Assembly (NCBI RefSeq): GCF_001458335.1
Contig: NZ_CYTO01000009.1
Span: forward strand, 28,155 to 92,154
Source of the DNA: Cognatishimia activa
Lineage (GTDB): Bacteria; Pseudomonadota; Alphaproteobacteria; Rhodobacterales; Rhodobacteraceae
DNA: 64,000 nt
Direction of reading: 5' to 3'
In this document: positions 1 to 64,000 of the stretch, piece by piece
Layout of the letters: each line of letters opens with the position of its first letter
How positions within the stretch are numbered: the first letter of the stretch is position 1
Notes under the pieces: model-generated
The model's database searches: none
What the model saw: only the letters and a program-made list of their open reading frames with translations
What the model was told of the DNA's origin: nothing
Translations under genes and position numbers: made by a program

Positions 1-820
1 GGTTCTGGGCCTGAACGACCCGTTCCTGGTGCAATATTGGAATTTCATCACTGGCGCATTGCAAGGCGATGTCGGCGTAAGTTTCCGCCAAGGCCGTCCG
101 GCGCTGGACATCATCCTTGAACGCCTGCCTGCGACGTTGGAACTGGCGATGGTCTCGGCCATCTTCGCCATGGTGCTGGGGATCGTTTTGGGGATCTACA
201 CGGCGATCAATCGCAAAGGCGCGATCACCAACTTCATCCTGACGACGTCACTCATTGGCGTGTCGCTGCCCACCTTCCTGATCGGTATCCTGTTGATCTA
301 CGTCTTTGCGGTCGAGCTGAAATGGCTCCCGAGTTTTGGACGTGGCGAAACCGTTGATTTGGGTTGGTGGACCACCGGTTTGCTGACGGCCTCAGGGCTT
401 AAGTCACTGATTTTACCGTCGATTACGCTGGGTCTTTATCAAATGACCCTGATCATGCGGCTTGTCAGATCGGAAATGTCCGAGGTGCTGCGCCAAGACT
501 ATATCCGCTTTGCCCGTGCACGGGGCCTCAGCGAGCGGGCCATCAACTTCCGCCATGCGGTCAAGAACACGTTGATCCCGGTGATCACCGTTGCCGGTCT
601 GCAAATCGGGTCGATCATTGCCTTCTCCATCATCACTGAAACGGTCTTCCAATGGCCGGGCGTTGGCTTGCTCTTTATCGACTCCGTTCAGTTCGTCGAT
701 ATCCCCGTGATGGCCAGCTATTTGATGATGATCTCTGTGATGTTCGTCGCAATCAACTTCCTCGTGGACATGCTCTACTTGGCAATCGACCCGCGTCTGC
801 GGGAAGGGAAGGGGACGTAG
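1..820 (+). CDS. ABC transporter permease, DppB/OppB type (5' end outside window)
   Basis: This is an inner-membrane permease of a dipeptide/oligopeptide-type ABC importer. The reading frame is open from the first bases, so the start lies upstream; the 270 or so codons present compare with about 310-340 for the family, so roughly the first TM helix and part of the periplasmic loop are missing. Several hydrophobic helices are visible. The EAA coupling loop follows 'DYIRFARARGLS' near codon 172, and the usual GPxxE-like region (FSIITETVFQWPGVG) lies after it. It is followed after 2 nt by a second permease and then a fused ATPase, so it is one operon. The substrate cannot be read from the permeases; peptides, opines or similar are possible. 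The solute-binding protein must lie to the left of the window. Confidence 0.93.
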   Translation, partial: VLGLNDPFLVQYWNFITGALQGDVGVSFRQGRPALDIILERLPATLELAMVSAIFAMVLGIVLGIYTAINRKGAITNFILTTSLIGVSLPTFLIGILLIYVFAVELKWLPSFGRGETVDLGWWTTGLLTASGLKSLILPSITLGLYQMTLIMRLVRSEMSEVLRQDYIRFARARGLSERAINFRHAVKNTLIPVITVAGLQIGSIIAFSIITETVFQWPGVGLLFIDSVQFVDIPVMASYLMMISVMFVAINFLVDMLYLAIDPRLREGKGT

Positions 821-822
821 TC

Positions 823-1740
823 ATGGATATGATCAAACGCGCTCTGGACAGCGATCTCTTCTATTCCTTCCGCCGCACGCCGGTGGCGGTGGTATCCGCA
901 ATTGTCGCGCTCTCGCTCATCCTGTCAGCGGTCTTTGCACCTTTATTAGCGCCGTTTAATCCGTTTGACCCTAGTTCATTGAACTTGATGAACGGCTTTT
1001 CGGCACCCATGGAGCCAAACGCCTTTACCGGTGACAGCTTTATTATGGGCACGGATGACCAAGGTCGGGACGTTCTGTCGACCATCCTTTACGGCATGCG
1101 GATTTCGCTTTTTGTTGGGGTGCTTGCGGTTCTCTTCGCGCTGCTCATCGGCGTGGTGCTGGGATTGGTGGCCGCCTATGCGGGTGGCCGCACCGATGCA
1201 ATCATCATGCGGATCGCAGATGTGCAGCTGACGTTCCCTTCCATTCTGGTGGCCATGCTGATCTTTGGCATCGCGAAGGGCTTCACCCCGATCCATCTGC
1301 GCGATCAGATGGCGATTTGGGTGCTGATTGTCTCTATCGGCCTGTCTGACTGGGTACAATTTGCCCGCGTCGTGCGCGGTGCCGCTTTGGTGGAAAAGAA
1401 GAAAGAATATGTTGAAGCCGCAATCCTGATTGGCCGTGGTCCAATCGCGATCATCTTCAAACATATTCTGCCCAACGTGCTCAGCCCGGTTTTGGTCATC
1501 GCGACCATCTCTCTGGCCCTGGCCATTATCGCTGAGGCGACCCTGTCGTTCCTTGGTGTTGGCGCGCCACCAACGCAGCCGTCTTTGGGCACACTCATCC
1601 GTATCGGGCAGGGCTTCCTGTTCTCTGGCGAGTGGTGGATCCTCTTCTTCCCAGCGGTAACGCTTCTGATGCTGGCGCTTTCGGTCAACCTGTTGGGTGA
1701 CTGGCTGCGTGACGCGCTTAACCCGAAATTGGATGACTGA
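823..1740 (+). CDS. ABC transporter permease, DppC/OppC type
   Basis: This is the second inner-membrane permease (305 aa) of the peptide-type importer. The ATG at 823 is chosen because it lies 2 nt after the stop of the first permease and yields the usual DppC length; an upstream extension into the previous gene is out-of-frame shadow. An N-terminal cytoplasmic stretch and first TM helix are followed by a periplasmic loop containing '[12 protein letters not shown]', a signature of DppC/OppC proteins. The EAA loop is near '[13 protein letters not shown]', and the C-terminal part has '[15 protein letters not shown]', also typical. It overlaps nothing but abuts the ATPase gene, with 1 nt between TGA and ATG. 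Confidence 0.95.
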
Positions 1741-1741
1741 T

Positions 1742-3436
1742 ATGGCGTTACTCGACATCAAAAACATGCTCGTCGAATTTCCGGGGCGGCACGGCACATT
1801 CCAAGCGGTCAAAGACGTGAGTCTTGAGGTGGCAGAAGGAGAAATCCTTGGCCTCGTCGGGGAATCCGGTGCTGGGAAATCCACTGTGGGCAACGCGGTT
1901 CTCAACCTGCTGCAAGCGCCCGGGCGTCTGTCCTCTGGTGAAGTCTGGCTCAACGGTGAACGGATCGATCAACTAGACAAATCCATGTTCCGCACCATCC
2001 GCGGCAAACGGATTTCCATGATCTTCCAAGACCCGATGACCTCGCTCAACCCGATCGAGACCATCGAGTTCCAGCTGGTAGAAACCATTCTCACGCACAT
2101 GGATATCAGCCGGTCCGAGGCGGAAAAACGTGCCGTTGACCTGCTAGAACAGGTGGGCATCCCGGATGCACCCAAGCGGATCAAACAATACCCGCACCAA
2201 TTCTCGGGCGGCATGCGGCAGCGGGTGGTGATTGCGCTGGCTCTGTCTGTGGAGCCGGAATTGATCATTGCCGATGAGCCAACCACAGCTCTGGATGTGA
2301 CCATTCAGGCGCAAATCCTTGAGCTGATCAAAGACCTCTGCAAAAGCCGTAACCTTGGCGTGATCCTTGTGACCCACGACATGGGTGTGATTGCGGAAAC
2401 CGCAGACAGGGTGGCGGTCATGTATAAAGGTGCGCTGATCGAGGTGGGCGAAACCCAGCAGATCCTGCGTGACCCGAAAGAGCCATACACCCAGTCACTG
2501 ATCGCAGCCGTGCCGCCATCTAATATCAAGATCCACCGCTTCCCGAAGGTGGCTTTGGCTGAAAGCGATGGCTCGGCTCTTCAGGACTTTGATCTGAAAG
2601 GCCATTGGCTGGCATCTGGCGAAGCCCATGATCCAAAGGGCGGCACGTTGCTCGAGGTCAAAAACCTCAGCAAGCGCTTCTTGGTTCAGGGCGCGTTCCT
2701 TGAACGCAATCGCACCTATGTGGACGCGATCAAATCCATCAGCTTTGACGTAAAAGCGGGGGAGACTTTTGGCCTTGTGGGCGAAAGTGGCTCGGGCAAA
2801 TCCACAGTGGCGCGGGTCATCACCGGCATCCATCCCGCCACCAGCGGCGAGATGCGCTTTGCGGGCAAAGACCTGACTGGCAAATCTGGCAAACAAGAAG
2901 CCATTGCAGCCCGCCAGGACATCCAGATGGTGTTCCAAGATCCCTATTCATCGCTCAACGGGCGCATGAAAATCGGGTCTATCGTGGCAGAGCCGATGAT
3001 CGTGAACAAACTCACCTCCGGGGCAGAGGAGCGTAATGAAATCGTTGCGGACCTGTTGGAACTGGTGGGTCTAGGGAAGGACGCGGCACGCAAATATCCG
3101 CATGAATTCTCAGGCGGTCAGCGTCAGCGGATTTCCATCGCGCGCGCCTTGGCAACACGGCCACGCTTCTTGATCTGTGACGAGCCGACATCTGCACTGG
3201 ATGTGTCGATTCAGGCCCAAATCCTGAACTTGCTTAAGGATCTGCAAGAAGAGCTGAACCTGACGCTTCTTTTCATCTCTCATGACCTGCCTGTCATCCG
3301 TCAGATGTGTGACCGCATCGGCGTGATGCAGTTTGGCGAGTTGCTGGAAGTGAATGAGACCGAGAAGATCTTTGAAGCTCCAGAACACGCCTACACGCAG
3401 CGACTGGTCAGTCAGATGCCAAAGTTCATGAAATAA
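1742..3436 (+). CDS. Fused double ATP-binding subunit (DppD-DppF type) of peptide-type ABC transporter
   Basis: This is a 564 aa cytoplasmic ATPase that powers the importer. It contains two complete nucleotide-binding domains in one chain. The first has Walker [10 protein letters not shown] near residue 40 and signature FSGGMRQRV; the second has Walker [10 protein letters not shown] near residue 347 and signature [10 protein letters not shown]. Both have DEPTxALD Walker B motifs and H-loops (THDM, SHDL). Oligopeptide-type C-terminal extensions ([26 protein letters not shown]) follow both domains, as in DppD and DppF. The ATG at 1742 follows the permease stop directly. Fused DppDF proteins are common in alphaproteobacteria. 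A strong hairpin terminator follows the stop. Confidence 0.95.
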
Positions 3437-3437
3437 A

Positions 3438-3464
3438 AGAGGGGCCTTCTAAGGCCCCTTTTCC
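3438..3464 (+). terminator. Rho-independent terminator of the peptide-type ABC operon
   Basis: Perfect 8-bp stem GGGGCCTT/AAGGCCCC with a 2-nt loop, followed by TTTT. It lies 4 nt after the ATPase stop. The convergent TetR gene ends 20 nt further on, so it may also act against transcription from that side, although the T-run on that side is weaker. Confidence 0.85.
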
Positions 3465-3484
3465 TTTGCAACCGGCCCGGTGGC

Positions 3485-4081
3485 TTATAGCGCCCGACTG
3501 CCGTTGATCACCAAATCTGAAACCAAATCCGCATACTTCGCCCGGGCCGCCGGCTCCACCTGTTTGTTCCACATGGCATAGGAGTTCAGCATGCCAAACA
3601 CCGACATAGAGGTGGCGCGCAGTTTGGATTTGTTGTTCTCAAAGGCCTGAGGTGAAATCTCCAAAAGGATTTCATTCAACGCCCGCACAATCTCGCGCTG
3701 ATAATTTTTCAACGTTACCTGCTGCTCTTCTGGCAGCAACGGAACGCCTTCCGCCTGAATTTGGTGCTCGGCTTCCATCACTTGATAAGCTGACAGTGTT
3801 GCACGGGTGAAAGCTTGTAGCCGTTCTTCCGGCGAGACGCCCTCTGCTTGGATCGAAAGCAGATTGTCCCGTAGCGCCGAGAGATACGTGTTCAGAATAT
3901 CAAAGAGCAGCGCGTCTTTGCCGGGGTAGTAATGATAGATATTGGCTTTAGAGATTCCACAAGCTGAAGCGACCTGTGCCATGGAAGAACGGGCATAGCC
4001 TTCGCGCGCAAAAACCCCTGCGGCGGTCTTGAGAATATGCAACCGTTTCTGGTCGTGGTCTTTCGCAACCGTTCTGGCCAA
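3485..4081 (-). CDS. TetR/AcrR family transcriptional regulator
   Basis: A 198 aa repressor-type regulator. The N-terminal helix-turn-helix covers roughly residues 14-60 (AAGVFAREGYARSSMAQVA... ISKANIYHYYPGKDALL). The rest is an all-helical ligand domain with no recognisable ligand signature. The start is a TTG: no ATG is near, and the TTG has a good Shine-Dalgarno (GGAAGGA) 6-7 nt upstream. It is convergent with the peptide ABC operon and divergent from the LivK-like gene 400 bp away, so it could control either; inverted repeats just upstream of its start suggest autoregulation. Confidence 0.85.
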   Translation of the reverse strand: MARTVAKDHDQKRLHILKTAAGVFAREGYARSSMAQVASACGISKANIYHYYPGKDALLFDILNTYLSALRDNLLSIQAEGVSPEERLQAFTRATLSAYQVMEAEHQIQAEGVPLLPEEQQVTLKNYQREIVRALNEILLEISPQAFENNKSKLRATSMSVFGMLNSYAMWNKQVEPAARAKYADLVSDLVINGSRAL

Positions 4082-4112
4082 TTTGGTTCCTTCCGCGCAT
4101 CAGGGTCGCGAT

Positions 4113-4153
4113 TGACGTTAGGTCATCTCTGCGCGGTGTCCCGATTGCGACAC
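4113..4153. promoter_or_regulatory. Candidate TetR operator region
   Basis: Two inverted repeats lie 30-70 bp upstream of the TetR start: TGAC-GTTAG-GTCA at 4113-4125 and GTGTC-CCGATTGC-GACAC at 4136-4153. Position and symmetry fit autoregulation by the adjacent TetR protein. The sites are short and no binding was tested. Confidence 0.35.
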
Positions 4154-4236
4154 TTCATAAGACTTTCCGCGCTGCAGCGCTAGCCCATCTCCCACGCAAG
4201 AATCGTCTTGGCAACGTCCTGAGGGATTGGTTGATT

Positions 4237-4372
4237 GAGAAATTTTTCGATCATTTCCGCCAAATCAAGCAGGATTTACGCAGTGGGTTCGGAAAATTTC
4301 CAATTTTTGACATCTGCGTGGGAAAATTTCTAGTGAGCCATGGTCGTCGTTGGGCTTAATGCAAAAATTTCC
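4237..4372. promoter_or_regulatory. Phased GGAAAATTTCC-like repeats upstream of the substrate-binding protein gene
   Basis: The 400-bp gap between the TetR gene and the LivK-like gene holds no gene that can be supported. It does contain repeated A/T blocks: GAAATTTTTC near 4239, GGAAAATTTCC at 4291-4301, GGAAAATTTCT at 4321-4331 and CAAAAATTTCC at 4362-4372. The last three are 30 and 41 bp apart, close to whole helical turns, so they lie on one face of the DNA. They may be bent-DNA elements or sites for a regulator that binds a short palindrome. Confidence 0.4.
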
Positions 4373-4479
4373 GTTATTTTGGAAACCATCGTTTTTTGTG
4401 ATGTTGTACTCTTCCCAAACGAATGGGTCCGCTCTAACCTCTCCTGCAGGACAAAGTTCCAACTGGGAGAAATACTAAG

Positions 4480-5676
4480 ATGAAAAAATTCCTTCTGACT
4501 TCAGCAGCAGCTTCTTTGGTTGCAGGTTCTGCCTTCGCGGGCGGCCACGGGGATGAAGTAAAAGTAGGTTTGATGCTGGGCTTCTCTGGCCCTGCTGAAT
4601 CCTATGCGCCACCAATGGCGGGCGGTGCCCGTGCAGCAGTCGCAGAGATCGCGGAAAGCGGCCTGTTCCTGGGTGGCAAGAAACTGACACTGGTGGAAGG
4701 TGACTCCACCTGTGCGGATGCGGCGATCGCGACATCTGTTGCAGAGCGTTTCGTAACCTCTGACGGCGTTTCCGGCATCATCGGTGCTCTGTGCTCCGGC
4801 GCAACCACTGCGGCGCTGCAAAACGTTGCGGTTCCAAACGGCATGGTGATGATCTCTCCATCCGCGACATCGCCAGCGCTGTCCACAATCGAGGACAACG
4901 GCCTGTTCTTCCGCGCGACACCATCTGACGCCCGTCAGGGTGCTGTGATGGCAGAGCTGCTCCTCAGCGAGGGCGTGGAGTCCGTTGCTGTGACCTACAC
5001 AAACAACGACTACGGCAAAGGCCTGGCTGACGCGTTTGAAGCGAACTTCACCGCTGGTGGCGGCGAAGTGACCATCAACGCATCTCACGAAGATGGCAAA
5101 GGCGACTACTCTGCGGAAGTTGGTGCTTTGGCATCCGCTGGCGGTGACCGTCTGGTTGTTGTTGGTTATGCGGACCAAGGTGGTAAAGGCATCATCCAAG
5201 GTGCTCTGGACACAGGCGCGTTTGACCTGTTCCACTTGCCTGACGCGATGGTTGGCTTCGCAACAGAAGCGAACTTCGGTTCTGATCTGGACGGCTCTAT
5301 GGGCCAGGTTCCAGGCACAGACGCACCTGGCGGCGACCTGTTCGTGCCAATCGGTGAAGCAAACGGCTTTGACGCCACGGCTCCGTTCTCTCCAGAGTCT
5401 TATGACGCAGCAGCAATCCTGCTTCTGGCGATGCAAGCGGCGGGTTCCAACGACCCAGCGGTCTACAAAGACAAAATGTTTGACGTTGCAAACGCTCCGG
5501 GCGAGCAGATCTTCCCAGGTGAACTGGCGAAAGCCCTGCAAATCCTGGCAGACGGCGGCGAGATCGACCTGGTCGGTGCATCCGCTGTTGAGCTGATCGA
5601 GCCAGGCGAAGCGTCCGGTTCCTACCGCGTGATCAAAACCGTAAACGGTAAACAAGAAACTGTCGGCTACCGCTAA
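4480..5676 (+). CDS. Periplasmic substrate-binding protein, LivK/amide type
   Basis: A 398 aa secreted binding protein for a branched-chain-amino-acid-type (HAAT family) ABC importer. The signal peptide ends at about residue 20 (...AGSAFA|GG). The rest is a type I periplasmic-binding fold: VKVGLMLGFSGP, then a YGKGLADAF segment near the hinge, and a C-terminal lobe. The ligand cannot be deduced; amino acids, amides, urea or nucleobase-related compounds are all known for this family. Its own terminator separates it from the ATPase and permease genes, a common way to make more binding protein than membrane components. It is the first gene of the five-gene operon to 9591. Confidence 0.92.
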   Translation: MKKFLLTSAAASLVAGSAFAGGHGDEVKVGLMLGFSGPAESYAPPMAGGARAAVAEIAESGLFLGGKKLTLVEGDSTCADAAIATSVAERFVTSDGVSGIIGALCSGATTAALQNVAVPNGMVMISPSATSPALSTIEDNGLFFRATPSDARQGAVMAELLLSEGVESVAVTYTNNDYGKGLADAFEANFTAGGGEVTINASHEDGKGDYSAEVGALASAGGDRLVVVGYADQGGKGIIQGALDTGAFDLFHLPDAMVGFATEANFGSDLDGSMGQVPGTDAPGGDLFVPIGEANGFDATAPFSPESYDAAAILLLAMQAAGSNDPAVYKDKMFDVANAPGEQIFPGELAKALQILADGGEIDLVGASAVELIEPGEASGSYRVIKTVNGKQETVGYR

Positions 5677-5692
5677 GTCGACCTTTCACGGA

Positions 5693-5724
5693 AAAGCCCG
5701 GAAGCGATCCTTCCGGGCTTTTTC
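5693..5724 (+). terminator. Partial terminator between the binding-protein and ATPase genes
   Basis: Stem AAGCCCGGAAG/CTTCCGGGCTT (11 bp, loop CGATC) followed by four or more T. It lies 17 nt after the stop of the binding-protein gene and inside the operon, so it probably lets through only part of the transcripts and protects the 3' end of the upstream message. Confidence 0.85.
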
Positions 5725-5773
5725 AAATTATCCCCCAGCTAACACTAAGAACTTAGAGGGGGAGAACATTCAC

Positions 5774-5791
5774 ATGGGACATAAACGATGA
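5774..5791 (+). promoter_or_regulatory. Five-codon mini-cistron (MGHKR) ahead of the LivG-like gene
   Basis: ATGGGACATAAACGATGA encodes M-G-H-K-R-stop. Its ATG has the only good Shine-Dalgarno here (AGGGGGAG, 9-nt spacer). Its TGA overlaps the ATG of the ATPase gene at 5788, which itself has no ribosome site at a proper distance and an in-frame stop just upstream. This suggests that ATPase translation is coupled to the mini-cistron. A hairpin with TCCCCC/GGGGGA ends (about 5731-5763) can pair with the ribosome site. Confidence 0.45.
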
Positions 5792-6573
5792 TCGAAGTGC
5801 GTGACCTTCACATGCATTTCGGCGGCTTTCGCGCTGTCGATGGGGCTTCACTGACCATCGAACGGGGAACCATTACGGGTCTGATTGGCCCGAATGGCGC
5901 GGGAAAGACGTCGTTATTCAACTGTATCGCCGGCGTTCTGACACCCACAAGCGGCACTGTGCTGTTTGATGGGGAGGACATCACCGGTCTGAAACCACAT
6001 AACCTATTTCACAAAGGCATTCTGCGAACCTTCCAGATTGCCCATGAATTCCACTCCATGACCTGTCGCGAGAACCTGATGATGGTGCCTGCAGGTCAAA
6101 CCGGCGAGACGCTTTGGAACACATGGTTCGGGCGCAAACGCATTGCTGACGAAGAACGGGCATTGCGGGCAAAAGCCGATGAGGTGCTGGAATTCCTGAC
6201 CATCGAACACATCGCTGACCTTAAGGCAGGCAACGTGTCTGGTGGCCAGAAAAAGCTGCTGGAACTTGGCCGCACCATGATGGTGGACGCCGAAATGGTG
6301 TTTCTGGATGAAGTCGGCGCGGGTGTGAACCGCACGCTGCTTTACACGATTGGCGACGCCATTAAACGCCTGAATGTCGAGCGTGGCTACACGTTCTGCA
6401 TGATCGAACACGACATGGATTTCATTAAACAGCTTTGCGACCCCGTCATCGTGATGGCGCAAGGCTCGGTCATGGCCACAGGCACAGCCGATGAGATCAT
6501 GTCCAATGAAGCCGTGATCGAGGCCTACTTGGGCACCGGCGTCAAAAACAAGAAGAAGGAGGGCGCAAAATGA
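5788..6573 (+). CDS. ABC transporter ATP-binding protein, LivG type
   Basis: A 261 aa cytoplasmic ATPase of the LivG branch. Walker A GPNGAGKTS is near residue 36, the signature is VSGGQKKLLELGR, and the H-loop is in IEHDMDFI. The Walker B region reads VFLDEVGAGVN instead of the usual DEPxAGL; LivG proteins of urea- and amide-type systems often vary here, and the catalytic Glu is kept. The C-terminal extension with AYLGTG is typical of LivG. It overlaps the next ATPase gene by 4 nt (ATGA). Start 5788 is in the ATGA overlap with the mini-cistron. Confidence 0.94.
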   Translation: MIEVRDLHMHFGGFRAVDGASLTIERGTITGLIGPNGAGKTSLFNCIAGVLTPTSGTVLFDGEDITGLKPHNLFHKGILRTFQIAHEFHSMTCRENLMMVPAGQTGETLWNTWFGRKRIADEERALRAKADEVLEFLTIEHIADLKAGNVSGGQKKLLELGRTMMVDAEMVFLDEVGAGVNRTLLYTIGDAIKRLNVERGYTFCMIEHDMDFIKQLCDPVIVMAQGSVMATGTADEIMSNEAVIEAYLGTGVKNKKKEGAK

Positions 6574-7277
6574 GCTTCCTCTCTGCCACCAATATGACCG
6601 GTGGATATGGCGCTGGGCCGGACATCTTGCATGATCTGGAACTCTCGGTCGACAAGGGCGAGATCGCCGTGATCGTGGGCCCGAACGGCGCTGGTAAATC
6701 GACCGGAATGAAGGCTGTTTTTGGCATGCTGAACCTGCGTGAAGGCGCAGTAAAGCTCGATGGCACCGACATTACTGGTCTTTCCCCGCAAGAGCGCGTG
6801 CATAAGGGCATGGGGTTTGTCCCACAGGTTCGGAATATCTTCCCAACCATGTCCGTGCGCGAGAACCTGGAAATGGGCGCGTTCATCCGTGACGATGACT
6901 TTGAGCCGACCATTGAACAGGTCTACGAGCTCTTCCCAGCGGTCTATGAAAAACGCAACCAAAACGCGGGCGAGCTTTCTGGTGGTCAACGCCAACAGGT
7001 CGCCGTAGGTCGCGCGCTCATGACACAGCCGAAACTCCTGATGCTGGACGAACCCACCGCGGGTGTGTCGCCCATCGTGATGGACGAGCTGTTTGACCGT
7101 ATCATCGAGGTCGCCAAGACCGGCATTTCCATCCTGATGGTGGAACAGAATGCCCGTCAGGCGCTTGAAATCGCAGATAAAGGCTATGTGCTCGTTCAGG
7201 GTCGCAACGCCTATACGGACACCGGGGAAGCGCTTTTGGCCGACCCTGAAGTGCGCCGTACATTCTTGGGAGGGTGA
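6570..7277 (+). CDS. ABC transporter ATP-binding protein, LivF type
   Basis: A 235 aa cytoplasmic ATPase that pairs with the LivG-like subunit. Walker [10 protein letters not shown] is near residue 38, the signature LSGGQRQQVAVGRALM near 135, and Walker B LMLDEPTAGVSP follows. The H-loop position holds Gln (MVEQNARQAL), as is normal for LivF proteins. The start overlaps the previous stop (ATGA). The C-terminal RRTFLGG end is also typical. Confidence 0.95.
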   Translation: MSFLSATNMTGGYGAGPDILHDLELSVDKGEIAVIVGPNGAGKSTGMKAVFGMLNLREGAVKLDGTDITGLSPQERVHKGMGFVPQVRNIFPTMSVRENLEMGAFIRDDDFEPTIEQVYELFPAVYEKRNQNAGELSGGQRQQVAVGRALMTQPKLLMLDEPTAGVSPIVMDELFDRIIEVAKTGISILMVEQNARQALEIADKGYVLVQGRNAYTDTGEALLADPEVRRTFLGG

Positions 7278-7279
7278 TC

Positions 7280-8293
7280 ATGGTCGACATTCTCAACGCA
7301 TTGGTGGCTTTCACCAACTTTGTCATTATCCCCGCGTCGGCTTATGGCGCTCAGCTCGCCATTGGCGCGCTGGGGGTCACGCTGATCTACGGGATCCTGC
7401 GTTTCTCTAACTTTGCCCATGGCGAGACCATGGCCTTTGGCACCATGGTTGTGCTGTTGGTCACTGGGCTGTTCCAAAGCTGGGGCATTTCCTTGGGGCC
7501 GTTGCCAACTGCCTTGCTGGCGTTGCCCTTCGGTATTCTCGGGGCCTCAGCCTTGGTGCTGTTCACAGACCGCACGGTTTACAAGTTCTACCGTCGTGTG
7601 AAAGCCGCGCCCGTTATGCTGGTGATCGTTTCAATGGGTGTGATGTTCATGATGAACGGCATCATCCGTATGATCGTGGGCACCGACGACCGCCGATTTG
7701 CTGATGGTGAACGTTTCATCATCCGGGCACGGGACTTCAAAGAGATGACAGGCCTGTCAGAAGGTCTTGCTCTGCGGACCACGCAGGTGCTGACCATTGT
7801 GGTCGCGATTGCCACCGTGGCGCTACTGTTCTGGTTCTTGAACAAGACTCGCACCGGTAAATCCATGCGTGCTTATTCAGACAACGAAGATCTGGCGCTG
7901 CTTTCTGGTATCAACCCAGAGCGTGTGGTGATGATCACATGGCTTGTGGTGGCTGCTTTGGCGACTGTTGCGGGTACGCTTTACGGTCTGGACAAAAGCT
8001 TTAAGCCTTTCGTCTACATGCAGCTCCTGTTGCCGATCTTTGCGTCCGCGATTGTCGGTGGCCTTGGCTCGCCCATTGGTGCCATCGCCGGTGGCTTTGT
8101 GATTGCCTTCTCTGAGGTGACGATCACCTACGCGTTCAAGAAAGTGGTGACCTATCTGGGGCCAGAGGGATGGAGGCCCGACGGGCTCGTCCAGCTGCTC
8201 TCCACGGATTACAAATTCGCGGTGTCCTTCGCCATTCTCATCATCGTTCTGCTGTTCAAGCCGACCGGTCTGTTTAAGGGGAAATCGGTATGA
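7280..8293 (+). CDS. ABC transporter permease, LivH type
   Basis: A 337 aa inner-membrane permease of the branched-chain-type importer with about eight hydrophobic helices (GALGVTLIYGILRFSNFAHGE near the N-terminus is a family hallmark). The ATG at 7280 is preferred over the GTG at 7274 because GGAGG lies 6 nt upstream of it. The C-terminal half has the conserved 'IVGGLGSPIGAIAGG' loop that contacts the ATPases. It overlaps the LivM-like gene by 4 nt. Confidence 0.94.
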   Translation: MVDILNALVAFTNFVIIPASAYGAQLAIGALGVTLIYGILRFSNFAHGETMAFGTMVVLLVTGLFQSWGISLGPLPTALLALPFGILGASALVLFTDRTVYKFYRRVKAAPVMLVIVSMGVMFMMNGIIRMIVGTDDRRFADGERFIIRARDFKEMTGLSEGLALRTTQVLTIVVAIATVALLFWFLNKTRTGKSMRAYSDNEDLALLSGINPERVVMITWLVVAALATVAGTLYGLDKSFKPFVYMQLLLPIFASAIVGGLGSPIGAIAGGFVIAFSEVTITYAFKKVVTYLGPEGWRPDGLVQLLSTDYKFAVSFAILIIVLLFKPTGLFKGKSV

Positions 8294-9591
8294 CCATGTC
8301 ACGTACTCCTATCTATTTCGCCATTATGGCCTGCCTCATCATTGGTGTGGGCATCTTTGAAAGCTGGAACAATGCGCTGTTTATCCTGAACTTCGGCCTG
8401 ATCTCTGCGATCATGGCTTTGGGGGTGAACCTGCAATGGGGCTATGCGGGCCTGTTCAACGTGGGTGTTGTTGGCTTTGTCGCTTTGGGCGGCTTGTCCG
8501 TGGTGCTGACCTCTGTGTCCCCGGTCGGAGAGGCATGGGCCGCAGGCGGCATGCGCATCCTGATCTCGCTCTTGCTGGCGGTTGGCTTTATCGCGGGTGC
8601 AATCATAGGCTGGTCTCGCATCCCGAAGAACCTGCCGCGCGGGTTGATCACCGCCGTTTGGCTGATCATCGGCTTCTTCTCTTTCCGCGCGCTGTTTGAT
8701 CCAGCCGTTGCGGCGATCGAAGCGGTGAACCCGGCCCAAACGGGCTTCTTGGGTGGCCTTGGCCTGCCAGTCCTTCTGGCATGGGCCGTTGGTGGCCTGA
8801 TGGCTGCAGGTGTTGGCTGGCTGATTGGTAAGACTGCTTTGGGTCTGCGCTCTGACTATCTGGCCATTGCCACGCTTGGTATTGGTGAGATCATCATCGC
8901 GGTTCTTAAAAACGAAGACTGGCTGAGCCGCGGCGTGAAAAACGTCAACGGTCTGCCCCGTCCGGTGCCTTACGAGATCGACCTACAACAGTCCGAGACC
9001 TTCGTGGGCTGGATGGAGCGTCTTGGCGCTGATCCGGTGACCGGCTCCACCATCTTCGTGAAACTGCTTTATGCGGTGCTGTTCCTCTCTGTGATCATCC
9101 TGATCGTGACCCTGATGCAGCTGGCGCTGAACTCCCCTTGGGGCCGCATGATGCGCGCCATCCGGGACAATGAGACAGCGGCGGAAGCGATGGGCAAAGA
9201 CGTGACCGCGCGCCACTTGCAGATCTTCGTGCTGGGCGCTGCGATCTGCGGCATTGCGGGTGCGATGATGACCACCCTGGATGGTCAGCTCACACCGGCG
9301 TCCTACCAACCGCTGCGCTTTACCTTCCTTGTGTGGGTGATGGTGATTGTCGGCGGGTCTGGCAACAACTGGGGCGCAGTTCTGGGTGGCATGTTCATCT
9401 GGTTCCTGTGGGTCGAGGTCGAACCGATCTCTATCTTCCTTGTGAACACACTGACCGCTGGCATGGATGCAACCCATCCGATCCGGGAAGGTCTGCTGGA
9501 CCGCGTGGCCTATCTGCGCCCGCTGACCATGGGCCTGATCCTGCTGCTGGTTCTAAGGTTTAGCCCGCACGGGTTGCTGCCTGAGAAGTAA
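8290..9591 (+). CDS. ABC transporter permease, LivM type
   Basis: A 433 aa inner-membrane permease, partner of the LivH-like protein. About ten hydrophobic segments; 'GYAGLFNVGVVGFVALGG' near residue 55 and 'RSDYLAIATLGIGEI' near 190 are LivM hallmarks, as is 'IVGGSGNNWGAVLGG' in the coupling loop. It is longer than E. coli-type LivM proteins of about 330 aa without an extra N-terminal domain because it carries two additional hydrophobic stretches around residues 95-175. An ATG at 8296 is an alternative start. Last gene of the operon, closed by a strong terminator. Confidence 0.93.
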   Translation: MTMSRTPIYFAIMACLIIGVGIFESWNNALFILNFGLISAIMALGVNLQWGYAGLFNVGVVGFVALGGLSVVLTSVSPVGEAWAAGGMRILISLLLAVGFIAGAIIGWSRIPKNLPRGLITAVWLIIGFFSFRALFDPAVAAIEAVNPAQTGFLGGLGLPVLLAWAVGGLMAAGVGWLIGKTALGLRSDYLAIATLGIGEIIIAVLKNEDWLSRGVKNVNGLPRPVPYEIDLQQSETFVGWMERLGADPVTGSTIFVKLLYAVLFLSVIILIVTLMQLALNSPWGRMMRAIRDNETAAEAMGKDVTARHLQIFVLGAAICGIAGAMMTTLDGQLTPASYQPLRFTFLVWVMVIVGGSGNNWGAVLGGMFIWFLWVEVEPISIFLVNTLTAGMDATHPIREGLLDRVAYLRPLTMGLILLLVLRFSPHGLLPEK

Positions 9592-9616
9592 GTCAGGTTG
9601 GACAACGATTGAAAAA

Positions 9617-9648
9617 AGAAAGAGCGCCTGAAATGGGCGCTCTTTTTT
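9617..9648. terminator. Bidirectional terminator between LivM-like and RutR-like genes
   Basis: Stem AAAGAGCGCC/GGGCGCTCTTT with loop TGAAAT, T-run on the right and A-run on the left. It can stop the five-gene operon from the left and the convergent regulator gene from the right. Confidence 0.9.
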
Positions 9649-9668
9649 GTTGGATTATCGGAACCCAT

Positions 9669-10295
9669 TTACCCAGGCTGCAACGCCTTCCTAAACAGTG
9701 CCGTAAGGAACTCTGTCCCCTCAGTCAGAACCCGGTCCCCTTCACCAAGGAAGAGCTGCGTCTGCGCTTCAAAATCCGCGTAGTGCTGCGTCGTCGCCCA
9801 GATCGAGGTCAGCAAATGCCGCGCATCCACCTGCGCCAGCTGACCTGTATCAATCCATCCCTGAATGACGGCGATCTTGGCGTCAATCTGTGGTTTGATA
9901 TCCACCTCAATGTGATCCAGAACCCGCGTGCCACCTTGAATAATCTCATTGGCAAAAAGCCGGCTTTCGCGCGGATACTTGCGGCTCATCTCCATCTTGC
10001 GTTCCACATAGGCCACGATTTCAGAGATCGGATCGCCATTTGGATCCAGCTCATCCAGCGGGTCCAGCCATCCGTCCAGAATGCGGTTCAGCAGCGTGAC
10101 ATAGATGTCTTCTTTGCCGGTGAAATAATACAGGATGTTGGGTTTAGAGAGCCCTGACGCTTCAGCGATCTGGTCAAGCGTGGCCCCACGGAATCCATAT
10201 TGTGAAAATACATTCAGCCCCGCATCCGTAATCAGATCGCGATTGCGTTGTTGGATCCGGCTGAGCTTTTTTGGCTCAGTTTTTAGTTCGACCAT
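9669..10295 (-). CDS. TetR family regulator, RutR-like
   Basis: A 208 aa regulator with an N-terminal helix-turn-helix (FSQYGFRGATLDQIAEASGLSKPNILYYF) and a C-terminal domain that closely recalls E. coli RutR (LLNRILDGWLDPL, YPRESRLFANEIIQG, HLLTSIWATTQHYADF). RutR senses uracil and thymine and controls pyrimidine use. The ATG at 10295 is chosen over an upstream TTG because AGGGGG lies 9 nt before it. No rut, pre or hyu catabolic gene is in the window, so the gene may control the adjacent five-gene importer, which would then handle a nucleobase-related compound. That link is inference. Confidence 0.85.
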   Translation of the reverse strand: MVELKTEPKKLSRIQQRNRDLITDAGLNVFSQYGFRGATLDQIAEASGLSKPNILYYFTGKEDIYVTLLNRILDGWLDPLDELDPNGDPISEIVAYVERKMEMSRKYPRESRLFANEIIQGGTRVLDHIEVDIKPQIDAKIAVIQGWIDTGQLAQVDARHLLTSIWATTQHYADFEAQTQLFLGEGDRVLTEGTEFLTALFRKALQPG

Positions 10296-10328
10296 CGGTC
10301 TATGCCCCCTCAAGAGCTTACAAACCTA

Positions 10329-10352
10329 CTGGTCCGAAGCCCGTAGGTCCAG
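10329..10352. promoter_or_regulatory. Candidate operator of the RutR-like regulator
   Basis: Inverted repeat CTGGTCC-(10 nt)-GGTCCAG, one mismatch between arms, 34-57 bp upstream of the RutR-like start codon. The half-site resembles the TGGTCAA half of the known RutR site but is not identical. Confidence 0.3.
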
Positions 10353-10430
10353 CATTTGCGTGGGTTAATTGCCAAAAAGAGGCATGCTTAGATGGGGCGG
10401 TCACTTTCGTAGGCAGGCACCGGAAACAGC

Positions 10431-10514
10431 AAAAGGCACCGCTGGGGGACGGTGCCTTTTGGATAATGACGACGTTCGGGTCACAGGGGAGGGACGGTCC
10501 CGGACCCGAACGTC
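10431..10514 (-). ncRNA. Candidate small RNA with two hairpins and C-rich loops
   Basis: Read on the minus strand there are two hairpins. The first (10514 to 10471) has a perfect 11-bp stem GACGTTCGGGT/ACCCGAACGTC and a 22-nt loop holding CCCTCCCC. The second (10460 to 10431) has stem AAAAGGCACC/GGTGCCTTTT and a loop with TCCCCC, and would serve as terminator. Loops able to pair with Shine-Dalgarno sequences are known from Rhodobacter CcsR and rhizobial alpha-r15 RNAs. There is no gene on either strand here. The second hairpin has only four T after it on both strands, so the orientation rests on the hairpin order. It could instead be the 3' end of the 57-aa gene's transcript (stop at 10630). 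Confidence 0.45.
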
Positions 10515-10629
10515 TCATATGGGCGCATCTTAGGCGTGAATTGCCCCCCGGCGCCTTGGGATCAGCAATTGGAATTTGTGTAAGCGCTTGGGTAAGCGGA
10601 TTTAGGAAACAGTCGAGTTTGTCTTAAGG

Positions 10630-10803
10630 CTAAGCGTCGTGACGCTTGCGTGTAGAGAGAGCCAGAAGGGTCAGGAGCGGAAGCGCGATTGAACAGAAGG
10701 CATAGGTTTGCAGCGCGGCCATGAAGCCAAAGCCAAGAACCAATTGCATCACCGCACCGGTGATACCAAGCAAGCTGCCAAAGAGAAACGTAACAATCGC
10801 CAT
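10630..10803 (-). CDS. 57-aa membrane protein, function unknown
   Basis: A small open frame (MAIVTFLFGSLLG ... LSTRKRHDA) with a clean Shine-Dalgarno (GGAG, 6-nt spacer) before ATG at 10803. About 50 of 57 residues are hydrophobic or small, enough for two TM helices, and the C-terminus is positively charged (RKRHD), which would stay in the cytoplasm. No family is recognised. The preceding run of in-frame codons shows no rare or stop codons and the gene is on the same strand as the RutR-like gene. A hairpin with perfect stem lies 115-200 bp downstream. Confidence 0.55.
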   Translation of the reverse strand: MAIVTFLFGSLLGITGAVMQLVLGFGFMAALQTYAFCSIALPLLTLLALSTRKRHDA

Positions 10804-10959
10804 GAAGAACTCCAGGTTCTGGAAGATTATCGCCGCTTCTGCAGGCTCAGGTCAATGTTGACTTACAAGAAGACTATCCAAATCAATTGGGGCGCGAATG
10901 TGACGCAAGATGGGCCACTTGGTGAATTTAGCAGATTTATGCGGACTCTCGTATGGCGG

Positions 10960-11049
10960 CTAAATCGAGGCCCAATCGGTGAACCGAAAGGGTTTGGGTT
11001 TGCGTTCTTGGTCCGGTAGCGGTGCAGGGTGCTTATTGGGTTTGGGCAT
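10960..11049 (-). CDS. Possible 29-aa proline- and lysine-rich peptide
   Basis: ATG at 11049 is preceded by AGAGAGGAGG with a 5-nt spacer, an unusually good ribosome site. The frame then encodes 29 residues (MPKPNKHPAPLPDQERKPKP... FTDWASI) before TAG. The peptide is rich in Pro and Lys and has no hydrophobic segment. No family is recognised. The ribosome site is the main support; chance occurrence cannot be excluded for so short a frame. Confidence 0.4.
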   Translation of the reverse strand: MPKPNKHPAPLPDQERKPKPFRFTDWASI

Positions 11050-11226
11050 AGGGCCTCCTCTCTCTGAAATAGACATGGGGGCGTGGGCCTTGCGCGGCCA
11101 GCAAGGTTACAGACATCTGGCAGTCATGTGAGGAAATGTGTGGGGAAAGCGGGCTGCACTGTCCCCGTGAAGCGTTGCCCTGACCTGCGTAGGGTCGGCG
11201 CATCACTTGATCCAATGGAGACTGCT

Positions 11227-11430
11227 ATGTCTGTCGCACGCGTAACCGAAATTATCGCCTCTTCCCCAAAAAGCTTTGACGATGCTTTGGATGTGGGCGT
11301 GGCCCGCGCCACCAAGACGCTTAAGAATGTCACCGGCGCTTGGGTGCAGGACCAAAAGGCCGTGGTGGCGGGTGGCAAAATCACCGAATATCGGGTGACC
11401 CTGAAAGTGACCTTTGTGCTGGAAGACTAA
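11227..11430 (+). CDS. Dodecin family flavin-binding protein
   Basis: A 67 aa protein of the dodecin fold, which assembles into hollow dodecamers that store riboflavin, FMN or CoA-related ligands. The sequence MSVARVTEIIASSPKSF ... GAWVQDQKAVV ... EYRVTLKVTFVLED matches the family along its full length, including the Trp that stacks on the flavin (W near residue 43) and the Gln next to it. ATG at 11227 has GGAG 6 nt upstream; an in-frame ATG four codons earlier lacks a site. The gene stands alone. Confidence 0.93.
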   Translation: MSVARVTEIIASSPKSFDDALDVGVARATKTLKNVTGAWVQDQKAVVAGGKITEYRVTLKVTFVLED

Positions 11431-11514
11431 GCACCAAGACGCTCCTCAATGTGGTTTTTGGGGTCATGACTTTGCATCCTTGGCTCAGTTTGCGCGAACT
11501 GATAGCCAGAAGTC

Positions 11515-11979
11515 ATGACACCCAAAGATCCCTTTCGTCCTCTGGACGATGACGCCCGCGCCATGATCGCAGAGCTGATGACATCGAGCCACGCGGCCCT
11601 TGCGGTGACCCGAGAGGACGGCACGCCTTCCGTGACCCGCATAAGCTTAGCCGCGGATAAGGACAGCGCTCCTGTCACTTTAATCTCTGATTTATCTTTA
11701 CATACAAAAGCTTTACGCAACGCGCCCGCCTGTGCGCTCTTGATCGGAGAACCGGGTGAAAAGGGCGATCCGCTGACCCATCCACGGCTGACCTTGCATT
11801 GTAAGGCGGCGTTTGTGGAGCAGGGGAGTGCGGCGCATGTTGCTTTGCGTGCGCATTACCTTGCGCAACGGCCCAAGGCGAAGCTCTATGTGGATTTCGC
11901 CGATTTCCACTTTGTGCGGTTTGAGGTGGTGGATGGCTTGCTGAATGCAGGGTTCGGCAAAGCCTATAAAATACCGTAG
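11515..11979 (+). CDS. Pyridoxamine 5'-phosphate oxidase-like (HugZ family) protein
   Basis: A 154 aa split-barrel protein of the PNPOx-like superfamily, close to HugZ-type haem-utilisation proteins (N-terminal RAMIAELMTSSHAALAV ... GTPSVTRISL ... LISDLSLHTKAL). These bind flavin or haem; whether this one degrades haem is not clear because the usual C-terminal haem-ligating extension of HugZ is absent (HugZ is about 250 aa). Its stop codon TAG is part of a GTAG sequence that looks like the head of a degenerate REP (see repeat 11976-12047). Confidence 0.8.
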   Translation: MTPKDPFRPLDDDARAMIAELMTSSHAALAVTREDGTPSVTRISLAADKDSAPVTLISDLSLHTKALRNAPACALLIGEPGEKGDPLTHPRLTLHCKAAFVEQGSAAHVALRAHYLAQRPKAKLYVDFADFHFVRFEVVDGLLNAGFGKAYKIP

Positions 11980-12047
11980 GGCAGGTGCTGCTCTGCGGGA
12001 TTGCTCGGCAGCCATCTGGGAAGGGTGAATGTGCAAACCCGCCCTAC
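11976..12047. repeat. Degenerate REP pair
   Basis: GTAGGGC at 11976 and CCCGCCCTAC near 12037-12046 face each other, like the outer ends of the intact REP pairs further right, but the internal stems are decayed. The left GTAG contains the stop codon of the HugZ-like gene. Confidence 0.4.
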
Positions 12048-12066
12048 GGTGTCTTTGAAAAGCGTC

Positions 12067-12303
12067 TTAGGCGGTGAGCATCCGGTAGATCTCATCCTTC
12101 AGAGCGGCCCGTTTCTTGCGCATCTCAATGGCATCCAGATCGCCGACCGGTTCCACATTGGTTTCCGCCCGATGCACGGCGCGGTTTAGTTCGTGGTAGT
12201 CATCCGCGAGCTTGGCAAAATGCGCGTCCGCCTGTTTGAGGTCGTGGATTTTTGTGACGTGTTCAGGAAATTCCGCCGCGAGTTCGTGTGGTGTGTGACC
12301 CAT
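12067..12303 (-). CDS. DUF465 (YdcH family) protein
   Basis: A 78 aa cytoplasmic helical protein (MGHTPHELAAEFPEHVTKIHDLKQADAHFAKLADDYHELN...). The family is widespread in proteobacteria, has a coiled-coil hairpin and no assigned function. Length and the central 'F.KLADDYHELNRAVHRAE' match well. It stands alone between the degenerate REP and the first intact REP. Confidence 0.88.
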   Translation of the reverse strand: MGHTPHELAAEFPEHVTKIHDLKQADAHFAKLADDYHELNRAVHRAETNVEPVGDLDAIEMRKKRAALKDEIYRMLTA

Positions 12304-12391
12304 GATGCGTCTCCATTTTGGTGGTTATGGGGAGAGCGTATCGGGTTTGCGGGTTGGGTGATTTGATGGAGGTCAAATTGGTGAGGGAAAT

Positions 12392-12413
12392 GTAGGCCGG
12401 GCTTCAGCCCGGC
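12392..12413 (+). repeat. REP element, class 1
   Basis: GTAG head followed by stem GCCGGGCT/AGCCCGGC with a TC loop. GTAG is the 5' tetranucleotide known to be recognised by RAYT transposases. It lies 43 bp upstream of the RAYT gene, in the same orientation. Confidence 0.85.
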
Positions 12414-12455
12414 ACCCGCAACATTTCATTAACCAAACCGCGGTCATCTTGGCGC

Positions 12456-12977
12456 ATGTCCAACTACATCCGCCCCAAAATCCCCGGTGCGACAGTGTTC
12501 TGCACTGTCGTCTTGGCGCAGCGGGGATCGACGCTGTTAGTGGACCACATTGATATGCTGCGAGAGGCGGTGAAGGAGACACGCGACCAACGCCAATTTC
12601 AAATCGATGCATGGGTGGTCTTGCCGGACCACATGCATTTCGTTTGGACATTGCCGGAAGGGGATTGCGATTTGGGCGTGCGGGTTGGAGCGATGAAAGC
12701 GCGGTTTACAATGAAGCTCCGTAGGGCGGGCTTCAGCCCGCCAGCGACGTTGCCCGTCGTTCGAAACGGCAGATATGCCGGGCTGAAGCCCGGCCTACGC
12801 AAGACGAAACGAGAAAGCGCCCTCTGGCAACGCCGGTTTTGGGACCACCACATCCGCAATGACGCCGAATACCGCGCATATGTGCAGTATTGTCATATCA
12901 ATCCGGTGAAACATGGGTTTGTGGAGCGCCCCGAAGATTGGCCATATTCCACGGTGCATTTGGAAAAAGAAATGTAG
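12456..12977 (+). CDS. REP-associated tyrosine transposase (RAYT, IS200/IS605-like)
   Basis: A 173 aa single-domain HUH-type nuclease. The metal-binding motif is in 'LPDHMHFVWTLPEGD' near residue 50, and the C-terminal half has 'WQRRFWDHHIRNDAEY' and 'YVQYCHINPVKHGFV', with the catalytic Tyr probably in the latter. RAYTs bind and cut REP hairpins with a GTAG head. Two REPs in opposite orientation (12721-12798) lie in frame inside this gene and are translated as AGFSPP ... AGLKPG between two conserved blocks, replacing a variable loop. The stop codon TAG is the GTAG head of the next REP. Frame and motifs are intact, so activity is possible. Confidence 0.92.
   Translation: MSNYIRPKIPGATVFCTVVLAQRGSTLLVDHIDMLREAVKETRDQRQFQIDAWVVLPDHMHFVWTLPEGDCDLGVRVGAMKARFTMKLRRAGFSPPATLPVVRNGRYAGLKPGLRKTKRESALWQRRFWDHHIRNDAEYRAYVQYCHINPVKHGFVERPEDWPYSTVHLEKEM
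12721..12798. repeat. Inverted REP pair inside the RAYT coding sequence
   Basis: First REP 12721-12742: GTAG head and stem GGCGGGCT/AGCCCGCC. Second REP 12777-12798: stem GCCGGGCT/AGCCCGGC then CTAC, so reversed. They face each other with 34 bp between. The whole pair is read through in frame by the transposase. Confidence 0.9.
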
Positions 12978-13043
12978 GCCGGGCTTCAGCCCGGCAATGA
13001 TTGGTCAGATGTCGTGTCAATGCCGGGCTGAAGCCCGGCCTAC
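12974..13043. repeat. Inverted REP pair (class 1) after the RAYT gene
   Basis: REP 12974-12995 in forward and 13022-13043 in reverse orientation, both with the GCCGGGCT/AGCCCGGC stem. The TAG of the left GTAG head is the transposase stop codon. Confidence 0.9.
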
Positions 13044-13056
13044 GGTCGTTTGTTGC

Positions 13057-13128
13057 GTAGGGTGGGGTTTTACCCCACCGTTGCGAGAGGTTTGCGGCCG
13101 AGGATGGTGGGTTGGAAACCCACCCTAC
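13057..13128. repeat. Inverted REP pair (class 2)
   Basis: REP 13057-13079 forward (GTAG head, stem GGTGGGGT/ACCCCACC) and 13106-13128 reverse (GGTGGGTT/AACCCACC, then CTAC). The right one ends 5 bp from the stop codon of the DUF4145 gene. Confidence 0.88.
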
Positions 13129-13133
13129 GGGTT

Positions 13134-13877
13134 TTAAGCGTCAGCATGCCCTTGTTTTTTGTCTGCATCCTTTTGTTCCGCGATCTGCATGACTTTTGCA
13201 AATCGCATTTTGCGCTTTTCGCGAGCGACATACCATTCATCAAAGAGCGTTTCGATAATTTCGATAAGTGCTTGGGCTTCATGCGGGTCTACATCAACAA
13301 TAACGTTGATGTCTTTCTCCATGTGAGCTCCAATATTACCAATTTTTCTTAGTGCGTCGATTGCATCGATACTATCTTCAGTAACGCCTTTGGGAATGGT
13401 TCCTTGTTCAGTCCGCGATCTGAGCTCGTCAATTTCTTTGTACAGCGTGCCTTTGGTGATTCCGCAAAAGTCCCGGATCATTCCTTGAAGGCATCGGCGA
13501 GCTAACGTTGCAGACGCTTTAGGGCTTAGGTCCCGGATTTTACATGCCTCGCTGTAGTCCTCAACTAGCGCTCGTGGGATGTAATCGGGCTGAGGTTTTG
13601 CTTGGCTCTCCGGCAAAAGGCAAAATGACTTAAGAGTTTTTGGGTTTTGGGGAAGGTAGCATCTATAATTGCTTGCGCTATAGGCCGCTTCAATCAATTC
13701 TACGGTTAGTGTTGGCTTCTTGCATTCCGGGTTAGCGCAAGTGATTGCTGATCCCTTCAGACCGATAAATCCCCGATCAGTTTCAGTTACATCAAAGGCA
13801 AAACTATTCGAAGAAAAATTGCTGCCGTTTACAATTTGTGCATGGTTGCAATATCGGCAAATCCAGTTGTGTGCCAT
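13134..13877 (-). CDS. DUF4145 domain protein with N-terminal zinc ribbon
   Basis: A 247 aa protein. The N-terminal 60 residues have CRYC and CANPEC pairs, a likely zinc ribbon. The C-terminal half is a DUF4145 domain (YSEACKIRDLSPKASATLARRCLQGMI ... DALRKIGNIGAHMEKD ... ALIEIIETLFDEWYV). DUF4145 is related to HEPN-fold proteins and is often found beside restriction or abortive-infection genes, but its activity here is unknown. ATG at 13877 has GGGAG 5 nt upstream and is preferred over the ATG four codons earlier. The base composition is lower in GC than neighbours and the gene sits among REPs, which suggests acquisition. Confidence 0.8.
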   Translation of the reverse strand: MAHNWICRYCNHAQIVNGSNFSSNSFAFDVTETDRGFIGLKGSAITCANPECKKPTLTVELIEAAYSASNYRCYLPQNPKTLKSFCLLPESQAKPQPDYIPRALVEDYSEACKIRDLSPKASATLARRCLQGMIRDFCGITKGTLYKEIDELRSRTEQGTIPKGVTEDSIDAIDALRKIGNIGAHMEKDINVIVDVDPHEAQALIEIIETLFDEWYVAREKRKMRFAKVMQIAEQKDADKKQGHADA

Positions 13878-13892
13878 TGAAACTCCCATTTT

Positions 13893-13921
13893 TTCAAAAA
13901 AGGCGGCCCGAAGGCCGCCTC
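13893..13921 (-). terminator. Rho-independent terminator of ettA
   Basis: Stem AGGCGGCC/GGCCGCCT with a 4-nt loop followed on the minus strand by TTTTTT. It lies 7 bp downstream of the vestigial second ettA tail and about 150 bp downstream of the present ettA stop. Confidence 0.85.
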
Positions 13922-13927
13922 AAAATC

Positions 13928-14011
13928 TTACCGTGTAAACTTCTTGTGCTTCAAGCGCTTCGGCAGAACCGTCTTCGCGCCTTTGTGACGGGGTGCGCCC
14001 GCGTTTCGGAT
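13928..14011 (-). pseudogene. Vestigial second 3' end of an ettA-like gene
   Basis: The last eleven residues of Ett[12 protein letters not shown] plus stop, appear a second time at 13928-13963, in an open frame that reaches back to about 14011 (...APRHKGAKTVL before the match) and has no start codon. The two copies of the tail are identical as protein but differ at seven codons by synonymous changes. The copy lies immediately before the terminator. It looks like the remnant of an older or duplicated ettA end left behind by recombination. A perfect hairpin GCGTTTCGG/CCGAAACGC (14001-14023) lies at its upstream edge. Confidence 0.55.
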
Positions 14012-14070
14012 TTACCGAAACGCTCCCGCGCACTGCTTGAACCCAAACAGCAAGCCCAAGCCATTCACCC

Positions 14071-15726
14071 TTACCGGGTGAATTTCTTGTGCTTGAGACG
14101 TTTTGGTTCAAGCGCATCCGCCCCAAGCCTACGCTTCTTATCTTCTTCGTAGTCCTCAAAATTGCCCTCAAACCATTCCACATGCGCCTCGCCTTCAAAG
14201 GCCAGAATATGCGTGCAGATCCGGTCGAGGAAGAAACGGTCGTGGGAGATCACAACCGCGCAGCCCGCGAAATCGACCAGCGCGTCTTCCAAGGCGCGCA
14301 GGGTTTCCACGTCCAAGTCGTTGGTCGGCTCATCCAGCAGCAGTACGTTGCCGCCTTCTTTGAGCAGACGCGCCATGTGTACGCGGTTGCGCTCACCACC
14401 GGACAGCAGGTTCAGCGGTTTTTGCTGGTCGCCGCCTTTGAAGTTGAAGCTTGAACAGTACGCACGCGAGTTGACCTGCGCGTCGCCCAATTCGATGATC
14501 TCCGCCCCGCCGGAAATTGCTTCCCAGACGGTTTCTTTGTCGTTCAGATCATCGCGGCTCTGGTCGACATAGGACAGTTTCACCGTGTCGCCATAGGTGA
14601 CAGAGCCGCCATCGGGCTGTTCCTGACCGGTCAGCATCTTAAAGAGCGTGGATTTACCGGCGCCGTTGGGGCCGATCACGCCGACAATGCCGCCCGGGGG
14701 CAGAGAGAACTCCAGCCCTTCGATCAGTTGCTTGTCGCCAAAGTGTTTGGACAGGCCTTCGACCTCGATCACCTTTGAACCCAGACGCGGTCCATTCGGG
14801 ATAACGATCTGGGCGCGGCCGACCTTTTCGCGTTCGGACTGAGACGCCATCTCGTTATAGGCCGCAATACGCGCTTTGGATTTCGCCTGACGGGCCTTTT
14901 GACCCTGACGCATCCATTCGAGTTCGCGTTCCAGCGTTTTCTGCTTGGATTTGTCTTCGCGGGCTTCCTGCTCCAGACGTTTCGCCTTTTGCTCCAGCCA
15001 GCTGGAGTAGTTGCCTTCGTAAGGAATGCCGCGGCCACGGTCGAGTTCCAGAATCCAGCCGGTGATATCGTCAAGGAAATAGCGGTCGTGGGTCACACAG
15101 AGGATGGTGCCCTTATAATCGATCAGGTGCTGTTGCAGCCAAGCGATGGTTTCCGCGTCCAGGTGGTTGGTGGGTTCGTCCAAGAGCAGCATGTCTGGCG
15201 CTTCCAGCAGCAGCTTGCAGAGCGCCACGCGGCGCAGCTCACCACCGGAGAGATCAGCGATTTTCGCGTCATCTGGTGGGCAGCGCAGGGCTTCCATAGA
15301 GACATCCACCTGACTGTCCAAATCCCAAAGGTTCTGGGCGTCAATGTCGTCTTGCAGCTTGGCCATCTCCTCGGCAGTTTCGTCCGAGTAGTTCATCGCC
15401 AGCTCATTGTAGCGATCCAGAATGGCCTTTTTCTCGGCCACGCCCAGCATGACGTTTTCCCGCACGGTCAGGGTTTCATCGAGCTTTGGCTCCTGCGGCA
15501 GGTAGCCGACTTTCGCGCCTTCTGCAGACCAAGCCTCGCCGGTGAAATCCTTGTCCAATCCGGCCATGATTTTCATCAGCGTGGATTTACCCGCGCCGTT
15601 GACACCAACGACACCGATTTTCACGCCGGGCAGGAAGGAGAGGTGGATATTCTCAAAACATTTCTTGCCGCCGGGGTAGGTCTTGGAGACCCCCTGCATG
15701 TGATAGACGTACTGATAAGCTGCCAT
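14071..15726 (-). CDS. ettA: Energy-dependent translational throttle protein EttA (ABC-F ATPase)
   Basis: A 551 aa soluble ABC-F protein that binds the ribosomal E site and gates the step into elongation according to ATP/ADP ratio. Two nucleotide-binding domains are present: Walker [10 protein letters not shown] near residue 41 and GPNGAGKST near 355; signatures [12 protein letters not shown] and [12 protein letters not shown]; Walker [14 protein letters not shown] and [13 protein letters not shown]. Between them lie the arm and the charged linker ([21 protein letters not shown]). The end '[25 protein letters not shown]' is the normal EttA tail. An inverted repeat ATTCACCC/GGGTGAAT straddles the stop codon. 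Likely a housekeeping gene inside the accessory stretch. Confidence 0.97.
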
Positions 15727-15845
15727 GTCGGGCTCCGGAAATTAGGGGATTCTGATGCGCGCGTGCGCGTTGGAGCGTGTGATAGCGGATGGGGTGGGGG
15801 ATGGCAAATGGGGAGAAGTTGACGGAGAATTTCAGGGTTTCTTCT

Positions 15846-16892
15846 TTAGAGGCTGAAATGGTTGCGAAGCTTCTCAGGAATTCTCGTTGTTGGCTTCCCA
15901 TATTCGATTCTGGTCTTCTGCCAATCTCCGTCCGGATCAAGATTAAGTCGATCCCGATTAAGAACTGAAAACAGACCTTCGCCAATTTTTGTTGGGGTAG
16001 CCCACTTAAGGGTGAGGCGATGCCCAAATTCGTTGACCGCACTGTCAGAACGGACAACTGCGACACCTGCGTGTTCCAAAACGATTTCTGGATTTCCTTC
16101 AGTTTGCAAACTCATAAAGGTTTCGCCATACGAGACTTTCAATTCACACAAAAAGCCATCCAGCAGATGGGAAAAGATGTTCTTACATGTATTCCACTTC
16201 GGAAATTCATTCGCATTGAATTGTAGTTTGCCACGCTGAAAAAGTTTAAAAATCAGTACGAGTAGTGTTTCGTTGATACTTTCCGAGTCGTGCGACAAAA
16301 AGCTTCTTCTTAAGTTTCCGTCAAGTTCATATCCGCCAGCTGGTAAAAACAATGGGTTATAAAAACTTCTGATTACTTCCGCTTCTTGCGGTCCGATTTT
16401 TCGTAGCACTTCGTTGTACGCCAAATAGCGAGCGTCAAATTTTGAGGAAGATTGGGACAGTAGCTGCGCCCACAACTCAAGAACATTGTCTTGCAGACTA
16501 TCTTCGCAGGAGGCACCTTCCAGCCAATTCGACAAGTATTTTGTCGAAACGGGCTCTAATTTGAGGCCTTCTGTCTTTCTAATTTCTTCAGCCCTTTTCA
16601 TCGCAATTGTTGCGGCTTCGGCACGTTGGATGCGAAATGAAGAAAGTTGGTCTTTAACCATGCCGAGAGGCTCTCCAACAACACCAATAGCGTCTGCAGC
16701 GTACTGGGCAATCTGCGAAACAGGGCCGAGGCCAGTTAGTTTAAGAGAAGTACCATTTCTTACGAATTCAAAGCTTGGCTGGTCTGTCAAATTTGCACCT
16801 AAGAATTTAGTTGAAGATAACTTTTTCAACCTCTTGTATGCTTGAGGAAAGGTCAAGCCCGGCACCGCCGGGCAGCGCCCGACCCTCCCCAC
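15846..16892 (-). CDS. DUF4393-like (Abi-alpha) protein, low GC, start uncertain
   Basis: A frame of up to 348 codons. The segment 'LEPVSTKYLSNWLEGASCEDSLQDNVLELWAQLLSQ' near residues 115-150 resembles the core of DUF4393, the Abi-alpha family linked to abortive infection, and the first part has the family's Gly-rich 'IAQYAADAIGVVGEPLG'. The gene is clearly lower in GC than its neighbours. The only start giving full length is a GTG inside a GC-rich hairpin block at 16857-16902; the first 13 codons are unlikely to be native, so the real start may be a TTG near 16846 or the 5' end may have been lost. Function in defence is inference. Confidence 0.55.
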   Translation of the reverse strand: MGRVGRCPAVPGLTFPQAYKRLKKLSSTKFLGANLTDQPSFEFVRNGTSLKLTGLGPVSQIAQYAADAIGVVGEPLGMVKDQLSSFRIQRAEAATIAMKRAEEIRKTEGLKLEPVSTKYLSNWLEGASCEDSLQDNVLELWAQLLSQSSSKFDARYLAYNEVLRKIGPQEAEVIRSFYNPLFLPAGGYELDGNLRRSFLSHDSESINETLLVLIFKLFQRGKLQFNANEFPKWNTCKNIFSHLLDGFLCELKVSYGETFMSLQTEGNPEIVLEHAGVAVVRSDSAVNEFGHRLTLKWATPTKIGEGLFSVLNRDRLNLDPDGDWQKTRIEYGKPTTRIPEKLRNHFSL

Positions 16893-16902
16893 GGGAGGGC
16901 GC
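16857..16902. repeat. Two adjacent GC-rich hairpins at the 5' edge of the DUF4393-like gene
   Basis: GCCCGGC-ACC-GCCGGGC at 16857-16873 and CCCTCCC-CAC-GGGAGGG (outer arms GCGCCC/GGGCGC) at 16875-16902. They lack the GTAG head of the REPs and mark an abrupt change from low to high GC, so they may be a second repeat family or a recombination junction. The remaining intergenic sequence to 17212 holds REPs and no gene. Confidence 0.5.
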
Positions 16903-17014
16903 TTCGCGCCGTCCCAGGGTCAGGCGCCGCCCTTTGTTGATAGGGTAGGGCTTTCAGCGGGAACTGGTTTTGGGTGCGCCGCCCTTTGTGGGGATGTCAT
17001 CCAAAACAAAATGC

Positions 17015-17076
17015 GTAGGCCGGGCTTTAGCCCGGCTTTGCGACGTTGGCGTGGTGCGTGCGAGCACGCACCCTAC
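17015..17076. repeat. Mixed REP pair (class 1 and class 3)
   Basis: REP 17015-17036 forward (GTAG, stem GCCGGGCT/AGCCCGGC with TT loop) faces REP 17053-17076 reverse (stem GGTGCGTGC/GCACGCACC then CTAC). The two members belong to different stem classes. Confidence 0.85.
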
Positions 17077-17097
17077 GGGCGGTTCACATTCAAAATT

Positions 17098-17169
17098 GTA
17101 GGGTGCGTGATTTCACGCACCGATGCGCCAAACAAATCCGGATGGGTGCCGGGCTGAAGCCCGGCCTAC
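17098..17169. repeat. Mixed REP pair (class 3 and class 1)
   Basis: REP 17098-17121 forward (GTAG, stem GGTGCGTGA/TCACGCACC) faces REP 17148-17169 reverse (GCCGGGCT/AGCCCGGC then CTAC). A decayed class 2 hairpin (GGTGGGGTTTTACCGCACC) follows at about 17186-17204. Confidence 0.85.
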
Positions 17170-17212
17170 GGTTGCGATGAGGGATGGTGGGGTTTTACCG
17201 CACCGCACCCCA

Positions 17213-17596
17213 TCACCCGCGGTTCACCGTGGTTTTGCCAAAAATCCACCGAAAGAACCGGCGGCCCCGCATTCCCATATAAGCCAGCCATGTGCGCAAT
17301 TTGTGGGCGTGCACGCTCAGCGCCGCTTCAAACCATTGGCTGTCCGCAAAAGCGCGGCGGTAGCCTTCTTCCAGCAGCCAGTCATGGATCAAAGCCGATT
17401 TCAGAAAGAACGGATCATCAGGATCAAACAGCCATGTGAGCCCCGGCGGCACCGAGCTTTCAAATTCGCGCCCCGGTGGGATCGTCAGGCTCCAGCCGCT
17501 TTGCTTTTTGCCGATGTCCCAGGTCATGGGTTTCACCGTAATCCAGCCGCGGTTGCCGCCCTTTTCGCACCATGAAATATCAGGAGGTTGGGTCAT
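17213..17596 (-). CDS. DUF1353 family protein
   Basis: A 127 aa protein whose core 'PPGLTWLFDPDD ... SALIHDWLLEEGYRRAFADSQWFEAAL' matches DUF1353. The family occurs in phages and in alphaproteobacterial chromosomes; its His-Asp pair suggests a hydrolase-like or metal site, but no function is established. GAGGACC 7 nt upstream supports the ATG at 17596. The C-terminus is basic (RGRRFFRWIFGK). It stands alone between REPs, so it may have come with a mobile stretch. Confidence 0.8.
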   Translation of the reverse strand: MTQPPDISWCEKGGNRGWITVKPMTWDIGKKQSGWSLTIPPGREFESSVPPGLTWLFDPDDPFFLKSALIHDWLLEEGYRRAFADSQWFEAALSVHAHKLRTWLAYMGMRGRRFFRWIFGKTTVNRG

Positions 17597-17681
17597 AATG
17601 AGGTCCTCTCGTGAAATTGGTTTTGATCAATCACGCAGAGGGTAGCCGAGCGGGGGCGGTTTTCAAAATTGGTGTGCGCTT

Positions 17682-17745
17682 GGTGGGGTGGAACCCCACC
17701 CTACGGCGCGGTTTTGATTTGCGTAGGGTGGGGTTTTACCCCACC
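17682..17745. repeat. Head-to-head REP pair (class 2) at the end of the MarR-GNAT gene
   Basis: REP 17682-17704 reverse (GGTGGGGT/ACCCCACC then CTAC) and 17723-17745 forward (GTAG, same stem). The pair points outward, unlike the other pairs. The right one overlaps the 3' end of the MarR-GNAT gene and supplies its last codons and its TAA stop (17736-17738). Confidence 0.88.
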
Positions 17746-18620
17746 GAAACGGCCTTCTCGAAAAACAAATCCGGGTAGGGGTCATCGTTAAAGCGCTCGA
17801 TCTGGGTCCAGCCGGTTTTGCGATAAAGCTGTTCCGCTTCGGGCAGCGCGGAGTTTGTGTCCAGTCGCAGAGTTTTGATGCCCAAGTCGTTCGCGGCGGT
17901 CTCGCACTCCGCGAGCAAACGCTGTGCCAATCCCAAACCCCGCGCGGAGGGGCTGACCCAGAGCCGTTTGATCTCGGCGACGTCCGTGCCAACGCCCTTC
18001 AGCCCACAACAGCCCAGCGGCAGCCCGTCGGACATGGCCACATAGAAAGCGCCCAGTGGGGGCATCATATTCGCCGCTTCCGGGTCGCGGGAGAGGGAGA
18101 CGTCAAAGCCGCGCTCAAACCGGGCTTCGAGTTCGTCATAGTAGCTTTGCAGGCAATAGAGGCTGTCGGTTGCGCGGGGATCCATTTCCTGGATGGTGAC
18201 CTTGTCGCGGCCAAAGGCGGTGGCGATCAGGTCCATTGCTTGGAGCAGATGGCCGGTGTGTGGGTGGCCTTCGAGCAGATCTGCAGCGTGGTGATCAGAG
18301 AGCGCGTCATAGGCGTCAAACTCGGCGCGGCCCTTATCCGTCAGGTCCGCATGGCGCTTGCGGGCGTCTTGGCTGTCAGTGCGGAAGGTGATCAGGCCTT
18401 CCGCTTCCAACCCCTTTAACATGCGGCTAAGGACCGCTTTGTCTAAGCCAAGTTGGGTGCGGATCACGGCGATGTCGCTGCCGTAATGGCCGATGGCGTG
18501 GATGACACGGGCGACACCGAGGGGACGGCCGCGACCCAGAAATGAGCTGTCCAAAACCCCCAACGCGGCGGTGACGGCGCGGTTAAAGCGCCTAATCCGT
18601 TGAATATCATGATCTTTCAT
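17736..18620 (-). CDS. MarR-type helix-turn-helix regulator fused to a GNAT acetyltransferase
   Basis: A 294 aa two-domain protein. Residues 1-140 are a MarR winged helix (RRFNRAVTAALGVLD ... LGLDKAVLSRMLKGLEAEGLITFRTDSQDARKR). Residues 150-294 are a GNAT domain with the acetyl-CoA loop near 'LWVSPSARGLGLAQRLL' and a final 'LYRKTGWTQIERF'. Such fusions are common in proteobacteria; the acetylated substrate is unknown. ATG at 18620 is chosen; no Shine-Dalgarno precedes it and the promoter places the transcript start at or next to this ATG, so the message may be leaderless. The C-terminal residues SVG and the stop come from a REP. Confidence 0.88.
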   Translation of the reverse strand: MKDHDIQRIRRFNRAVTAALGVLDSSFLGRGRPLGVARVIHAIGHYGSDIAVIRTQLGLDKAVLSRMLKGLEAEGLITFRTDSQDARKRHADLTDKGRAEFDAYDALSDHHAADLLEGHPHTGHLLQAMDLIATAFGRDKVTIQEMDPRATDSLYCLQSYYDELEARFERGFDVSLSRDPEAANMMPPLGAFYVAMSDGLPLGCCGLKGVGTDVAEIKRLWVSPSARGLGLAQRLLAECETAANDLGIKTLRLDTNSALPEAEQLYRKTGWTQIERFNDDPYPDLFFEKAVSVG

Positions 18621-18656
18621 ATTGTTGACATAAGTCAACCATATTGCACCTGTCAA
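18618..18656 (-). promoter_or_regulatory. Leaderless promoter and palindromic operator of the MarR-GNAT gene
   Basis: On the minus strand: TTGACA (18656-18651), 17-nt spacer, TTATGT (18633-18628), then CAACAAT and ATG at 18620. Transcription would start at about the ATG. A perfect palindrome GTTGAC-ATAA-GTCAAC (18624-18639) covers the -10 box, a good place for autorepression by the MarR domain. Confidence 0.6.
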
Positions 18657-18705
18657 GCGGGATTAGGGCTGGACAATTTTGGGCCGTACACTTTTATTGC
18701 CGCCC

Positions 18706-19341
18706 ATGGTGAGTGGGATCCGAAAACGCGTGACGTATCTAGAGCCGGGCATGACCGTTGGTCTGCTGGGGGGGTCGTTTGATCCGCCCCATGCGGGGCA
18801 TGTGCATATCACGCTGGAGGCGCTGAAACGGTTCAATCTGGATCGGGTGTGGTGGCTTGTGAGCCCGGGGAACCCGCTGAAAGAACGTGGTCCTGCGGCG
18901 ATTGCCAAGCGGATGCGCGCGGCCGAAGAGATCATGCAGCACCCCAAGGTCACGGTCAGCGACTTTGAGGCGCGCGCAGGCACACGCTACACCGCGGAAA
19001 CCATTGCGCGGTTGAAGCTGAACTATCCCGGTGTGCGGTTTGTCTGGCTGATGGGGGCCGATAATCTGGCGCAGTTTCATCTTTGGAAAGACTGGCGCGT
19101 TATTATGGACACGGTTCCCGTGGGCGTCTTGGCGCGACCCGGGGACCGGATGGCGGCACGCACTGGTAAGGCAGCGGATGTTTATCGCGACTATAAAATT
19201 CCGGGGCGGCACAGCCAGACATTGGCCAATCGTGCAGCACCCGCTTGGTGTTTCACCAATGTGCCCATGAGCAGCCTAAGCTCGACACAGTTGCGCGCGG
19301 CGGGCGCGTGGCCTGCGGCGGGTCGCTCGGAAACAAAGTAA
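18706..19341 (+). CDS. nadD: Nicotinate-nucleotide adenylyltransferase
   Basis: A 211 aa cytoplasmic enzyme that adenylates nicotinate mononucleotide in NAD synthesis. The nucleotidyltransferase motif [14 protein letters not shown] is at about residues 22-35, followed by '[11 protein letters not shown]', '[19 protein letters not shown]' and the C-terminal ISSTxxR-like '[10 protein letters not shown]'. ATG at 18706 is selected as the first Met; family members usually begin close to the motif, so the ATG near 18751 (MTVGLLGG) is an alternative. The overlap region upstream belongs to the divergent MarR-GNAT promoter. Confidence 0.95.
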
Positions 19342-19425
19342 ACACGCGATCATGATCGTTGAATTTTCGGTGACAAAGGGGGCTTGGCGCTTGCCAATCT
19401 GCGCCGGAATCGTACAGTCGCGGTT

Positions 19426-20916
19426 ATGTCAAAACGCCTTTCTCGACGCAGCCTTCTTGCTGGGCTGACCAGTTTGACCGCATTGCCGGTCTGGGCAAAT
19501 CCGCCGACAAGTTCTTTGCGACCAAAGTTGCGTCCATCGAGCTTTGCGAAAGATGCTTTGGCGACACCGCAAGATCTGATTGACGCGGCCAAGCTGCGGG
19601 GCAATGTGAGCTTTGCGGTTGCTGAATTGGGCACGGGGCGTTTGCTGGAAAGCGAAGGGGACACCACGGCGTTGCCCCCGGCCAGCGTGTCAAAGGCCGT
19701 CACCGCTCTTTATGCGTTAGACACTTTAGGTGCGGATCATCGCTTTGAAACGCGAGTTGTGGCCATGGGGCCGATTGAAGCGGGTGTTCTAAAAGGGGAC
19801 TTGGCGCTTGTTGGTGGAGCGGACCCGACCTTGAATACCGATGGCGTTGCCGCCCTAGCGAAGGCGCTTGCGCAGACAGGTTTGAAACGTGTCGAAGGAC
19901 GTTTCGTGGTTTACGGCGGAGCGCTTCCTTTTGTGGAAGCGATTGACCCGGGCCAGCCCCGCCATGTGGGGTATGCGACCGCCGTGTCTGGCATCTGTCT
20001 GAATTTCAACCGCGTCTATTTCGACTGGAAGCGGGTTGGAGATGGTTTTCAGACCTCGATGGAAGCGCGCAGCGAAAAGCATCGGCCAAAGGTCAGAGTG
20101 GCGCAGGTGACCCTAAGCCCGCGCAAATCTCCGGTGTTTGATTATGCCAATGTGAATGGGGTGGATCAGTGGTCCGTCTCTCGTGCTGCATTGAATAAGG
20201 AAGGTGGCCGTTGGCTGCCCATGCGCCAGCCTGAAGTCTATGCCGGCGAAGTGTTCCGCGCTTTGGCGTCGGCTCAGGGCGTGTCTATGCCCGCGCCTGA
20301 GAAGACCACCAGCCAACCGAAAGGCGCGGTATTGGCTTCGCAAAAGAGCGCGCCACTTGTCACCATACTGAAAGGCATGCTGCGCTACTCCACCAATATC
20401 ACCGCAGAGATGGTTGGCTTGTCAGCCACCAAAGCGCGCGGCACCTATCCCGCGTCCCTGCGCGCCTCAGGAAGGGCGATGGAGGTTTGGGCCAAAGAGG
20501 AACTGGGCATCACCGGTGCTAAGTTCGTGGATCACTCGGGCCTTGGGGACCGCTCGCGTATTCAGGCCAAGGAACTGGCCAAAGCGCTGGCGATTTTGAA
20601 CCAAAAGGCCCAAATCCACCCGATCTTGCGCGGCTTTACCATGCGCGATGACAACGGGCGGCCTATCAAAAACCATCCGGTTGCAGTGCAGGCAAAAACA
20701 GGCACCTTGAACTTTGTGTCAGGCTTGGCGGGTTACTTGCAAGCGCCGTCTGGCCAAGAGCTGGCCTTTGCAATCTTCGCTGCAGATACGGATACCCGTG
20801 CGAGTCTGAGCCGGGCACAGCGCGATCGACCCAAAGGCGCGCGCAGCTGGAATGCGCGGGCGAAGCGGCTTCAGCAAGCGCTGATTGAGCGTTGGGCGAC
20901 GTTGTTTGGTTCTTAG
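19426..20916 (+). CDS. dacB: D-alanyl-D-alanine carboxypeptidase/endopeptidase (PBP4, family S13)
   Basis: A 496 aa periplasmic penicillin-binding protein that trims or opens peptidoglycan cross-links. The N-terminus reads SKRLSRRSLLAGLTSL, a twin-arginine-like signal, with cleavage near ALPVWA. Active-site motifs are present in order: SxxK in 'PPASVSKAVTAL' near residue 88, SxN in 'YSTNITAEMV' near 325, KTG in 'VQAKTGTLNF' near 425. The long insert between the first two motifs is typical for DacB. ATG at 19426 is preferred over an upstream TTG since it directly precedes the signal. Confidence 0.94.
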   Translation: MSKRLSRRSLLAGLTSLTALPVWANPPTSSLRPKLRPSSFAKDALATPQDLIDAAKLRGNVSFAVAELGTGRLLESEGDTTALPPASVSKAVTALYALDTLGADHRFETRVVAMGPIEAGVLKGDLALVGGADPTLNTDGVAALAKALAQTGLKRVEGRFVVYGGALPFVEAIDPGQPRHVGYATAVSGICLNFNRVYFDWKRVGDGFQTSMEARSEKHRPKVRVAQVTLSPRKSPVFDYANVNGVDQWSVSRAALNKEGGRWLPMRQPEVYAGEVFRALASAQGVSMPAPEKTTSQPKGAVLASQKSAPLVTILKGMLRYSTNITAEMVGLSATKARGTYPASLRASGRAMEVWAKEELGITGAKFVDHSGLGDRSRIQAKELAKALAILNQKAQIHPILRGFTMRDDNGRPIKNHPVAVQAKTGTLNFVSGLAGYLQAPSGQELAFAIFAADTDTRASLSRAQRDRPKGARSWNARAKRLQQALIERWATLFGS

Positions 20917-21031
20917 ACCTTAGCGCTATTTTCCAAACGGGATGCGGCCTCCCTTAGGTCAACGCCCATATTCGGTCTTTTCATCCCTTCAATCCCTTGC
21001 TAAACGCCGTCCGTTCGGGGTGGTCCCGGAT

Positions 21032-21067
21032 ACCGGTCGCAGCCTACCCGGTTCGCTAAAACAAGGG
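21032..21067 (+). promoter_or_regulatory. preQ1-I riboswitch controlling queC
   Basis: The segment CCGGTCGCAGCCTACCCGG followed by CTAAAACAAGG matches the compact preQ1-I aptamer: stem CCGG/CCGG with the GTCGCAG loop, then an A-rich tail ending in AAGG that pairs back into the loop. It closely resembles the Thermoanaerobacter tengcongensis aptamer (as known from the literature). The AAGGG at 21063-21067 is also the Shine-Dalgarno of queC (8 nt before ATG 21076), so preQ1 binding would block translation. Confidence 0.85.
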
Positions 21068-21075
21068 TTCAAAAT

Positions 21076-21768
21076 ATGAAAACACTTGTCATCTGCTCCG
21101 GCGGATTGGACTCTGTCACGCTTGCCTACAAGGTCGCTCAGGAGCGCGAGCTTGTGGGGTTGATCTCGTTTGACTACGGGCAGCGTCATAAGAAAGAAAC
21201 GGACTTTGCCGCCAAAGCGGGCAAAGCCCTGGGCGTGCCCCATGATCTGATCGACATGCGCGCCATTGGCGGGTTTCTGTCAGGCTCTGCCCTGACCGAT
21301 GATCTGGATGTGCCCGATGGGCATTACGCCGAAGACAATATGAAAGTCACCGTGGTGCCAAACCGCAATGCGATCATGCTGGCGGTGGCCTTTGGAGTGG
21401 CGGCCGCAAAGGGCGCGCAATCGGTGGGCACCGCTGTGCATGGGGGGGATCACTTCATCTACCCCGACTGTCGCCCGGGCTTTATTAACGCTTTTCAGTC
21501 CATGCAGGACGCGGCGCTTGAAGGCTATGCGGATGTGCAGCTCTACACGCCCTTCGTGAATATCTCCAAAGCGGACATCGTCACCGAGGGCGCGCGCGCA
21601 GAGGTCCCGTTTGAAGACACATGGTCTTGTTACAAAGGCGGTGCGCTGCATTGCGGGCGCTGCGGAACTTGTGTGGAGAGGCTGGAAGCCTTTCATCTGG
21701 CGGGCGTTGAAGACCCCACAGAATACGAAGACCGCGACTATTGGAAAACCGTGGTGGGGAGCGTCTGA
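21076..21768 (+). CDS. queC: 7-cyano-7-deazaguanine (preQ0) synthase
   Basis: A 230 aa ATP-dependent enzyme that converts 7-carboxy-7-deazaguanine and ammonia to preQ0, third step of queuosine precursor synthesis. The PP-loop SGGLDSVT is at residues 9-16. The zinc-binding Cys cluster is C-terminal (CYKGGALHCGRCGTC). 'VPNRNAIMLAVA' and 'DCRPGFINAFQ' are also typical. First gene of the queC-D-E-F operon and directly behind the preQ1-I riboswitch. Its TGA overlaps the queD ATG by 1 nt. Confidence 0.98.
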   Translation: MKTLVICSGGLDSVTLAYKVAQERELVGLISFDYGQRHKKETDFAAKAGKALGVPHDLIDMRAIGGFLSGSALTDDLDVPDGHYAEDNMKVTVVPNRNAIMLAVAFGVAAAKGAQSVGTAVHGGDHFIYPDCRPGFINAFQSMQDAALEGYADVQLYTPFVNISKADIVTEGARAEVPFEDTWSCYKGGALHCGRCGTCVERLEAFHLAGVEDPTEYEDRDYWKTVVGSV

Positions 21769-22124
21769 TGTATCGCATCGCCAAAGAGTTCGCTTTCTCA
21801 GCCAGCCATAACCTCACCGACCTGCCTGAGGGCCATCCGTGCAAGCGGGTGCATGGGCACAATTACGTGGTTACTTTGGAGTTGGCCTCTGAAGAATTGG
21901 ACGACACGGGTTTCATTGTTGACGTCAAAGAGCTGAACGCGCTTCGGGATTGGATTGATGACACGCTGGATCACCGCCATCTCAACGAGGTGTTTGACCA
22001 TCCCAATGTCACAACCGAATGGCTGTGCAAGGTGATCTTTGATTGGTGCAAGGCACGCTGGTGCCAAACAAGTGCCGTGAAGATTCAAGAAACCCCGAAG
22101 ATCTGGGCGGAATACCGTCCCTGA
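21768..22124 (+). CDS. queD: 6-carboxy-5,6,7,8-tetrahydropterin synthase
   Basis: A 118 aa enzyme that converts dihydroneopterin triphosphate to 6-carboxytetrahydropterin in queuosine synthesis. Zinc ligands are in 'FSASHNL' and 'VHGHNY', the catalytic Cys lies in '[10 protein letters not shown]' near residue 24, and 'LDHRHLNE' and 'TTEW' follow. ATG at 21768 overlaps the queC stop (TGATG), and the queE ATG overlaps its own stop in the same way, so the three are translationally coupled. Confidence 0.97.
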
Positions 22125-22837
22125 TGCTGCGGATTACCGAGATATTTGGCCCCACCATTCAGGGGGAAGGTGCGGTGATTGGTGCGCCCACGGTTTTTGT
22201 GCGCGCGGGCGGCTGTGATTATCGTTGTTCCTGGTGTGACAGTCTTCACGCAGTAGATACCGAACATCGCCACACATGGGCAAAAATGGACAGTGCGGAT
22301 GTCTTCGCAGAGGTGGAGCGCCTATCCGGCGGCACGCCGCTGACGGTGTCTTTGTCTGGCGGAAACCCGGCAATTCAGGACTTTAGCGATGTGATCGCTT
22401 TGGGCAAATCCAAAGGCTATGACTTCGCGCTGGAAACCCAAGGCTCCATTGCACGAGAGTGGTTCTCAGAACTTGCGCCGCTGATCCTATCGCCGAAACC
22501 TCCATCCTCTGGACATGTGGTGGATTGGGATAAGTTTGATGCCTGCGTGAAGGCGGCTGGCGAGGCCGAAACGGTCCTGAAAATCGTGATCTTTGATGAC
22601 ACGGATTACGCATGGGCCAAAGACGCCGCCGCGCGCTACCCGCAGCTGCCGCTTTACATCCAGCCAGGAAACCACACGCCGCCATCCGCCGATGAGGATG
22701 ATGCCGCCGTTGATATGGATGGCATCATGGATCGCTATGAATGGCTGATTGACAAAACCCTGGCTGACAAATGGTACAGCCCGAAAATCCTACCGCAGTT
22801 GCATGTCCTGATTTGGGGCAACAAACGCGGCGTTTGA
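22124..22837 (+). CDS. queE: 7-carboxy-7-deazaguanine synthase (radical SAM)
   Basis: A 237 aa radical SAM enzyme that contracts 6-carboxytetrahydropterin to 7-carboxy-7-deazaguanine. The FeS cluster motif CDYRCSWCD (CX3CX2C) is near residues 31-38, after the family's '[11 protein letters not shown]' start. '[12 protein letters not shown]' replaces the more usual TGGEP motif of the SAM-binding strand, a known variant. ATG at 22124 overlaps the queD stop. Length and end ([11 protein letters not shown]) agree with alphaproteobacterial QueE. Confidence 0.96.
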
Positions 22838-22849
22838 ACGGAGACGAAA

Positions 22850-23317
22850 ATGTCTGACAAATCCATCTACGAGAACCTGACCCAGTTGGGAAGCCACACA
22901 GCTTTGCCGCAAACGCCGGAAGAAGCGGTGATGGAGCGGGTGCCAAATCCGCAAAAAGGGACTGATTATGCGGTGCGTTTTACAGCGCCGGAATTCACAT
23001 CCCTATGTCCGCTTACATCGGCACCTGATTTCGCCCATATCGTGATTGACTATGTGCCGGGTGATTGGCTGGTGGAAAGCAAATCCTTGAAACTGTTCCT
23101 AGGGTCATTCCGCAATCACGGGGCTTTTCATGAGGATTGTTCCGTCACCATCGGAAAGCGCATCGAGGAATTGCTAGAGCCAAAATGGCTCCGGGTCGGC
23201 GCTTACTGGTATCCACGTGGTGGTATCCCGATTGATGTCTTCTATCAAACTGGGCCAGAGCTGCCCAATGTTTGGATACCAGAGCAAGGCGTGCCCACAT
23301 ACCGCGGGCGCGGTTGA
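22850..23317 (+). CDS. queF: NADPH-dependent 7-cyano-7-deazaguanine reductase
   Basis: A 155 aa enzyme that reduces the nitrile of preQ0 to preQ1. It is the short, unimodular type. The thioimide-forming Cys is in '[13 protein letters not shown]' near residue 53 and the proton-donating Asp follows in the same block; the QueF NADPH motif is [16 protein letters not shown]. It ends the operon, so the cell can make preQ1, the ligand of the riboswitch ahead of queC. A short hairpin (GCATTTC/GAAATGC, 23336-23355) follows but has no T-run. Confidence 0.97.
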
Positions 23318-23452
23318 TCTTTGTGACAGGGGGCTGCATTTCATTTTCGAAATGCGCCTCGTTCTGTGTGTCGTTGAACGGTTACAAAATCTGTAATTTT
23401 TTGTCGCTTGGAGCTCGTAATGCCTACCGATGAACACATCGGAGGTCCCATT

Positions 23453-25490
23453 ATGTTCCATAAGCTTTCCAAAACATTCTTTGTAAGTGCAGCTCTGCTG
23501 ACAACCACGTCTCTGACCGCATTTGCAGGCGGCATGCGCAGAAAACCATTGGTGAAACTACCGCTCTGATCGCAGAAGCAGGCCTGGCAACAGCGCCTCT
23601 GAACGACGGTGAAAGCGGCAACACCAACTTCCCGTTTGCAGAGTTCAAAGCGCTTGCAACCGTAGGCGAAGTTGACGCTGAAACAGGCAAAGCGCTGACT
23701 GGTTACCCAGATGGTCAAGCTGTATGGCTGGCAGATAACGACACTGTTCGTGTTGCATATCAATCCGAATCTTATGCAACCATGGGCCGCGCGCCAAACC
23801 CAGAAACATATCCATGGGAAATGGCAAACGGCGTCACCTTCACAGGTTCCCACATCCACACTATCGACTATGATCGCACAGCTTTTGCCAGCTTCATGAG
23901 CAATGACGACGCTGCTGCGAGCATGGTGAAAGGCTCTGGCCACCTGTTCAACAAAGTCTACAACGTCTTTGGCGAAATGGTCGCTGCGCCATCCTTCGAT
24001 CCATCTGACTTGGCGGGTAAATGGGGCAACCAAACACGTCCAGACGGCACTCTGATCCAGTTCGCTCCTAAGTACCGCCTGTCCGCAACAGACTATTTCT
24101 TCCAGTCTTTCTGTGGCGCATGGTACGAGCAAGCCAACAAATACGGCGAAGGCATGGGTTTTGCCGATGACGTTTGGTTTGCGGCTGAAGAGTGGGAAAT
24201 CGGTCGTATGTTCCCAGCAGGTTCTGCGGATTCAGCAGCAACCATGGGTCTTGCATCCGTCGTCGTCGACATCAAATCCGGCACCGCTTATACAGCGCCA
24301 GCGCTGGGCCAAACTGGCTATGAGAAGATGATGCCAATCAACTCTGGTCACAAAGACTACGTTGTTGTCGTGACCTCCGGCTACAACCACGGTCAGGAAC
24401 CTTCCCCACTGAAGGTTTATGTTGGCATGAAGGACCGTCTGGCAGATGGATCCGTGATCGACTACGCAACCGCAAACGAGCGTGACAGCTTCTTGGCGCG
24501 TAACGGTCTGCTGTTTGGCAAGCTCTACGGCATGGCAGTGACCACCGATGTTGCGGCGACTTTGGTTGCAGAACCAAACCCAGCGGAAAAGATGATCGAC
24601 GATTACATCCAGAACGCGGACGCGCCTGCAAGCTTTGAAGCGAAATACGTTCCTACCTCTTACCAGTGGGGCGGCTGGGACAAGCCTGTTGCGGTTCAAG
24701 ACACAGAAATGATGCTGTGGGAATCTGAGGACGAGCAACCAGAAGGCCACATCTACTTCAACGGTGACAGCAAAGTTGAGCACGTTGCAGCAGACCCATC
24801 TGGCAAGCCACGTTACTTTGCGAACATGACCAACAAAGGCGGTCTGTTCCAAGTCGACTTTGGCGCGTTCGACTTTGATGGCGAAACGCTGCCAGCCGCT
24901 CTGGATGCGACAGTGACACGGACTGTTGGTTCTTGGGATGGCGCTTTGACTGTGAAAATCGGTGATGAGGGCAAGGTGAAGGACGGTGATGCGTCCATTC
25001 ACGTTGAAAAAGGCAAAGCACAGATGATCGCACCGGACGGTCTTTTCTGGGCAAAAACTTCCGAAGGCGATTACCTGATCGTCGAAGAAGACAGCGGCAA
25101 CGACTTTGGTGAGCGTAAATACGTGCTGACGCTGGACGCGGACATGAATGTTGCAGACGCACACCTGCTGGCTCTTGCTGGCGGTAAGTTCTCTTCCCGT
25201 TACGAACAGGGCGTTTCCGCTCTTGGCGGCGCGTTCACCAAGGCGGGCACTGCAGAGTTTTCTGGTAACTGGCCAGTGACTGCGCTGATCGCGAAGAAAG
25301 CAGATGGTTCTTTCTACACAGTCGAAGAACTGGCGGGCACAGGTCGTCAGGATATCCGCGGCGAGATCGCAACAGCAGATCAGACCTACCTCGGTGGGTT
25401 CAGGCCCGCTCTGAAAGCTCTGGTGCGGTAGAAGCCAACGGCTCTGACGCAGGTGGCCAGATCTTCTTGTTCACAATGGACCCTAAGTAA
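23453..25490 (+). pseudogene. PhoX-like (DUF839) secreted protein gene with two frameshifts
   Basis: The gene starts with a good signal peptide (MFHKLSKTFFVSAALL ... TAFAGG) and GGAGG upstream, but after about 27 codons the frame shifts (near 23533-23540) and the body continues one frame back: QKTIGETTALIAEAG and so on to YLGG. A second shift near 25400 is needed to read the natural end (VQARSESSGAVEANGSD ... LFTMDPK, TAA at 25488-25490). Both fit the loss of one base; the second is at a GGG run where GGGG would restore the frame. The body is intact, about 670 aa, and has 'EEDSGNDFGERKYVLTLD', typical of PhoX/DUF839 phosphatase-like proteins. Either a fresh pseudogene or sequencing error. Confidence 0.7.
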
Positions 25491-25511
25491 GCCCTTTGGT
25501 TTTCAATAAAA

Positions 25512-25541
25512 AAGACGCCCCCGCGAAGTCGGGGGCGTTTT
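25512..25541. terminator. Bidirectional terminator after the PhoX-like gene
   Basis: Stem ACGCCCCCG/CGGGGGCGT with loop CGAAGT, A-run on the left and T-run on the right. It sits between the PhoX-like gene and the convergent TerB-like gene. Confidence 0.88.
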
Positions 25542-25572
25542 CATTTTCAGGATTGAATTCTGAGATGCTGTG

Positions 25573-25998
25573 CTAAAGCGTCATGTGCCGCGCCCTGGCA
25601 CCTCGTTCGATTGCTGCCGCATGTAGGCGATCAATATCAAGCTCATAGCGGATTTCTTCCAGCAAGCGCAGCTCAGGCTCATAGATTTTGCCATCAGCAG
25701 CGGCCACATCGCAGGCCAGCGCATAGGCGGTCTCAAACAGCTCTTCCGGAAGGTTGGCACGCACCAAACCAATCAGTGCTGCGATCCCGTCTTCTTGTTC
25801 AAACAAATCGAACACGGTTGGGGTGACGACGCCAAGCCGGTCAATGTCGTAATCGCCAAACACTGGCAGGTTGTTGACGGCGGATTGGATTTTGATCAGC
25901 TCCGCGGTGCGCACATTGGCGTCGGATGCGGAGATTGCCACCATCACCGCCACCAGGCTGTCCTGCGGGGTCCATGGATGTGGGGCTTCTTGCGTCAT
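25573..25998 (-). CDS. TerB-like (tellurite resistance family) protein
   Basis: A 141 aa helical protein. 'AVMVAISASDANVRTAELIKIQSAVN' and 'ACDVAAADGKIYEPELRLLEEI' are the two repeats of the TerB fold, with conserved Asp residues that bind metal. TerB proteins are linked to tellurite resistance and to stress responses through membrane signalling, but isolated members like this one have no proven role. No ter neighbours are present. Confidence 0.85.
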   Translation of the reverse strand: MTQEAPHPWTPQDSLVAVMVAISASDANVRTAELIKIQSAVNNLPVFGDYDIDRLGVVTPTVFDLFEQEDGIAALIGLVRANLPEELFETAYALACDVAAADGKIYEPELRLLEEIRYELDIDRLHAAAIERGARARHMTL

Positions 25999-26108
25999 TT
26001 CTATGCCTTTGGTCCTAGTTTGTGAATAGGATATGCCTCGCTCGATAGCAGGGCAAGGCTAGATGCTTGTTGCTAAATTGACTTGCAACTTTGGTGAGCT
26101 CGGTTTGA

Positions 26109-27086
26109 ATGAAAACCATTATAGTATTTGGATTTGCTTTAGGTATGGAGGCGGTATTGAAGCGCCCAAAATTTGAATTCAGGCAGGCACAGGCGGCCTT
26201 TGATTTAATGGAGCTGGTTAAATCCCAAGATGACCAAACGCTCGCCAAAATCGGTGGGGCGGACTTAGTCGAAGTCGTGAGAACGCATCACTGCCGCTTT
26301 GCAAGCGAAACATACGAAGATTGCTATTCTAACTTGGCTGGAATCGCTCTTGAGGAGGCCGATAATTGTGCCTTGGCCATGGCGATCCTCGTTGCGAACG
26401 ATCTTCAACGGGGTTTATGGGCCGGAAGCAGCGTCGAATTTGCTGATCTCTGCTTAGATGGTTTGAAATCCGCCCCGAACGAACTCCGAAGCGCTGTTTT
26501 GCGCGGTCTTGATGCAGAGATAGATTTCCCGTTTCAGGTGACCTATCCGATGCCTGAAAGAATATTGCCAAATGTCTGCCGATTGACCTTTGAGTTGGAA
26601 CAAGTGCTGCCGAGTTTATGTAGTATTGCACGCGAAATGGATGAAGCTGCGCGTAAGTCCGTTTCTCGAGCGGATTATGGCGCGGATGCTGATAGGCACT
26701 TTGAAGCGCTAAACGAGGTTCTTGATCGCGAAACCTGCCTTTTTGATAAGGAAGAGCGCTGGCTGCCAGCTGAGGCGGTTGGTCTGGTATCACATGTTTC
26801 AGGCAATTCTTCGTTTGTGCACTGTACGGCACTTTTGCTCGCGAATGCTGTCCAGACAGGCGATTTTTATTCAGACTTTAGCTTTCGGTGGATGCAGCAC
26901 GCGACATACTATAATTCAATGATTGAGCGCTTTCGTGCACCCATTATTGCCGGCGTGCGATATTTGTATGAGACAGATTGTGAGTTTTTATCTTTGGAAG
27001 AACGCGAAGAATTTGACCCAGTTCTGTTTCCAGAAAAGATGATCGGGGCAAAGGTTGATTTAGAATTGTTACCTGCGCCGGGATGA
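26109..27086 (+). CDS. Hypothetical protein, 325 aa, lower GC
   Basis: No family is recognised. The sequence is acidic and helical, without TM segments or signal peptide. Its N-terminal segment MKTIIVFGFALGM is hydrophobic for about 12 residues only. Conserved-looking stretches are 'FRWMQHATYYNSMIERFR' and 'EEREEFDPVLFPEKM'. It may start at 26109 or at an ATG 12 codons later. GC is lower than in the neighbours lysK and the TerB-like gene, and no partner gene is on the same strand, so recent acquisition is possible. Confidence 0.7.
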   Translation: MKTIIVFGFALGMEAVLKRPKFEFRQAQAAFDLMELVKSQDDQTLAKIGGADLVEVVRTHHCRFASETYEDCYSNLAGIALEEADNCALAMAILVANDLQRGLWAGSSVEFADLCLDGLKSAPNELRSAVLRGLDAEIDFPFQVTYPMPERILPNVCRLTFELEQVLPSLCSIAREMDEAARKSVSRADYGADADRHFEALNEVLDRETCLFDKEERWLPAEAVGLVSHVSGNSSFVHCTALLLANAVQTGDFYSDFSFRWMQHATYYNSMIERFRAPIIAGVRYLYETDCEFLSLEEREEFDPVLFPEKMIGAKVDLELLPAPG

Positions 27087-27196
27087 CCTGTTAACTAGTT
27101 CTTAGCTCCAACAATCATTGACCATTCTGCGATAGCGAACTAGGAGATGCCGGTCGCCTCTGCATGGGGCAGGGCGGCGAGATTTTGGAGAAACAC

Positions 27197-28840
27197 ATGT
27201 CTGATCTGCGCGATGCTGCGATGAGTTCAAAAGCCTGGCCCTTTGAAGAAGCGCGCCGGGTGCTCAAACGCTATCAAAAGCAAGCGCCGGAAAAGGGCTA
27301 TGTGCTGTTTCAAACCGGCTATGGCCCATCAGGCCTGCCGCATATCGGCACCTTTGGTGAGGTGGCGCGCACCACTATGGTCAAACGCGCGTTTGAACAG
27401 ATGTCTGACATCCCAACCAAGCTGATCTGTTTTTCAGACGATATGGATGGGTTCCGCAAGGTGCCGACCAATCTACCAAACCAAGAAGAGCTGGCGCAGG
27501 ACTTGCACCTGCCGCTGACCAAAGTGCGTGACCCGTTTGGCACCCATGAAGGGTTTGCCCAGCACAACAACGCGCGGCTTTGCGCGTTCCTTGATAGCTT
27601 TGGCTTTGAATATGAGTTTGCTTCCGCGACTGACTATTACAAAAGCGGCAAGTTTGACGAGACCTTGCTGATTGCGCTGGAGCGGTTTGACAAGATCCAA
27701 GAGATCATGCTGCCGACTTTGGGGGCCGAGCGGCAGGCGACCTATTCTTGCTTCCTGCCGGTCAGCCCGAAAACTGGCCACGTGCTGCAGGTGCCGACTT
27801 TGGAGCGTAATGTCGCCAAAGGGACGATCGTCTATCAGGAACCTGATGGCGAGAAGATCGAGATCCCGGTGACCGGTGGCAATGTGAAGATGCAGTGGAA
27901 GCCTGACTGGGCGATGCGCTGGGCCGCGCTTGGGGTGGATTACGAAATGTCGGGCAAAGACCTGATTGAATCCGTGACCCAATCCAGCAAAATCTGTCGC
28001 GCATTGGGTCAGCGTCCGCCAGAAAGCCTGTCTTATGAGCTCTTCAACGACGAGCAGGGCCAGAAGATTTCCAAATCCAAAGGCAACGGCCTGTCCATGG
28101 AGGAGTGGCTAACTTACGCCGCGCCGGAAAGCCTGCAGTATTTCATGTATCAAAAGCCAAAGACCGCGAAGCGGTTGCATTTTGACGTGATCCCGAAGGC
28201 GGTGGATGAATATCACCAGCAACTGGGCGCATATGCCGGTCAGGATACCAAAGCGCGTTTGAATAACCCGGTTTACCACATTCATGGTGACAACGTTCCA
28301 GCCTCAGATATGGTTGTGAACTTTGCGATGCTTCTGAACATGGCGGCAGTTTCTGCGGCGGAAGACAAAGAAACGCTTTGGGGTTTCATCAACCGTTACG
28401 CGCCGGATGCGTCTCCTGAAAACAATCCAAAAATGGATGACGCGGCGGGCTTTGCGGTGCACTATTTCCACGACTTCGTGAAGCCAAACCGCGTGTTCCG
28501 TGCCCCAACAGATCAAGAGCGCGACGCTCTGAGTGATCTGGCAGCTGCGTTGAAATCTCCGGAGGCAGCATTGGCGGCCATTCAGGCAAAGAACGAGAAG
28601 TTGGGCCGTGATGATGAATTGCCAGTCGCTGATTTCTCTGATCCAGAGTTCCTGCAATCCATCGTGTTTGCCATCGGTAAGCTGAAAGAGTTCGAACCGC
28701 TGCGTGATTGGTTCACCGCGATCTACGAGGTGCTTTTGGGCGCATCCCAAGGGCCTCGTTTTGGTGGGTTTATTGCTCTTTACGGGGTGGACGAAACGAT
28801 CGAGTTGATCGAAGCCGCGCTAAACGGCGACTTCCTATAG
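27197..28840 (+). CDS. lysK: Lysyl-tRNA synthetase, class I
   Basis: A 547 aa aminoacyl-tRNA synthetase of the class I Rossmann type, found in archaea and alphaproteobacteria instead of the class II LysS. The HIGH-like motif is 'GPSGLPHIGTFGE' near residue 50 and the KMSKS-like motif is KISKSKGNG near 290. ATG at 27197 has GGAG 6 nt upstream. A terminator follows the stop within 10 nt. It stands alone as a housekeeping gene. Confidence 0.97.
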   Translation: MSDLRDAAMSSKAWPFEEARRVLKRYQKQAPEKGYVLFQTGYGPSGLPHIGTFGEVARTTMVKRAFEQMSDIPTKLICFSDDMDGFRKVPTNLPNQEELAQDLHLPLTKVRDPFGTHEGFAQHNNARLCAFLDSFGFEYEFASATDYYKSGKFDETLLIALERFDKIQEIMLPTLGAERQATYSCFLPVSPKTGHVLQVPTLERNVAKGTIVYQEPDGEKIEIPVTGGNVKMQWKPDWAMRWAALGVDYEMSGKDLIESVTQSSKICRALGQRPPESLSYELFNDEQGQKISKSKGNGLSMEEWLTYAAPESLQYFMYQKPKTAKRLHFDVIPKAVDEYHQQLGAYAGQDTKARLNNPVYHIHGDNVPASDMVVNFAMLLNMAAVSAAEDKETLWGFINRYAPDASPENNPKMDDAAGFAVHYFHDFVKPNRVFRAPTDQERDALSDLAAALKSPEAALAAIQAKNEKLGRDDELPVADFSDPEFLQSIVFAIGKLKEFEPLRDWFTAIYEVLLGASQGPRFGGFIALYGVDETIELIEAALNGDFL

Positions 28841-28847
28841 AAAGAAT

Positions 28848-28872
28848 GGGCAGCGGTTTCGCTGCCCTTTTT
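28848..28872 (+). terminator. Rho-independent terminator of lysK
   Basis: Stem GGGCAGCG/CGCTGCCC with loop GTTT followed by TTTTT. It ends 2 bp before the stop codon of the convergent DUF6428 gene. Confidence 0.88.
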
Positions 28873-28873
28873 C

Positions 28874-29323
28874 TTAGCAACAGCTACCTGTCAGGGAAGG
28901 CACGCAATCGCCACCCAAAGCGGCGGGTTTGCACACTGCACCATCAGCAATCAGTGGGACGCGCACTTCAAAATCGGTGACAATTGGCTCGCCCAGCAGG
29001 AAGAGTTGCAGGCCCTCATTGTTGGGTGCGAATTCGACCTTCACATCCGCCCAATCCAGATCTGGCAGGGTTTTGAGGGAATGCAGCAGAATTTTAGTGA
29101 GCTTGCCCGCGGTCATATGTTTGCCAACAGACCCATCCAACAGTTGAAGCGTCACTTCGTGGAAGTGGTTGATATTGCCGCCACAGTCGATGCTGGTGGT
29201 TGGTGCGGATTTAAGCTCTGTCAGGTGATAGCCTGCGCCAATGGCGGCCTCATCTGTGAAATAAATCACGGGCAGGTCGACGGGCGAAGGGCCGAGGGCC
29301 TTGAGGAATGCGCTTAATTTCAT
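28874..29323 (-). CDS. DUF6428 family protein
   Basis: A 149 aa protein (MKLSAFLKALGPS ... VIYFTDEAAIGAGYHLTELKSA ... SIDCGGNINHFHEVTLQLLDG). It matches DUF6428, usually found beside ArsR regulators or arsenic genes; function unknown. The His/Cys-rich 'DCGGNINHFHE' and the final 'GGDCVPSLTGSCC' may bind metal. ATG at 29323 gives the usual start; an ATG at 29338 (five codons longer) is directly against the operator. It is divergent from the ArsR gene and shares its control region. Confidence 0.75.
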   Translation of the reverse strand: MKLSAFLKALGPSPVDLPVIYFTDEAAIGAGYHLTELKSAPTTSIDCGGNINHFHEVTLQLLDGSVGKHMTAGKLTKILLHSLKTLPDLDWADVKVEFAPNNEGLQLFLLGEPIVTDFEVRVPLIADGAVCKPAALGGDCVPSLTGSCC

Positions 29324-29338
29324 GCTGGCATCTTTCAT

Positions 29339-29395
29339 TTCAACGATTCTTGAAATATAGTACATGAGACTGATAATAGTTCAAGAGTTTTTGAA
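29339..29395. promoter_or_regulatory. Shared divergent promoter with twin ArsR operators
   Basis: Two identical-pattern inverted repeats TTCAA-N6-TTGAA lie at 29339-29354 and 29380-29395, centres 41 bp apart. For arsR the -35 (TTGAAA, 29350-29355) overlaps the left operator and the -10 (GATAAT, 29372-29377) lies between the sites. For DUF6428 on the other strand TTGAAC and TACTAT are in mirror position. One repressor bound at both sites would block both promoters. Confidence 0.7.
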
Positions 29396-29397
29396 AT

Positions 29398-29712
29398 ATG
29401 AATGAGCCCGATGCGCTGAAAGCCTTTGCTGCTTTGTCCAATGAAAGCCGGTTGCGATTGGTAAAAGTGCTGGTTGAAGCGGGCGCTGCAGGCCTCAGCG
29501 CCGGCGAAGTGGCAGAGCGCATTAGTGCAGCGCCTTCGCGCGCGTCGTTTCATTTAACTGCTTTGTCAGAGGCAGGATTGGTGCGCTCGGAACGGGAGTC
29601 GCGCAGCATTCGCTACTTTGTGCGTTTGGATGCTATGGGGGGCTTGGTGCAGTATTTGCTAGAGGATTGCTGTGGCGGGAACAGCCTTGTGCGGGAGTGT
29701 TGCAGGGGCTGA
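29398..29712 (+). CDS. ArsR/SmtB family regulator
   Basis: A 104 aa winged-helix repressor that senses metal(loid). Helix-turn-helix at about residues 35-60 (LSAGEVAERISAAPSRASFHLTALSEAGLV). The C-terminus holds two vicinal Cys pairs, 'EDCCGG' and 'RECCRG', which are suitable for arsenite or antimonite binding, an arrangement known from some ArsR subfamilies. ATG at 29398 lies 3 nt after the right operator, so autorepression is likely. Confidence 0.9.
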   Translation: MNEPDALKAFAALSNESRLRLVKVLVEAGAAGLSAGEVAERISAAPSRASFHLTALSEAGLVRSERESRSIRYFVRLDAMGGLVQYLLEDCCGGNSLVRECCRG

Positions 29713-29762
29713 CGCTGGTCAAAGCGGCGACGGGCGCTACCTGAGGAACAGGAGGGACGGCC

Positions 29763-30155
29763 ATGCGCATCATTTTGACGACAGCTTTTATTTGGGTTGC
29801 GACCCTGGTTCACGGGCAGCAGGACGGTATCCGCGCCACCATTGATGCGCAGATAGAGGCCTTTGGGCGCGGGGATTTTTCGCAAGCTTTCACCTATGCA
29901 AGCCCTTCAATTCAAATGTTTTTTGGAACGCCAGAGCGGTTTGAAACCATGGTGCGCTCGGGCTATCCGATGGTGGTCGGACCAGATGCTGTGCAGTATT
30001 TCGAGCTGAAAGAAATGCGCGGTGCTTATTGGCAAAAAGTGCTGTTTCGCGACGGATCTGGGGCGACACATCTGCTGGAGTATCAGATGATCCAAGTAGA
30101 CGGGGAATGGCGCATCAATGGGGTGCGCCCGGTGCCGTTGGGGCCGTCTGCATAA
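29763..30155 (+). CDS. DUF4864 family exported protein
   Basis: A 130 aa protein with a short signal peptide (MRIILTTAFIWVATLVHG|QQ) and the DUF4864 core 'IDAQIEAFGRGDFSQAFTYASPSIQMFFGTPERFETMVRSGYPMV'. The fold is NTF2-like; no function is known. GGAG lies 8-10 nt upstream. The gene is separate from arsR by 50 bp, with no strong terminator between, so weak cotranscription is possible. Confidence 0.85.
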   Translation: MRIILTTAFIWVATLVHGQQDGIRATIDAQIEAFGRGDFSQAFTYASPSIQMFFGTPERFETMVRSGYPMVVGPDAVQYFELKEMRGAYWQKVLFRDGSGATHLLEYQMIQVDGEWRINGVRPVPLGPSA

Positions 30156-30276
30156 GGCTGCGCAACGGGCAGCGAACGCTGCTCTGAGCGCAGATTAACA
30201 TCTTTCTCCATACCTTTTCCGCAAGCGCTGGCCCAAGTCATCCGGGGTCAGCTTGGCAACGGAAAAGGGATTTCTC

Positions 30277-32568
30277 ATGAACAAAGCGATCACCGATGGC
30301 GTGGTGTTGATGCCAACACCCTTCAGCGCAGGGCTGGATCAATGGTCGAGCGGCGATGGGACGCCAGGCTCTGACACCTATGACGGGGCGGTGAATGCGG
30401 CCTTTGTGCCAGCGGATGCGGATTTTGGCGGTTGTTTGGAGCTGCAAAAGGTCGAGGCCACCCAGCGGTTGCGATACATGGGGCAGACGCCGTTGGAGCC
30501 GGGCTGCTACCTGCAAGTCAAGGCGCGCATCAAGGTGATGAGTGGGGGGCTACCCACCGTGCGTATTGCCGCTTGGGCGGGGACGTCTGGAGGCGCCCAT
30601 GTGGGCGGGTTGACCGAAGTCGGGCCTGCGGTGGCGTTAAGCACTTATGGCGACGTTGTTGAGGTCGCTGCTATCATTGGGTCCGGGCAACGCGGTGGGG
30701 TGGACATGGCTTGGGGAACCGAGCCGACCTATGCCCATGTGGGGCTTGATTTGACCGGGCCAACCGGTGGCATTGTGCGCATCGATGACATTGAAGTGGC
30801 GGATCTAACGTCGGCCTTTCACCGAGAGCTGATGGCCATGGTAGATGTGCGCGACTATGGCGCTGTAGGGGACGGGGTGACCGATGACACCGCGGCCTTT
30901 GAAGCAGCGAATGCCGCTGCCGATGGACGCACGGTTTTGGTTTCTTCGGGGACCTATCTGTTGTCAGGTGGCATGGTGTTCACGGAACGGGTGCGCTTTG
31001 AGGGCACTGTGACCATGCCGCGCGAGGCGATTTTTAGTCTAACCAAGAACTTTGATCTACCAGCCTATATCGATGCCTTTGGCAATGAGCAGTTGGCTTT
31101 TGAGAAGGCGTTTCAATCGCTTTTCAATAGTGCGGATCATGAAAGCCTGAATTGCGGCGGACGCCGGATCACGATCACGTCGCCAATGGACATGCAGGCA
31201 CTGGTCCCCAACCGCACGAGCTATGCGCAGCGGCGCAATATCATCAATGGGCAGTTCTATGTTCAGTCCAGCGATGCTGTCTGGGACCCGGATGTGGCGA
31301 CCTCTGTTGGGACCTATTCCACGTCCAATCCGCGTTTTCTGACCGGCGTGACCAACGTGGCCAATATTCAGGTTGGCGCGCTCGTGGAAGGCAATGGTGT
31401 GGGGCGCGAGGTCTATGTGAAAGCCAAAAATGACGCGACCCAAGAAGTGGAGTTGAGCGCACCGCTTTATGACGCGAGCGGGACGCAAAATTATACGTTC
31501 ACTCGGTTCAAATACATCATGGACTTCTCGGGCTTTAGTAAGCTGCAGCGCTTCTCGCTCTCCCATGTGGACCTGCTGTGTAATGGTTTTGCCAGCGGTA
31601 TTCTGTTGCCGCCGGCTGGGGTTATTTTTCATGTGCGTGACAGTTGGATTACGCGGCCGCGGGATCGGGGGATCACCAGTCACGGGGAAGGCTGTCAGGG
31701 CATGTTGATTGACCGCTGTCAGTTCCTGACCAATGAGGCGGATACCCGCGCGCAGGATCGGACAACGATTGTGGTGAACACCAACGCCAATGACGTGAAG
31801 CTGCGCAACAATCGGGCGAGCCAATTCAAACATTTCGCTGTGCTGGGCGGGTCCAACAATCAGGTGATTGGCAATCATTGCTTCCAAGGGGATGCAGAGA
31901 CCGCTGGGGTGCGGACCGGTGGGATCGTGGTAGCGAGCAGCTATTGCTCGACCACGATTACCGGGAACTATATCGACAATTGCTCGATCGAATGGACCAA
32001 TGAGTATGAACCGGAGCCAGATTTCACCACGGGCTTTTCATTCTCAGCTTTGACGATTGATGAGAATGTGTTCCTGACCGGTAATGTGGCCCCTTGGTTT
32101 AGCTATTTGGTGATCAAACCCTATGGCACGGGGCAGTCGATTGGTGGGCTGAGTGTCACGGGCAATAAGTTCCGTAGCATTGATGGCTCGATTGATCGGG
32201 TGGACCGGGTGGATGAGACCTTTGCGCCGCTTGATTCCACGCGCGGCAAGAATATCCGCGTGGAAGGCAATACGTTCCACCAGATCGAGACGCCGATCTA
32301 TAACCCGGTGATGGTGTCCCACGACCAGAATACGGCGTCGGACACGTGGATGGTGGATACTGAGGGGCAGTTGCCCTTTGGCGGTCAGGCGCGGTCTGTT
32401 GAGTCGGTGGTGGCCACGGAACGGTTGCGCAATGGATCAAACCAGACGCGCTGGGCGGTGCCTTATGTGGACCTGCAGCAAGGGTCCGTCGGAGATCAGG
32501 TGCGGCTGAATTGGGAAGAGCCGTTGACCGGAGAAGTGGCGGTGCGTGTTTCGATGAACGCAGTTTAG
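30277..32568 (+). CDS. Glycosyl hydrolase 28-related (pectate lyase 3 type) beta-helix protein
   Basis: A 763 aa protein. The first 200 residues form a beta-rich domain (possibly carbohydrate-binding). The segment 'VRDYGAVGDGVTDDTAAFEAANAAA' near residue 190 is the hallmark start of pectate_lyase_3/GH28-type right-handed beta-helices, and the rest shows the repeated turns (KLRNNRASQFKHFAVLGGSNNQVIGN ...). No signal peptide is seen, so it may be intracellular or exported by a non-classical route. Related proteins are frequent in Rhodobacteraceae; substrate unknown. ATG at 30277 has AAAGGGA 7 nt before it. Its end overlaps the convergent MocA-like gene by 4 nt. Confidence 0.85.
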   Translation: MNKAITDGVVLMPTPFSAGLDQWSSGDGTPGSDTYDGAVNAAFVPADADFGGCLELQKVEATQRLRYMGQTPLEPGCYLQVKARIKVMSGGLPTVRIAAWAGTSGGAHVGGLTEVGPAVALSTYGDVVEVAAIIGSGQRGGVDMAWGTEPTYAHVGLDLTGPTGGIVRIDDIEVADLTSAFHRELMAMVDVRDYGAVGDGVTDDTAAFEAANAAADGRTVLVSSGTYLLSGGMVFTERVRFEGTVTMPREAIFSLTKNFDLPAYIDAFGNEQLAFEKAFQSLFNSADHESLNCGGRRITITSPMDMQALVPNRTSYAQRRNIINGQFYVQSSDAVWDPDVATSVGTYSTSNPRFLTGVTNVANIQVGALVEGNGVGREVYVKAKNDATQEVELSAPLYDASGTQNYTFTRFKYIMDFSGFSKLQRFSLSHVDLLCNGFASGILLPPAGVIFHVRDSWITRPRDRGITSHGEGCQGMLIDRCQFLTNEADTRAQDRTTIVVNTNANDVKLRNNRASQFKHFAVLGGSNNQVIGNHCFQGDAETAGVRTGGIVVASSYCSTTITGNYIDNCSIEWTNEYEPEPDFTTGFSFSALTIDENVFLTGNVAPWFSYLVIKPYGTGQSIGGLSVTGNKFRSIDGSIDRVDRVDETFAPLDSTRGKNIRVEGNTFHQIETPIYNPVMVSHDQNTASDTWMVDTEGQLPFGGQARSVESVVATERLRNGSNQTRWAVPYVDLQQGSVGDQVRLNWEEPLTGEVAVRVSMNAV

Positions 32569-33116
32569 GCTTGGGGGCCGGATAGGTCGGCTTGCGTGTC
32601 TACGTCAAAGGCTTCTACGGGGCTGATTTGTACCATGTTCTCTGCTGCGACCTGTTGCAGAAGCATGCGAGCCCCCTGATCGCCTTCGAGTTTGAGAAGG
32701 GCGTCGAAATATGTGTGATCAAAAAGGGCGGGGACCGTTGGACGGTTCCCGTTTTTTGTGCAGGCCGCGAGAGATGCTTTTGTCTCCAAAAGCGTGTTCA
32801 GTGTGCCAGTGGTGATATGAGGCATGTCGGCCAGGGCGACCAGAATGCGGTCGGCGTTTAGCGCGATGGCTGCCTTTATACCCGCCTTAAGACTGTCAGA
32901 TTGCAAACCACCGCAACGGGTGACTTGAAACCCATCAAATTCCGGCTCCAGTGATGGATTGGAGATACAGACAACGAGGCCATCTGCGTCTGACGCCCGC
33001 ATCGCTTCGGCGGCATAGCGGCACAGCGGTTGGCCTTGATAGGTGCTGAGCAGCTTGTCTTCAGGGCCAAACCGCTGGGACTTGCCCGCAGCCAGAAGGA
33101 TGCCAATGGTTTTCAT
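32565..33116 (-). CDS. MocA-like molybdenum cofactor cytidylyltransferase
   Basis: A 183 aa nucleotidyltransferase with the N-terminal 'GILLAAGKSQRFGPEDKLL' and 'ALADMPHI' motifs of MocA/MobA-like enzymes. MocA adds CMP to molybdopterin to form the dinucleotide cofactor of xanthine-dehydrogenase-family enzymes. Its place at the end of the molybdenum hydroxylase operon supports that role. It overlaps xdhC by 4 nt (ATGA). Confidence 0.85.
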   Translation of the reverse strand: MKTIGILLAAGKSQRFGPEDKLLSTYQGQPLCRYAAEAMRASDADGLVVCISNPSLEPEFDGFQVTRCGGLQSDSLKAGIKAAIALNADRILVALADMPHITTGTLNTLLETKASLAACTKNGNRPTVPALFDHTYFDALLKLEGDQGARMLLQQVAAENMVQISPVEAFDVDTQADLSGPQA

Positions 33117-34009
33117 TTGGCTGCTTCGCCTGCGACCGCGTGGATTTCAGCGAGCACAGAGATCGCCAAGGTTTGCGCATCGCGGGTGCGTGGAATGAGA
33201 CCGATGGGGCCTCTGATCCGGTCGATACCCGAGATGTTTTGAGCTTCCAAATCCGCAAGGCGTCTTTGCTGGGTGCGCATGCTGCCTTGGGCGCCGATAT
33301 AAAAGGCGTCGGTCTTTAGGGCGTCGATGAGGATTTGCTCTTCCAGATCGTGGTCGTGGAAGAACAGGACAATGGCGGTCCGGTCATCGATGGCAGACAG
33401 GTCCGTGATCTTTGGCTGGGTCATTAAGTGTTGTGCCGACTGCGGGATCGCGCAGCGTTCAAGCGTGTCGGGGCTGGTTGAGAAGAGCTTCACCCCATGG
33501 CCTGCGCCATTCGCCAGCTCGGAAAAGACCTTGGCTTCGTGTCCATTGCCGAACACGCAAAGCTGCAAAGGTGGCTCAAAGAAAAGGTTGATATGATCGT
33601 TTGCAACGCTGGTTTCAGAAGCGTCGCTCAGGGCGATGTTGCCCGTTGTAAGGTTGATTGCCAGTGCAGCGGGTTGACGGTTGCTCAGCGCGTGTTCCAC
33701 CGCTTGAAATGGCTCTTGCGGTGGCGTTGGGATCATCAACACGTCCATCGCGCCGCCACAGGGCAGCTTGAGGTCCACGAATTGTGAGCCAGCGCCGTAA
33801 GTGATGATCTTGGTCTCACTCAAGTCTTGGCAATGACTGATGATATCGGCCTCGATACAGCCAGAGGAGAGGTGCCCCTCAAAGCTGCCATCTTCGTAAA
33901 CGGCCATCATTGCGCCGAGAGGGCGATAGGCGGGGCCTTCTTGACCCACAATGATAGCAACCGCGCAGAGCCTTTCGGCCTGCGCGATTGCGGGAATTAT
34001 TCGGTTCAT
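33113..34009 (-). CDS. XdhC/CoxI family cofactor-insertion protein
   Basis: A 298 aa accessory protein that inserts and sulfurates the molybdenum cofactor in xanthine-dehydrogenase-type enzymes. 'GSFEGHLSSGCIEADII' near residue 42 is the XdhC N-terminal motif. The C-terminal Rossmann-like domain has 'LCVFGNGHEAKVFSELANGAGHGVKLF' and 'YIGAQGSMRTQQRRLADL', also typical. Between the small membrane-protein gene and the MocA-like gene. Confidence 0.92.
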   Translation of the reverse strand: MNRIIPAIAQAERLCAVAIIVGQEGPAYRPLGAMMAVYEDGSFEGHLSSGCIEADIISHCQDLSETKIITYGAGSQFVDLKLPCGGAMDVLMIPTPPQEPFQAVEHALSNRQPAALAINLTTGNIALSDASETSVANDHINLFFEPPLQLCVFGNGHEAKVFSELANGAGHGVKLFSTSPDTLERCAIPQSAQHLMTQPKITDLSAIDDRTAIVLFFHDHDLEEQILIDALKTDAFYIGAQGSMRTQQRRLADLEAQNISGIDRIRGPIGLIPRTRDAQTLAISVLAEIHAVAGEAAK

Positions 34010-34016
34010 GTCGAGG

Positions 34017-34361
34017 TTAGGCCTTTACTGGAGATCGCCACAAAGCGCCAAATAGCAGAACCGCTGCGCCGATATCGGCAAGGGTGATCGCGGTCATGGT
34101 CATGCCGGTGAGGCCGGAATATTGCGTTCCAACGGAAACCGAAGCCACGATGCCGACCAATGCGCCGATGAAACCCAGATGGGCCAGCCAGCGGCGTGGG
34201 CGCGTGATCAGGAAGTAGCCGATCAGCCCCCAAAGGACGACCGCGCCTGCCAAGGTGCCAAACAAGGCACCTCCGGACAATACAATTGCAACCACGTGCA
34301 GCGCCGCAGAAAGGTAGAAGAAGTAACCGGCTGTGCGGAATGGATTTTTTGTCTCTGTCAT
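34017..34361 (-). CDS. Four-helix membrane protein of the molybdenum hydroxylase operon
   Basis: A 114 aa protein with four hydrophobic segments (FYLSAALHVVAIVLSG, LAGAVVLWGLIGYFLI, FIGALVGIVASVSV, ITLADIGAAVLLFGAL). No family is recognised. ATG at 34361 has GGTGGA 5 nt before it and lies 13 nt after the cytochrome gene, so it is cotranscribed. It could anchor the cytochrome or pass electrons to the respiratory chain; both are guesses. Confidence 0.7.
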   Translation of the reverse strand: MTETKNPFRTAGYFFYLSAALHVVAIVLSGGALFGTLAGAVVLWGLIGYFLITRPRRWLAHLGFIGALVGIVASVSVGTQYSGLTGMTMTAITLADIGAAVLLFGALWRSPVKA

Positions 34362-34374
34362 TGCGTCCACCAAA

Positions 34375-34998
34375 TCAATCGTTTTCACACGGCATGCCGC
34401 CGACACCCCAAGTGAGGATGTCATTCACGTGCTCTTGCAAGCTGTATGGCGCTGCTTCGCGGCCACCGCCGGGTTTCCATGCCCAGTGCAGGATCAAGTC
34501 GTGATCCAGGTGCTCGGCGATATCCATGAAGGTACGGTCACCGTTGCGATCAGGATCGCGCAGTTGGTTGCAGACCTCGACAGAGCTTTTGCCAAACCAC
34601 TCTGCTTCAACCGGTGCCAGTTGCCAGTCCATCGCAACCCGTGGGGCTGCGTGTGGCGTGGTGTTGGCATTTTCCCAATCCTCAGATTTGGTTGTATGGC
34701 AGGTGGAACACAGAACCGCTTCTGCACCAATCCGGCTTTCGCCGCCATTGATGTTCATGCCGTGGGGCCGGGTTTTGCCGTAGCTTGGACCGGACCACAT
34801 CGGCACATTGTCTTCGCCCACGTGGCAGTTGGAACACCGAGGGTGCGACGCCACCTCGTAGATCCGGGACCATGCTTCAAGGGCCGCTTCTGTTGTCACA
34901 CTTCCCTCCGCTGGAGGGACAATGTCAACGGTTTCCCCAGCAGATACGCTGAGGGCTGACATAAGGGTGAATGCGCTGGCTAGTAGGGCTCGCTTCAT
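34375..34998 (-). CDS. Periplasmic diheme c-type cytochrome
   Basis: A 207 aa protein with a signal peptide (MKRALLASAFTLMSALSVSA|GE) and two haem-binding motifs, CSNCH near residue 55 and CSTCH near 97. It follows the molybdopterin subunit after 11 nt, the arrangement seen in isoquinoline 1-oxidoreductase- and aldehyde-oxidase-type operons, where a c-type cytochrome takes the electrons. The C-terminal part (VCNQLRDPDRNGDRTFMDIAEHL) has no haem motif. Confidence 0.9.
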   Translation of the reverse strand: MKRALLASAFTLMSALSVSAGETVDIVPPAEGSVTTEAALEAWSRIYEVASHPRCSNCHVGEDNVPMWSGPSYGKTRPHGMNINGGESRIGAEAVLCSTCHTTKSEDWENANTTPHAAPRVAMDWQLAPVEAEWFGKSSVEVCNQLRDPDRNGDRTFMDIAEHLDHDLILHWAWKPGGGREAAPYSLQEHVNDILTWGVGGMPCEND

Positions 34999-35009
34999 CT
35001 CTGATCCCC

Positions 35010-37253
35010 TTAAACGAAATCAATATGTTTGTTGAAAGGCATCTCGCGGATCCGCTGGCCGGTGGCCGCAAAGATCGCATTGCCAAGGGCAGGGGCGGAT
35101 GGTGGAACCGGAGGTTCACCAAAACCGCGCACTTTCGGGCTGTTTTCAAGCGCCGCGAAGGTGATCGGCGGGCATTGCCAGATACGCATGCCTTCATGAG
35201 CATGGTAGTTGCTTTGCTCAGCCATACCGTCGGAATAGGTGATCTCGCAATTGATCGCGTGACCCAGACCCCAGACGGTTCCGCCTTGGCCAAGGTTTTC
35301 CAAGTTGCCCGGGTCGATCACTTTACCCACATCGGCAGCAACCCAAACACCGTCCAGCTTAATGCCGCGATCGGTGTTGGTGACCTCGACGACCGTCGCC
35401 ACAGGCACCCCGAAGGAGAAGCCATAGGCAACGCCGCGGCCGCGGTTTTCACCAAGGTTGGCGCCGTTCCAGTTGCTGATCTCGCCGACCTTTTCCAGCA
35501 CTTTGACCGACACATCGTGGCCCATCAGGCGGATGCGTTCCTCAAGCGGATCGGCACCAGCGGCATGGATCGCCTCGTCCAGAAGTGTCTCATAGATAAA
35601 GACGTTCGGACCTGCGCCCACAGCGCGCCAAGATGACACTGGCGCAAGGGCCTCGGTCAGATAGGAGCGAACGCGCAGGTTCGGCAAGTTGAAGTTCGGT
35701 GCATCCCATGCGCCTTCGTGAAGCTGCGCATCCGGACCAGGCAGGCTCATCCCCATCCGACCCATTTGAGAGCGCATGACGGACTGACCTGCGATCTGCA
35801 CGTCAAGCGATGTCACTTTGCCATCTTTGTGCTTGGCGACACCGCGACCCATGGTGATGTGACGTGGGAAGTCATGAGCGAAGTCTTCTTCGCGGGAATA
35901 GGTCATTTTGACCGGTGTGCCGCGCATTTGATTGGCAATCTCGGCCGCTTGTTTGATGAAATCAAACTCGAGCCGGTGTCCAAAGCTGCCGCCCATGAAT
36001 TTGTTGTGCAGGTGAACGTTTTCCTGATCAACGCCGGTGATGCCCGCGACGATGGATTCAACAAACATCTGAATTTGGTGACCCGTCCAGATATCGACAC
36101 GCTCGTCAGTCACAAGGATTGTCGCGTTGAGTGGTTCCAAAGGCGCGTGTGCAATGTAAGGAGAGCGATATTCGCCGGTGACTTCTTCGCCCTCTGCTGC
36201 ATCCACATCGCCTTCTACGCGGGCTTCCGCGTTCAGGCTTTCCTCAGTGAAGGTTTCTTCAAGAACCTTCCAATGATCTGCTTGCTCGGCAGGGTATGGT
36301 GCTTCGCCCCAATCAAACTCGATTGCGTTTGAAGCTTGGATTGCGCGCCATGTGTTGTCCGCTATGACAGCAACACCACCGGTGATTTCCAGAACGTCTT
36401 TGACGCCTTTCATCTCTTTGGCTGCGGATGCGTCATAGCTGTTCATCGCGCCGCCTTGGCGTGGGTTCACCTTGATGGCGGCGTAGACCATGTCTTCGGT
36501 TTCAAAGTCGATGCCATAGTCCAGTGTGCCGGTACATTTCTGGACCATATCCACGCGGTTCATTGGCTTGCCGGCGAGCTTCCAGTCTTTTGGATCACGC
36601 AAAGCAACCTTCTCGACCGGCTCGATTGTTGCAGCGATGCCTGCGAGGGATGTGTAGCTGAGTGCTGTTCCATCCGGCAGGATCACAGAGCCGCGTTCTG
36701 TTTTCAGTTGGCCGACAGGCACACCGCTTTGCTGGGAAGCCGCGAGCTTGAGTGTCTCACGGGCGCAGGCCCCAGCATGGCGCAGTTTTTCGTAAGTGTC
36801 TGGGATCGCTGAGGAGCCGCCAGTTGCCATCATTGGCAGTGCAAGTTTCACAACGCCGCCCAAGAAACCGCGGACGCGTTCAGCGGTTGGGCTATTGTCA
36901 TAAAGCGGGAAGCCCGCCATGGCGTCGATAGCTGCGCCATTGAAATAGGCTTTGTCAGGCATGCCGAAGCTGACTTCGACCTGATCCAGGTCGATATCAA
37001 GCTCTTCCGCAATCAAAGCAGCTTGAGCTGAGAAGATCCCTTGGCCTTTGTCCGCGTGAGTGGCGATCAAAGTGACTTTGTCGCTGTCGACAATCACCCA
37101 AGGGTTAAAACTGGCGGTGCCTTGCTGCAGTTCTTTCAGGTTCGGGTTCGCAAAAGGTGTTCTTGCGGTGTAGACCCCAAATGCCACGCCCCCGGCGATG
37201 GCTGCGGAGCCGATAAGGAAAGAGCGTCTGCCAATCGTACGTGCGCGTCCCAT
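35010..37253 (-). CDS. Molybdopterin-binding subunit of a xanthine dehydrogenase-family enzyme (IorB-like)
   Basis: A 747 aa periplasmic molybdenum hydroxylase subunit of the isoquinoline 1-oxidoreductase/aldehyde oxidase branch. A twin-arginine signal is at the N-terminus (RTIGRRSFLIGSAAIAGG). The end 'KVRGFGEPPVPPSAPALGNA' carries the catalytic Glu (GxGE). It oxidises a C-H bond of an aldehyde or N-heterocycle with water as oxygen source; substrate unknown. No FAD subunit gene is present, as in IorAB. It is cotranscribed with the 2Fe-2S gene upstream and the cytochrome downstream. Confidence 0.92.
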   Translation of the reverse strand: MGRARTIGRRSFLIGSAAIAGGVAFGVYTARTPFANPNLKELQQGTASFNPWVIVDSDKVTLIATHADKGQGIFSAQAALIAEELDIDLDQVEVSFGMPDKAYFNGAAIDAMAGFPLYDNSPTAERVRGFLGGVVKLALPMMATGGSSAIPDTYEKLRHAGACARETLKLAASQQSGVPVGQLKTERGSVILPDGTALSYTSLAGIAATIEPVEKVALRDPKDWKLAGKPMNRVDMVQKCTGTLDYGIDFETEDMVYAAIKVNPRQGGAMNSYDASAAKEMKGVKDVLEITGGVAVIADNTWRAIQASNAIEFDWGEAPYPAEQADHWKVLEETFTEESLNAEARVEGDVDAAEGEEVTGEYRSPYIAHAPLEPLNATILVTDERVDIWTGHQIQMFVESIVAGITGVDQENVHLHNKFMGGSFGHRLEFDFIKQAAEIANQMRGTPVKMTYSREEDFAHDFPRHITMGRGVAKHKDGKVTSLDVQIAGQSVMRSQMGRMGMSLPGPDAQLHEGAWDAPNFNLPNLRVRSYLTEALAPVSSWRAVGAGPNVFIYETLLDEAIHAAGADPLEERIRLMGHDVSVKVLEKVGEISNWNGANLGENRGRGVAYGFSFGVPVATVVEVTNTDRGIKLDGVWVAADVGKVIDPGNLENLGQGGTVWGLGHAINCEITYSDGMAEQSNYHAHEGMRIWQCPPITFAALENSPKVRGFGEPPVPPSAPALGNAIFAATGQRIREMPFNKHIDFV

Positions 37254-37255
37254 GC

Positions 37256-37714
37256 TTATGCCTCCTGAATTTTCTGCGCTGCGGATTTAATCGCGGCGCG
37301 AATACGCGGGTAGGTCCCGCAGCGACACAGGTTGCCACCCATGGCAGCATCAATGTCAGCGTCTGTTGGGGAGTCGTTAAAATCCAGCAATTGAGCGGCA
37401 GACATGATCTGACCGGACTGGCAATAGCCACACTGAGCCACTTGGTGTTCGACCCATGCGTCTTGCACGGCGTGCAAGCTGTCTGGCGTACCAAGACCTT
37501 CGATGGTTGTGATGTCGCCAGTCACGTCACCAACCGCAAGTTGGCACGACCGAACGGCGAGCCCGTCCATATGGACTGTGCAGGCACCACACTGGGCGAC
37601 ACCACACCCATATTTGGTTCCTGTCAGTCCCAGTTCATCCCGCAATACCCAAAGAAGGGGCATATCCGGTTCGACATCGACCTCACGGTCTTTTCCATTT
37701 ACAGAGAGTTTCAT
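37256..37714 (-). CDS. 2Fe-2S subunit of the molybdenum hydroxylase (IorA/CoxS-like)
   Basis: A 152 aa protein with an N-terminal plant-type ferredoxin domain ([17 protein letters not shown] and a later C) and a C-terminal CoxS-type domain ([11 protein letters not shown] ... [16 protein letters not shown]). Each binds one 2Fe-2S cluster. There is no own Tat signal, so it is probably carried across with the molybdopterin subunit. First gene of the operon; its start is 130 bp from the divergent TetR gene. Confidence 0.93.
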
Positions 37715-37765
37715 TGCTGCGTCCTATTCCGACCTAGGTCAGTGCGTGGCTGAATGTGCGAATAC

Positions 37766-37801
37766 TGTATGATTATACAAAAGTTGTATTCTTGTACAAA
37801 G
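37766..37801. promoter_or_regulatory. Tandem operator between the molybdenum operon and TetR
   Basis: Two direct repeats with start-to-start distance of 19 bp: TGTATGATTATACAAAAG and TGTATTCTTGTACAAAG. Each contains a TGTA...TACA inverted repeat. They lie in the 128-bp gap between the divergent operon and the TetR gene, so the TetR protein probably binds both and controls both directions. Confidence 0.55.
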
Positions 37802-37842
37802 CTAGTAGAATGACTCTTGTTCGTCAATGAAATGATTAAAAG

Positions 37843-38382
37843 ATGAGAAACGCAGAAATCGCGATGGCCGCTTTGGCCACCGTGGGTAAATACGGGCTTC
37901 AAAAGACAACCATGTCGGATATCGCGCAGGCTGCGGGTATATCCCGGCAGTCTCTATATAATGTCTATCCGAACAAAGAAGAGTTGCTGCGCGCGGCGGT
38001 CAAGTACTTCATGGACGCCGATCTTCAAATGGTCAAAGAGGCCTGGAAAGACCTTGATGGGGCAGAAGCGAAGCTCGACGCTTATTTCAGCATGGGGCCG
38101 CTGCGTTGGTATGATCAGCTGACAGATATGCCCAATGTGAACGAACTTCTTGAGGGCATGAGTGCGATTGTAGAGCCGTCCCTTAAAGACGGGCACCTTA
38201 ACTGGATCGAACTGTTGGCGGACCTGCTTGGTGAAAAAATCGATGCAGATCAGGCGCACGAGGTTGCCGATCTTGTGTTCTTTTCCGCCAAGAACGCCAA
38301 GTTCAGTGCGGCAAGCCGCGCACAGCTGGAGAGGCGTTTGGACTTGCTCAAAGAAATGGTTTTGACGACCTATTTTCGTTGA
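37843..38382 (+). CDS. TetR family regulator of the molybdenum hydroxylase operon
   Basis: A 179 aa regulator with a typical N-terminal helix-turn-helix (VGKYGLQKTTMSDIAQAAGISRQSLYNVYPNKEELL). The C-terminal ligand domain has no recognised signature. It is divergent from the six-gene molybdenum module and separated from it by a tandem repeat, which makes it the likely regulator of that module. Confidence 0.9.
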   Translation: MRNAEIAMAALATVGKYGLQKTTMSDIAQAAGISRQSLYNVYPNKEELLRAAVKYFMDADLQMVKEAWKDLDGAEAKLDAYFSMGPLRWYDQLTDMPNVNELLEGMSAIVEPSLKDGHLNWIELLADLLGEKIDADQAHEVADLVFFSAKNAKFSAASRAQLERRLDLLKEMVLTTYFR

Positions 38383-38391
38383 TCTCTGAGA

Positions 38392-38535
38392 TCACCGCCA
38401 GAAAGCGATCCACTCTACCAATTCAGAAAATTTGCGCGCGGTGAACAATGCCGCTTGGCCATCTAGCCAATACTGGTCGGCACCCAAGGCCAAGACCAAA
38501 ACCAAACCGATTCCAATGGCTAAGCTGTTGGTCAT
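38392..38535 (-). CDS. 47-aa membrane protein downstream of gap
   Basis: A small frame (MTNSLAIGIGLVLVLALGADQYWL ... TARKFSELVEWIAFWR) with one strongly hydrophobic helix at residues 5-18 and an amphipathic C-terminal helix ending in FWR. AAGGGG lies 11 nt upstream of the ATG at 38535. It follows gap on the same strand and shares its strand with no other gene, so it may be cotranscribed. Related small proteins are remembered next to GAPDH genes of Rhodobacteraceae; function unknown. Confidence 0.6.
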   Translation of the reverse strand: MTNSLAIGIGLVLVLALGADQYWLDGQAALFTARKFSELVEWIAFWR

Positions 38536-38630
38536 AAGAAATGCGCCCCTTCGGTGGTGACCTGAGACAGATATGCCTGAAGGTCCGAAAGGGCGCAATA
38601 ATCTTTGAAGGTGATGGTTGAGAGATCGGT

Positions 38631-39632
38631 TTAGATCATCTGACCCATTTTGGAGGCCACATCTGCCATGCGCGCAGAGAAGCCCCACTCGTTGTCATAC
38701 CATGCCAGGACGCGCACAGTGCGGCCGCCGACCACTTTGGTTTGGTCAGGCGCGTAGATGGAGCTTTCAGTGGTGTGGTTGAAGTCGATCGAAACTTTTG
38801 GCTCTGGATCATAACCCAGAACGCCCTTCATGTGGGTCGCCGCGGCTTCGCGCACAACTTCGTTCACGTCTTCCACGGTCACATCTTTGGACGCAACGAA
38901 GGTCAGGTCGACAGCGGATACGTTTGGCGTTGGGACGCGCATGGAGGTGCCATCCAGTTTGCCCTTCATTTCAGGCAGAACTTCGCCCAGCGCTTTCGCA
39001 GCGCCTGTAGATGTTGGGATCATCGCCATCGCTGCTGAGCGCGCGCGGTAGAGATCTTTGTGACGACGGTCCAGGGTTGGTTGGTCACCGGTGTAGCTGT
39101 GGATCGTGGTCATCAGTCCGTTTTCGATACCGATGGTGTCGTTCAGAACTTTCGCCAGTGGGGCCAAGCAGTTTGTGGTGCAAGAGCCGTTGGAGATCAT
39201 GTTGTCATTGGCGGTCAACTGGTTGTCGTTCACACCAAAGACGATGGTCTTTTGGACGTTTTTCGCGGGCGCAGAGATCAGGACTTTCTTCGCGCCGCGT
39301 TCCAAGTGTTTTGCTGCTTTGGTGCCGTCGTTGAAGTTGCCAGTACATTCCAGAACCACGTCAACGCCGGTCCAGTCCAGCTCGTCCATGTCATAGGTTG
39401 AGAACATGCGCATTGGGCCTTGGCCCACATCCATGGTGCCGTTCTGAACAACCACGTCATTGGCGAAACGACCGTGGACGGAGTCATAACGAATGAGGTG
39501 TGCTGCGGTTTCCAATGGGCCGGTCGCGTTTACTTTCACAACCTGTACATCTTCGCGCGCCGCTTCCGCGATGTGCATCAGGGTACAACGTCCAATTCGG
39601 CCAAAGCCATTGATACCAACAGTAACGGTCAT
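38631..39632 (-). CDS. gap: Glyceraldehyde-3-phosphate dehydrogenase, type I
   Basis: A 333 aa glycolytic/gluconeogenic enzyme that oxidises glyceraldehyde 3-phosphate to 1,3-bisphosphoglycerate with NAD(P). The Rossmann motif NGFGRIGR is at residues 7-14, and the catalytic Cys is in 'SNGSCTTNCLAPLAK' near 150. ATG at 39632 has GAGGAC 7 nt upstream. A palindrome upstream resembles a LacI-type operator. Confidence 0.97.
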   Translation of the reverse strand: MTVTVGINGFGRIGRCTLMHIAEAAREDVQVVKVNATGPLETAAHLIRYDSVHGRFANDVVVQNGTMDVGQGPMRMFSTYDMDELDWTGVDVVLECTGNFNDGTKAAKHLERGAKKVLISAPAKNVQKTIVFGVNDNQLTANDNMISNGSCTTNCLAPLAKVLNDTIGIENGLMTTIHSYTGDQPTLDRRHKDLYRARSAAMAMIPTSTGAAKALGEVLPEMKGKLDGTSMRVPTPNVSAVDLTFVASKDVTVEDVNEVVREAAATHMKGVLGYDPEPKVSIDFNHTTESSIYAPDQTKVVGGRTVRVLAWYDNEWGFSARMADVASKMGQMI

Positions 39633-39720
39633 CCGAGTGTCCTCGCTCGTTATGAAATATGAGCTGACATATAGACCTGTCCCGTGACGATAAAAAGACA
39701 AAATACCCTTTTATGTCAGT

Positions 39721-39736
39721 ATGTTAGCGTTAACGT
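39721..39736. promoter_or_regulatory. LacI-type operator upstream of gap
   Basis: ATGTTAGCGTTAACGT is a near-perfect palindrome around a central CG, 89 bp upstream of the gap start. It resembles sites described for the central carbon regulator CceR in Rhodobacterales (from memory). A second, related AACCGTT/AACGGTT repeat at 39774-39793 overlaps the phr stop codon. Confidence 0.4.
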
Positions 39737-39791
39737 ATCCGAATGTCCTCCCGTTGGCGATAACGGTGGCGGAACCGTTTGCGTTAACGGT

Positions 39792-41180
39792 TTAGGGCAG
39801 AGCTTTGAATGCATCGAGCGCTGCTTGGCGTGATTCCTTTAGGTCAACGAGAGGGGCCGGGTAGCTGCCAGCAATGGTGGCTTTCACCGCGTCAGGCGCG
39901 AGCCATGGCGCATGGGCATGTTTGGCGGTCAGATCCGCAAGCTCTGGGACGTATTGTTTGATGTAGATGGCGTCTGGATCAAATTTCTGCGCCTGAGTGA
40001 CCGGATTGAAAATCCGGAAGTACGGTGCCGCGTCTGCACCAGAGCCTGCCACCCATTGCCAGCTTGCTGCATTATTGGCGGGATCGGCGTCAAAGAGCGT
40101 GTCGTGGAACCAAGCCAGCCCCTCGCGCCAATGGATGCGCAGGTTTTTGATCAGGAAGGATGCCACGATCATACGCACTCGGTTGTGCATATAGCCGGTT
40201 TGCCAAAGCTCGCGCATGCCGGCATCAACGATGGGAATACCGGTTTGGCCTTTTTGCCAGCGCTGCAAGGCGGTTTCATCGTTCAGCCAAGGGAATGTGT
40301 CGAACTTTTTGTTGAGGTTTTCAGTTGCAAGGTCCGGGTGACGATAGAGCAGGTGGTAGGAAAACTCGCGCCAACCCAGTTCGGATTTGAAATGGTAGGT
40401 ATCAACCGTGGTTTTTAGCGTTTCGATGGCGTGCCAGATTTGGTTCGGAGAGACCTCGCCGAAATGCAGGTGTGGCGCCAGCCGCGATGTGGCGCTGAGG
40501 CTGGGGATATCGCGGGCGGCTTTGTAGTTCGCCACATTGGTGGCGATGAACGCGTCGAGTCGAGTTTTTGCACCCGCCTCGCCGGGGGTCCACCCGGTGA
40601 CAACGTCTTTGTCCCAAGGGGTGTCCGGAAGCAGATGTTGCGCAAGGTCAGGGGTGTGGCCCGCTAAGCGCACGGTTTCCAGCTGCGGTGCTGGCAGCGG
40701 TGCGCGGGGCGGTTGGGCCGCAAGACAGCCGCGTTTAAAGAACGGGGTGAACACACGGTAGGGGGCGCCATCAGGTTTGTTGACCTCCCACGGTTCCCAA
40801 AGAAGCGAGCCGTTGGTGCTTGTGACCTCGACGCCTTTGTCTTTTAGCATCTCCATGATCGGTTGATCCAAAGCGATCCCGTCAGGGTCATAGCGTCGGG
40901 TCCATGTCACCTGAGCGATTTGGTGGTCCAATGAGAGCTGGGTGAACACTTCGTTGGGTGTGCCGAGGGCAATATGCAACGCACCGTTGAGGCTTTGGTT
41001 GAGCGCTGTGAGACTGTGATAGAGCCAGACTTTGCTTGCGCCACCCATCCGCGAAAGCTCCGCTGGGTCCAAAATGTAAAGCGGCAGGCAACGGGTTGAT
41101 CCTGTGCTCAGTGCTGGGTTGTCGGTCAGTCTAAGGTCGCGGCGGAACCAATGGACGCGGATCGGGGAGTGCTCTGACAC
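39792..41180 (-). CDS. phr: Deoxyribodipyrimidine photolyase
   Basis: A DNA photolyase of about 462 aa that uses blue light to split cyclobutane pyrimidine dimers. The N-terminal 'IRVHWFRRDLRLTDNPAL' and the FAD-binding end 'WQWVAGSGADAAPYFRIFNPVTQAQKFDPD' are characteristic; 'GWREFSYHLLYRHPDL' and 'PIVDAGMRELWQTGYMHNRVRM' lie between. The frame is open to a TTG at 41207; GTG at 41180 is chosen because it lies just before the conserved N-terminus, but no strong ribosome site favours either. Confidence 0.93.
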   Translation of the reverse strand: MSEHSPIRVHWFRRDLRLTDNPALSTGSTRCLPLYILDPAELSRMGGASKVWLYHSLTALNQSLNGALHIALGTPNEVFTQLSLDHQIAQVTWTRRYDPDGIALDQPIMEMLKDKGVEVTSTNGSLLWEPWEVNKPDGAPYRVFTPFFKRGCLAAQPPRAPLPAPQLETVRLAGHTPDLAQHLLPDTPWDKDVVTGWTPGEAGAKTRLDAFIATNVANYKAARDIPSLSATSRLAPHLHFGEVSPNQIWHAIETLKTTVDTYHFKSELGWREFSYHLLYRHPDLATENLNKKFDTFPWLNDETALQRWQKGQTGIPIVDAGMRELWQTGYMHNRVRMIVASFLIKNLRIHWREGLAWFHDTLFDADPANNAASWQWVAGSGADAAPYFRIFNPVTQAQKFDPDAIYIKQYVPELADLTAKHAHAPWLAPDAVKATIAGSYPAPLVDLKESRQAALDAFKALP

Positions 41181-41259
41181 GGGCGGGCCTTTCAAGATCG
41201 TCCCCAATATCTAGCGGAGGGCGGGCATTTGACCAGAGCGCATGCGTTTCTAAGTTGGA

Positions 41260-41598
41260 TCAGCTTGCTGAAAACCGTTTGAGGCGCAGCGCATTGCTCA
41301 CCACGAAGAGCGAGCTTAATGCCATGGCTCCCGCGCCCAGCATGGGCGAGAGCTGCCAGCCAAGCCAAGGGTAGAACAAACCTGCCGCCACGGGGATCAG
41401 TAGGATGTTATAGCCAAAGGCCCAGAACAGGTTTTGTCGGATGTACTACAGGGTGGCTTCAGATAGCGCTTTGGCCTGCGCGACATTCACATGCACCCGA
41501 TCCGTGTCTGGCCAAGCGGACAGCGCTTTTTCGACCCGCGGGGCGCAGCACGCAGAGGTTATACCTTGGACGTTCAATGTCAGAGTGTCTGAGGCCAT
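41260..41598 (-). pseudogene. copA: Collapsed copper-transporting P-type ATPase gene (copA remnant)
   Basis: The 5' part (41446-41598) encodes the first 50 residues of a CopA-type heavy-metal-associated domain (MASDTLTLNVQGIT ... VEKALSAWPDTD), but its GMTCxxC-type motif has decayed to GITSACC. After an in-frame TAG at 41446-41448 the same frame continues with the last 60 residues of CopA ([21 protein letters not shown] ... [20 protein letters not shown]). About 650 central codons, including all catalytic motifs, are gone. The gene was clearly removed by an internal deletion and then decayed. Confidence 0.85.
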
Positions 41599-41653
41599 GG
41601 ATGAGATCCTTGCAAATGCCTGAGACATATAAAGGCGCGTCGTTCGACGAGGG

Positions 41654-44158
41654 TCAAGGCGGGGTGTTCGCAGCGCGGTCCAGCGCACGTTGATATGTCT
41701 CACGCGATTCAGACCAAATTTGTTGCGTTTGATCGAACAAATTTTGAGCGTCTGGGTGATCTTCGAGCTTTGCTAATGACCTGCGAAGGCTACACAATCC
41801 CAATACAGCAGCGGCGCCAGAGAGGGTGTGTGCCTGAGATCGGAATTCTAGGTTTGCCTCTGGACCGGGCGCGGGGTGCTCAAAGAAAGCTGCCAAATCT
41901 GTGCTGAGTGCGTCAAAGTGATGCTGGATGCGCTCGGGTCCGATATTGGTCAGCAAATCCGCAAACACCGCCGGGTTCATGAGGTTGCATTCGTCCGCGC
42001 TGTGGTCATGGGTGTCATAGGCGGTGACTTTGAGTGCGCGGTTGACTGCGTTCTGCAGCAGCTCTGACGTCAGCGGTTTCGGCAGCACAGCTGTGATGCC
42101 AGCAGCAGAAAGCTTGGTGTCTTCGGGCGCGATAGATTGTGCGGTCAACGCAAAGATTGGTGGGTGAGTTGGATCGCCCAAAGCGCGTCGGATCTCTTTT
42201 GCGGCCGTGATGCCGTCCATGCCGGGCATACTGATGTCCATCAGGATAAGATCATAGTCGTTTCGTTCTGCCATTCGGATCGCGGTCGTCCCATTCGGGG
42301 CGATATCAACCGCGTGACCACTGTTGCGTAGCATATCTCCTGTGATCATCTGGTTGATTTCATTATCTTCGACCAGCAACACCTTTGCGCCGCGCGCATC
42401 TGGGGGTGTCGCCGAAATGACCTCTTCGGTTGTTTCGGCCTTTGGGGCAGGCGCAAGCGGGACGCGGAACCAGAACATAGACCCTTCGCCTTCGATGCTC
42501 TCGACCCCAATCTCGCCGCCCATGGCCGCAACCATGCGTTTGGTGATGCCCAATCCTAAGCCAGTGCCTTGTGCCGTGCGGCTAAAGGTCGGGTCCACGG
42601 TGTAGAAATCCTCAAACAATCGCCCGAGGTTTTCTTCGGCGATCCCCGGTCCGTCATCGATGACGCGAAACTCGACGAGATCGTCCCGACCGAAGGGCTC
42701 CACGTCTACGTTGATCAATCCGTTGTTATTAAACTTCAAAGCGTTGCCCAGCAAATTTAGCAACACCTGCCGCAGCGCTTGCGGATTGCCAAGAACCGTC
42801 TTGGGCAAGTCATCGGAAAGCTTCAGAGACAGGGTGTTGCCTTTGGCTGTGGCGGCTGCCTTTTGGCTGTCGACCAGATCACCGATGGTTTTGCAAAGCT
42901 CTAGTGGTTCATGAGGCGGTTTGGAGATGTCACTGTCCAGACGTGAAAGCTCGAGAACGTCGTTCACATGTTGCATCAGCACATCGCCGGACGTTTCAAT
43001 CGCTCCAAGGTACTTGTTTTGCGCGTCGGTCAGGTCGGTTTTCTTAAGCAAGTCCAAGCTGCCCAGGATGCCGTTCAAAGGGGTGCGGATTTCATGGTTC
43101 ATGACCGCGAGGAGTTTGTCCTTGGCTTGTTCACCCTGCAGGGCTTTGTCACGGGCGTCCCTAAGCTCTTTCTGAGCCTCAAGAATTGAGGAAATGTCAC
43201 GTACATAAGCGACAAAAACGTCGTCTTCTTGCGATGTGCGGGCCTGAGATAAAGTCACTTCCGCCGCAAACTCTGACCCGTCTTGTCGAATACCCGTGGT
43301 GAGCAGGCGCCCTCTGTCAAGAAGACCCGACTCTTTGGGGGAGCCATATTCGGTCGTTTCAGAAATGCCTTTAAGCAACTCGCTGAGATGGAGCCCTGTG
43401 TCATTTCCGGAATTCAAGCCGAACACCTGCTCCGCGGCGGTGTTTAGTTCGAGGATTTTGCCATCAGGTGCGGTTACGAGGATTCCGTCAAGCGCACTTT
43501 CGATCATAGCCTCGTTACGCGCGCGAGAGATATTGCTTGATCGCGAGGCTTGCTCGCTTTGCAAATACAGACGGCGCAACACAACAGCGAAGACCAAAAG
43601 CCCGCAGATCAGTATAAGCGCGCTGGTGGCGAGCTTCACCAATAGAGCACGCGTTGCAAAGCGCAGGTCGCGACTGTTTTGCGAGGAACTAGCGACCCCA
43701 GTGATAGAGAGTCGACGCACCACGGGTGCGATCCGCTCAGTTTCCGACCGAAGCATTGCGAGCTCTTGCGTTAGCATCGCGTCATTGCCGTCAATGTACG
43801 GGAGCGCCATCTCCACGAAACCTTCTAGCGTAGCCATGTTCTTAGCAAAGCTCTCATGGTCTCTGATGTTCTGGTTCAGTTGACCTTCTGAAAGCGTCGC
43901 AACACGGCTGTAGAAAAGATCGAAACGCGTGCGCAGCTCGGGATAGGTTTCTGGCGACTGCGCCGCTTCCAGAGCTGCCTCAAATCGATAGAAATCAATT
44001 TCCAACCGAGACAACGCCCAAACACCATCCCCCGTGCTGGCATCGGACAGTTCATCGACCTGTTGAGCGACTGACCTCAACAGGACGAAGAGTTCAAACA
44101 ACGCCACCACAACAACGAGGACAAGAGTAGCGGTGACAAAACCGCGTGGGATTCTCAT
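41654..44158 (-). CDS. Hybrid sensor histidine kinase with PAS, receiver and Hpt domains
   Basis: An 834 aa membrane sensor. TM helix 1 is near residues 8-27 and TM helix 2 near 172-195, with a helical periplasmic domain between. A PAS domain spans about 215-335. The dimerisation domain has the phosphorylated His355 (MNHEIRTPLNG), followed by the ATPase domain (NLLGNALKF, DDGPGI, GTGLGLGI). A receiver domain follows with Asp near 641 (LILMDISMPG), and the C-terminal Hpt domain has AHTLSGAA near 770. This is a phosphorelay kinase. The next gene on the same strand is a small molybdopterin-fold protein, and a LuxR-type response regulator is divergent, the likely targets. Confidence 0.94.
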   Translation of the reverse strand: MRIPRGFVTATLVLVVVVALFELFVLLRSVAQQVDELSDASTGDGVWALSRLEIDFYRFEAALEAAQSPETYPELRTRFDLFYSRVATLSEGQLNQNIRDHESFAKNMATLEGFVEMALPYIDGNDAMLTQELAMLRSETERIAPVVRRLSITGVASSSQNSRDLRFATRALLVKLATSALILICGLLVFAVVLRRLYLQSEQASRSSNISRARNEAMIESALDGILVTAPDGKILELNTAAEQVFGLNSGNDTGLHLSELLKGISETTEYGSPKESGLLDRGRLLTTGIRQDGSEFAAEVTLSQARTSQEDDVFVAYVRDISSILEAQKELRDARDKALQGEQAKDKLLAVMNHEIRTPLNGILGSLDLLKKTDLTDAQNKYLGAIETSGDVLMQHVNDVLELSRLDSDISKPPHEPLELCKTIGDLVDSQKAAATAKGNTLSLKLSDDLPKTVLGNPQALRQVLLNLLGNALKFNNNGLINVDVEPFGRDDLVEFRVIDDGPGIAEENLGRLFEDFYTVDPTFSRTAQGTGLGLGITKRMVAAMGGEIGVESIEGEGSMFWFRVPLAPAPKAETTEEVISATPPDARGAKVLLVEDNEINQMITGDMLRNSGHAVDIAPNGTTAIRMAERNDYDLILMDISMPGMDGITAAKEIRRALGDPTHPPIFALTAQSIAPEDTKLSAAGITAVLPKPLTSELLQNAVNRALKVTAYDTHDHSADECNLMNPAVFADLLTNIGPERIQHHFDALSTDLAAFFEHPAPGPEANLEFRSQAHTLSGAAAVLGLCSLRRSLAKLEDHPDAQNLFDQTQQIWSESRETYQRALDRAANTPP

Positions 44159-44196
44159 GGCACAGAGCCCTTATTCAGGGAGAGACACTGCGCAGT

Positions 44197-44703
44197 TTAT
44201 TGCACCACTTCAATGCGGTCCAACTGCCAAATGCTACGCGAGTATATGGTTTCTGATTGGTAGTCTTTGTTCAGATCGTAGGGATATACAATCCAAAGCG
44301 GTCCCTTGTTGCGAACGCTCATCGGTTCTCCGTTCCGTAGGTAAGCAACAATCGGGCCGCCATCGGTTGCGTCAGTGATCGGGATTTCTACCTGATAGTC
44401 ATTGATGGCGCTTGCAAACAATAGCTTTCCATCAACACCGACAAAATCCAACAAAGCGTTCAGCGATACACCTGTAAAGGACTGAGAGCCTTCCGTCCAA
44501 ATGGTCGTGGTTTCAAAGCTTTCTGCAGGCATCGCCGCTAGCATATCAAAATCAAAAGCCGCGGCTTCGTCGGTGTTTTGCTTTGTAATTGCTCCGCTCA
44601 CCGTTAGAATCACTTCGCCGGTCGGTGTGTCGAGATCATCGGCTGCGACGCCGAGCGGCGCGATCGCCATGAATGTAAGGGCGGCGATTTTAAGGATTTT
44701 CAT
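44197..44703 (-). CDS. Periplasmic molybdopterin-oxidoreductase-fold protein
   Basis: A 168 aa exported protein (signal MKILKIAALTFMAIAPLGVA|AD). 'GEVILTVSGAI', 'FTGVSLNALLDFVGVDG' and 'DGGPIVAYLRNGEPMSVRNKGPLWIVYPYD' match the sulfite-oxidase-type molybdopterin-binding fold, but at this length the protein lacks the second domain and the cofactor Cys is not visible, so it is probably a binding or sensory protein rather than an enzyme. It is cotranscribed with the kinase, 38 bp upstream, and may feed its periplasmic domain. Confidence 0.75.
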   Translation of the reverse strand: MKILKIAALTFMAIAPLGVAADDLDTPTGEVILTVSGAITKQNTDEAAAFDFDMLAAMPAESFETTTIWTEGSQSFTGVSLNALLDFVGVDGKLLFASAINDYQVEIPITDATDGGPIVAYLRNGEPMSVRNKGPLWIVYPYDLNKDYQSETIYSRSIWQLDRIEVVQ

Positions 44704-44837
44704 AAGGAGCGCTCTCAATAAGTCGTGTTAATCAGTCATGCCAGAAACTCTTCAACTATGGACCTGTTCGTTGGGGGTGACATCTATCCAAAGGGATAGG
44801 GGATGTTATAAAAAATATAGTTCATTATGTGATGACA

Positions 44838-44880
44838 CTAGATCAATCAACTTTAGATTTAGTAAGGTGATGTGATCTAG
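44838..44880. promoter_or_regulatory. Inverted repeat in the divergent kinase/response-regulator gap
   Basis: CTAGATCA at 44838-44845 and TGATCTAG at 44873-44880 form a perfect 8-bp inverted repeat, centres 35 bp apart, 56-98 bp upstream of the response regulator. A further TAGATC follows at about 44896. The gap has low GC. They are candidate sites for the response regulator. Confidence 0.4.
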
Positions 44881-44935
44881 AGAGTGATTTGAGATAGATC
44901 CCTTTGATCTGCGGAATAGTATGGTGAGTTGAATT

Positions 44936-45562
44936 GTGAAAGACACTGTAGCGATGCGAATTTTGATTGCAGATGACCACAGCATGGTTCGAGAGACGCT
45001 CTCGGCCTATTTGCAAACGGTTGGAGATGCACAGGTTTCTGTGGCCAGCTCTCTGCAAGATGCCCTTGAGGTGGGACGCCAAGAGGGGCCATTTGATTTA
45101 TTGCTTTTGGATTACAACATGCCGGGCATGAACGGGCTTGACGGGCTAGAGACTGCGATTGAGGCCGGTATCGCCAAAGGTGTCGCTATTCTGTCGGGCA
45201 ATGCGCCCACCTATGTTGCACAAGAGGCTATTGATCTAGGAGCGATTGGGTTTCTACCCAAGACCATGACCGCGCAAAGCCTTGTGAACGCAACCCGTTT
45301 CATGGTGGCGGGTGAGACGTTTTTCCCTGTCACCCATATGTCTGCGCAAGCTCAAGAAAACCCGGTTGCTAAACAACTTAGCCGACGCGAGGGCGAAGTG
45401 TTAAATGGGGTATGCCGCGGACTTTCTAATAAAGAGATCGCTCGCGAACTTGATTTGCAGGAAGTGACGATCAAACTGCATGTGCGCACATTGTGCCGCA
45501 AGCTAGAGGCGAAAAACCGGACACACGCGGCGATGATCGCCAAAGAAGCAGGGCTCTTTTAA
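44936..45562 (+). CDS. LuxR/NarL-type response regulator
   Basis: A 208 aa regulator. Receiver domain at residues 7-125 with the phosphorylated Asp in 'LLLLDYNMPGMNG' near 59; helix-turn-helix at 145-208 (LSRREGEVLNGVCRGLSNKEIARELDLQEVTIKLHVRTLCRKL). GTG at 44936 has GGTGAG 7 nt upstream and is taken as start; ATG at 44954, six codons later, is an alternative. It is divergent from the hybrid kinase and is its likely partner via the Hpt domain. Confidence 0.93.
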   Translation: MKDTVAMRILIADDHSMVRETLSAYLQTVGDAQVSVASSLQDALEVGRQEGPFDLLLLDYNMPGMNGLDGLETAIEAGIAKGVAILSGNAPTYVAQEAIDLGAIGFLPKTMTAQSLVNATRFMVAGETFFPVTHMSAQAQENPVAKQLSRREGEVLNGVCRGLSNKEIARELDLQEVTIKLHVRTLCRKLEAKNRTHAAMIAKEAGLF

Positions 45563-45618
45563 GATAAGGGCGTCGACCCGCCCCTTACAACGGGCGAGTC
45601 ATAGCGGCCTTGTTAGAG

Positions 45619-47031
45619 CTAGCCGCGATCTGCATGCCACGGCCCGTGATGAGAGCCTTCTTTGTCCAGACGCAAGAAGCTGTGGGCACCAAAGAAATCA
45701 CGTTGTCCTTGGATCATGTCAGCGGTGCCGCGCGATTGGCGAACTTCGTCAAACCATGAAATCGCCGAAGACAGAGCTGCCACGGGCAACCCAGCCAAAA
45801 CCGCTTGGGACACCACTTTGCGCAATTGATCCATTTTAGACAGCAACAAAGGCGCGAAGTGATCAGACAGGATCAAGCGGCCATCAGGCAGATTTCCACG
45901 GAACGCTGTAGCGATATCATCAAGCAATGCAGAGCGAATGATGCAGCCCTCTCTCCAGACTTCAGCAATTTTGGCGTAGTCCAGATCCCATTCAAATTCG
46001 TCAGACGCGGCCTTTAGGATACGGAAGCCCTGCGCGTAAGACAGGATGCGCGCGGCCAAGAACGCTGCTTCAAGATCGTCTTCATCAAAGGTCACGCTGT
46101 TATTGGGGCCATCGCCGAGGATGCCAGCCGCGACCGCACGGGTTTCTCGCTCCGAAGACATAACCCGCGCGCCCACCGCCGCTTCGATGATGGACGCGGA
46201 TTGGCCCATGCGGATCGCTTCAATCACCGTCCAGCGGCCTGTGCCTTTTTGGCCTGCTTTGTCGACAATCACATCCACTACCGGTTGGCCGGTGTCTGGA
46301 TCGACCGCTTCGAGTACCTTAGCGCTGATTTCGGTCAGATAGCTTTTCAGGATACCCTCGTTCCAACGGGCAAACATCGGTGCGATTTCAGACGGTTTCC
46401 GGCCTTCGCCATCGCGTAGCAGCCCGTAGATTTCGGCAATCAGCTGCATGTCCGCATATTCGATGCCGTTATGGACCGTCTTCACAAAGTGTCCCGCGCC
46501 GTCAGGACCGAAATGCGCGACGCATGGTTCGCCATTGTGTTTCGCAGAGATCGCCTCGAGCACTGGACGGATCGGCTCCCAAGCGCTGGGCGAGCCGCCA
46601 ACCATCATGGAAGGGCCATGGCGCGCCCCTTCGGCGCCGCCGCTAACGCCGACACCGAGGTAATTGATCCCAGCCGCTTCAACGCGCTTGGTGCGTTCTT
46701 GCGTTTCGCGGAAGTCACTGTTGCCGCCGTCAATGATGGTGTCGCCGCTTTCCAGCAGAGGGATAAGCGCGTTGATCGACGCTTCAACCGGCGCGCCAGC
46801 TGGGACCAATAGGATAATCGCACGCGGGCTAGGCATCGCTTTGACCAGCTCTTCCACGCTTTCAGTTTTCGTCAAACGCGGCGCCAACTCGCCCGCATTC
46901 TCAATCAATGCGTCAATGGTGGATGGGTCCAGATTGTACAGCGCGATGTCATGACCGTTTTCTGCGATATTCAGCGCCAAGGCGCTGCCCATGGTGCCAA
47001 CACCGATGAGTCCCATTGAGGCTGTGGTCAT
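45619..47031 (-). CDS. gnd: 6-phosphogluconate dehydrogenase, decarboxylating
   Basis: A 470 aa enzyme of the pentose phosphate pathway that oxidises 6-phosphogluconate to ribulose 5-phosphate, CO2 and NAD(P)H. The N-terminal dinucleotide motif GLIGVGTMGSALALN is near residue 7; 'GVGVSGGAEGARHGPSMM' and 'HFVKTVHNGIEYADMQLI' contain the substrate-binding and catalytic residues. ATG at 47031 has ACGGAG 8 nt upstream. A palindrome AACCATGGTT lies 35-45 bp upstream. Confidence 0.97.
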   Translation of the reverse strand: MTTASMGLIGVGTMGSALALNIAENGHDIALYNLDPSTIDALIENAGELAPRLTKTESVEELVKAMPSPRAIILLVPAGAPVEASINALIPLLESGDTIIDGGNSDFRETQERTKRVEAAGINYLGVGVSGGAEGARHGPSMMVGGSPSAWEPIRPVLEAISAKHNGEPCVAHFGPDGAGHFVKTVHNGIEYADMQLIAEIYGLLRDGEGRKPSEIAPMFARWNEGILKSYLTEISAKVLEAVDPDTGQPVVDVIVDKAGQKGTGRWTVIEAIRMGQSASIIEAAVGARVMSSERETRAVAAGILGDGPNNSVTFDEDDLEAAFLAARILSYAQGFRILKAASDEFEWDLDYAKIAEVWREGCIIRSALLDDIATAFRGNLPDGRLILSDHFAPLLLSKMDQLRKVVSQAVLAGLPVAALSSAISWFDEVRQSRGTADMIQGQRDFFGAHSFLRLDKEGSHHGPWHADRG

Positions 47032-47195
47032 TCGTTTGCTCCGTTTTGTTTGCCGCACGTTAACCATGGTTTGGGTCGGAAAACCATAGTGTGGTGCATC
47101 GGCTGCACTCGAAGCAGAACATGAAATATGCGTGCGTAAACATTTTCCTTTTTTCAAGAGTGTGCCTAAGACAAGGAAAACACGTTTGGCGGGAC

Positions 47196-48119
47196 ATGAT
47201 GCAGAAATTTCTAGTAAAAATCGTATTTTCGATTGCGATGGGCTTTGGCTTTACCGCGGGCACGAGTGCTCAAGCCGAACAAGTTGGATATGGCCGTCTA
47301 ATTGTGAACGACTTCCTTGGCGATGGTCAGGACCGCTGGCGCTCTGGTTCTATCGCAGGCAGTCACCTATTTGGAACGCCTTGGGACGGGGCGCGGCCTG
47401 AAGCGTTTGGCGACATTATCGAGCTGCGGATTCTCGGGCAGGTGATCGCGCCTGAGGATTTGGTGACACCTGCAGCAGGCGATCGGCCTTATGCAGGCGC
47501 GCTATCCATCGGCGCCCACACCCACATGCAGCGGGGTGGGTTTGATATTGCTTTGGGCGCTGACCTAACGCTTGTGGGTCCAAGCAGCGGGATTGGTGCA
47601 TTTCAGGAAGGGTTGCATGATCTATTTAGCATTCCGGGCCCAACCGACGCGGTGCTTAACGGACAAGTGGGTGACAAACTTGCTCTGACAGGTGTTGCCG
47701 AAGTTGGATACGAAATTGATCTTGGTGGGCAGGCCCGCATCCGCCCTTTCCTTGAGGCGCGCGCGGGGGACGAGACTCTTCTGCGTACCGGCTTTGATCT
47801 GGTGATTGGTCAATTTGGCAATGACGAGCTGTTGGTGCGTGACCCTGTCAGCGGACAACAATACCAGACCACCTATCAAAACCGGCCTGGTTGGTCATTC
47901 TTGATCGGCGCGGATGTCGCTTATGTGGATAGCAGTATCTACCTTCCTGCCTCATCCGGCGTAACGCTTGAAGATAACCGCGAACGCTATCGCTTGGGCG
48001 TGAACTGGCAGGGGGAACGCAGCTCGGTTTACTACGGTGCGACTTGGCTTAGCCGTGAATTTACGGGCCAAGATGAAGGTCAAGTCGTGGGCGCGCTCCG
48101 GTTGAGACTCGACTTTTAA
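47196..48119 (+). CDS. LpxR family outer-membrane lipid A deacylase
   Basis: A 307 aa outer-membrane beta-barrel protein with signal peptide (cleavage near SAQA|EQ). LpxR-type enzymes remove the 3'-acyloxyacyl group of lipid A. 'VNDFLGDGQDRWRSGS' near the N-terminus is the LpxR signature with active-site Asn and Asp; 'DRPYAGALSIGA' is also typical. The last residue is Phe (LRLRLDF), the outer-membrane assembly signal. ATG at 47196 or 47199. Confidence 0.85.
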   Translation: MMQKFLVKIVFSIAMGFGFTAGTSAQAEQVGYGRLIVNDFLGDGQDRWRSGSIAGSHLFGTPWDGARPEAFGDIIELRILGQVIAPEDLVTPAAGDRPYAGALSIGAHTHMQRGGFDIALGADLTLVGPSSGIGAFQEGLHDLFSIPGPTDAVLNGQVGDKLALTGVAEVGYEIDLGGQARIRPFLEARAGDETLLRTGFDLVIGQFGNDELLVRDPVSGQQYQTTYQNRPGWSFLIGADVAYVDSSIYLPASSGVTLEDNRERYRLGVNWQGERSSVYYGATWLSREFTGQDEGQVVGALRLRLDF

Positions 48120-48217
48120 GTCACTGGTCTCACGACGAGATTCAATTAGGGCTTCCCAGAACGAATCACTTTTGGTAACCTCGCCTTAATAAGAATTTGA
48201 GGCAGGACACGAGACGA

Positions 48218-49279
48218 ATGGGGACGGGCTTTCAAGGCACGTTCGTCATCTCTTGGTCGCAAACAGAAATTGACGGTCTTGGAACCGCACCAATAAGCGC
48301 CATTCAAAAAGGTGCGGTGTGGTTATGGCGTGGAGACGCTGTTCGGGTTGATGGCCCGTCCGAGGTGTTGCGACTGGAGCGGGGCGAAAACGAGCTGATG
48401 CTACGGCGTAAGGCTGCGCGAATGGTGCGCAAGCTCGTCGGCGCAGCCATGTCTGATACGCAATCCCTTGATGACATCGATGTAGATGAACCTCTGCAAG
48501 ACAGCAGTTTTGTGGTCTCTGATGGGCGGCATAGCTACACGGTCACCATGATCGACGTGGACACGGGCGCAAAGCTTTTGATGTTCGTCGACCAAATTCC
48601 GCCAAAAGACAAAGAGCTGTGGGTGGTGCATCACACCATGGAAGCGGCGACTGAAGATCCGCTTGATCCGGAAGTGGCACGGGTGATTTGCTTTACGCCG
48701 GGCACGCTGATTGAAACCATGGATGGTTCTATTCCGATTGAACGGCTGCGCGAAGGTGATCGGGTGATCACCAAGGACAGTGGCGCGCAGGAAATCCAAT
48801 GGTTGGGCGCGCGACGCATGACAGGAGCGCGGCTGTTTGCCATGCCGAAGCTACGCCCCATCCGTATCAAACCGGGGGCGTTGGGTCATAATTGGCCGCA
48901 GCAGGAATTGGTTGTTTCGCCTGAACACCGCGTGCTGGTGCGTGGTGAAGTGGCGCGTGCATTGTTTAACACGCCAGAGGTTTTGGTTTCCGCGCGCCAA
49001 TTGGAAAACGGCAGCACGGTCACTATGGATTACCGGCTGCGCGAGGTGACCTATATGCACCTCATGTTGCCACGTCATGAGATCATCTTTGCAAACGGGG
49101 TGGAAACCGAAAGCTTCCACCCAGCTGATGCGGCAATGTCCGCTTTGGATGACGAGGACCGCAAGCGTCTCTTGGGGTTGAACCCCGAGCTTGAGGCGCG
49201 CCCTTATATCTATGGCGAGCATGCACGCCGCCAGTTGACCGCGTCAGAGGCTGCGATCCTGCGTCACGAAGCGGCTTAA
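48218..49279 (+). CDS. Hint domain-containing protein
   Basis: A 353 aa protein. The second half is a Hint (hedgehog/intein) domain: it begins with the Cys of 'CFTPGTLIETMDGSIPIERL' near residue 164 and has 'LVVSPEHRVLVRG' and 'ANGVETESFHP', but no C-terminal splice motif, so it may cleave itself rather than splice. Such proteins are common in Roseobacters and usually secreted by type I systems. The first half has no Ca-binding GG repeats and no signal peptide. Secretion is inferred from the family only. Confidence 0.85.
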   Translation: MGTGFQGTFVISWSQTEIDGLGTAPISAIQKGAVWLWRGDAVRVDGPSEVLRLERGENELMLRRKAARMVRKLVGAAMSDTQSLDDIDVDEPLQDSSFVVSDGRHSYTVTMIDVDTGAKLLMFVDQIPPKDKELWVVHHTMEAATEDPLDPEVARVICFTPGTLIETMDGSIPIERLREGDRVITKDSGAQEIQWLGARRMTGARLFAMPKLRPIRIKPGALGHNWPQQELVVSPEHRVLVRGEVARALFNTPEVLVSARQLENGSTVTMDYRLREVTYMHLMLPRHEIIFANGVETESFHPADAAMSALDDEDRKRLLGLNPELEARPYIYGEHARRQLTASEAAILRHEAA

Positions 49280-49283
49280 CGCT

Positions 49284-49928
49284 TTAGGTATTTTCCCAAT
49301 CCACGAAGATTTGGGATTCCACGCCCGCCTCAGCCAATGCCTGTTGGATTTCTTCTATCGCCGATGGATCCTGGGAACTGACAATCACCACATCATTTAC
49401 GATCAGCGAATACAAAGACGTCACCGGCTCTGGCACAGTGTTCAAGCTCGCAAGGTATTCTTCTGCCGCACCGCGAGACCGAGGGCCCCATTTGCCGTCA
49501 TGAGAAACACCGATTGTGTATTGCACATCCTTGATCATCTCGCGGCTGACAGAGCGGCCCGCATTTAGATCAATCAAAGTGCGCTCCAGTTCGGCCTGAT
49601 CGGTGACACGGGCAGGGATGTAGACCTTTTGGCAGGTCTCGACGGTTTTGTATTTGGTGACGGTGCGACGGCTGTTTTCATGGCCGATGGCGCCGCCAAT
49701 CAGCGCGCCGGCTGCAGCGCCGCCATTGTTGTCGGTAATAACCTTGCCGATGACGCCACCGATGACCGCCCCGCCAATCACCTTTTCAGGTTGGCCGCCT
49801 TTGACTGTGGCCTGATAGGGCACGGACTTGGTTGTGCATCGTGTGTCATAGGTGCCCGCGACGGCTTGTGTCGAAAACACCTGGGTAGCAAACGCGGCAG
49901 ACACGGCGAGTTTTGCTAGAAGTTTCAT
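49284..49928 (-). CDS. Glycine-zipper 2TM exported protein
   Basis: A 214 aa protein with signal peptide (MKLLAKLAVSAAFATQVFSTQAVA|GT). The glycine zipper lies at residues 50-80 (GGAVIGGVIGKVITDN ... GALIGGAIGHE), as in envelope-stress or lipoprotein-type 2TM proteins. The later 'GPRSRGAAEEYLASL' recalls peptidoglycan-binding repeats. Role unknown; it may be an outer-membrane or cell-wall associated factor. Convergent with the Hint gene, 4 nt apart. Confidence 0.85.
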   Translation of the reverse strand: MKLLAKLAVSAAFATQVFSTQAVAGTYDTRCTTKSVPYQATVKGGQPEKVIGGAVIGGVIGKVITDNNGGAAAGALIGGAIGHENSRRTVTKYKTVETCQKVYIPARVTDQAELERTLIDLNAGRSVSREMIKDVQYTIGVSHDGKWGPRSRGAAEEYLASLNTVPEPVTSLYSLIVNDVVIVSSQDPSAIEEIQQALAEAGVESQIFVDWENT

Positions 49929-50117
49929 GGTTTCGCTCCTTTACGAATCTTGGGCTGCGCATCCTTTGGCATGCGCGCCAACCTGTGTTCAGGGCGCTCG
50001 ATCTTCAATTGTTATGCAATATCATAGCACGAAACCGCTGGTTTGGGACGCTTGAGAGGCGGATAACCGCGGAGTGGTCGATGTTCCGAGTTTATGAATT
50101 AACGGAGTGCGAATAGC

Positions 50118-50170
50118 GCGTGGCACGGGGTGCCACGCTTTTGCCAAGCCAAACTATCAAGCCAAACTAT
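50118..50170. repeat. Hairpin and 13-bp tandem repeat at the end of the SDR gene
   Basis: Stem GCGTGGCAC-GGG-GTGCCACGC at 50118-50138 is followed by TTTT on the plus strand. Then CAAGCCAAACTAT occurs twice in tandem at 50145-50157 and 50158-50170, the second copy covering the SDR stop codon. No plus-strand gene upstream explains the terminator; the 240-bp gap from 49929 holds no gene that can be supported. Confidence 0.55.
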
Positions 50171-50934
50171 AACGGCGGGAGGCCAGCAAGCTTGCGTCCT
50201 TCATCGGTTTTCAGCGTGAAATCCGTTCCAAGAAAATCATCGCCAACGGGACCGCAGAGCACTGCAATCGCCTTTGCGACCCAATCCGCAGGGATATGCG
50301 CGCTTTCCGGCAATTTGCTCACGGCATTCACGCCGGTGGCCGTGATATATCTGATCATGTCAGTTGCCACTGTGCCTGGGCTGATCCCAATGACCCGAAT
50401 GCCGTCCGCGGCGTTCTCTGTGTTGGCAACGCCAGTCAGACGTAACACTGCAGCTTTGGAGGCTGCATAGTGGGACCAACCTTCTAAGGTGGAATGGGCG
50501 GCGCCAGAGGAAATGTTGATGATGGTGCCGCCGCCCTGCGCCTTCATCACAGGGATTGCGTAGCGCAAGCCGTGGTAGACGCCTTTCACATTCACATCAA
50601 GCGCCTTGCCCCACGCGCTGGGATCGCTGTCTTCAATGCGCGAGATAGGATCAATGATGCCGGCGTTATTAACCAATACATCCACGGATCCAAACGCATC
50701 TTTCGCATCTTCGATGAGGGCCTTGACCGCATCAGGATCCGCCACATCGCAGGGAATGGCACGCGCAGCGTGGCCTTCTTTTCGGAGGTCCTCGGCGAGG
50801 GTTTCAATTTTGTCAGCGGACCGCGCCGCCAAAACGACGTTTGCCCCGTTTTGGGCAAAGTACCGTGCCGTTGCTGCGCCGATACCCCGGCTCGCGCCTG
50901 TGATGATTGCTGTTTTGCCCTTAAGATTTTCCAT
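50167..50934 (-). CDS. Short-chain dehydrogenase/reductase
   Basis: A 255 aa NAD(P)-dependent oxidoreductase of the classical SDR type. The cofactor motif TGASRGIGAATARYF is at residues 12-26, the catalytic Tyr and Lys are in 'HYAASKAAVLRL' near 155, and Ser lies in 'NISSGAAHS'. Substrate unknown. ATG at 50934 matches the usual start; upstream sequence is the divergent LysR promoter. The LysR regulator next door probably controls it. Confidence 0.93.
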   Translation of the reverse strand: MENLKGKTAIITGASRGIGAATARYFAQNGANVVLAARSADKIETLAEDLRKEGHAARAIPCDVADPDAVKALIEDAKDAFGSVDVLVNNAGIIDPISRIEDSDPSAWGKALDVNVKGVYHGLRYAIPVMKAQGGGTIINISSGAAHSTLEGWSHYAASKAAVLRLTGVANTENAADGIRVIGISPGTVATDMIRYITATGVNAVSKLPESAHIPADWVAKAIAVLCGPVGDDFLGTDFTLKTDEGRKLAGLPPL

Positions 50935-51022
50935 GGCGTCATGTCTTTCTGAGATGGGTGCAGTTTCAAAACCCTTCGTAACGATTGCGCATTTAGGGAT
51001 AAACATTTGTTTTTGCCTTATG

Positions 51023-51043
51023 TTCATGCATATTTTGCACGAA
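51023..51043. promoter_or_regulatory. LysR-type box overlapping the lysR start
   Basis: TTCATGCA-TATTT-TGCACGAA, 8-bp arms with one mismatch and a T-N11-A core, lies directly at the lysR start and about 90 bp upstream of the SDR start. This fits a LysR-type regulator that controls itself and the divergent SDR gene. Confidence 0.55.
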
Positions 51044-51951
51044 TGGAGACTTCAGATCTAAAAACCGCGCTTTTGGTTCAAAGCCACGGGAGCATCGCCG
51101 GGGCGGCTCGGGCGATGGATGTTAACCCATCTTCGATTTCACGCAGCCTTGCGGCGCTTGAATCGCGGCTCGGCATTCGGCTTTTTCATCGGACAACGCG
51201 CAGTCTTGCCCTGACAGATGAGGGCGCACGCTACTTGCATAGGGTCGCGCCGCTGCTGGATGAACTCGATGCAGCGCAGGACGAAATCGCAGCAGGGGTC
51301 AGAACCCCCGCTGGGCAATTGCGGATGACCGCTTCGGTCGCGTTCAGCGAGAAAGTGTTGGTGCCCGCATTGGCGCGGTTTCGTGATCTCTATCCCGGAA
51401 TTTCGGTGGATCTGCTGAGTGATGATCGCAATGTGGATCTGGCAGAACACGGGATCGATCTTGCCATCCGCCTTTCGCCGAGCCCGAAAGGCGACCTTAT
51501 TTCCACAAAGCTGATGGCAACCCGTTATCGGGTTGTGGCAAGCGCGGATTACCTTGGGGCGGCGGGCACGATTGCGCACCCGCGTGACTTGATGGGGCAC
51601 AATTGCTTGCGCTTTGCTTTGCCGGGTGTGCCGAACCAATGGCGATTTAAAGATGGGGAGGGTGCCGAGACCGTCGTCCCGGTGGATGGCTTGTTACGGA
51701 TTTCCAATGCTCTTGTTTTGCGCAACGCCGCTTTGTCCGGCATGGGTGTTGCCATGTTGGCGGATTGGTTGGTTGGCGAGGATATTGAGGCCGGTCGGTT
51801 GGTGGATGTCCTTCCTGATCATCTCTGTACCGCAACCGAATTTGAGACCGCTGCTTGGTTGCTCTATCCAAACCGAAAATACCTGCCGCAGAAAGTGCGT
51901 GTGATGATCGACCATCTTAAAGTGTCAGTAAGTTCGCCAGAACGAAACTAG
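51043..51951 (+). CDS. LysR family transcriptional regulator
   Basis: A 302 aa regulator. Winged helix at residues 1-60 (METSDLKTALLVQSHGSIAGAARAMDVNPSSISRSLAALESRLG), followed by a type 2 periplasmic-binding-like effector domain. The second domain start 'LRMTASVAFSEKVLVPALARFRDLYP' resembles DhcR/TsaR-like members. It is divergent from an SDR gene with a LysR box between. The effector is unknown. Confidence 0.92.
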   Translation: METSDLKTALLVQSHGSIAGAARAMDVNPSSISRSLAALESRLGIRLFHRTTRSLALTDEGARYLHRVAPLLDELDAAQDEIAAGVRTPAGQLRMTASVAFSEKVLVPALARFRDLYPGISVDLLSDDRNVDLAEHGIDLAIRLSPSPKGDLISTKLMATRYRVVASADYLGAAGTIAHPRDLMGHNCLRFALPGVPNQWRFKDGEGAETVVPVDGLLRISNALVLRNAALSGMGVAMLADWLVGEDIEAGRLVDVLPDHLCTATEFETAAWLLYPNRKYLPQKVRVMIDHLKVSVSSPERN

Positions 51952-51976
51952 CACTAGTTTTGCTGCACTTTCTGCG

Positions 51977-52104
51977 TTGACTCCCTGCAAAACGCCTCTA
52001 TAAGCCGCCTTTCATTGGTGTTGGTGGACCTCGCAAGAGGAACCCTGTCATCCCAGCCAAATCTGGGAAGAGGACAACGCCCTTCGAAAACCTAAACGAA
52101 GGAG
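51977..52104 (+). promoter_or_regulatory. rpsD promoter and structured leader
   Basis: TTGACT (51977-51982), 16-nt spacer and TATAAG (51999-52004) form a strong promoter, followed by three hairpins: CCTC/GAGG (52029-52040), CCCAG/CTGGG (52052-52067) and CCTTCG/CGAAGG (52081-52102). The last overlaps the Shine-Dalgarno AAGGAG, so it can hide the start site. S4 is known to repress its own translation in other bacteria; whether this leader binds S4 is inference. Confidence 0.55.
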
Positions 52105-52112
52105 ATCAGCAG

Positions 52113-52733
52113 ATGACTAAGAGAACTGCTGCCAAGTACAAAATTGATCGCCGCATGGGCGAGAACATCTGGGGCCGTCCTAAGTCCCCTCTGAACCGTC
52201 GCGAATATGGCCCAGGCCAGCACGGTCAGCGCCGTAAAGGCAAACTTTCCGACTTCGGTATCCAGCTGCGCGCGAAGCAAAAGCTGAAAGGTTACTACGG
52301 CGACCTGACCGAGAAACAATTCCGTCGCATCTATGGCGAAGCGGAACGTGTAAAAGGCGATACTGGTGAAAACCTGATCGGTCTGCTGGAGCGCCGTCTG
52401 GACGCTGTTGTGTACCGCGCGAAATTCGTTCCAACCGTATTTGCGGCGCGTCAGTTCGTGAACCACGGCCACGTGGAAGTGAACGGCAAGAAAGTGAACA
52501 TCGCGTCTTACCGTGTTAAAGAAGGCGACGTGATCTCTGTACGTGATCGTTCCAAGCAACTGGCGGTTCTGCTGGAAGCGGTTCAATTGCCAGAGCGTGA
52601 CGTGCCTGACTACATCGACGCGGACCACTCCAAAATGACAGCAACTTTCGTACGCGCACCGGGCCTGTCCGACGTGCCATACCCAGTTGTTATGGAACCA
52701 AACCTGGTTGTTGAATTCTACGCGAAGAACTAA
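52113..52733 (+). CDS. rpsD: 30S ribosomal protein S4
   Basis: A 206 aa primary rRNA-binding protein of the small subunit. '[21 protein letters not shown]' and '[20 protein letters not shown]' match alphaproteobacterial S4, and an S4 RNA-binding domain follows near residues 95-155 ([22 protein letters not shown] ... [15 protein letters not shown]). The gene stands alone, as usual in alphaproteobacteria, with its own promoter and terminator. Confidence 0.98.
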
Positions 52734-52759
52734 TCTTCGCCGACATTCGAATACGAAGA

Positions 52760-52791
52760 AACCGCGCTGGGAAATCAGCGCGGTTTTTTTG
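52760..52791 (+). terminator. Rho-independent terminator of rpsD
   Basis: Stem AACCGCGCTG/CAGCGCGGTT with loop GGAAAT, followed by a run of seven or more T. Confidence 0.92.
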
Positions 52792-52988
52792 TTTGGGGGC
52801 GGAAGAACAATGAAAGACGGGTTTTCTTGGTCTTTAAGCTGACAGCGCAATCATGTGCATAGTTTTGCATTCGTCGCGCTGCCGCATGTCCGCTTTGAGC
52901 CCATGATGGACATTGAAATAAGGTGCTCAGGTTGATCGGGAGCATAGCGCGAGGTAGATTTTGTCGAAACAGCAAGAAAGGGTCCGCT

Positions 52989-53372
52989 TTGGATAAGCAA
53001 GTCATCAATCACCCCGATATGCCGGCGCCTTACGGCGCGTATTCTACGGCCATCCGTGCGGGGGACTTTATTTTTGTATCCGGTCAGGCTGGCATTATTC
53101 CGAAGTCAGGAGCCAAGGCAGGCGAAGACTTCGAAAGTCAGGCAAGGCAGGCTTTTGAGAACCTTAAGACATGTCTCGAGTGCTCTGGTTCTTCGATGAA
53201 CGACGTGGTGAAAGTTATCACTTGGCTGGGCGACGCTGAAGAACGCGCCGCCCTCAATGACCTTTTTGGCGAGTATTTCCCCATTGATCCACCCGCGCGT
53301 TCCACTCCCATCGTGGACCTTCCCATGGGGTTATTGCTCTCAATTGAGGCGACAGCAATTGCTCGAGATTGA
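52989..53372 (+). CDS. RidA/YjgF/Rid family protein
   Basis: A 127 aa trimeric protein that hydrolyses reactive enamine/imine intermediates of amino-acid metabolism. 'PYGAYSTAIRAGDFIFVSGQ' near the N-terminus and 'VVKVITWLGDAEERAALNDLFGEYF' are characteristic. The usual catalytic Arg region reads 'PPARSTPIVDLPMG', with Arg in the expected place. TTG at 52989 is chosen because AAAGGG lies 6 nt before it and it gives the normal length; the frame is open to a GTG at 52923. Confidence 0.9.
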   Translation: MDKQVINHPDMPAPYGAYSTAIRAGDFIFVSGQAGIIPKSGAKAGEDFESQARQAFENLKTCLECSGSSMNDVVKVITWLGDAEERAALNDLFGEYFPIDPPARSTPIVDLPMGLLLSIEATAIARD

Positions 53373-53519
53373 GGTCTACAAACGAACGGCAAAAAAGTCC
53401 GCAGAGCGGTTTTTGGGCTTCACTGAATATGAGCTGGCCGATGCTAGTATCGGTGTTTTGTTTTAGCGGCGCCTTCCTCCAATTAAGGAGAAAGGCAAAG
53501 CTTAATTAGATCAACCGAA

Positions 53520-54698
53520 CTAGTCAGTCGCCGGCGTCGCCTTCATGCTGCGAAGTACCGCAAAGCCCAGCAGTCCAGACAGGACAGACCCAAAGATCAC
53601 ACCCAAGCGGACCGCGTTCATGGTCTCGTCGGCACCAAAGGCAAGCGAGCCAACAAACAAGCTCATGGTGAAGCCGATCCCAGTCAGGCAAGCGACACCG
53701 TAGAGGTGAAACCAATTGATCCCATCGGGCAATTTCGCAATGCCGCTTTTGACGCCGATGAATGTCAGCGCGACAACGCCCATTTGTTTGCCAAGGAACA
53801 GGCCAGCGGCGATACCCAGAGTCAGCGGCTGCGTGAGGTCGCTCACAGACAGACCGGAAAGGCTGACGCCCGCGTTGGCGAAGGCAAAGATCGGCAAGAT
53901 CATATAGGCGACCCAAGGGTGCAATGCGTGCTCGACCTTATACAGCAGAGCTTTTTCGCCGTTCTTTTCCTTCAGCGGAATGGTCAGGGCGATGAGCACC
54001 CCGGCAAGTGTCGCGTGTACGCCTGACTTGAGAACGAACACCCACATGATCACGCCAATGATTATGTAGGGGGCGATCCGCTGAATGCCCATTCGGTTCA
54101 GGACGACTGCACCTGCGAAGCCGAGCATTGAGAAGGTCAGCGCGTTCGTCGAAAGCTCAGACGTATAAAACAGGGCGATAATGATGATCGCGCCAAGGTC
54201 ATCGATGATGGCAACCGCCAGCAGGAAGACTTTCAATGCGACAGGTGCTCGGCTGCCTAACAGCGCCAAAACCCCCAAGGCAAAGGCGATGTCCGTCGCA
54301 GCAGGGATCGCCCAGCCGTTCAGGTTTTCAGGTGTGCCAAGGTTGATCATGACATACACAAGGCCCGGAACCGCCATGCCGCCGATCGCGGCCATTATGG
54401 GCAGGATGGCTTTGTCAAAGCTGGAAAGCTCGCCAAGCAACACCTCTCGTTTGATCTCTAGCCCGATCAAAAAGAAGAAGATCGCCATGAGGCCATCGTT
54501 GATCCACAAAAGCGCGGGTTTTGAGATTTCAAAGGTCCCAATGCCAACGCGGATATTGGTGTCCAAAACAGATGTATAAAGCTCTGCAAGCCCGGTGTTT
54601 GCAAAGAGCATCGCCAAGACGGCGACCCCCATCAACACAAGCCCGGCGCTGGCTTCCATCTGCATAAATTGCTGAATTCTTGAAAGTGTTTTTTCCAT
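53520..54698 (-). CDS. nhaA: Na+/H+ antiporter NhaA
   Basis: A 392 aa inner-membrane antiporter that exports Na+ in exchange for protons. Eleven to twelve helices; the central 'ATDIAFALGVLALLGSR' and 'AIIDDLGAIIIIALFYT' contain the two adjacent Asp that bind ions. 'WINDGLMAIFFFLIGLEIKRE' and the late 'GIGFTMSLFVGSLAF' are also typical. It fits a marine organism. It stands alone. Confidence 0.97.
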   Translation of the reverse strand: MEKTLSRIQQFMQMEASAGLVLMGVAVLAMLFANTGLAELYTSVLDTNIRVGIGTFEISKPALLWINDGLMAIFFFLIGLEIKREVLLGELSSFDKAILPIMAAIGGMAVPGLVYVMINLGTPENLNGWAIPAATDIAFALGVLALLGSRAPVALKVFLLAVAIIDDLGAIIIIALFYTSELSTNALTFSMLGFAGAVVLNRMGIQRIAPYIIIGVIMWVFVLKSGVHATLAGVLIALTIPLKEKNGEKALLYKVEHALHPWVAYMILPIFAFANAGVSLSGLSVSDLTQPLTLGIAAGLFLGKQMGVVALTFIGVKSGIAKLPDGINWFHLYGVACLTGIGFTMSLFVGSLAFGADETMNAVRLGVIFGSVLSGLLGFAVLRSMKATPATD

Positions 54699-54847
54699 GA
54701 TTTCCCTGTCGCGTGATCCCTCGACCTATATAGAGACAATACGGAAGCTTGGAACATTCGGTCAGTCCAAATTACCCAAATTCCGGCCAAAATGCGCGGT
54801 TTTGGCGCGGTTCTGGGCAGAGGATGACCGTCAGCGGCTTAGGGGCG

Positions 54848-55594
54848 CTAGAAACTGGATCGGAATTGCGTCGGTGTCATGCCTGTGAAGTCCCGGAATG
54901 CCGTATTGAATGCGGACAATGAGTTATAGCCGACGGAAAAGGCGATTTCGGTGATGCCTCGTTGTGGGTCTGCAAGGGCCTCGATGGCTTTGTTCATGCG
55001 CAGACGACGCAGAGCCTGTCGCCAAGTCATGCCCAATTCGTCGGAAAACCTGCGCGCTAGCGTTCGTGAACTCATGGCAACAGCGTTGGCGATTTCCTCA
55101 AAGTTTGGGTCAGCGGTTAATCGGGCTTCGGTCAAGGCCAATGCCTTGCGGACCGCGTCAGATTGGCCTGTGGGCAGAACTGCGGGGGAAGGGCTTTCAG
55201 CCAGCTTCCATACATTCGCGGCGAGCAGCTTAAACAAGTGCAAACCGTAGTCGTCCAACTGGCTGTCCGGGCCATAGTCGCGGCAGGCCAAGACCAGCTC
55301 TTTTGCCAAGGGAGTCATCTCAAATACCGATAGGCTCGTCTTTGGTTCATCGACGAATTCGGTGTCGAATAGAACCGAGCAAGCTGACAGTTGCTGAGGC
55401 ATGGTGACCGTGATTTCGCGGCCAGCGCAAATGAGCGCCGCGCGCGCTGGGGGCAGGGTCCAACCGCGCCCTTCGGCCTCAAGCCGCATGCTGCCTTTAG
55501 ACGCATAGAGCAGGTAGTGGCGATCCATGACCAGGGTCTTGGATGGCTCTGGGTCAAAGTCTTTCACAAAGGCATAAGCAGCGGGCAATGTCAT
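54848..55594 (-). CDS. AraC family transcriptional regulator
   Basis: A 248 aa regulator. The C-terminal 100 residues contain two helix-turn-helix motifs (LTADPNFEEIANAVAMSSRTLARRFSDELGMTWRQALRRLRM and ITEIAFSVGYNSLSAFNTAFRDFTGMTPTQFR). The N-terminal part is a cupin-like sensor domain. Targets unknown; upstream of it lie the ABM-domain and methyltransferase genes on the same strand. Confidence 0.93.
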   Translation of the reverse strand: MTLPAAYAFVKDFDPEPSKTLVMDRHYLLYASKGSMRLEAEGRGWTLPPARAALICAGREITVTMPQQLSACSVLFDTEFVDEPKTSLSVFEMTPLAKELVLACRDYGPDSQLDDYGLHLFKLLAANVWKLAESPSPAVLPTGQSDAVRKALALTEARLTADPNFEEIANAVAMSSRTLARRFSDELGMTWRQALRRLRMNKAIEALADPQRGITEIAFSVGYNSLSAFNTAFRDFTGMTPTQFRSSF

Positions 55595-55618
55595 GGTGAT
55601 AGCTTAGCCCGTTTCGGA

Positions 55619-55915
55619 TCAATCCGCGATGGGGTCTGCTTGAAAGCGTTTGGAAATCGGAGCCGCGGTCATGAGCGGTGCAAGTTTTGCGCCGCTGTCA
55701 TTAAAGCTGCTTGAAGCCAGGTACTGCTGAAAGCTGTCTGTCGTTTCCCATTCTTGGACCAGCATGATTTGGCCATCCGTCTGCGGATTGATGAAGGGTT
55801 GGTATATCCGACACCCTTGCATCGCGTACACGTCGGGCGCGGCTGACAGCAAAACATCAAGCGCGTCTTCTAAGTCTATTGCTGCGGTTTGAATGGTGAC
55901 ATGAGCGATCAGCAT
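55619..55915 (-). CDS. Antibiotic biosynthesis monooxygenase (ABM) domain protein
   Basis: A 98 aa protein of the dimeric alpha-beta barrel fold (MLIAHVTIQTAAIDLEDALDVLLSAAPDVYAMQGCRIYQPF ... LVQEWETTDSFQQYLAS). Members act as quinone-forming oxygenases or haem degraders; the substrate here is unknown. ATG at 55915 overlaps the methyltransferase stop by 7 nt, so it is cotranslated with it; a longer frame upstream is the shadow of the methyltransferase. Confidence 0.85.
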   Translation of the reverse strand: MLIAHVTIQTAAIDLEDALDVLLSAAPDVYAMQGCRIYQPFINPQTDGQIMLVQEWETTDSFQQYLASSSFNDSGAKLAPLMTAAPISKRFQADPIAD

Positions 55916-56517
55916 GCAAGTGATCCTTTCGGTTTTTGGAAGACATAGCCTTGAGACACCCGCGCTGGGACGCCCAAAGGGAATGGGACTGTGGCGCAAT
56001 GAACGAGCCCGGCATTCGCCCCTATGTCTTTTATTTTTGACTCTGAGAACCAGCGATGGCGCCATTTCAGCCAAATGAAGAACTGGCAGAGATGTGGCTT
56101 TGAAACGGCCAATAGAATGCACCCGCCGGGGGCGGTGATCCTCGCAATATGCCCCAATGCTTCTATCGGGCCGGGACAATGCTCGATCACATGGGCGCAG
56201 AGGACCATGTCATAGTGATTGTCTTGCTCTAGTGCTTGGAAATCCTGGCAAATGGTTTTGGCCCTGGGGTGATCCGATGCCGCTTGGTCCAGCATCGCCT
56301 GAGACTGATCGAGCAAGATATGCTCCAATGGGTTTTGACGCAGCTCGCAATAGGCTTTGGAAAACGCACCACTGCCGGCACCGACATCGATCAGATGTCG
56401 CGCTCTGTCCATTGGTGCGTGCTTTGCCAAGTGACTGTAGGCAGCGGGGAAGCCGTGGGTTTCCAACATGCCGCGCCATCTTGGAGCGGCGAGGGTATAG
56501 CGTTCGTGTAACTCCAT
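55909..56517 (-). CDS. Class I SAM-dependent methyltransferase
   Basis: A 202 aa enzyme with the SAM-binding motif LIDVGAGSGAFSKAYC near residue 43, and later motifs 'YDMVLCAHVIEHCPGP' and 'ITAPGGCILLAVSKP'. Substrate unknown. The overlapping ABM-domain gene downstream and the AraC gene on the same strand suggest a small regulated operon. Confidence 0.9.
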   Translation of the reverse strand: MELHERYTLAAPRWRGMLETHGFPAAYSHLAKHAPMDRARHLIDVGAGSGAFSKAYCELRQNPLEHILLDQSQAMLDQAASDHPRAKTICQDFQALEQDNHYDMVLCAHVIEHCPGPIEALGHIARITAPGGCILLAVSKPHLCQFFIWLKWRHRWFSESKIKDIGANAGLVHCATVPFPLGVPARVSQGYVFQKPKGSLAC

Positions 56518-56740
56518 GGTCTCTCCTTTGTTGCGTGCAAGGTAGCGGCCTGAAACCTGGCGATCTTGCGTGCAGCGGACAGAGAAGTGCTTGGATCAGA
56601 CAGTTTGCGCAATTCGGATGGCGGCCCCGATGTGTATTATCTTTGCCGCAAACTGGCGTATCCCGGGGTGCTATGCGACGAATTGCCATTTCCTCCCACC
56701 GGCGGAGGCTCTAGAACAAGAGCGAAGCAAAGGGGCCAAG

Positions 56741-57826
56741 ATGACGAAGATCGACGTTCAGCCGGGGATTATGGAAATTGCCTTGTACCAAAGCGGTGAG
56801 GCAACCATTGAGGGCGTCAGCGATATTGTGAAGCTGTCCGCCAATGAAAACCCATACGGGGCAGGGGATGCTGCCAAAGAAGCCTTCCGCAAGGCTGGCC
56901 AGAACATGCATCGCTATCCGGGAACTGATCACGCGGCGCTCCGTGGGGCGATTGGCGAAGTTCACGGGCTCAATGCGGATCAGATCATCTGTGGTGTTGG
57001 CTCTGACGAAGTTTTGCAGTTTATCTCTCAGTCCTTTGCCGGACCGGGGGATGAGATCATCTACACCGAGCACGGGTTTTCCATGTATCCGATCCTAGCG
57101 CACGCGTGCGGGGCGACGCCGGTGAAGGTGGCTGAACGCGAGCGCGTGGTGGATGTCGATGCGATCCTGAACGCGTGCACGGATAAAACAAAGATCGTGT
57201 TCATTGCGAACCCTGCAAACCCAACGGGTACCATGATCGGTGGCAATGAGATGGCGCGACTGGCCAAAGGTCTGCCCGAGGGCTGCCTTCTGGTCCATGA
57301 CGGGGCTTACACCGAATATGTCGAAGGCTTTGATGGCGGTGCTGGGCTGGTGGATAGCTGTGACAACGTGATCATGACGCGCACGTTTTCAAAGATCTAC
57401 GGGCTAGGTGGCTTGCGGGTCGGTTGGGGTTATGGACCGAAAGAGCTGATTGATGTGCTCAATCGCGTGCGCCAGCCGTTCAACCTGTCCAATATGCAGA
57501 TGGAAGTGGCTGAAGCTGCAGTGCGTGATACAGAATTTGTGGCGCGGTGCCGTTCAGATAACGCACGGCTTCGCGCGTGGTTGGCAGAAGCGTTGGCGGA
57601 ACTTGGCGTGCCGTCTGATACATCTTGTGCCAACTTTATTCTGGCGCGGTTTGCCTCTGAAGATGAAGCAAATGCGTGTGATGCGTTCCTTCGCAAGGAA
57701 GGCGTCATTGTTCGGAAAGTGGCGGGTTATGGCCTGCCCAATTGCTTGCGCATCACTGTCGGTGACGAGGCGGGCTGTCGTCGTGTAGCTTACGCCGTGA
57801 AGAGCTTTAAGGAACAGAAAGCATGA
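56741..57826 (+). CDS. hisC: Histidinol-phosphate aminotransferase
   Basis: A 361 aa PLP enzyme that transaminates imidazole-acetol phosphate or, in this context, prephenate or phenylpyruvate. '[16 protein letters not shown]' near the N-terminus, '[10 protein letters not shown]' and the PLP Lys in '[17 protein letters not shown]' near residue 220 are hallmarks. ATG at 56741 has AAGGGG upstream. It is coupled by an ATGA overlap to tyrC, so it may act as the aromatic aminotransferase of tyrosine/phenylalanine synthesis. Confidence 0.95.
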
Positions 57827-58752
57827 GCGCTGCGGACCAGCCGATTTATGGCCGTGTTGCCCTGATTGGTTTGGGTTTGATTGCGTCTTCCATGTTCTGG
57901 GGGATGAAACGCGCCGGATTGGCTGGCGAAGTCACGGGCTATGCGCGTTCGCAAGAAACCCGCGACACGGCGCGCAAGATTGGATTGTGTGATCAGGTTT
58001 TTGACAGCGCGCAAGAGGCCGTAAAAGACGCAGATTTGGTTGTGCTTTGCGTCCCTGTTGGCGTCATGGGGGCGGTCGCCAAAGACATCGCACCAGCTTT
58101 GAAGCCCGGCGCAACTGTTACTGATGTGGGTTCCGTCAAACGTCAAGTGATCGACGACGTGTCACCGCATTTGCCAACAGGCGTGCATTTCGTGCCAGCG
58201 CACCCATTGGCGGGGACAGAGCATTCGGGACCAGAGTCAGGGTTTGCCGAGTTGTTTGATAACCGCTGGTGCCTGCTGATTACGGACGCTGAAACGGATC
58301 GCACCGCAGCGGATAACTTGGCACGGTTCTGGCGCGGGCTGGGCTCGAATGTGGATGAAATGGAAGCGGATCACCATGATTTGGTGCTGGCCGTGACCTC
58401 CCACACGCCGCATCTGATTGCTTACACGATGGTGGGCGTCGCGGACGACTTGCGCCGCGTCTCTGAAAGCGAAGTCATCAAATATTCCGCGTCCGGTTTT
58501 CGTGATTTCACCCGGATCGCCGCCAGCGACCCAACCATGTGGCGGGATGTGTTTTTGAACAACAAAGACGCAACCCTTGAGATCCTTGGCCGTTTCACGG
58601 AAGAGCTTTTCGCTCTGCAACGGGCCATTCGTCAGGGGGATGGTGATCATTTGCACGACTATTTCACCCGGACCCGTGCCATTCGCCGTGGCATTATTGA
58701 AGCGGGCCAAGACACGGATGCGCCGGACTTTGGGCGCGGATCGGCCAGCTGA
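57823..58752 (+). CDS. tyrC: Prephenate/arogenate (cyclohexadienyl) dehydrogenase
   Basis: A 309 aa NAD(P)-dependent enzyme of tyrosine synthesis. The dinucleotide motif is '[17 protein letters not shown]', with Ala in place of the more usual Gly at the end. '[14 protein letters not shown]', '[18 protein letters not shown]' and '[13 protein letters not shown]' match TyrA/TyrC. It overlaps hisC and extensin gene by 4 and 1 nt. Confidence 0.95.
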
Positions 58753-59522
58753 TGCGGTTTGCGGCTTCGGTTCTTGCCTTGATCCTCGTGGCAACCACTG
58801 TTGCCGAAGCCAACGCGCCTTATCGATCGCTTCGTCCGGTGGCGCGGCAAGATGTTTTCCCTGTCGCTCTTCCAAGTTTTGCGCCAGCGCGAAGCCTTCG
58901 CCCGGTGATCCGTCCGCAAACCTTTGCGAACGTGTCTGCACCTAGAAAAAAACTGCCTGGCGTCAAAGGTGTCGCACGAAACGCGAGCAGCACCAAAGTC
59001 GGACGGATCTGCAAAGATCGCGACTTGCAAGGCACGCTCGTTGGCCGTGTTCCGGGTAAACTGGCGGGCTGCGGCGTGCGGGATGCGGTAAAGCTTTATT
59101 CAGTCAATGGAATAGCGCTTTCCACGCCAGCAGTCATGGAATGTGATGCCGCCCGGGCGCTGAAATCTTGGGTCGAAAGGGGCATGGAGCCTGCCGTTGG
59201 ACGCACCGGCGGCGGTGTCGTTAAGCTTGGCGTTGCTGCGGGCTATTCTTGCCGCACGCGGAACCATCGCCCGGGGGCTAAGATTTCCGAGCATGGCAAA
59301 GGCCGAGCGATTGATTTCTCAAGGTTTCATCTCAAGAACGGTGATCAAATCTCAGTCCTGAACGACTGGGGCAAAGGGAAATACGGCCGCATTCTGAAGA
59401 AGATGCACCGGTCCGCCTGCGGCCCGTTTGGCACGGTTTTGGGGCCTAACTCAGACCGCGCGCACAGAGATCACTTCCACTTCGACATCGCCAAACATCG
59501 TGGCGGCCCTTACTGCCGTTAA
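58752..59522 (+). CDS. Extensin-like C-terminal domain protein
   Basis: A 256 aa exported protein (signal [22 protein letters not shown]). The extensin-like domain covers residues 95-256: 'CGVRDAVKLYSVNGIALSTPAVMECDAARALKSW', 'YSCRTRNHRPGAKISEHGKGRAIDFSRFHL' with His and Asp in the positions of a metallo-peptidase-like site, and 'RDHFHFDIAKH'. It is probably a peptidoglycan-acting hydrolase. It starts within the tyrC stop and is cotranscribed. Confidence 0.9.
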   Translation: MRFAASVLALILVATTVAEANAPYRSLRPVARQDVFPVALPSFAPARSLRPVIRPQTFANVSAPRKKLPGVKGVARNASSTKVGRICKDRDLQGTLVGRVPGKLAGCGVRDAVKLYSVNGIALSTPAVMECDAARALKSWVERGMEPAVGRTGGGVVKLGVAAGYSCRTRNHRPGAKISEHGKGRAIDFSRFHLKNGDQISVLNDWGKGKYGRILKKMHRSACGPFGTVLGPNSDRAHRDHFHFDIAKHRGGPYCR

Positions 59523-59530
59523 GCTCCGCC

Positions 59531-60517
59531 TTAACGAAGAACCAGTTGTGGCGCGATACCAATGGGCAGGAAGCCTGCAAACGTGCGGCCATCTCTAAAG
59601 GTGAGCGTCAGGTCGATGTTTTCACCCGGACCAGACAGGGATGAAAACAGTCGCATGATCTGCTGAGCACCGTCGATCAGAAGTGGATCGATCTGACCAG
59701 AGTCGCGCGCAATATCGATCATGGCCTGCCATTCTTCCGCCCGCAGAGTCAGCTCTCCTTTCAGGAACTGGTTCTCATCGGTGGTCATCTCACCCACCGC
59801 TTGGATCAGCATCGGGCCCCATTGGGCTTTTGCGTTGCGGATGGTGATAGACTTTGGCTGAGGGCGGCGGTCGTTAAGCGCGTGGATATCCCAAGGGCGG
59901 TCAAATCCAACAGAGGCATCCACATCAAGCGCGCTCATGGTTTCAGGCAGGGCTGCGGTGCGTAGGGCTTGCGGTGGTGCAACGCCCTGACCTTGCAACG
60001 CAAACTGATAGAGCGCGTCGTCGTTTTCGTCCTGAGCCAAGGCAACCAGCAAGGATTGCGCGAAGATCGACCAATCCAGATCCGAGGTGATCTCTAGCGC
60101 TTCCGTTGCGAAGTTAGCGCGGTTCAACGCCAAGCTGGTGTTTGCATTGAACACCACCGAGGCTTTCATGTCGTCGCTCGCAATCCGCATTTTTTGCAGC
60201 GGTGATGACAGGGTCTGCTCGTTCGGCCACACGGCGATCAGGTGGTTGGGCTTATAGCTCAGCGCAAAAATCTGAAAAAACGGCGCGGACCATGCAATCC
60301 CCGTATCAGGGTCGGCCAGCTGGATATTGTCAAAGGTCGTGTCGATCCGGTTCGGGAAACCGCGCAAGTGCAGCTCTGTGTATTCTGCCTGCCAGTCTTC
60401 GCTGCGGCGATCCTCAAACCAAGCTTCATAAGCCGTCTTTGCTGCTTGGGCAGCAATGAACCAATAAGCAAACCACCCCAAAGCTGCCACCAAAACGATG
60501 ATCGTCATACGTCTCAT
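59531..60517 (-). CDS. DUF2125 family protein
   Basis: A 328 aa protein, anchored by an N-terminal helix (MTIIVLVAALGWFAYWFIAA) with a periplasmic body. 'HLRGFPNRIDTTFDNIQLADPDTGIAWSAPFFQIFALSYKPNHLIAVWP' is the DUF2125 hallmark. The family is alphaproteobacterial and of unknown role. Convergent with the extensin-like gene. Confidence 0.92.
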   Translation of the reverse strand: MRRMTIIVLVAALGWFAYWFIAAQAAKTAYEAWFEDRRSEDWQAEYTELHLRGFPNRIDTTFDNIQLADPDTGIAWSAPFFQIFALSYKPNHLIAVWPNEQTLSSPLQKMRIASDDMKASVVFNANTSLALNRANFATEALEITSDLDWSIFAQSLLVALAQDENDDALYQFALQGQGVAPPQALRTAALPETMSALDVDASVGFDRPWDIHALNDRRPQPKSITIRNAKAQWGPMLIQAVGEMTTDENQFLKGELTLRAEEWQAMIDIARDSGQIDPLLIDGAQQIMRLFSSLSGPGENIDLTLTFRDGRTFAGFLPIGIAPQLVLR

Positions 60518-60592
60518 GAAATGGCCCCTTTGCCTTGCCTGTGCTTTGGTGTTTAAACGCGCGGAATTGATTAGGCTAGATGGGAACGTCAG

Positions 60593-61120
60593 ATGGCACT
60601 TTGGGTGTTTGGATATGGGTCACTGTTGTGGAACCCTGGCTTTGACGTCGCTGAACAGGCGGTTGCCACTTTGCATGGTTGGCATCGCAGCTTTTGCATG
60701 TCCTCCATTCATCACCGGGGCAGCGAAGAGCATCCGGGCCTTGTCCTTGCACTTGATGCGGCGGCCGAGGGCCATTGTCATGGCCTTGCTTTGCGGGTGA
60801 AAGAAGGCACGGAAGATGCAGCTATGGCAGAACTGCGCGAGCGCGAGCTTGTGTCATCGGCGTATTTGGAAAAAGAGCTGCCTTTGACCTTGGCGGATGG
60901 GCGCGAAGTCACGGCAGTAACCTATGTAATTGATCCCAACCACGTGCAGTATATTCATCTGTCTCTTGAAGAGCAGGCCAATGTGATTTCAACCGCCGTT
61001 GGCGGGCGCGGGCCAAACACGGAATATCTATACAACACTGCCGCGCATTTGTCCGAACTGGGCATTCAAGATGAAGAGTTAGACTGGTTGTCGGCACGGG
61101 TGCGTGAAATCACCTCTTAA
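60593..61120 (+). CDS. ChaC-type gamma-glutamylcyclotransferase
   Basis: A 175 aa enzyme that degrades glutathione to 5-oxoproline and Cys-Gly. 'WVFGYGSLLWNPGF' near the start is the substrate-binding loop and the catalytic Glu is in 'LREREL' or a nearby Glu. Similar length to E. coli ChaC-like proteins. It stands alone. Confidence 0.92.
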   Translation: MALWVFGYGSLLWNPGFDVAEQAVATLHGWHRSFCMSSIHHRGSEEHPGLVLALDAAAEGHCHGLALRVKEGTEDAAMAELRERELVSSAYLEKELPLTLADGREVTAVTYVIDPNHVQYIHLSLEEQANVISTAVGGRGPNTEYLYNTAAHLSELGIQDEELDWLSARVREITS

Positions 61121-61207
61121 ACGCGTAGTTTTTGCAATAAACCTTGGCACATGGCCTGTGCGCCCTTAGGGTGAACGCGAATAATAACAGCGTCAGGAGC
61201 TGGCCAA

Positions 61208-62419
61208 ATGGAGCTGCCAGACCGAGAGGCCGAGCCGCATTTCTCGCAACCCGTAAGACAGATTTTTTCGATGTTGATCGTTCTGGCATTGACCGGAGCT
61301 TTGACCTACATCGCATTGCCTCGGGTTTTCCCGGTTTTTGAAGCCAACCCTTATCTGAATGGCTTCATTGTTTTTGTCTTCGTCGTTGGGGTTATGGCCT
61401 GTTTCGTGCAGGTTTTCTCGCTGATTTCTTCGACCCGTTGGATCAAAGCTTTCGCGACCAGCGCGGAAGGATACCAACAACTTCAACCGCCACAACTGCT
61501 GGTGCCACTGGCTTCTCTGTTGCGGTCTCGTGGCGCGCGAGGACAGATCAGCGCGAGTTCCACAAGCTCTATTCTGGACTCGGTCGCCACCCGGATCGAC
61601 GAAGCGCGTGAGATCACACGCTATATCGTGAATATGCTGATCTTCTTGGGGCTGTTGGGCACTTTTTATGGCCTCGCCACCACGGTGCCTGCGGTAGTTG
61701 AGACCATCCGTAGCCTTGCACCGGAAGAAGGCGAAGGCGGTATCGAGGTGTTTGGCCGCTTGATGACCGGTCTGGAAAGTCAGCTGAACGGCATGGGCGT
61801 GGCCTTTGCATCCTCGCTTTTGGGTCTTGCGGGATCTTTGGTGGTTGGCCTGCTTGAGCTGTTCGCAAGCCATGGCCAAAACCGCTTTTATCGCGAGCTT
61901 GAAGAATGGCTGAGCTCAATCACCCGCGTTGGTTTTACGGGTTCAGATGGGGACCACGGGGTTGAAACCAATGTTCTTGGCGAAGTGCTGGAACATATGG
62001 CGGAGCAAATGGATCAGCTCCAAGACATGTTCACAAAAGCTGAAGCAGGCCGAGCGCGTGTCGAAGGTCAAGTCGGGGACCTGACAGAGGCGGTGCGTTT
62101 GATGACTGACAAGATGGGGCAGGGCGGCGGAAGTGCTTCACTTGATCGGGTCGCAGATGGTCAAGATCAATTGATTGCAGCCATTCGCGAAGCGGGCCAC
62201 GGTGAAAATGTGGATGCAGAAAGCCGTATGCGCTTGCGCTCTATCGACGTTCAAATGCTGCGCATCTTGGAAGAGATTTCCGCAGGTCGTCAGGACAGCA
62301 TGACAGAGTTGCGCAAAGACTTGGCGGCGTTGACCCATGCGATCACGCAATTGGGTGGTCAAAGCCAACCGCGCCGCCGTCGCCAGCAGCTCAAGGCTGA
62401 CCCCAAGCAGGAGAGCTAA
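61208..62419 (+). CDS. MotA/TolQ/ExbB-type proton-channel protein
   Basis: A 403 aa inner-membrane protein. Two helices near residues 20-75 (FSMLIVLALTGALTYIALP and FIVFVFVVGVMACFVQVFSL) are followed by a cytoplasmic loop and the paired helices 'MLIFLGLLGTFYGLATTVPAVV' and 'NGMGVAFASSLLGLAGSLVVGLLEL' of the MotA/ExbB channel. The last 150 residues form a long helical, coiled-coil tail. It is cotranscribed with a MotB-like gene that starts 3 nt later. This pair is common in Rhodobacterales. Confidence 0.9.
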   Translation: MELPDREAEPHFSQPVRQIFSMLIVLALTGALTYIALPRVFPVFEANPYLNGFIVFVFVVGVMACFVQVFSLISSTRWIKAFATSAEGYQQLQPPQLLVPLASLLRSRGARGQISASSTSSILDSVATRIDEAREITRYIVNMLIFLGLLGTFYGLATTVPAVVETIRSLAPEEGEGGIEVFGRLMTGLESQLNGMGVAFASSLLGLAGSLVVGLLELFASHGQNRFYRELEEWLSSITRVGFTGSDGDHGVETNVLGEVLEHMAEQMDQLQDMFTKAEAGRARVEGQVGDLTEAVRLMTDKMGQGGGSASLDRVADGQDQLIAAIREAGHGENVDAESRMRLRSIDVQMLRILEEISAGRQDSMTELRKDLAALTHAITQLGGQSQPRRRRQQLKADPKQES

Positions 62420-62422
62420 GCC

Positions 62423-64000
62423 ATGGCGCTTTCCCGCCGTACAGGACAGCGTTTTCAAGCCTCGATTTGGCCTGGTTTTGTCGATGCGATGACCGGCCTG
62501 TTATTGGTGCTGATGTTTGTGCTGACCATCTTTATGGTGGTGCAGTTCGTCTTGCGGGAAACCATTTCGGGCCAAGAAAGCAAATTGGATGAGCTTTCGT
62601 TAGAAGTGGCCGCGCTGGCACAGGCGTTGGGGCTTGAGCAGGATCGTGGTGATGCTCTCGAAACTCAAGTGGGAACCCTGCGCGCGACCCTGACTAGCGC
62701 AGAAGCATTTGCACAGCAGCAAGCCGCATTGATTGCAACCCTGACACAGCAGCGCGACGATACAGCGGCGGCTCTGGAGACGGCCCAGACTCAGATCACC
62801 AGCTTTGAAGCCCAGGTCGCGGCTCTGATCTCTGAGCGCGACACGGTGGCGGGCGCGCTGGCAGATGTCGAAAGCCAACGCGACCAACTGCTGACTGAAC
62901 AAGAAGCGCTGAACCTTGCTCTGGCGCAGGCGCGCACTGAGATTGACGACCAAGTTGAAGCTGCACGGCTCGCCGCGGCACAGCGTGAAGCGTTAGAGGC
63001 CATGGTGGCCGAGATGGAAGCCAAAGCGTTGCTTGATGCGGAAAGCAACGCGGCACTTGCAGCTCAGGTTAACGATTTAGAAGCAAAACTTTCCGAAGAA
63101 GAACTGGCGCGTTTGGCGGAAGCGGCTGCAGCAGAAAGTTTGCGTGAACGGCTTGAGAACGCCAGTGCGGAACTAACCGCTATGACGCTTGCCTTGGAAG
63201 AACAGCGCAAGCGTGCCGAGGAGACATTGACTTTGCTTGCCGCTGCGGAGCAAGCGCGGGAGGGGTTGGATGTAAAGCTCGCAGCCGCGTTGTTGGCTTT
63301 GACAGCGGCCGAAGAAGAGGGCGGTCAGCTATCTGAGGTGGTCTCTGATTTGACTGCGCGACTGGAGTTCACCGAAGGCAATGCGGCGCAACAGCAAGCG
63401 CGTCTTGAAGAAGTTGAGCGGCAATTGGCTGCGGCTCTGGCTGCGCGATTGGCCGCAGAGACCGCTGCAGATCAGGATCGCGCCGACATTGAACGCCAGC
63501 TGGCCTCCGCCTTGGCAGCGCAAGTTGCAGCCGAACAGGCTGCGGCTGCGCAACTCTCAGAAGCGGAAGAGCGCGCGCGATTGTTGGCGATTGCCAATGA
63601 AACTTTGGAAGATACGCGCGCACAAGCAACAGAGAGCGAAAAACAAGCGGCGCTGCTGAACCAGCAGGTGGCGGCACTGCGTCAACAGCTCGGCGAACTT
63701 CAGGCCTTGTTGGATGATAGCAAAGCACGGGATGCGGCCGCGCAGGTGCAGCTTTCGACATTGGGATCTGATCTGAATGCAGCGCTGGCGCGCGCGGCAG
63801 CGGAGGAAAGGCGTCGTCGCGAGTTGGAAGAAGCAGAGCGTATTCGGCTTGAAGCGGAAGCGGCGCGTCTGGCCAGCGAAGCGCAAAACCTAGAACAATA
63901 CCGTTCTGAGTTCTTTGGACGCATGCGGGCGCTTCTGGGCAACCGCGAAGGTGTGCGCATTGTTGGCGACCGGTTTGTATTTAGCTCTGAGGTCCTCTTC
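62423..64000 (+). CDS. OmpA/MotB-like protein with long coiled coil (3' end outside window)
   Basis: The first 526 codons of a protein anchored by one helix (FVDAMTGLLLVLMFVLTIFMVVQFVL) with a conserved Asp, as in the proton-accepting Asp of MotB. About 430 residues of alanine-, glutamate- and glutamine-rich coiled coil follow. The last visible part 'FFGRMRALLGNREGVRIVGDRFVFSSEVLF' is the typical entry into an OmpA-like peptidoglycan-binding domain. It is cotranscribed with the MotA/ExbB-like protein and forms a channel-plus-stator-type pair of unknown output. Confidence 0.88.
   Translation, partial: MALSRRTGQRFQASIWPGFVDAMTGLLLVLMFVLTIFMVVQFVLRETISGQESKLDELSLEVAALAQALGLEQDRGDALETQVGTLRATLTSAEAFAQQQAALIATLTQQRDDTAAALETAQTQITSFEAQVAALISERDTVAGALADVESQRDQLLTEQEALNLALAQARTEIDDQVEAARLAAAQREALEAMVAEMEAKALLDAESNAALAAQVNDLEAKLSEEELARLAEAAAAESLRERLENASAELTAMTLALEEQRKRAEETLTLLAAAEQAREGLDVKLAAALLALTAAEEEGGQLSEVVSDLTARLEFTEGNAAQQQARLEEVERQLAAALAARLAAETAADQDRADIERQLASALAAQVAAEQAAAAQLSEAEERARLLAIANETLEDTRAQATESEKQAALLNQQVAALRQQLGELQALLDDSKARDAAAQVQLSTLGSDLNAALARAAAEERRRRELEEAERIRLEAEAARLASEAQNLEQYRSEFFGRMRALLGNREGVRIVGDRFVFSSEVLF

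Follow-up and report, generated by a model that had tools for sequence, protein, structure and literature searches.

Can an enzyme use its own target sequence as a part of itself? This question is raised by a gene for a REP-associated tyrosine transposase (RAYT) in a window of 64,000 nucleotides (nt) from Cognatishimia activa, which is the whole stretch of DNA that was analyzed. The original prediction placed two facing, in-frame REPs at 12721-12798 inside this gene, and both direct reading and a repeat search confirmed them. The feature also lies within the wider range of 12392-13128 that was given for it, but position 12392 is the start of a flanking REP and the gene itself starts at 12456.

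The RAYT gene and its internal REP pair

The RAYT gene (12456-12977, plus strand, start codon at 12456) is intact and encodes 173 amino acids. Its product matches the profile NF047646 with 165.6 bits (6.4e-49; curated cut-off 80) and Pfam Y1_Tnp with 22.2 bits, slightly below the cut-off of 23. The sole solved structure matched by the sequence at E<=0.001 is that of E. coli TnpA-REP (PDB 4er8; 2e-36). H59 and H61 of the HxH metal motif are invariant among 90 aligned sequences and Y145 is nearly so; counted along the 4er8 alignment, Y145 pairs with residue 115 of the E. coli protein, Y115, which we take to be the catalytic tyrosine. The dN/dS of the RAYT core is about 0.09-0.21 in six pairs, in which dS is near saturation. 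For example, codons 1-86 give a dN of 0.10 and a dS of 1.09 against the gene of Cognatishimia maritima (L004), and the comparison with the congener L083 gives 0.21 and 1.24. The core is under purifying selection. The transposase had been described as complete in appearance, and the profile score, the invariant HxH motif and the substitution ratios all agree with that description.

REP classes are our own and were defined by first bases: A, GTAG[GA]NCGGG; B, GTAGGGTGGGNTT; D, GTAGGGTGGGCA; E, GTAGGATGGG; and C, which comprises C1 (other GTAGGGTGGG) and C2 (GTAGG[GA]TG[CT]G or GTAGGGCGCG). Both internal REPs belong to class A. The first is on the plus strand (12721-12742, GTAGGGCGGGCTTCAGCCCGCC) and is translated within R-A-G-F-S-P-P. 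It is followed by a spacer (12743-12776, plus strand) that codes for ATLPVVRNGRY and is similar in 15 relatives. The second REP is on the minus strand (12777-12798, GTAGGCCGGGCTTCAGCCCGGC on that strand), and its plus strand is read within AGLKPGLR. The two facing REPs form a REPIN of 78 nt, a multiple of three, and encode most of residues 87-122; the open reading frame (ORF) 12456-12977 stays open across them and reads RAGFSPP...YAGLKPGLR. In the repeat search they appear as a 24-nt inverted repeat, 92% complementary, with arms 32 nt apart. Folding of 12715-12804 gave z-scores of -7.2 as DNA and -6.5 as RNA, each against 200 dinucleotide shuffles.

In a HMMER alignment with 4er8, residues 1-86 pair with 1-86 and residues 123-169 with 93-139, and residues 87-122 are without counterpart. 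The insert stands where the E. coli protein has just six residues (between 86 and 93), between helix alpha3 and strand beta4, a position consistent with a loop. According to the accessible portion of PMC8266576, K82 of the E. coli enzyme is on the DNA-binding helix alpha3 and touches the bulge of the REP, and residues that contact GTAG, including Q95, D100 and R104, are near beta1 and beta4. In the alignment, the insert thus sits between the regions matching the REP-reading helix and the GTAG-reading strand. By analogy with the E. coli, Stenotrophomonas and Marinomonas enzymes described in the same portion of that paper, class A REPs are probably the substrate of the window RAYT.

Flanking REPs with the same GTAG head and stem had also been predicted, and class A copies do surround the gene in inverted orientation. 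They are located at 12392-12413 (plus strand, from the repeat search), at 12974-12995 (plus strand), where the GTAG supplies the TAG stop codon of the RAYT (12975-12977), and at 13022-13043 (minus strand), the last being a direct repeat of the internal minus-strand REP. Internal and flanking copies alike have the GTAG head, palindromic stem, short loop and inverted pairing that characterize REPs and REPINs. The use of the TAG of a flanking GTAG head as stop codon was seen in 70 of the 138 RAYTs measured in the survey below. A second pair, of class B, lies at 13057-13128 (13057-13079, plus; 13106-13128, minus; GTAGGGTGGG..CCCACC). On the other side, a REP-like inverted repeat (11968-12055; arms 11968-11986 and 12037-12055, 84% complementary) is located just 3' of the ORF 11515-11979.

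An ABC-F-type ATPase gene (14071-15726, minus strand; named by eye from the sequence) marks the syntenic site of this RAYT in relatives. In the window the two genes are separated by a 251-aa ORF of no assigned function (13134-13889, minus strand), for which tblastn at 1e-6 over the loci collected matched only the window's own copy. Only 72 nt lie between RAYT and ABC-F in the congener L083.

In the 3.36-Mb genome of the window, the class A pattern has 20 copies, 5 of them in or beside the RAYT gene, against 0 for a reversed-pattern control, which marks it as a repeat family rather than a palindrome that arose by chance. A further 33 class A or B copies were found at 20 loci. Some of these are contained in 15 ORFs of at least 100 aa, none of which has a Pfam match, suggesting that the ORFs are not real genes. 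Judged by Pfam matches of the containing ORFs, the RAYT gene is the sole recognized REP host gene in this genome. A second RAYT (L076 / L188; contig C10, 16243-16692, minus strand) adjoins class C2 REPs and has no internal REP, and two RAYT-REP systems of different class therefore coexist in this organism.

Internal REPs in related RAYTs

Relatives were collected from 74 contig loci and 394 genomes of the same family, at least 129 of which have a match; 100 further regions were taken from the matches listed, without those scoring under about 84 bits and without some partial matches. After rows with identical first 100 residues were merged, 197 RAYT rows were left. Of these, 152 were taken as Rhodobacteraceae and near kin, and the insert site was measurable between two anchors in 138 of them and not in 14; some of the 138 are metagenome-assembled genomes labelled just Alphaproteobacteria or Pseudomonadota. 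The 45 rows of other taxa include the Rhodobacterales records L032, L046, L049, L052 and L055, none of which has a REP at the site.

An intact GTAG hairpin occupies the insert site in 61 of the 138 RAYTs (class A 33, B 20, D 5, E 3). Nine others have a long insert without an intact hairpin, several of which look like decayed REPs by eye. The remaining 68 have a plain linker of 19-24 residues (21-22 in 65 of them), and most of the linker-only genes with typed flanks bear REP classes other than that of the window. The original prediction was open to one objection, that homologues without REPs might have the same residues at this place; these 68 lack the residues and have the linker instead. The insert is therefore no ancestral peptide with a mere resemblance to a REP. 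Internal REPs are a recurrent feature of many RAYTs in this bacterial family, beyond the single case first noted.

The site is also specific. Elsewhere in the 138 genes, hairpins of the REP classes were confined to the tail or the vicinity of the stop codon, from residue 153 on; a hairpin at residue 56 of L202 fits no REP class. The 45 rows of other taxa had no hairpin in the gene body and one in the tail (L047). At the insert site the reading frame is near-uniform, with 36 of 38 plus-strand and 49 of 56 minus-strand REPs in the same frame. In L103, L106, L113 and L180 the internal REPs stand in reverse order (-/+), REPs of classes D and E occur singly at other offsets, and in L082, L096, L107 and L108 a decayed REP copy is kept in an open frame. 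The partial RAYTs L229, L230, L232 and L233, from draft genomes, were considered as possible truncations at REPs; their loci are cut short at these points, which were taken for contig ends.

Agreement with flanking and genomic REPs

Flanking REPs were classed within 150 nt of the gene, which leaves 15 of the 61 genes with an internal REP with no typed flank. In the other 46, the internal class is a flanking class in 42 (four of these have flanks of more than one class). Where the flanks of such a gene include class A, B, D or E, the agreement is 42 of 42; the four exceptions (L001, L078, L098, L101) have class A inside and class C flanks only. Presence of the insert follows the flanks as well. 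Among 39 RAYTs flanked by class A or B, 35 have an internal REP, 3 a long insert and 1 neither, and the corresponding numbers for 45 class C-flanked RAYTs are 4, 1 and 40 (Fisher p about 1e-14, a value not to be taken literally for related rows). RAYTs flanked by class D or E are divided into 7, 1 and 7, and 6 of the 10 with class E flanks are without insert.

The agreement extends to the sequence of the stem. Over 49 loci, with flanks of at most 700 nt on the upstream and 900 nt on the downstream side, the stem identity between internal REPs and their own flanks was 0.934, against 0.751 +/- 0.017 (maximum 0.817) in 1000 permutations. In 20 of the 49 loci an internal REP had an exact copy among the flanking REPs; permutation gave a mean of 3.1 and a maximum of 10. 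The flank-permutation set and the anchor-measured set each count 61 genes with an internal REP, with L004, L092 and L151 only in the former and L085, L111 and L160 only in the latter. As a control for relatedness, the flanks of each gene were compared with its own internal REP and with that of the nearest relative; the own internal REP was nearer in 24 cases, 20 were ties and 2 were the reverse (sign test, by hand, on 24 versus 2: about 1e-5).

Genomic copies were counted with one pattern per class in 57 genomes and 12 named ones, including those at the RAYT, which form the majority in certain genomes (G385 is an example). Where the RAYT has class A inside, the genome has more A than B copies in 25 of 26 cases (exception G065); where it has class B inside, B outnumbers A in 14 of 14. 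The named genomes agree in 8 of 9 (exception L013; L004, with a truncated gene, is counted). Overall, the internal class is the commoner of A and B in 47 of 49 genomes. This number leaves out G108, where both REP classes occur and each has a RAYT; G074, G077 and L007, with zero of both; the duplicates L003 and L014; G110 and G114; and genomes in which the internal REP is of class D or E or is absent. The window genome is nearly balanced, with 20 class A and 19 class B copies. Going beyond the original prediction, these data show that the internal REPs belong to the class of the flanks and of the genome.

The agreement in class between gene, flanks and genome could also arise in the opposite direction, if the RAYT gene were the source from whose palindrome the genomic REP families arose and were exported. 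We regard this as very improbable, since the 40 of 45 C-flanked RAYTs without an internal copy show that REPs need no internal source. 

Some genomes have many REPs but no RAYT with the insert: G018 has 173 class A/B-like REPs and the only RAYT found in it has a plain linker, and G005, G053, G003, G104 and G316 have 10 to 59 such REPs each with no RAYT found.

Conservation at the DNA level

The leucine codon in the minus-strand REP motif, which was defined on the protein alone, is CTA in 51 of 54 matches; these come from related genes and are not independent events. The three others are decayed REPs (L096, L132) and a chance match (L191). Over the 138 genes, CTA accounts for 31 of 1370 leucine codons outside the insert. 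Stem pairs 2, 3 and 7 vary among the 37 distinct internal REPs, with changes on both sides; pair 2, for instance, is GC in 24, CG in 6, TA in 4 and AT in 3. In the 32 genes with two intact internal REPs, the two copies agree at pair 3 in 32, at pair 2 in 28 and at pair 7 in 28, while the permuted maxima for pairs 3, 2 and 7 are 24, 24 and 22 (permuted mean for pair 7, 13.2). The whole REP is identical between both copies in 17 of the 32. Both internal loops are TTCA in the window and TTTA in Cognatishimia maritima (L004); counting its two internal REPs, the L004 genome has TTTA in 7 of 18 class A copies, and the window genome has it in 1 of 20. The DNA of the internal REPs is preserved, and not the peptide alone.

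The motifs x-G-F-x-P and G-x-[KN]-P-x-L-R are found repeatedly in classes A and B, as would be expected of an old protein feature that was selected as a peptide and is merely REP-like. This explanation is hardly credible in view of the linker-only homologues, the variation of the stems as base pairs and the nearly constant CTA codon. That codon, in contrast, fits a role in cis for which the internal REPIN may be kept, either as a hairpin in the gene or mRNA that the RAYT would bind to limit its own synthesis, or as a built-in substrate that would tie the enzyme to its REP class. The strong fold and the contrast between A/B-flanked and C-flanked RAYTs would agree with such a role, but class C RAYTs manage without the insert and decayed copies persist in open frames in L082, L096, L107 and L108. 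On sequence evidence, we consider a cis role unlikely. Control by a small RNA or the 5' UTR, as in ISPpu9, was also considered, and nothing in the window bears on it.

Shared locus and tree

At least 45 of the measured RAYTs are convergent to the same ABC-F gene by tblastn, and with the short flanks more are possible. Of these, 29 have an internal REP (A 15, B 11, E 3), 7 a long insert and 9 neither. The window RAYT (class A) and that of its congener L083 (class B) are a supported sister pair (100/94), and their genomes contain 20 A and 19 B copies versus 3 A and 14 B. Other supported pairs of unlike class are L007 (A) with L118 (B), at 97/93, and L008 (A) with L013 (B), at 100/99. The core tree is poorly resolved, with 134 columns and 62 of 133 inner branches open, and gains and class switches are therefore not countable. 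The idea that the insert arose once and was never lost or switched was nevertheless rejected: on this tree 'none' requires 22 changes and class A requires 24, and the starred branches force 8 and 9 of these.

In Cognatishimia maritima (L004:3001-3430) the RAYT ends directly after the internal minus-strand REP, and a class B pair follows that resembles 13057-13128 of the window. In this one case, the loss of the catalytic half would be the outcome expected of direct-repeat recombination between the internal and the downstream flanking minus-strand REP.

Origin of the internal REPs

We think it rather probable that the internal pair is a REPIN that has long been present in the gene, in a loop that permits it, and that the resident REP population has overwritten it in concerted evolution, with some separate entries. 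In this view, a REPIN would long ago have been inserted in frame into a RAYT of the Rhodobacteraceae, at a loop that tolerated it. The internal REPs may then have acted as members of the REP population of the genome. When the resident class shifted, the internal copies would have been overwritten through REP-to-REP conversion or strand exchange promoted by the RAYT, while the gene, under purifying selection, remained open. More than one entry into the loop is probable. The overwriting presumably proceeds by conversion and not by new insertions; either the RAYT itself or host recombination may carry it out; and the inserted peptide is likely a harmless loop.

Evidence on this point comes from the spacer. 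A similar spacer, mostly PVVxSGRYAG, is common to 16 genes, of which 11 have CTTCAG-type and 5 GTTCAC-type stems; the similarity spans about ten residues, with no statistic attached, and the group was found with a loose expression written post hoc. Both cores agree in type in 13 of the 16, L091 and L107 have one intact core, and L093 has unlike stems. Repeated independent insertion, in which the loop is the only non-lethal landing place for a REPIN and landings are frequent in REP-dense surroundings, would give the class match and the single site without further assumption. The reversed pairs of L103, L106, L113 and L180 and the single D and E REPs at other offsets point in the same direction, and several separate entries are likely on their account. 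It does not readily give one spacer in 16 genes despite two stem types, or the near-uniform frame; we judge independent insertion as the general explanation rather unlikely, and overwriting in place is favored over it by these same two observations. Against overwriting stand the flanks of L001, L078, L098 and L101, the majority exceptions G065 and L013, the unlike stems of L093, the single intact cores of L091 and L107, the REP-rich genomes without an insert-bearing RAYT listed above, and the class E-flanked RAYTs without insert.

If overwriting took place, it may have had a consequence for the enzyme. The loop is directly behind the REP-reading helix, so that each overwriting would alter the substrate and the adjacent peptide together, with the class shifting in both. 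The accessible portion of PMC8266576 suggests that the stems of group 3 REPs might be bound by helix alpha3 and the region that follows it. It is conceivable, but quite improbable, that the internal REP DNA encodes part of the REP-reading surface of the enzyme, whose own target would then contain some of its specificity.

Comparison with known systems

The following comparisons refer to the accessible portions of the papers cited. The window RAYT resembles REPtrons (PMC2817692, PMC8266576) in its HUH tyrosine transposase, the inverted GTAG REP pairs beside the gene and the pairing of RAYT with REP class, and differs from them in the additional, translated REP pair inside its coding sequence. 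Like the REPINs of PMC3116915, the internal pair consists of two inverted REPs with a spacer, present in many copies per genome; unlike them, one copy is intragenic and in frame in the RAYT gene, at a place that can be aligned across many species. In-frame palindromic repeats translated in otherwise known proteins have been described for intragenic GTAG/CGTC REPs and Rickettsia palindromic elements (PMC3733652). Many of these intragenic REPs are in DNA repair genes, and recB of two Xanthomonas species contains different REPs at about the same site (PMC3733652). The hosts named in the accessible text of that paper are uvrA, recB, dnaE2 and others; it names no RAYT host, describes no tracking of the genomic class and places the REPs of RAYT genes beside the gene or across its ends. 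A literature search of partial coverage, with few subscription papers, found no paper that names a RAYT gene with an internal REP.

Over long times, intergenic REPs are difficult to align, but the internal pair is alignable, with the frame and the spacer as markers. Dozens of species with different REP classes at one fixed spot allow the spread of repeats to be watched, and the internal REPIN makes overwriting and fresh insertion testable against each other. A further REP form was observed in the genome of L010 (G403), in which the REP overlaps its own reverse complement and gives a full palindrome of 27 nt in many copies (for example C3:47047-47073). The L142 RAYT gene contains the same full-palindrome form.
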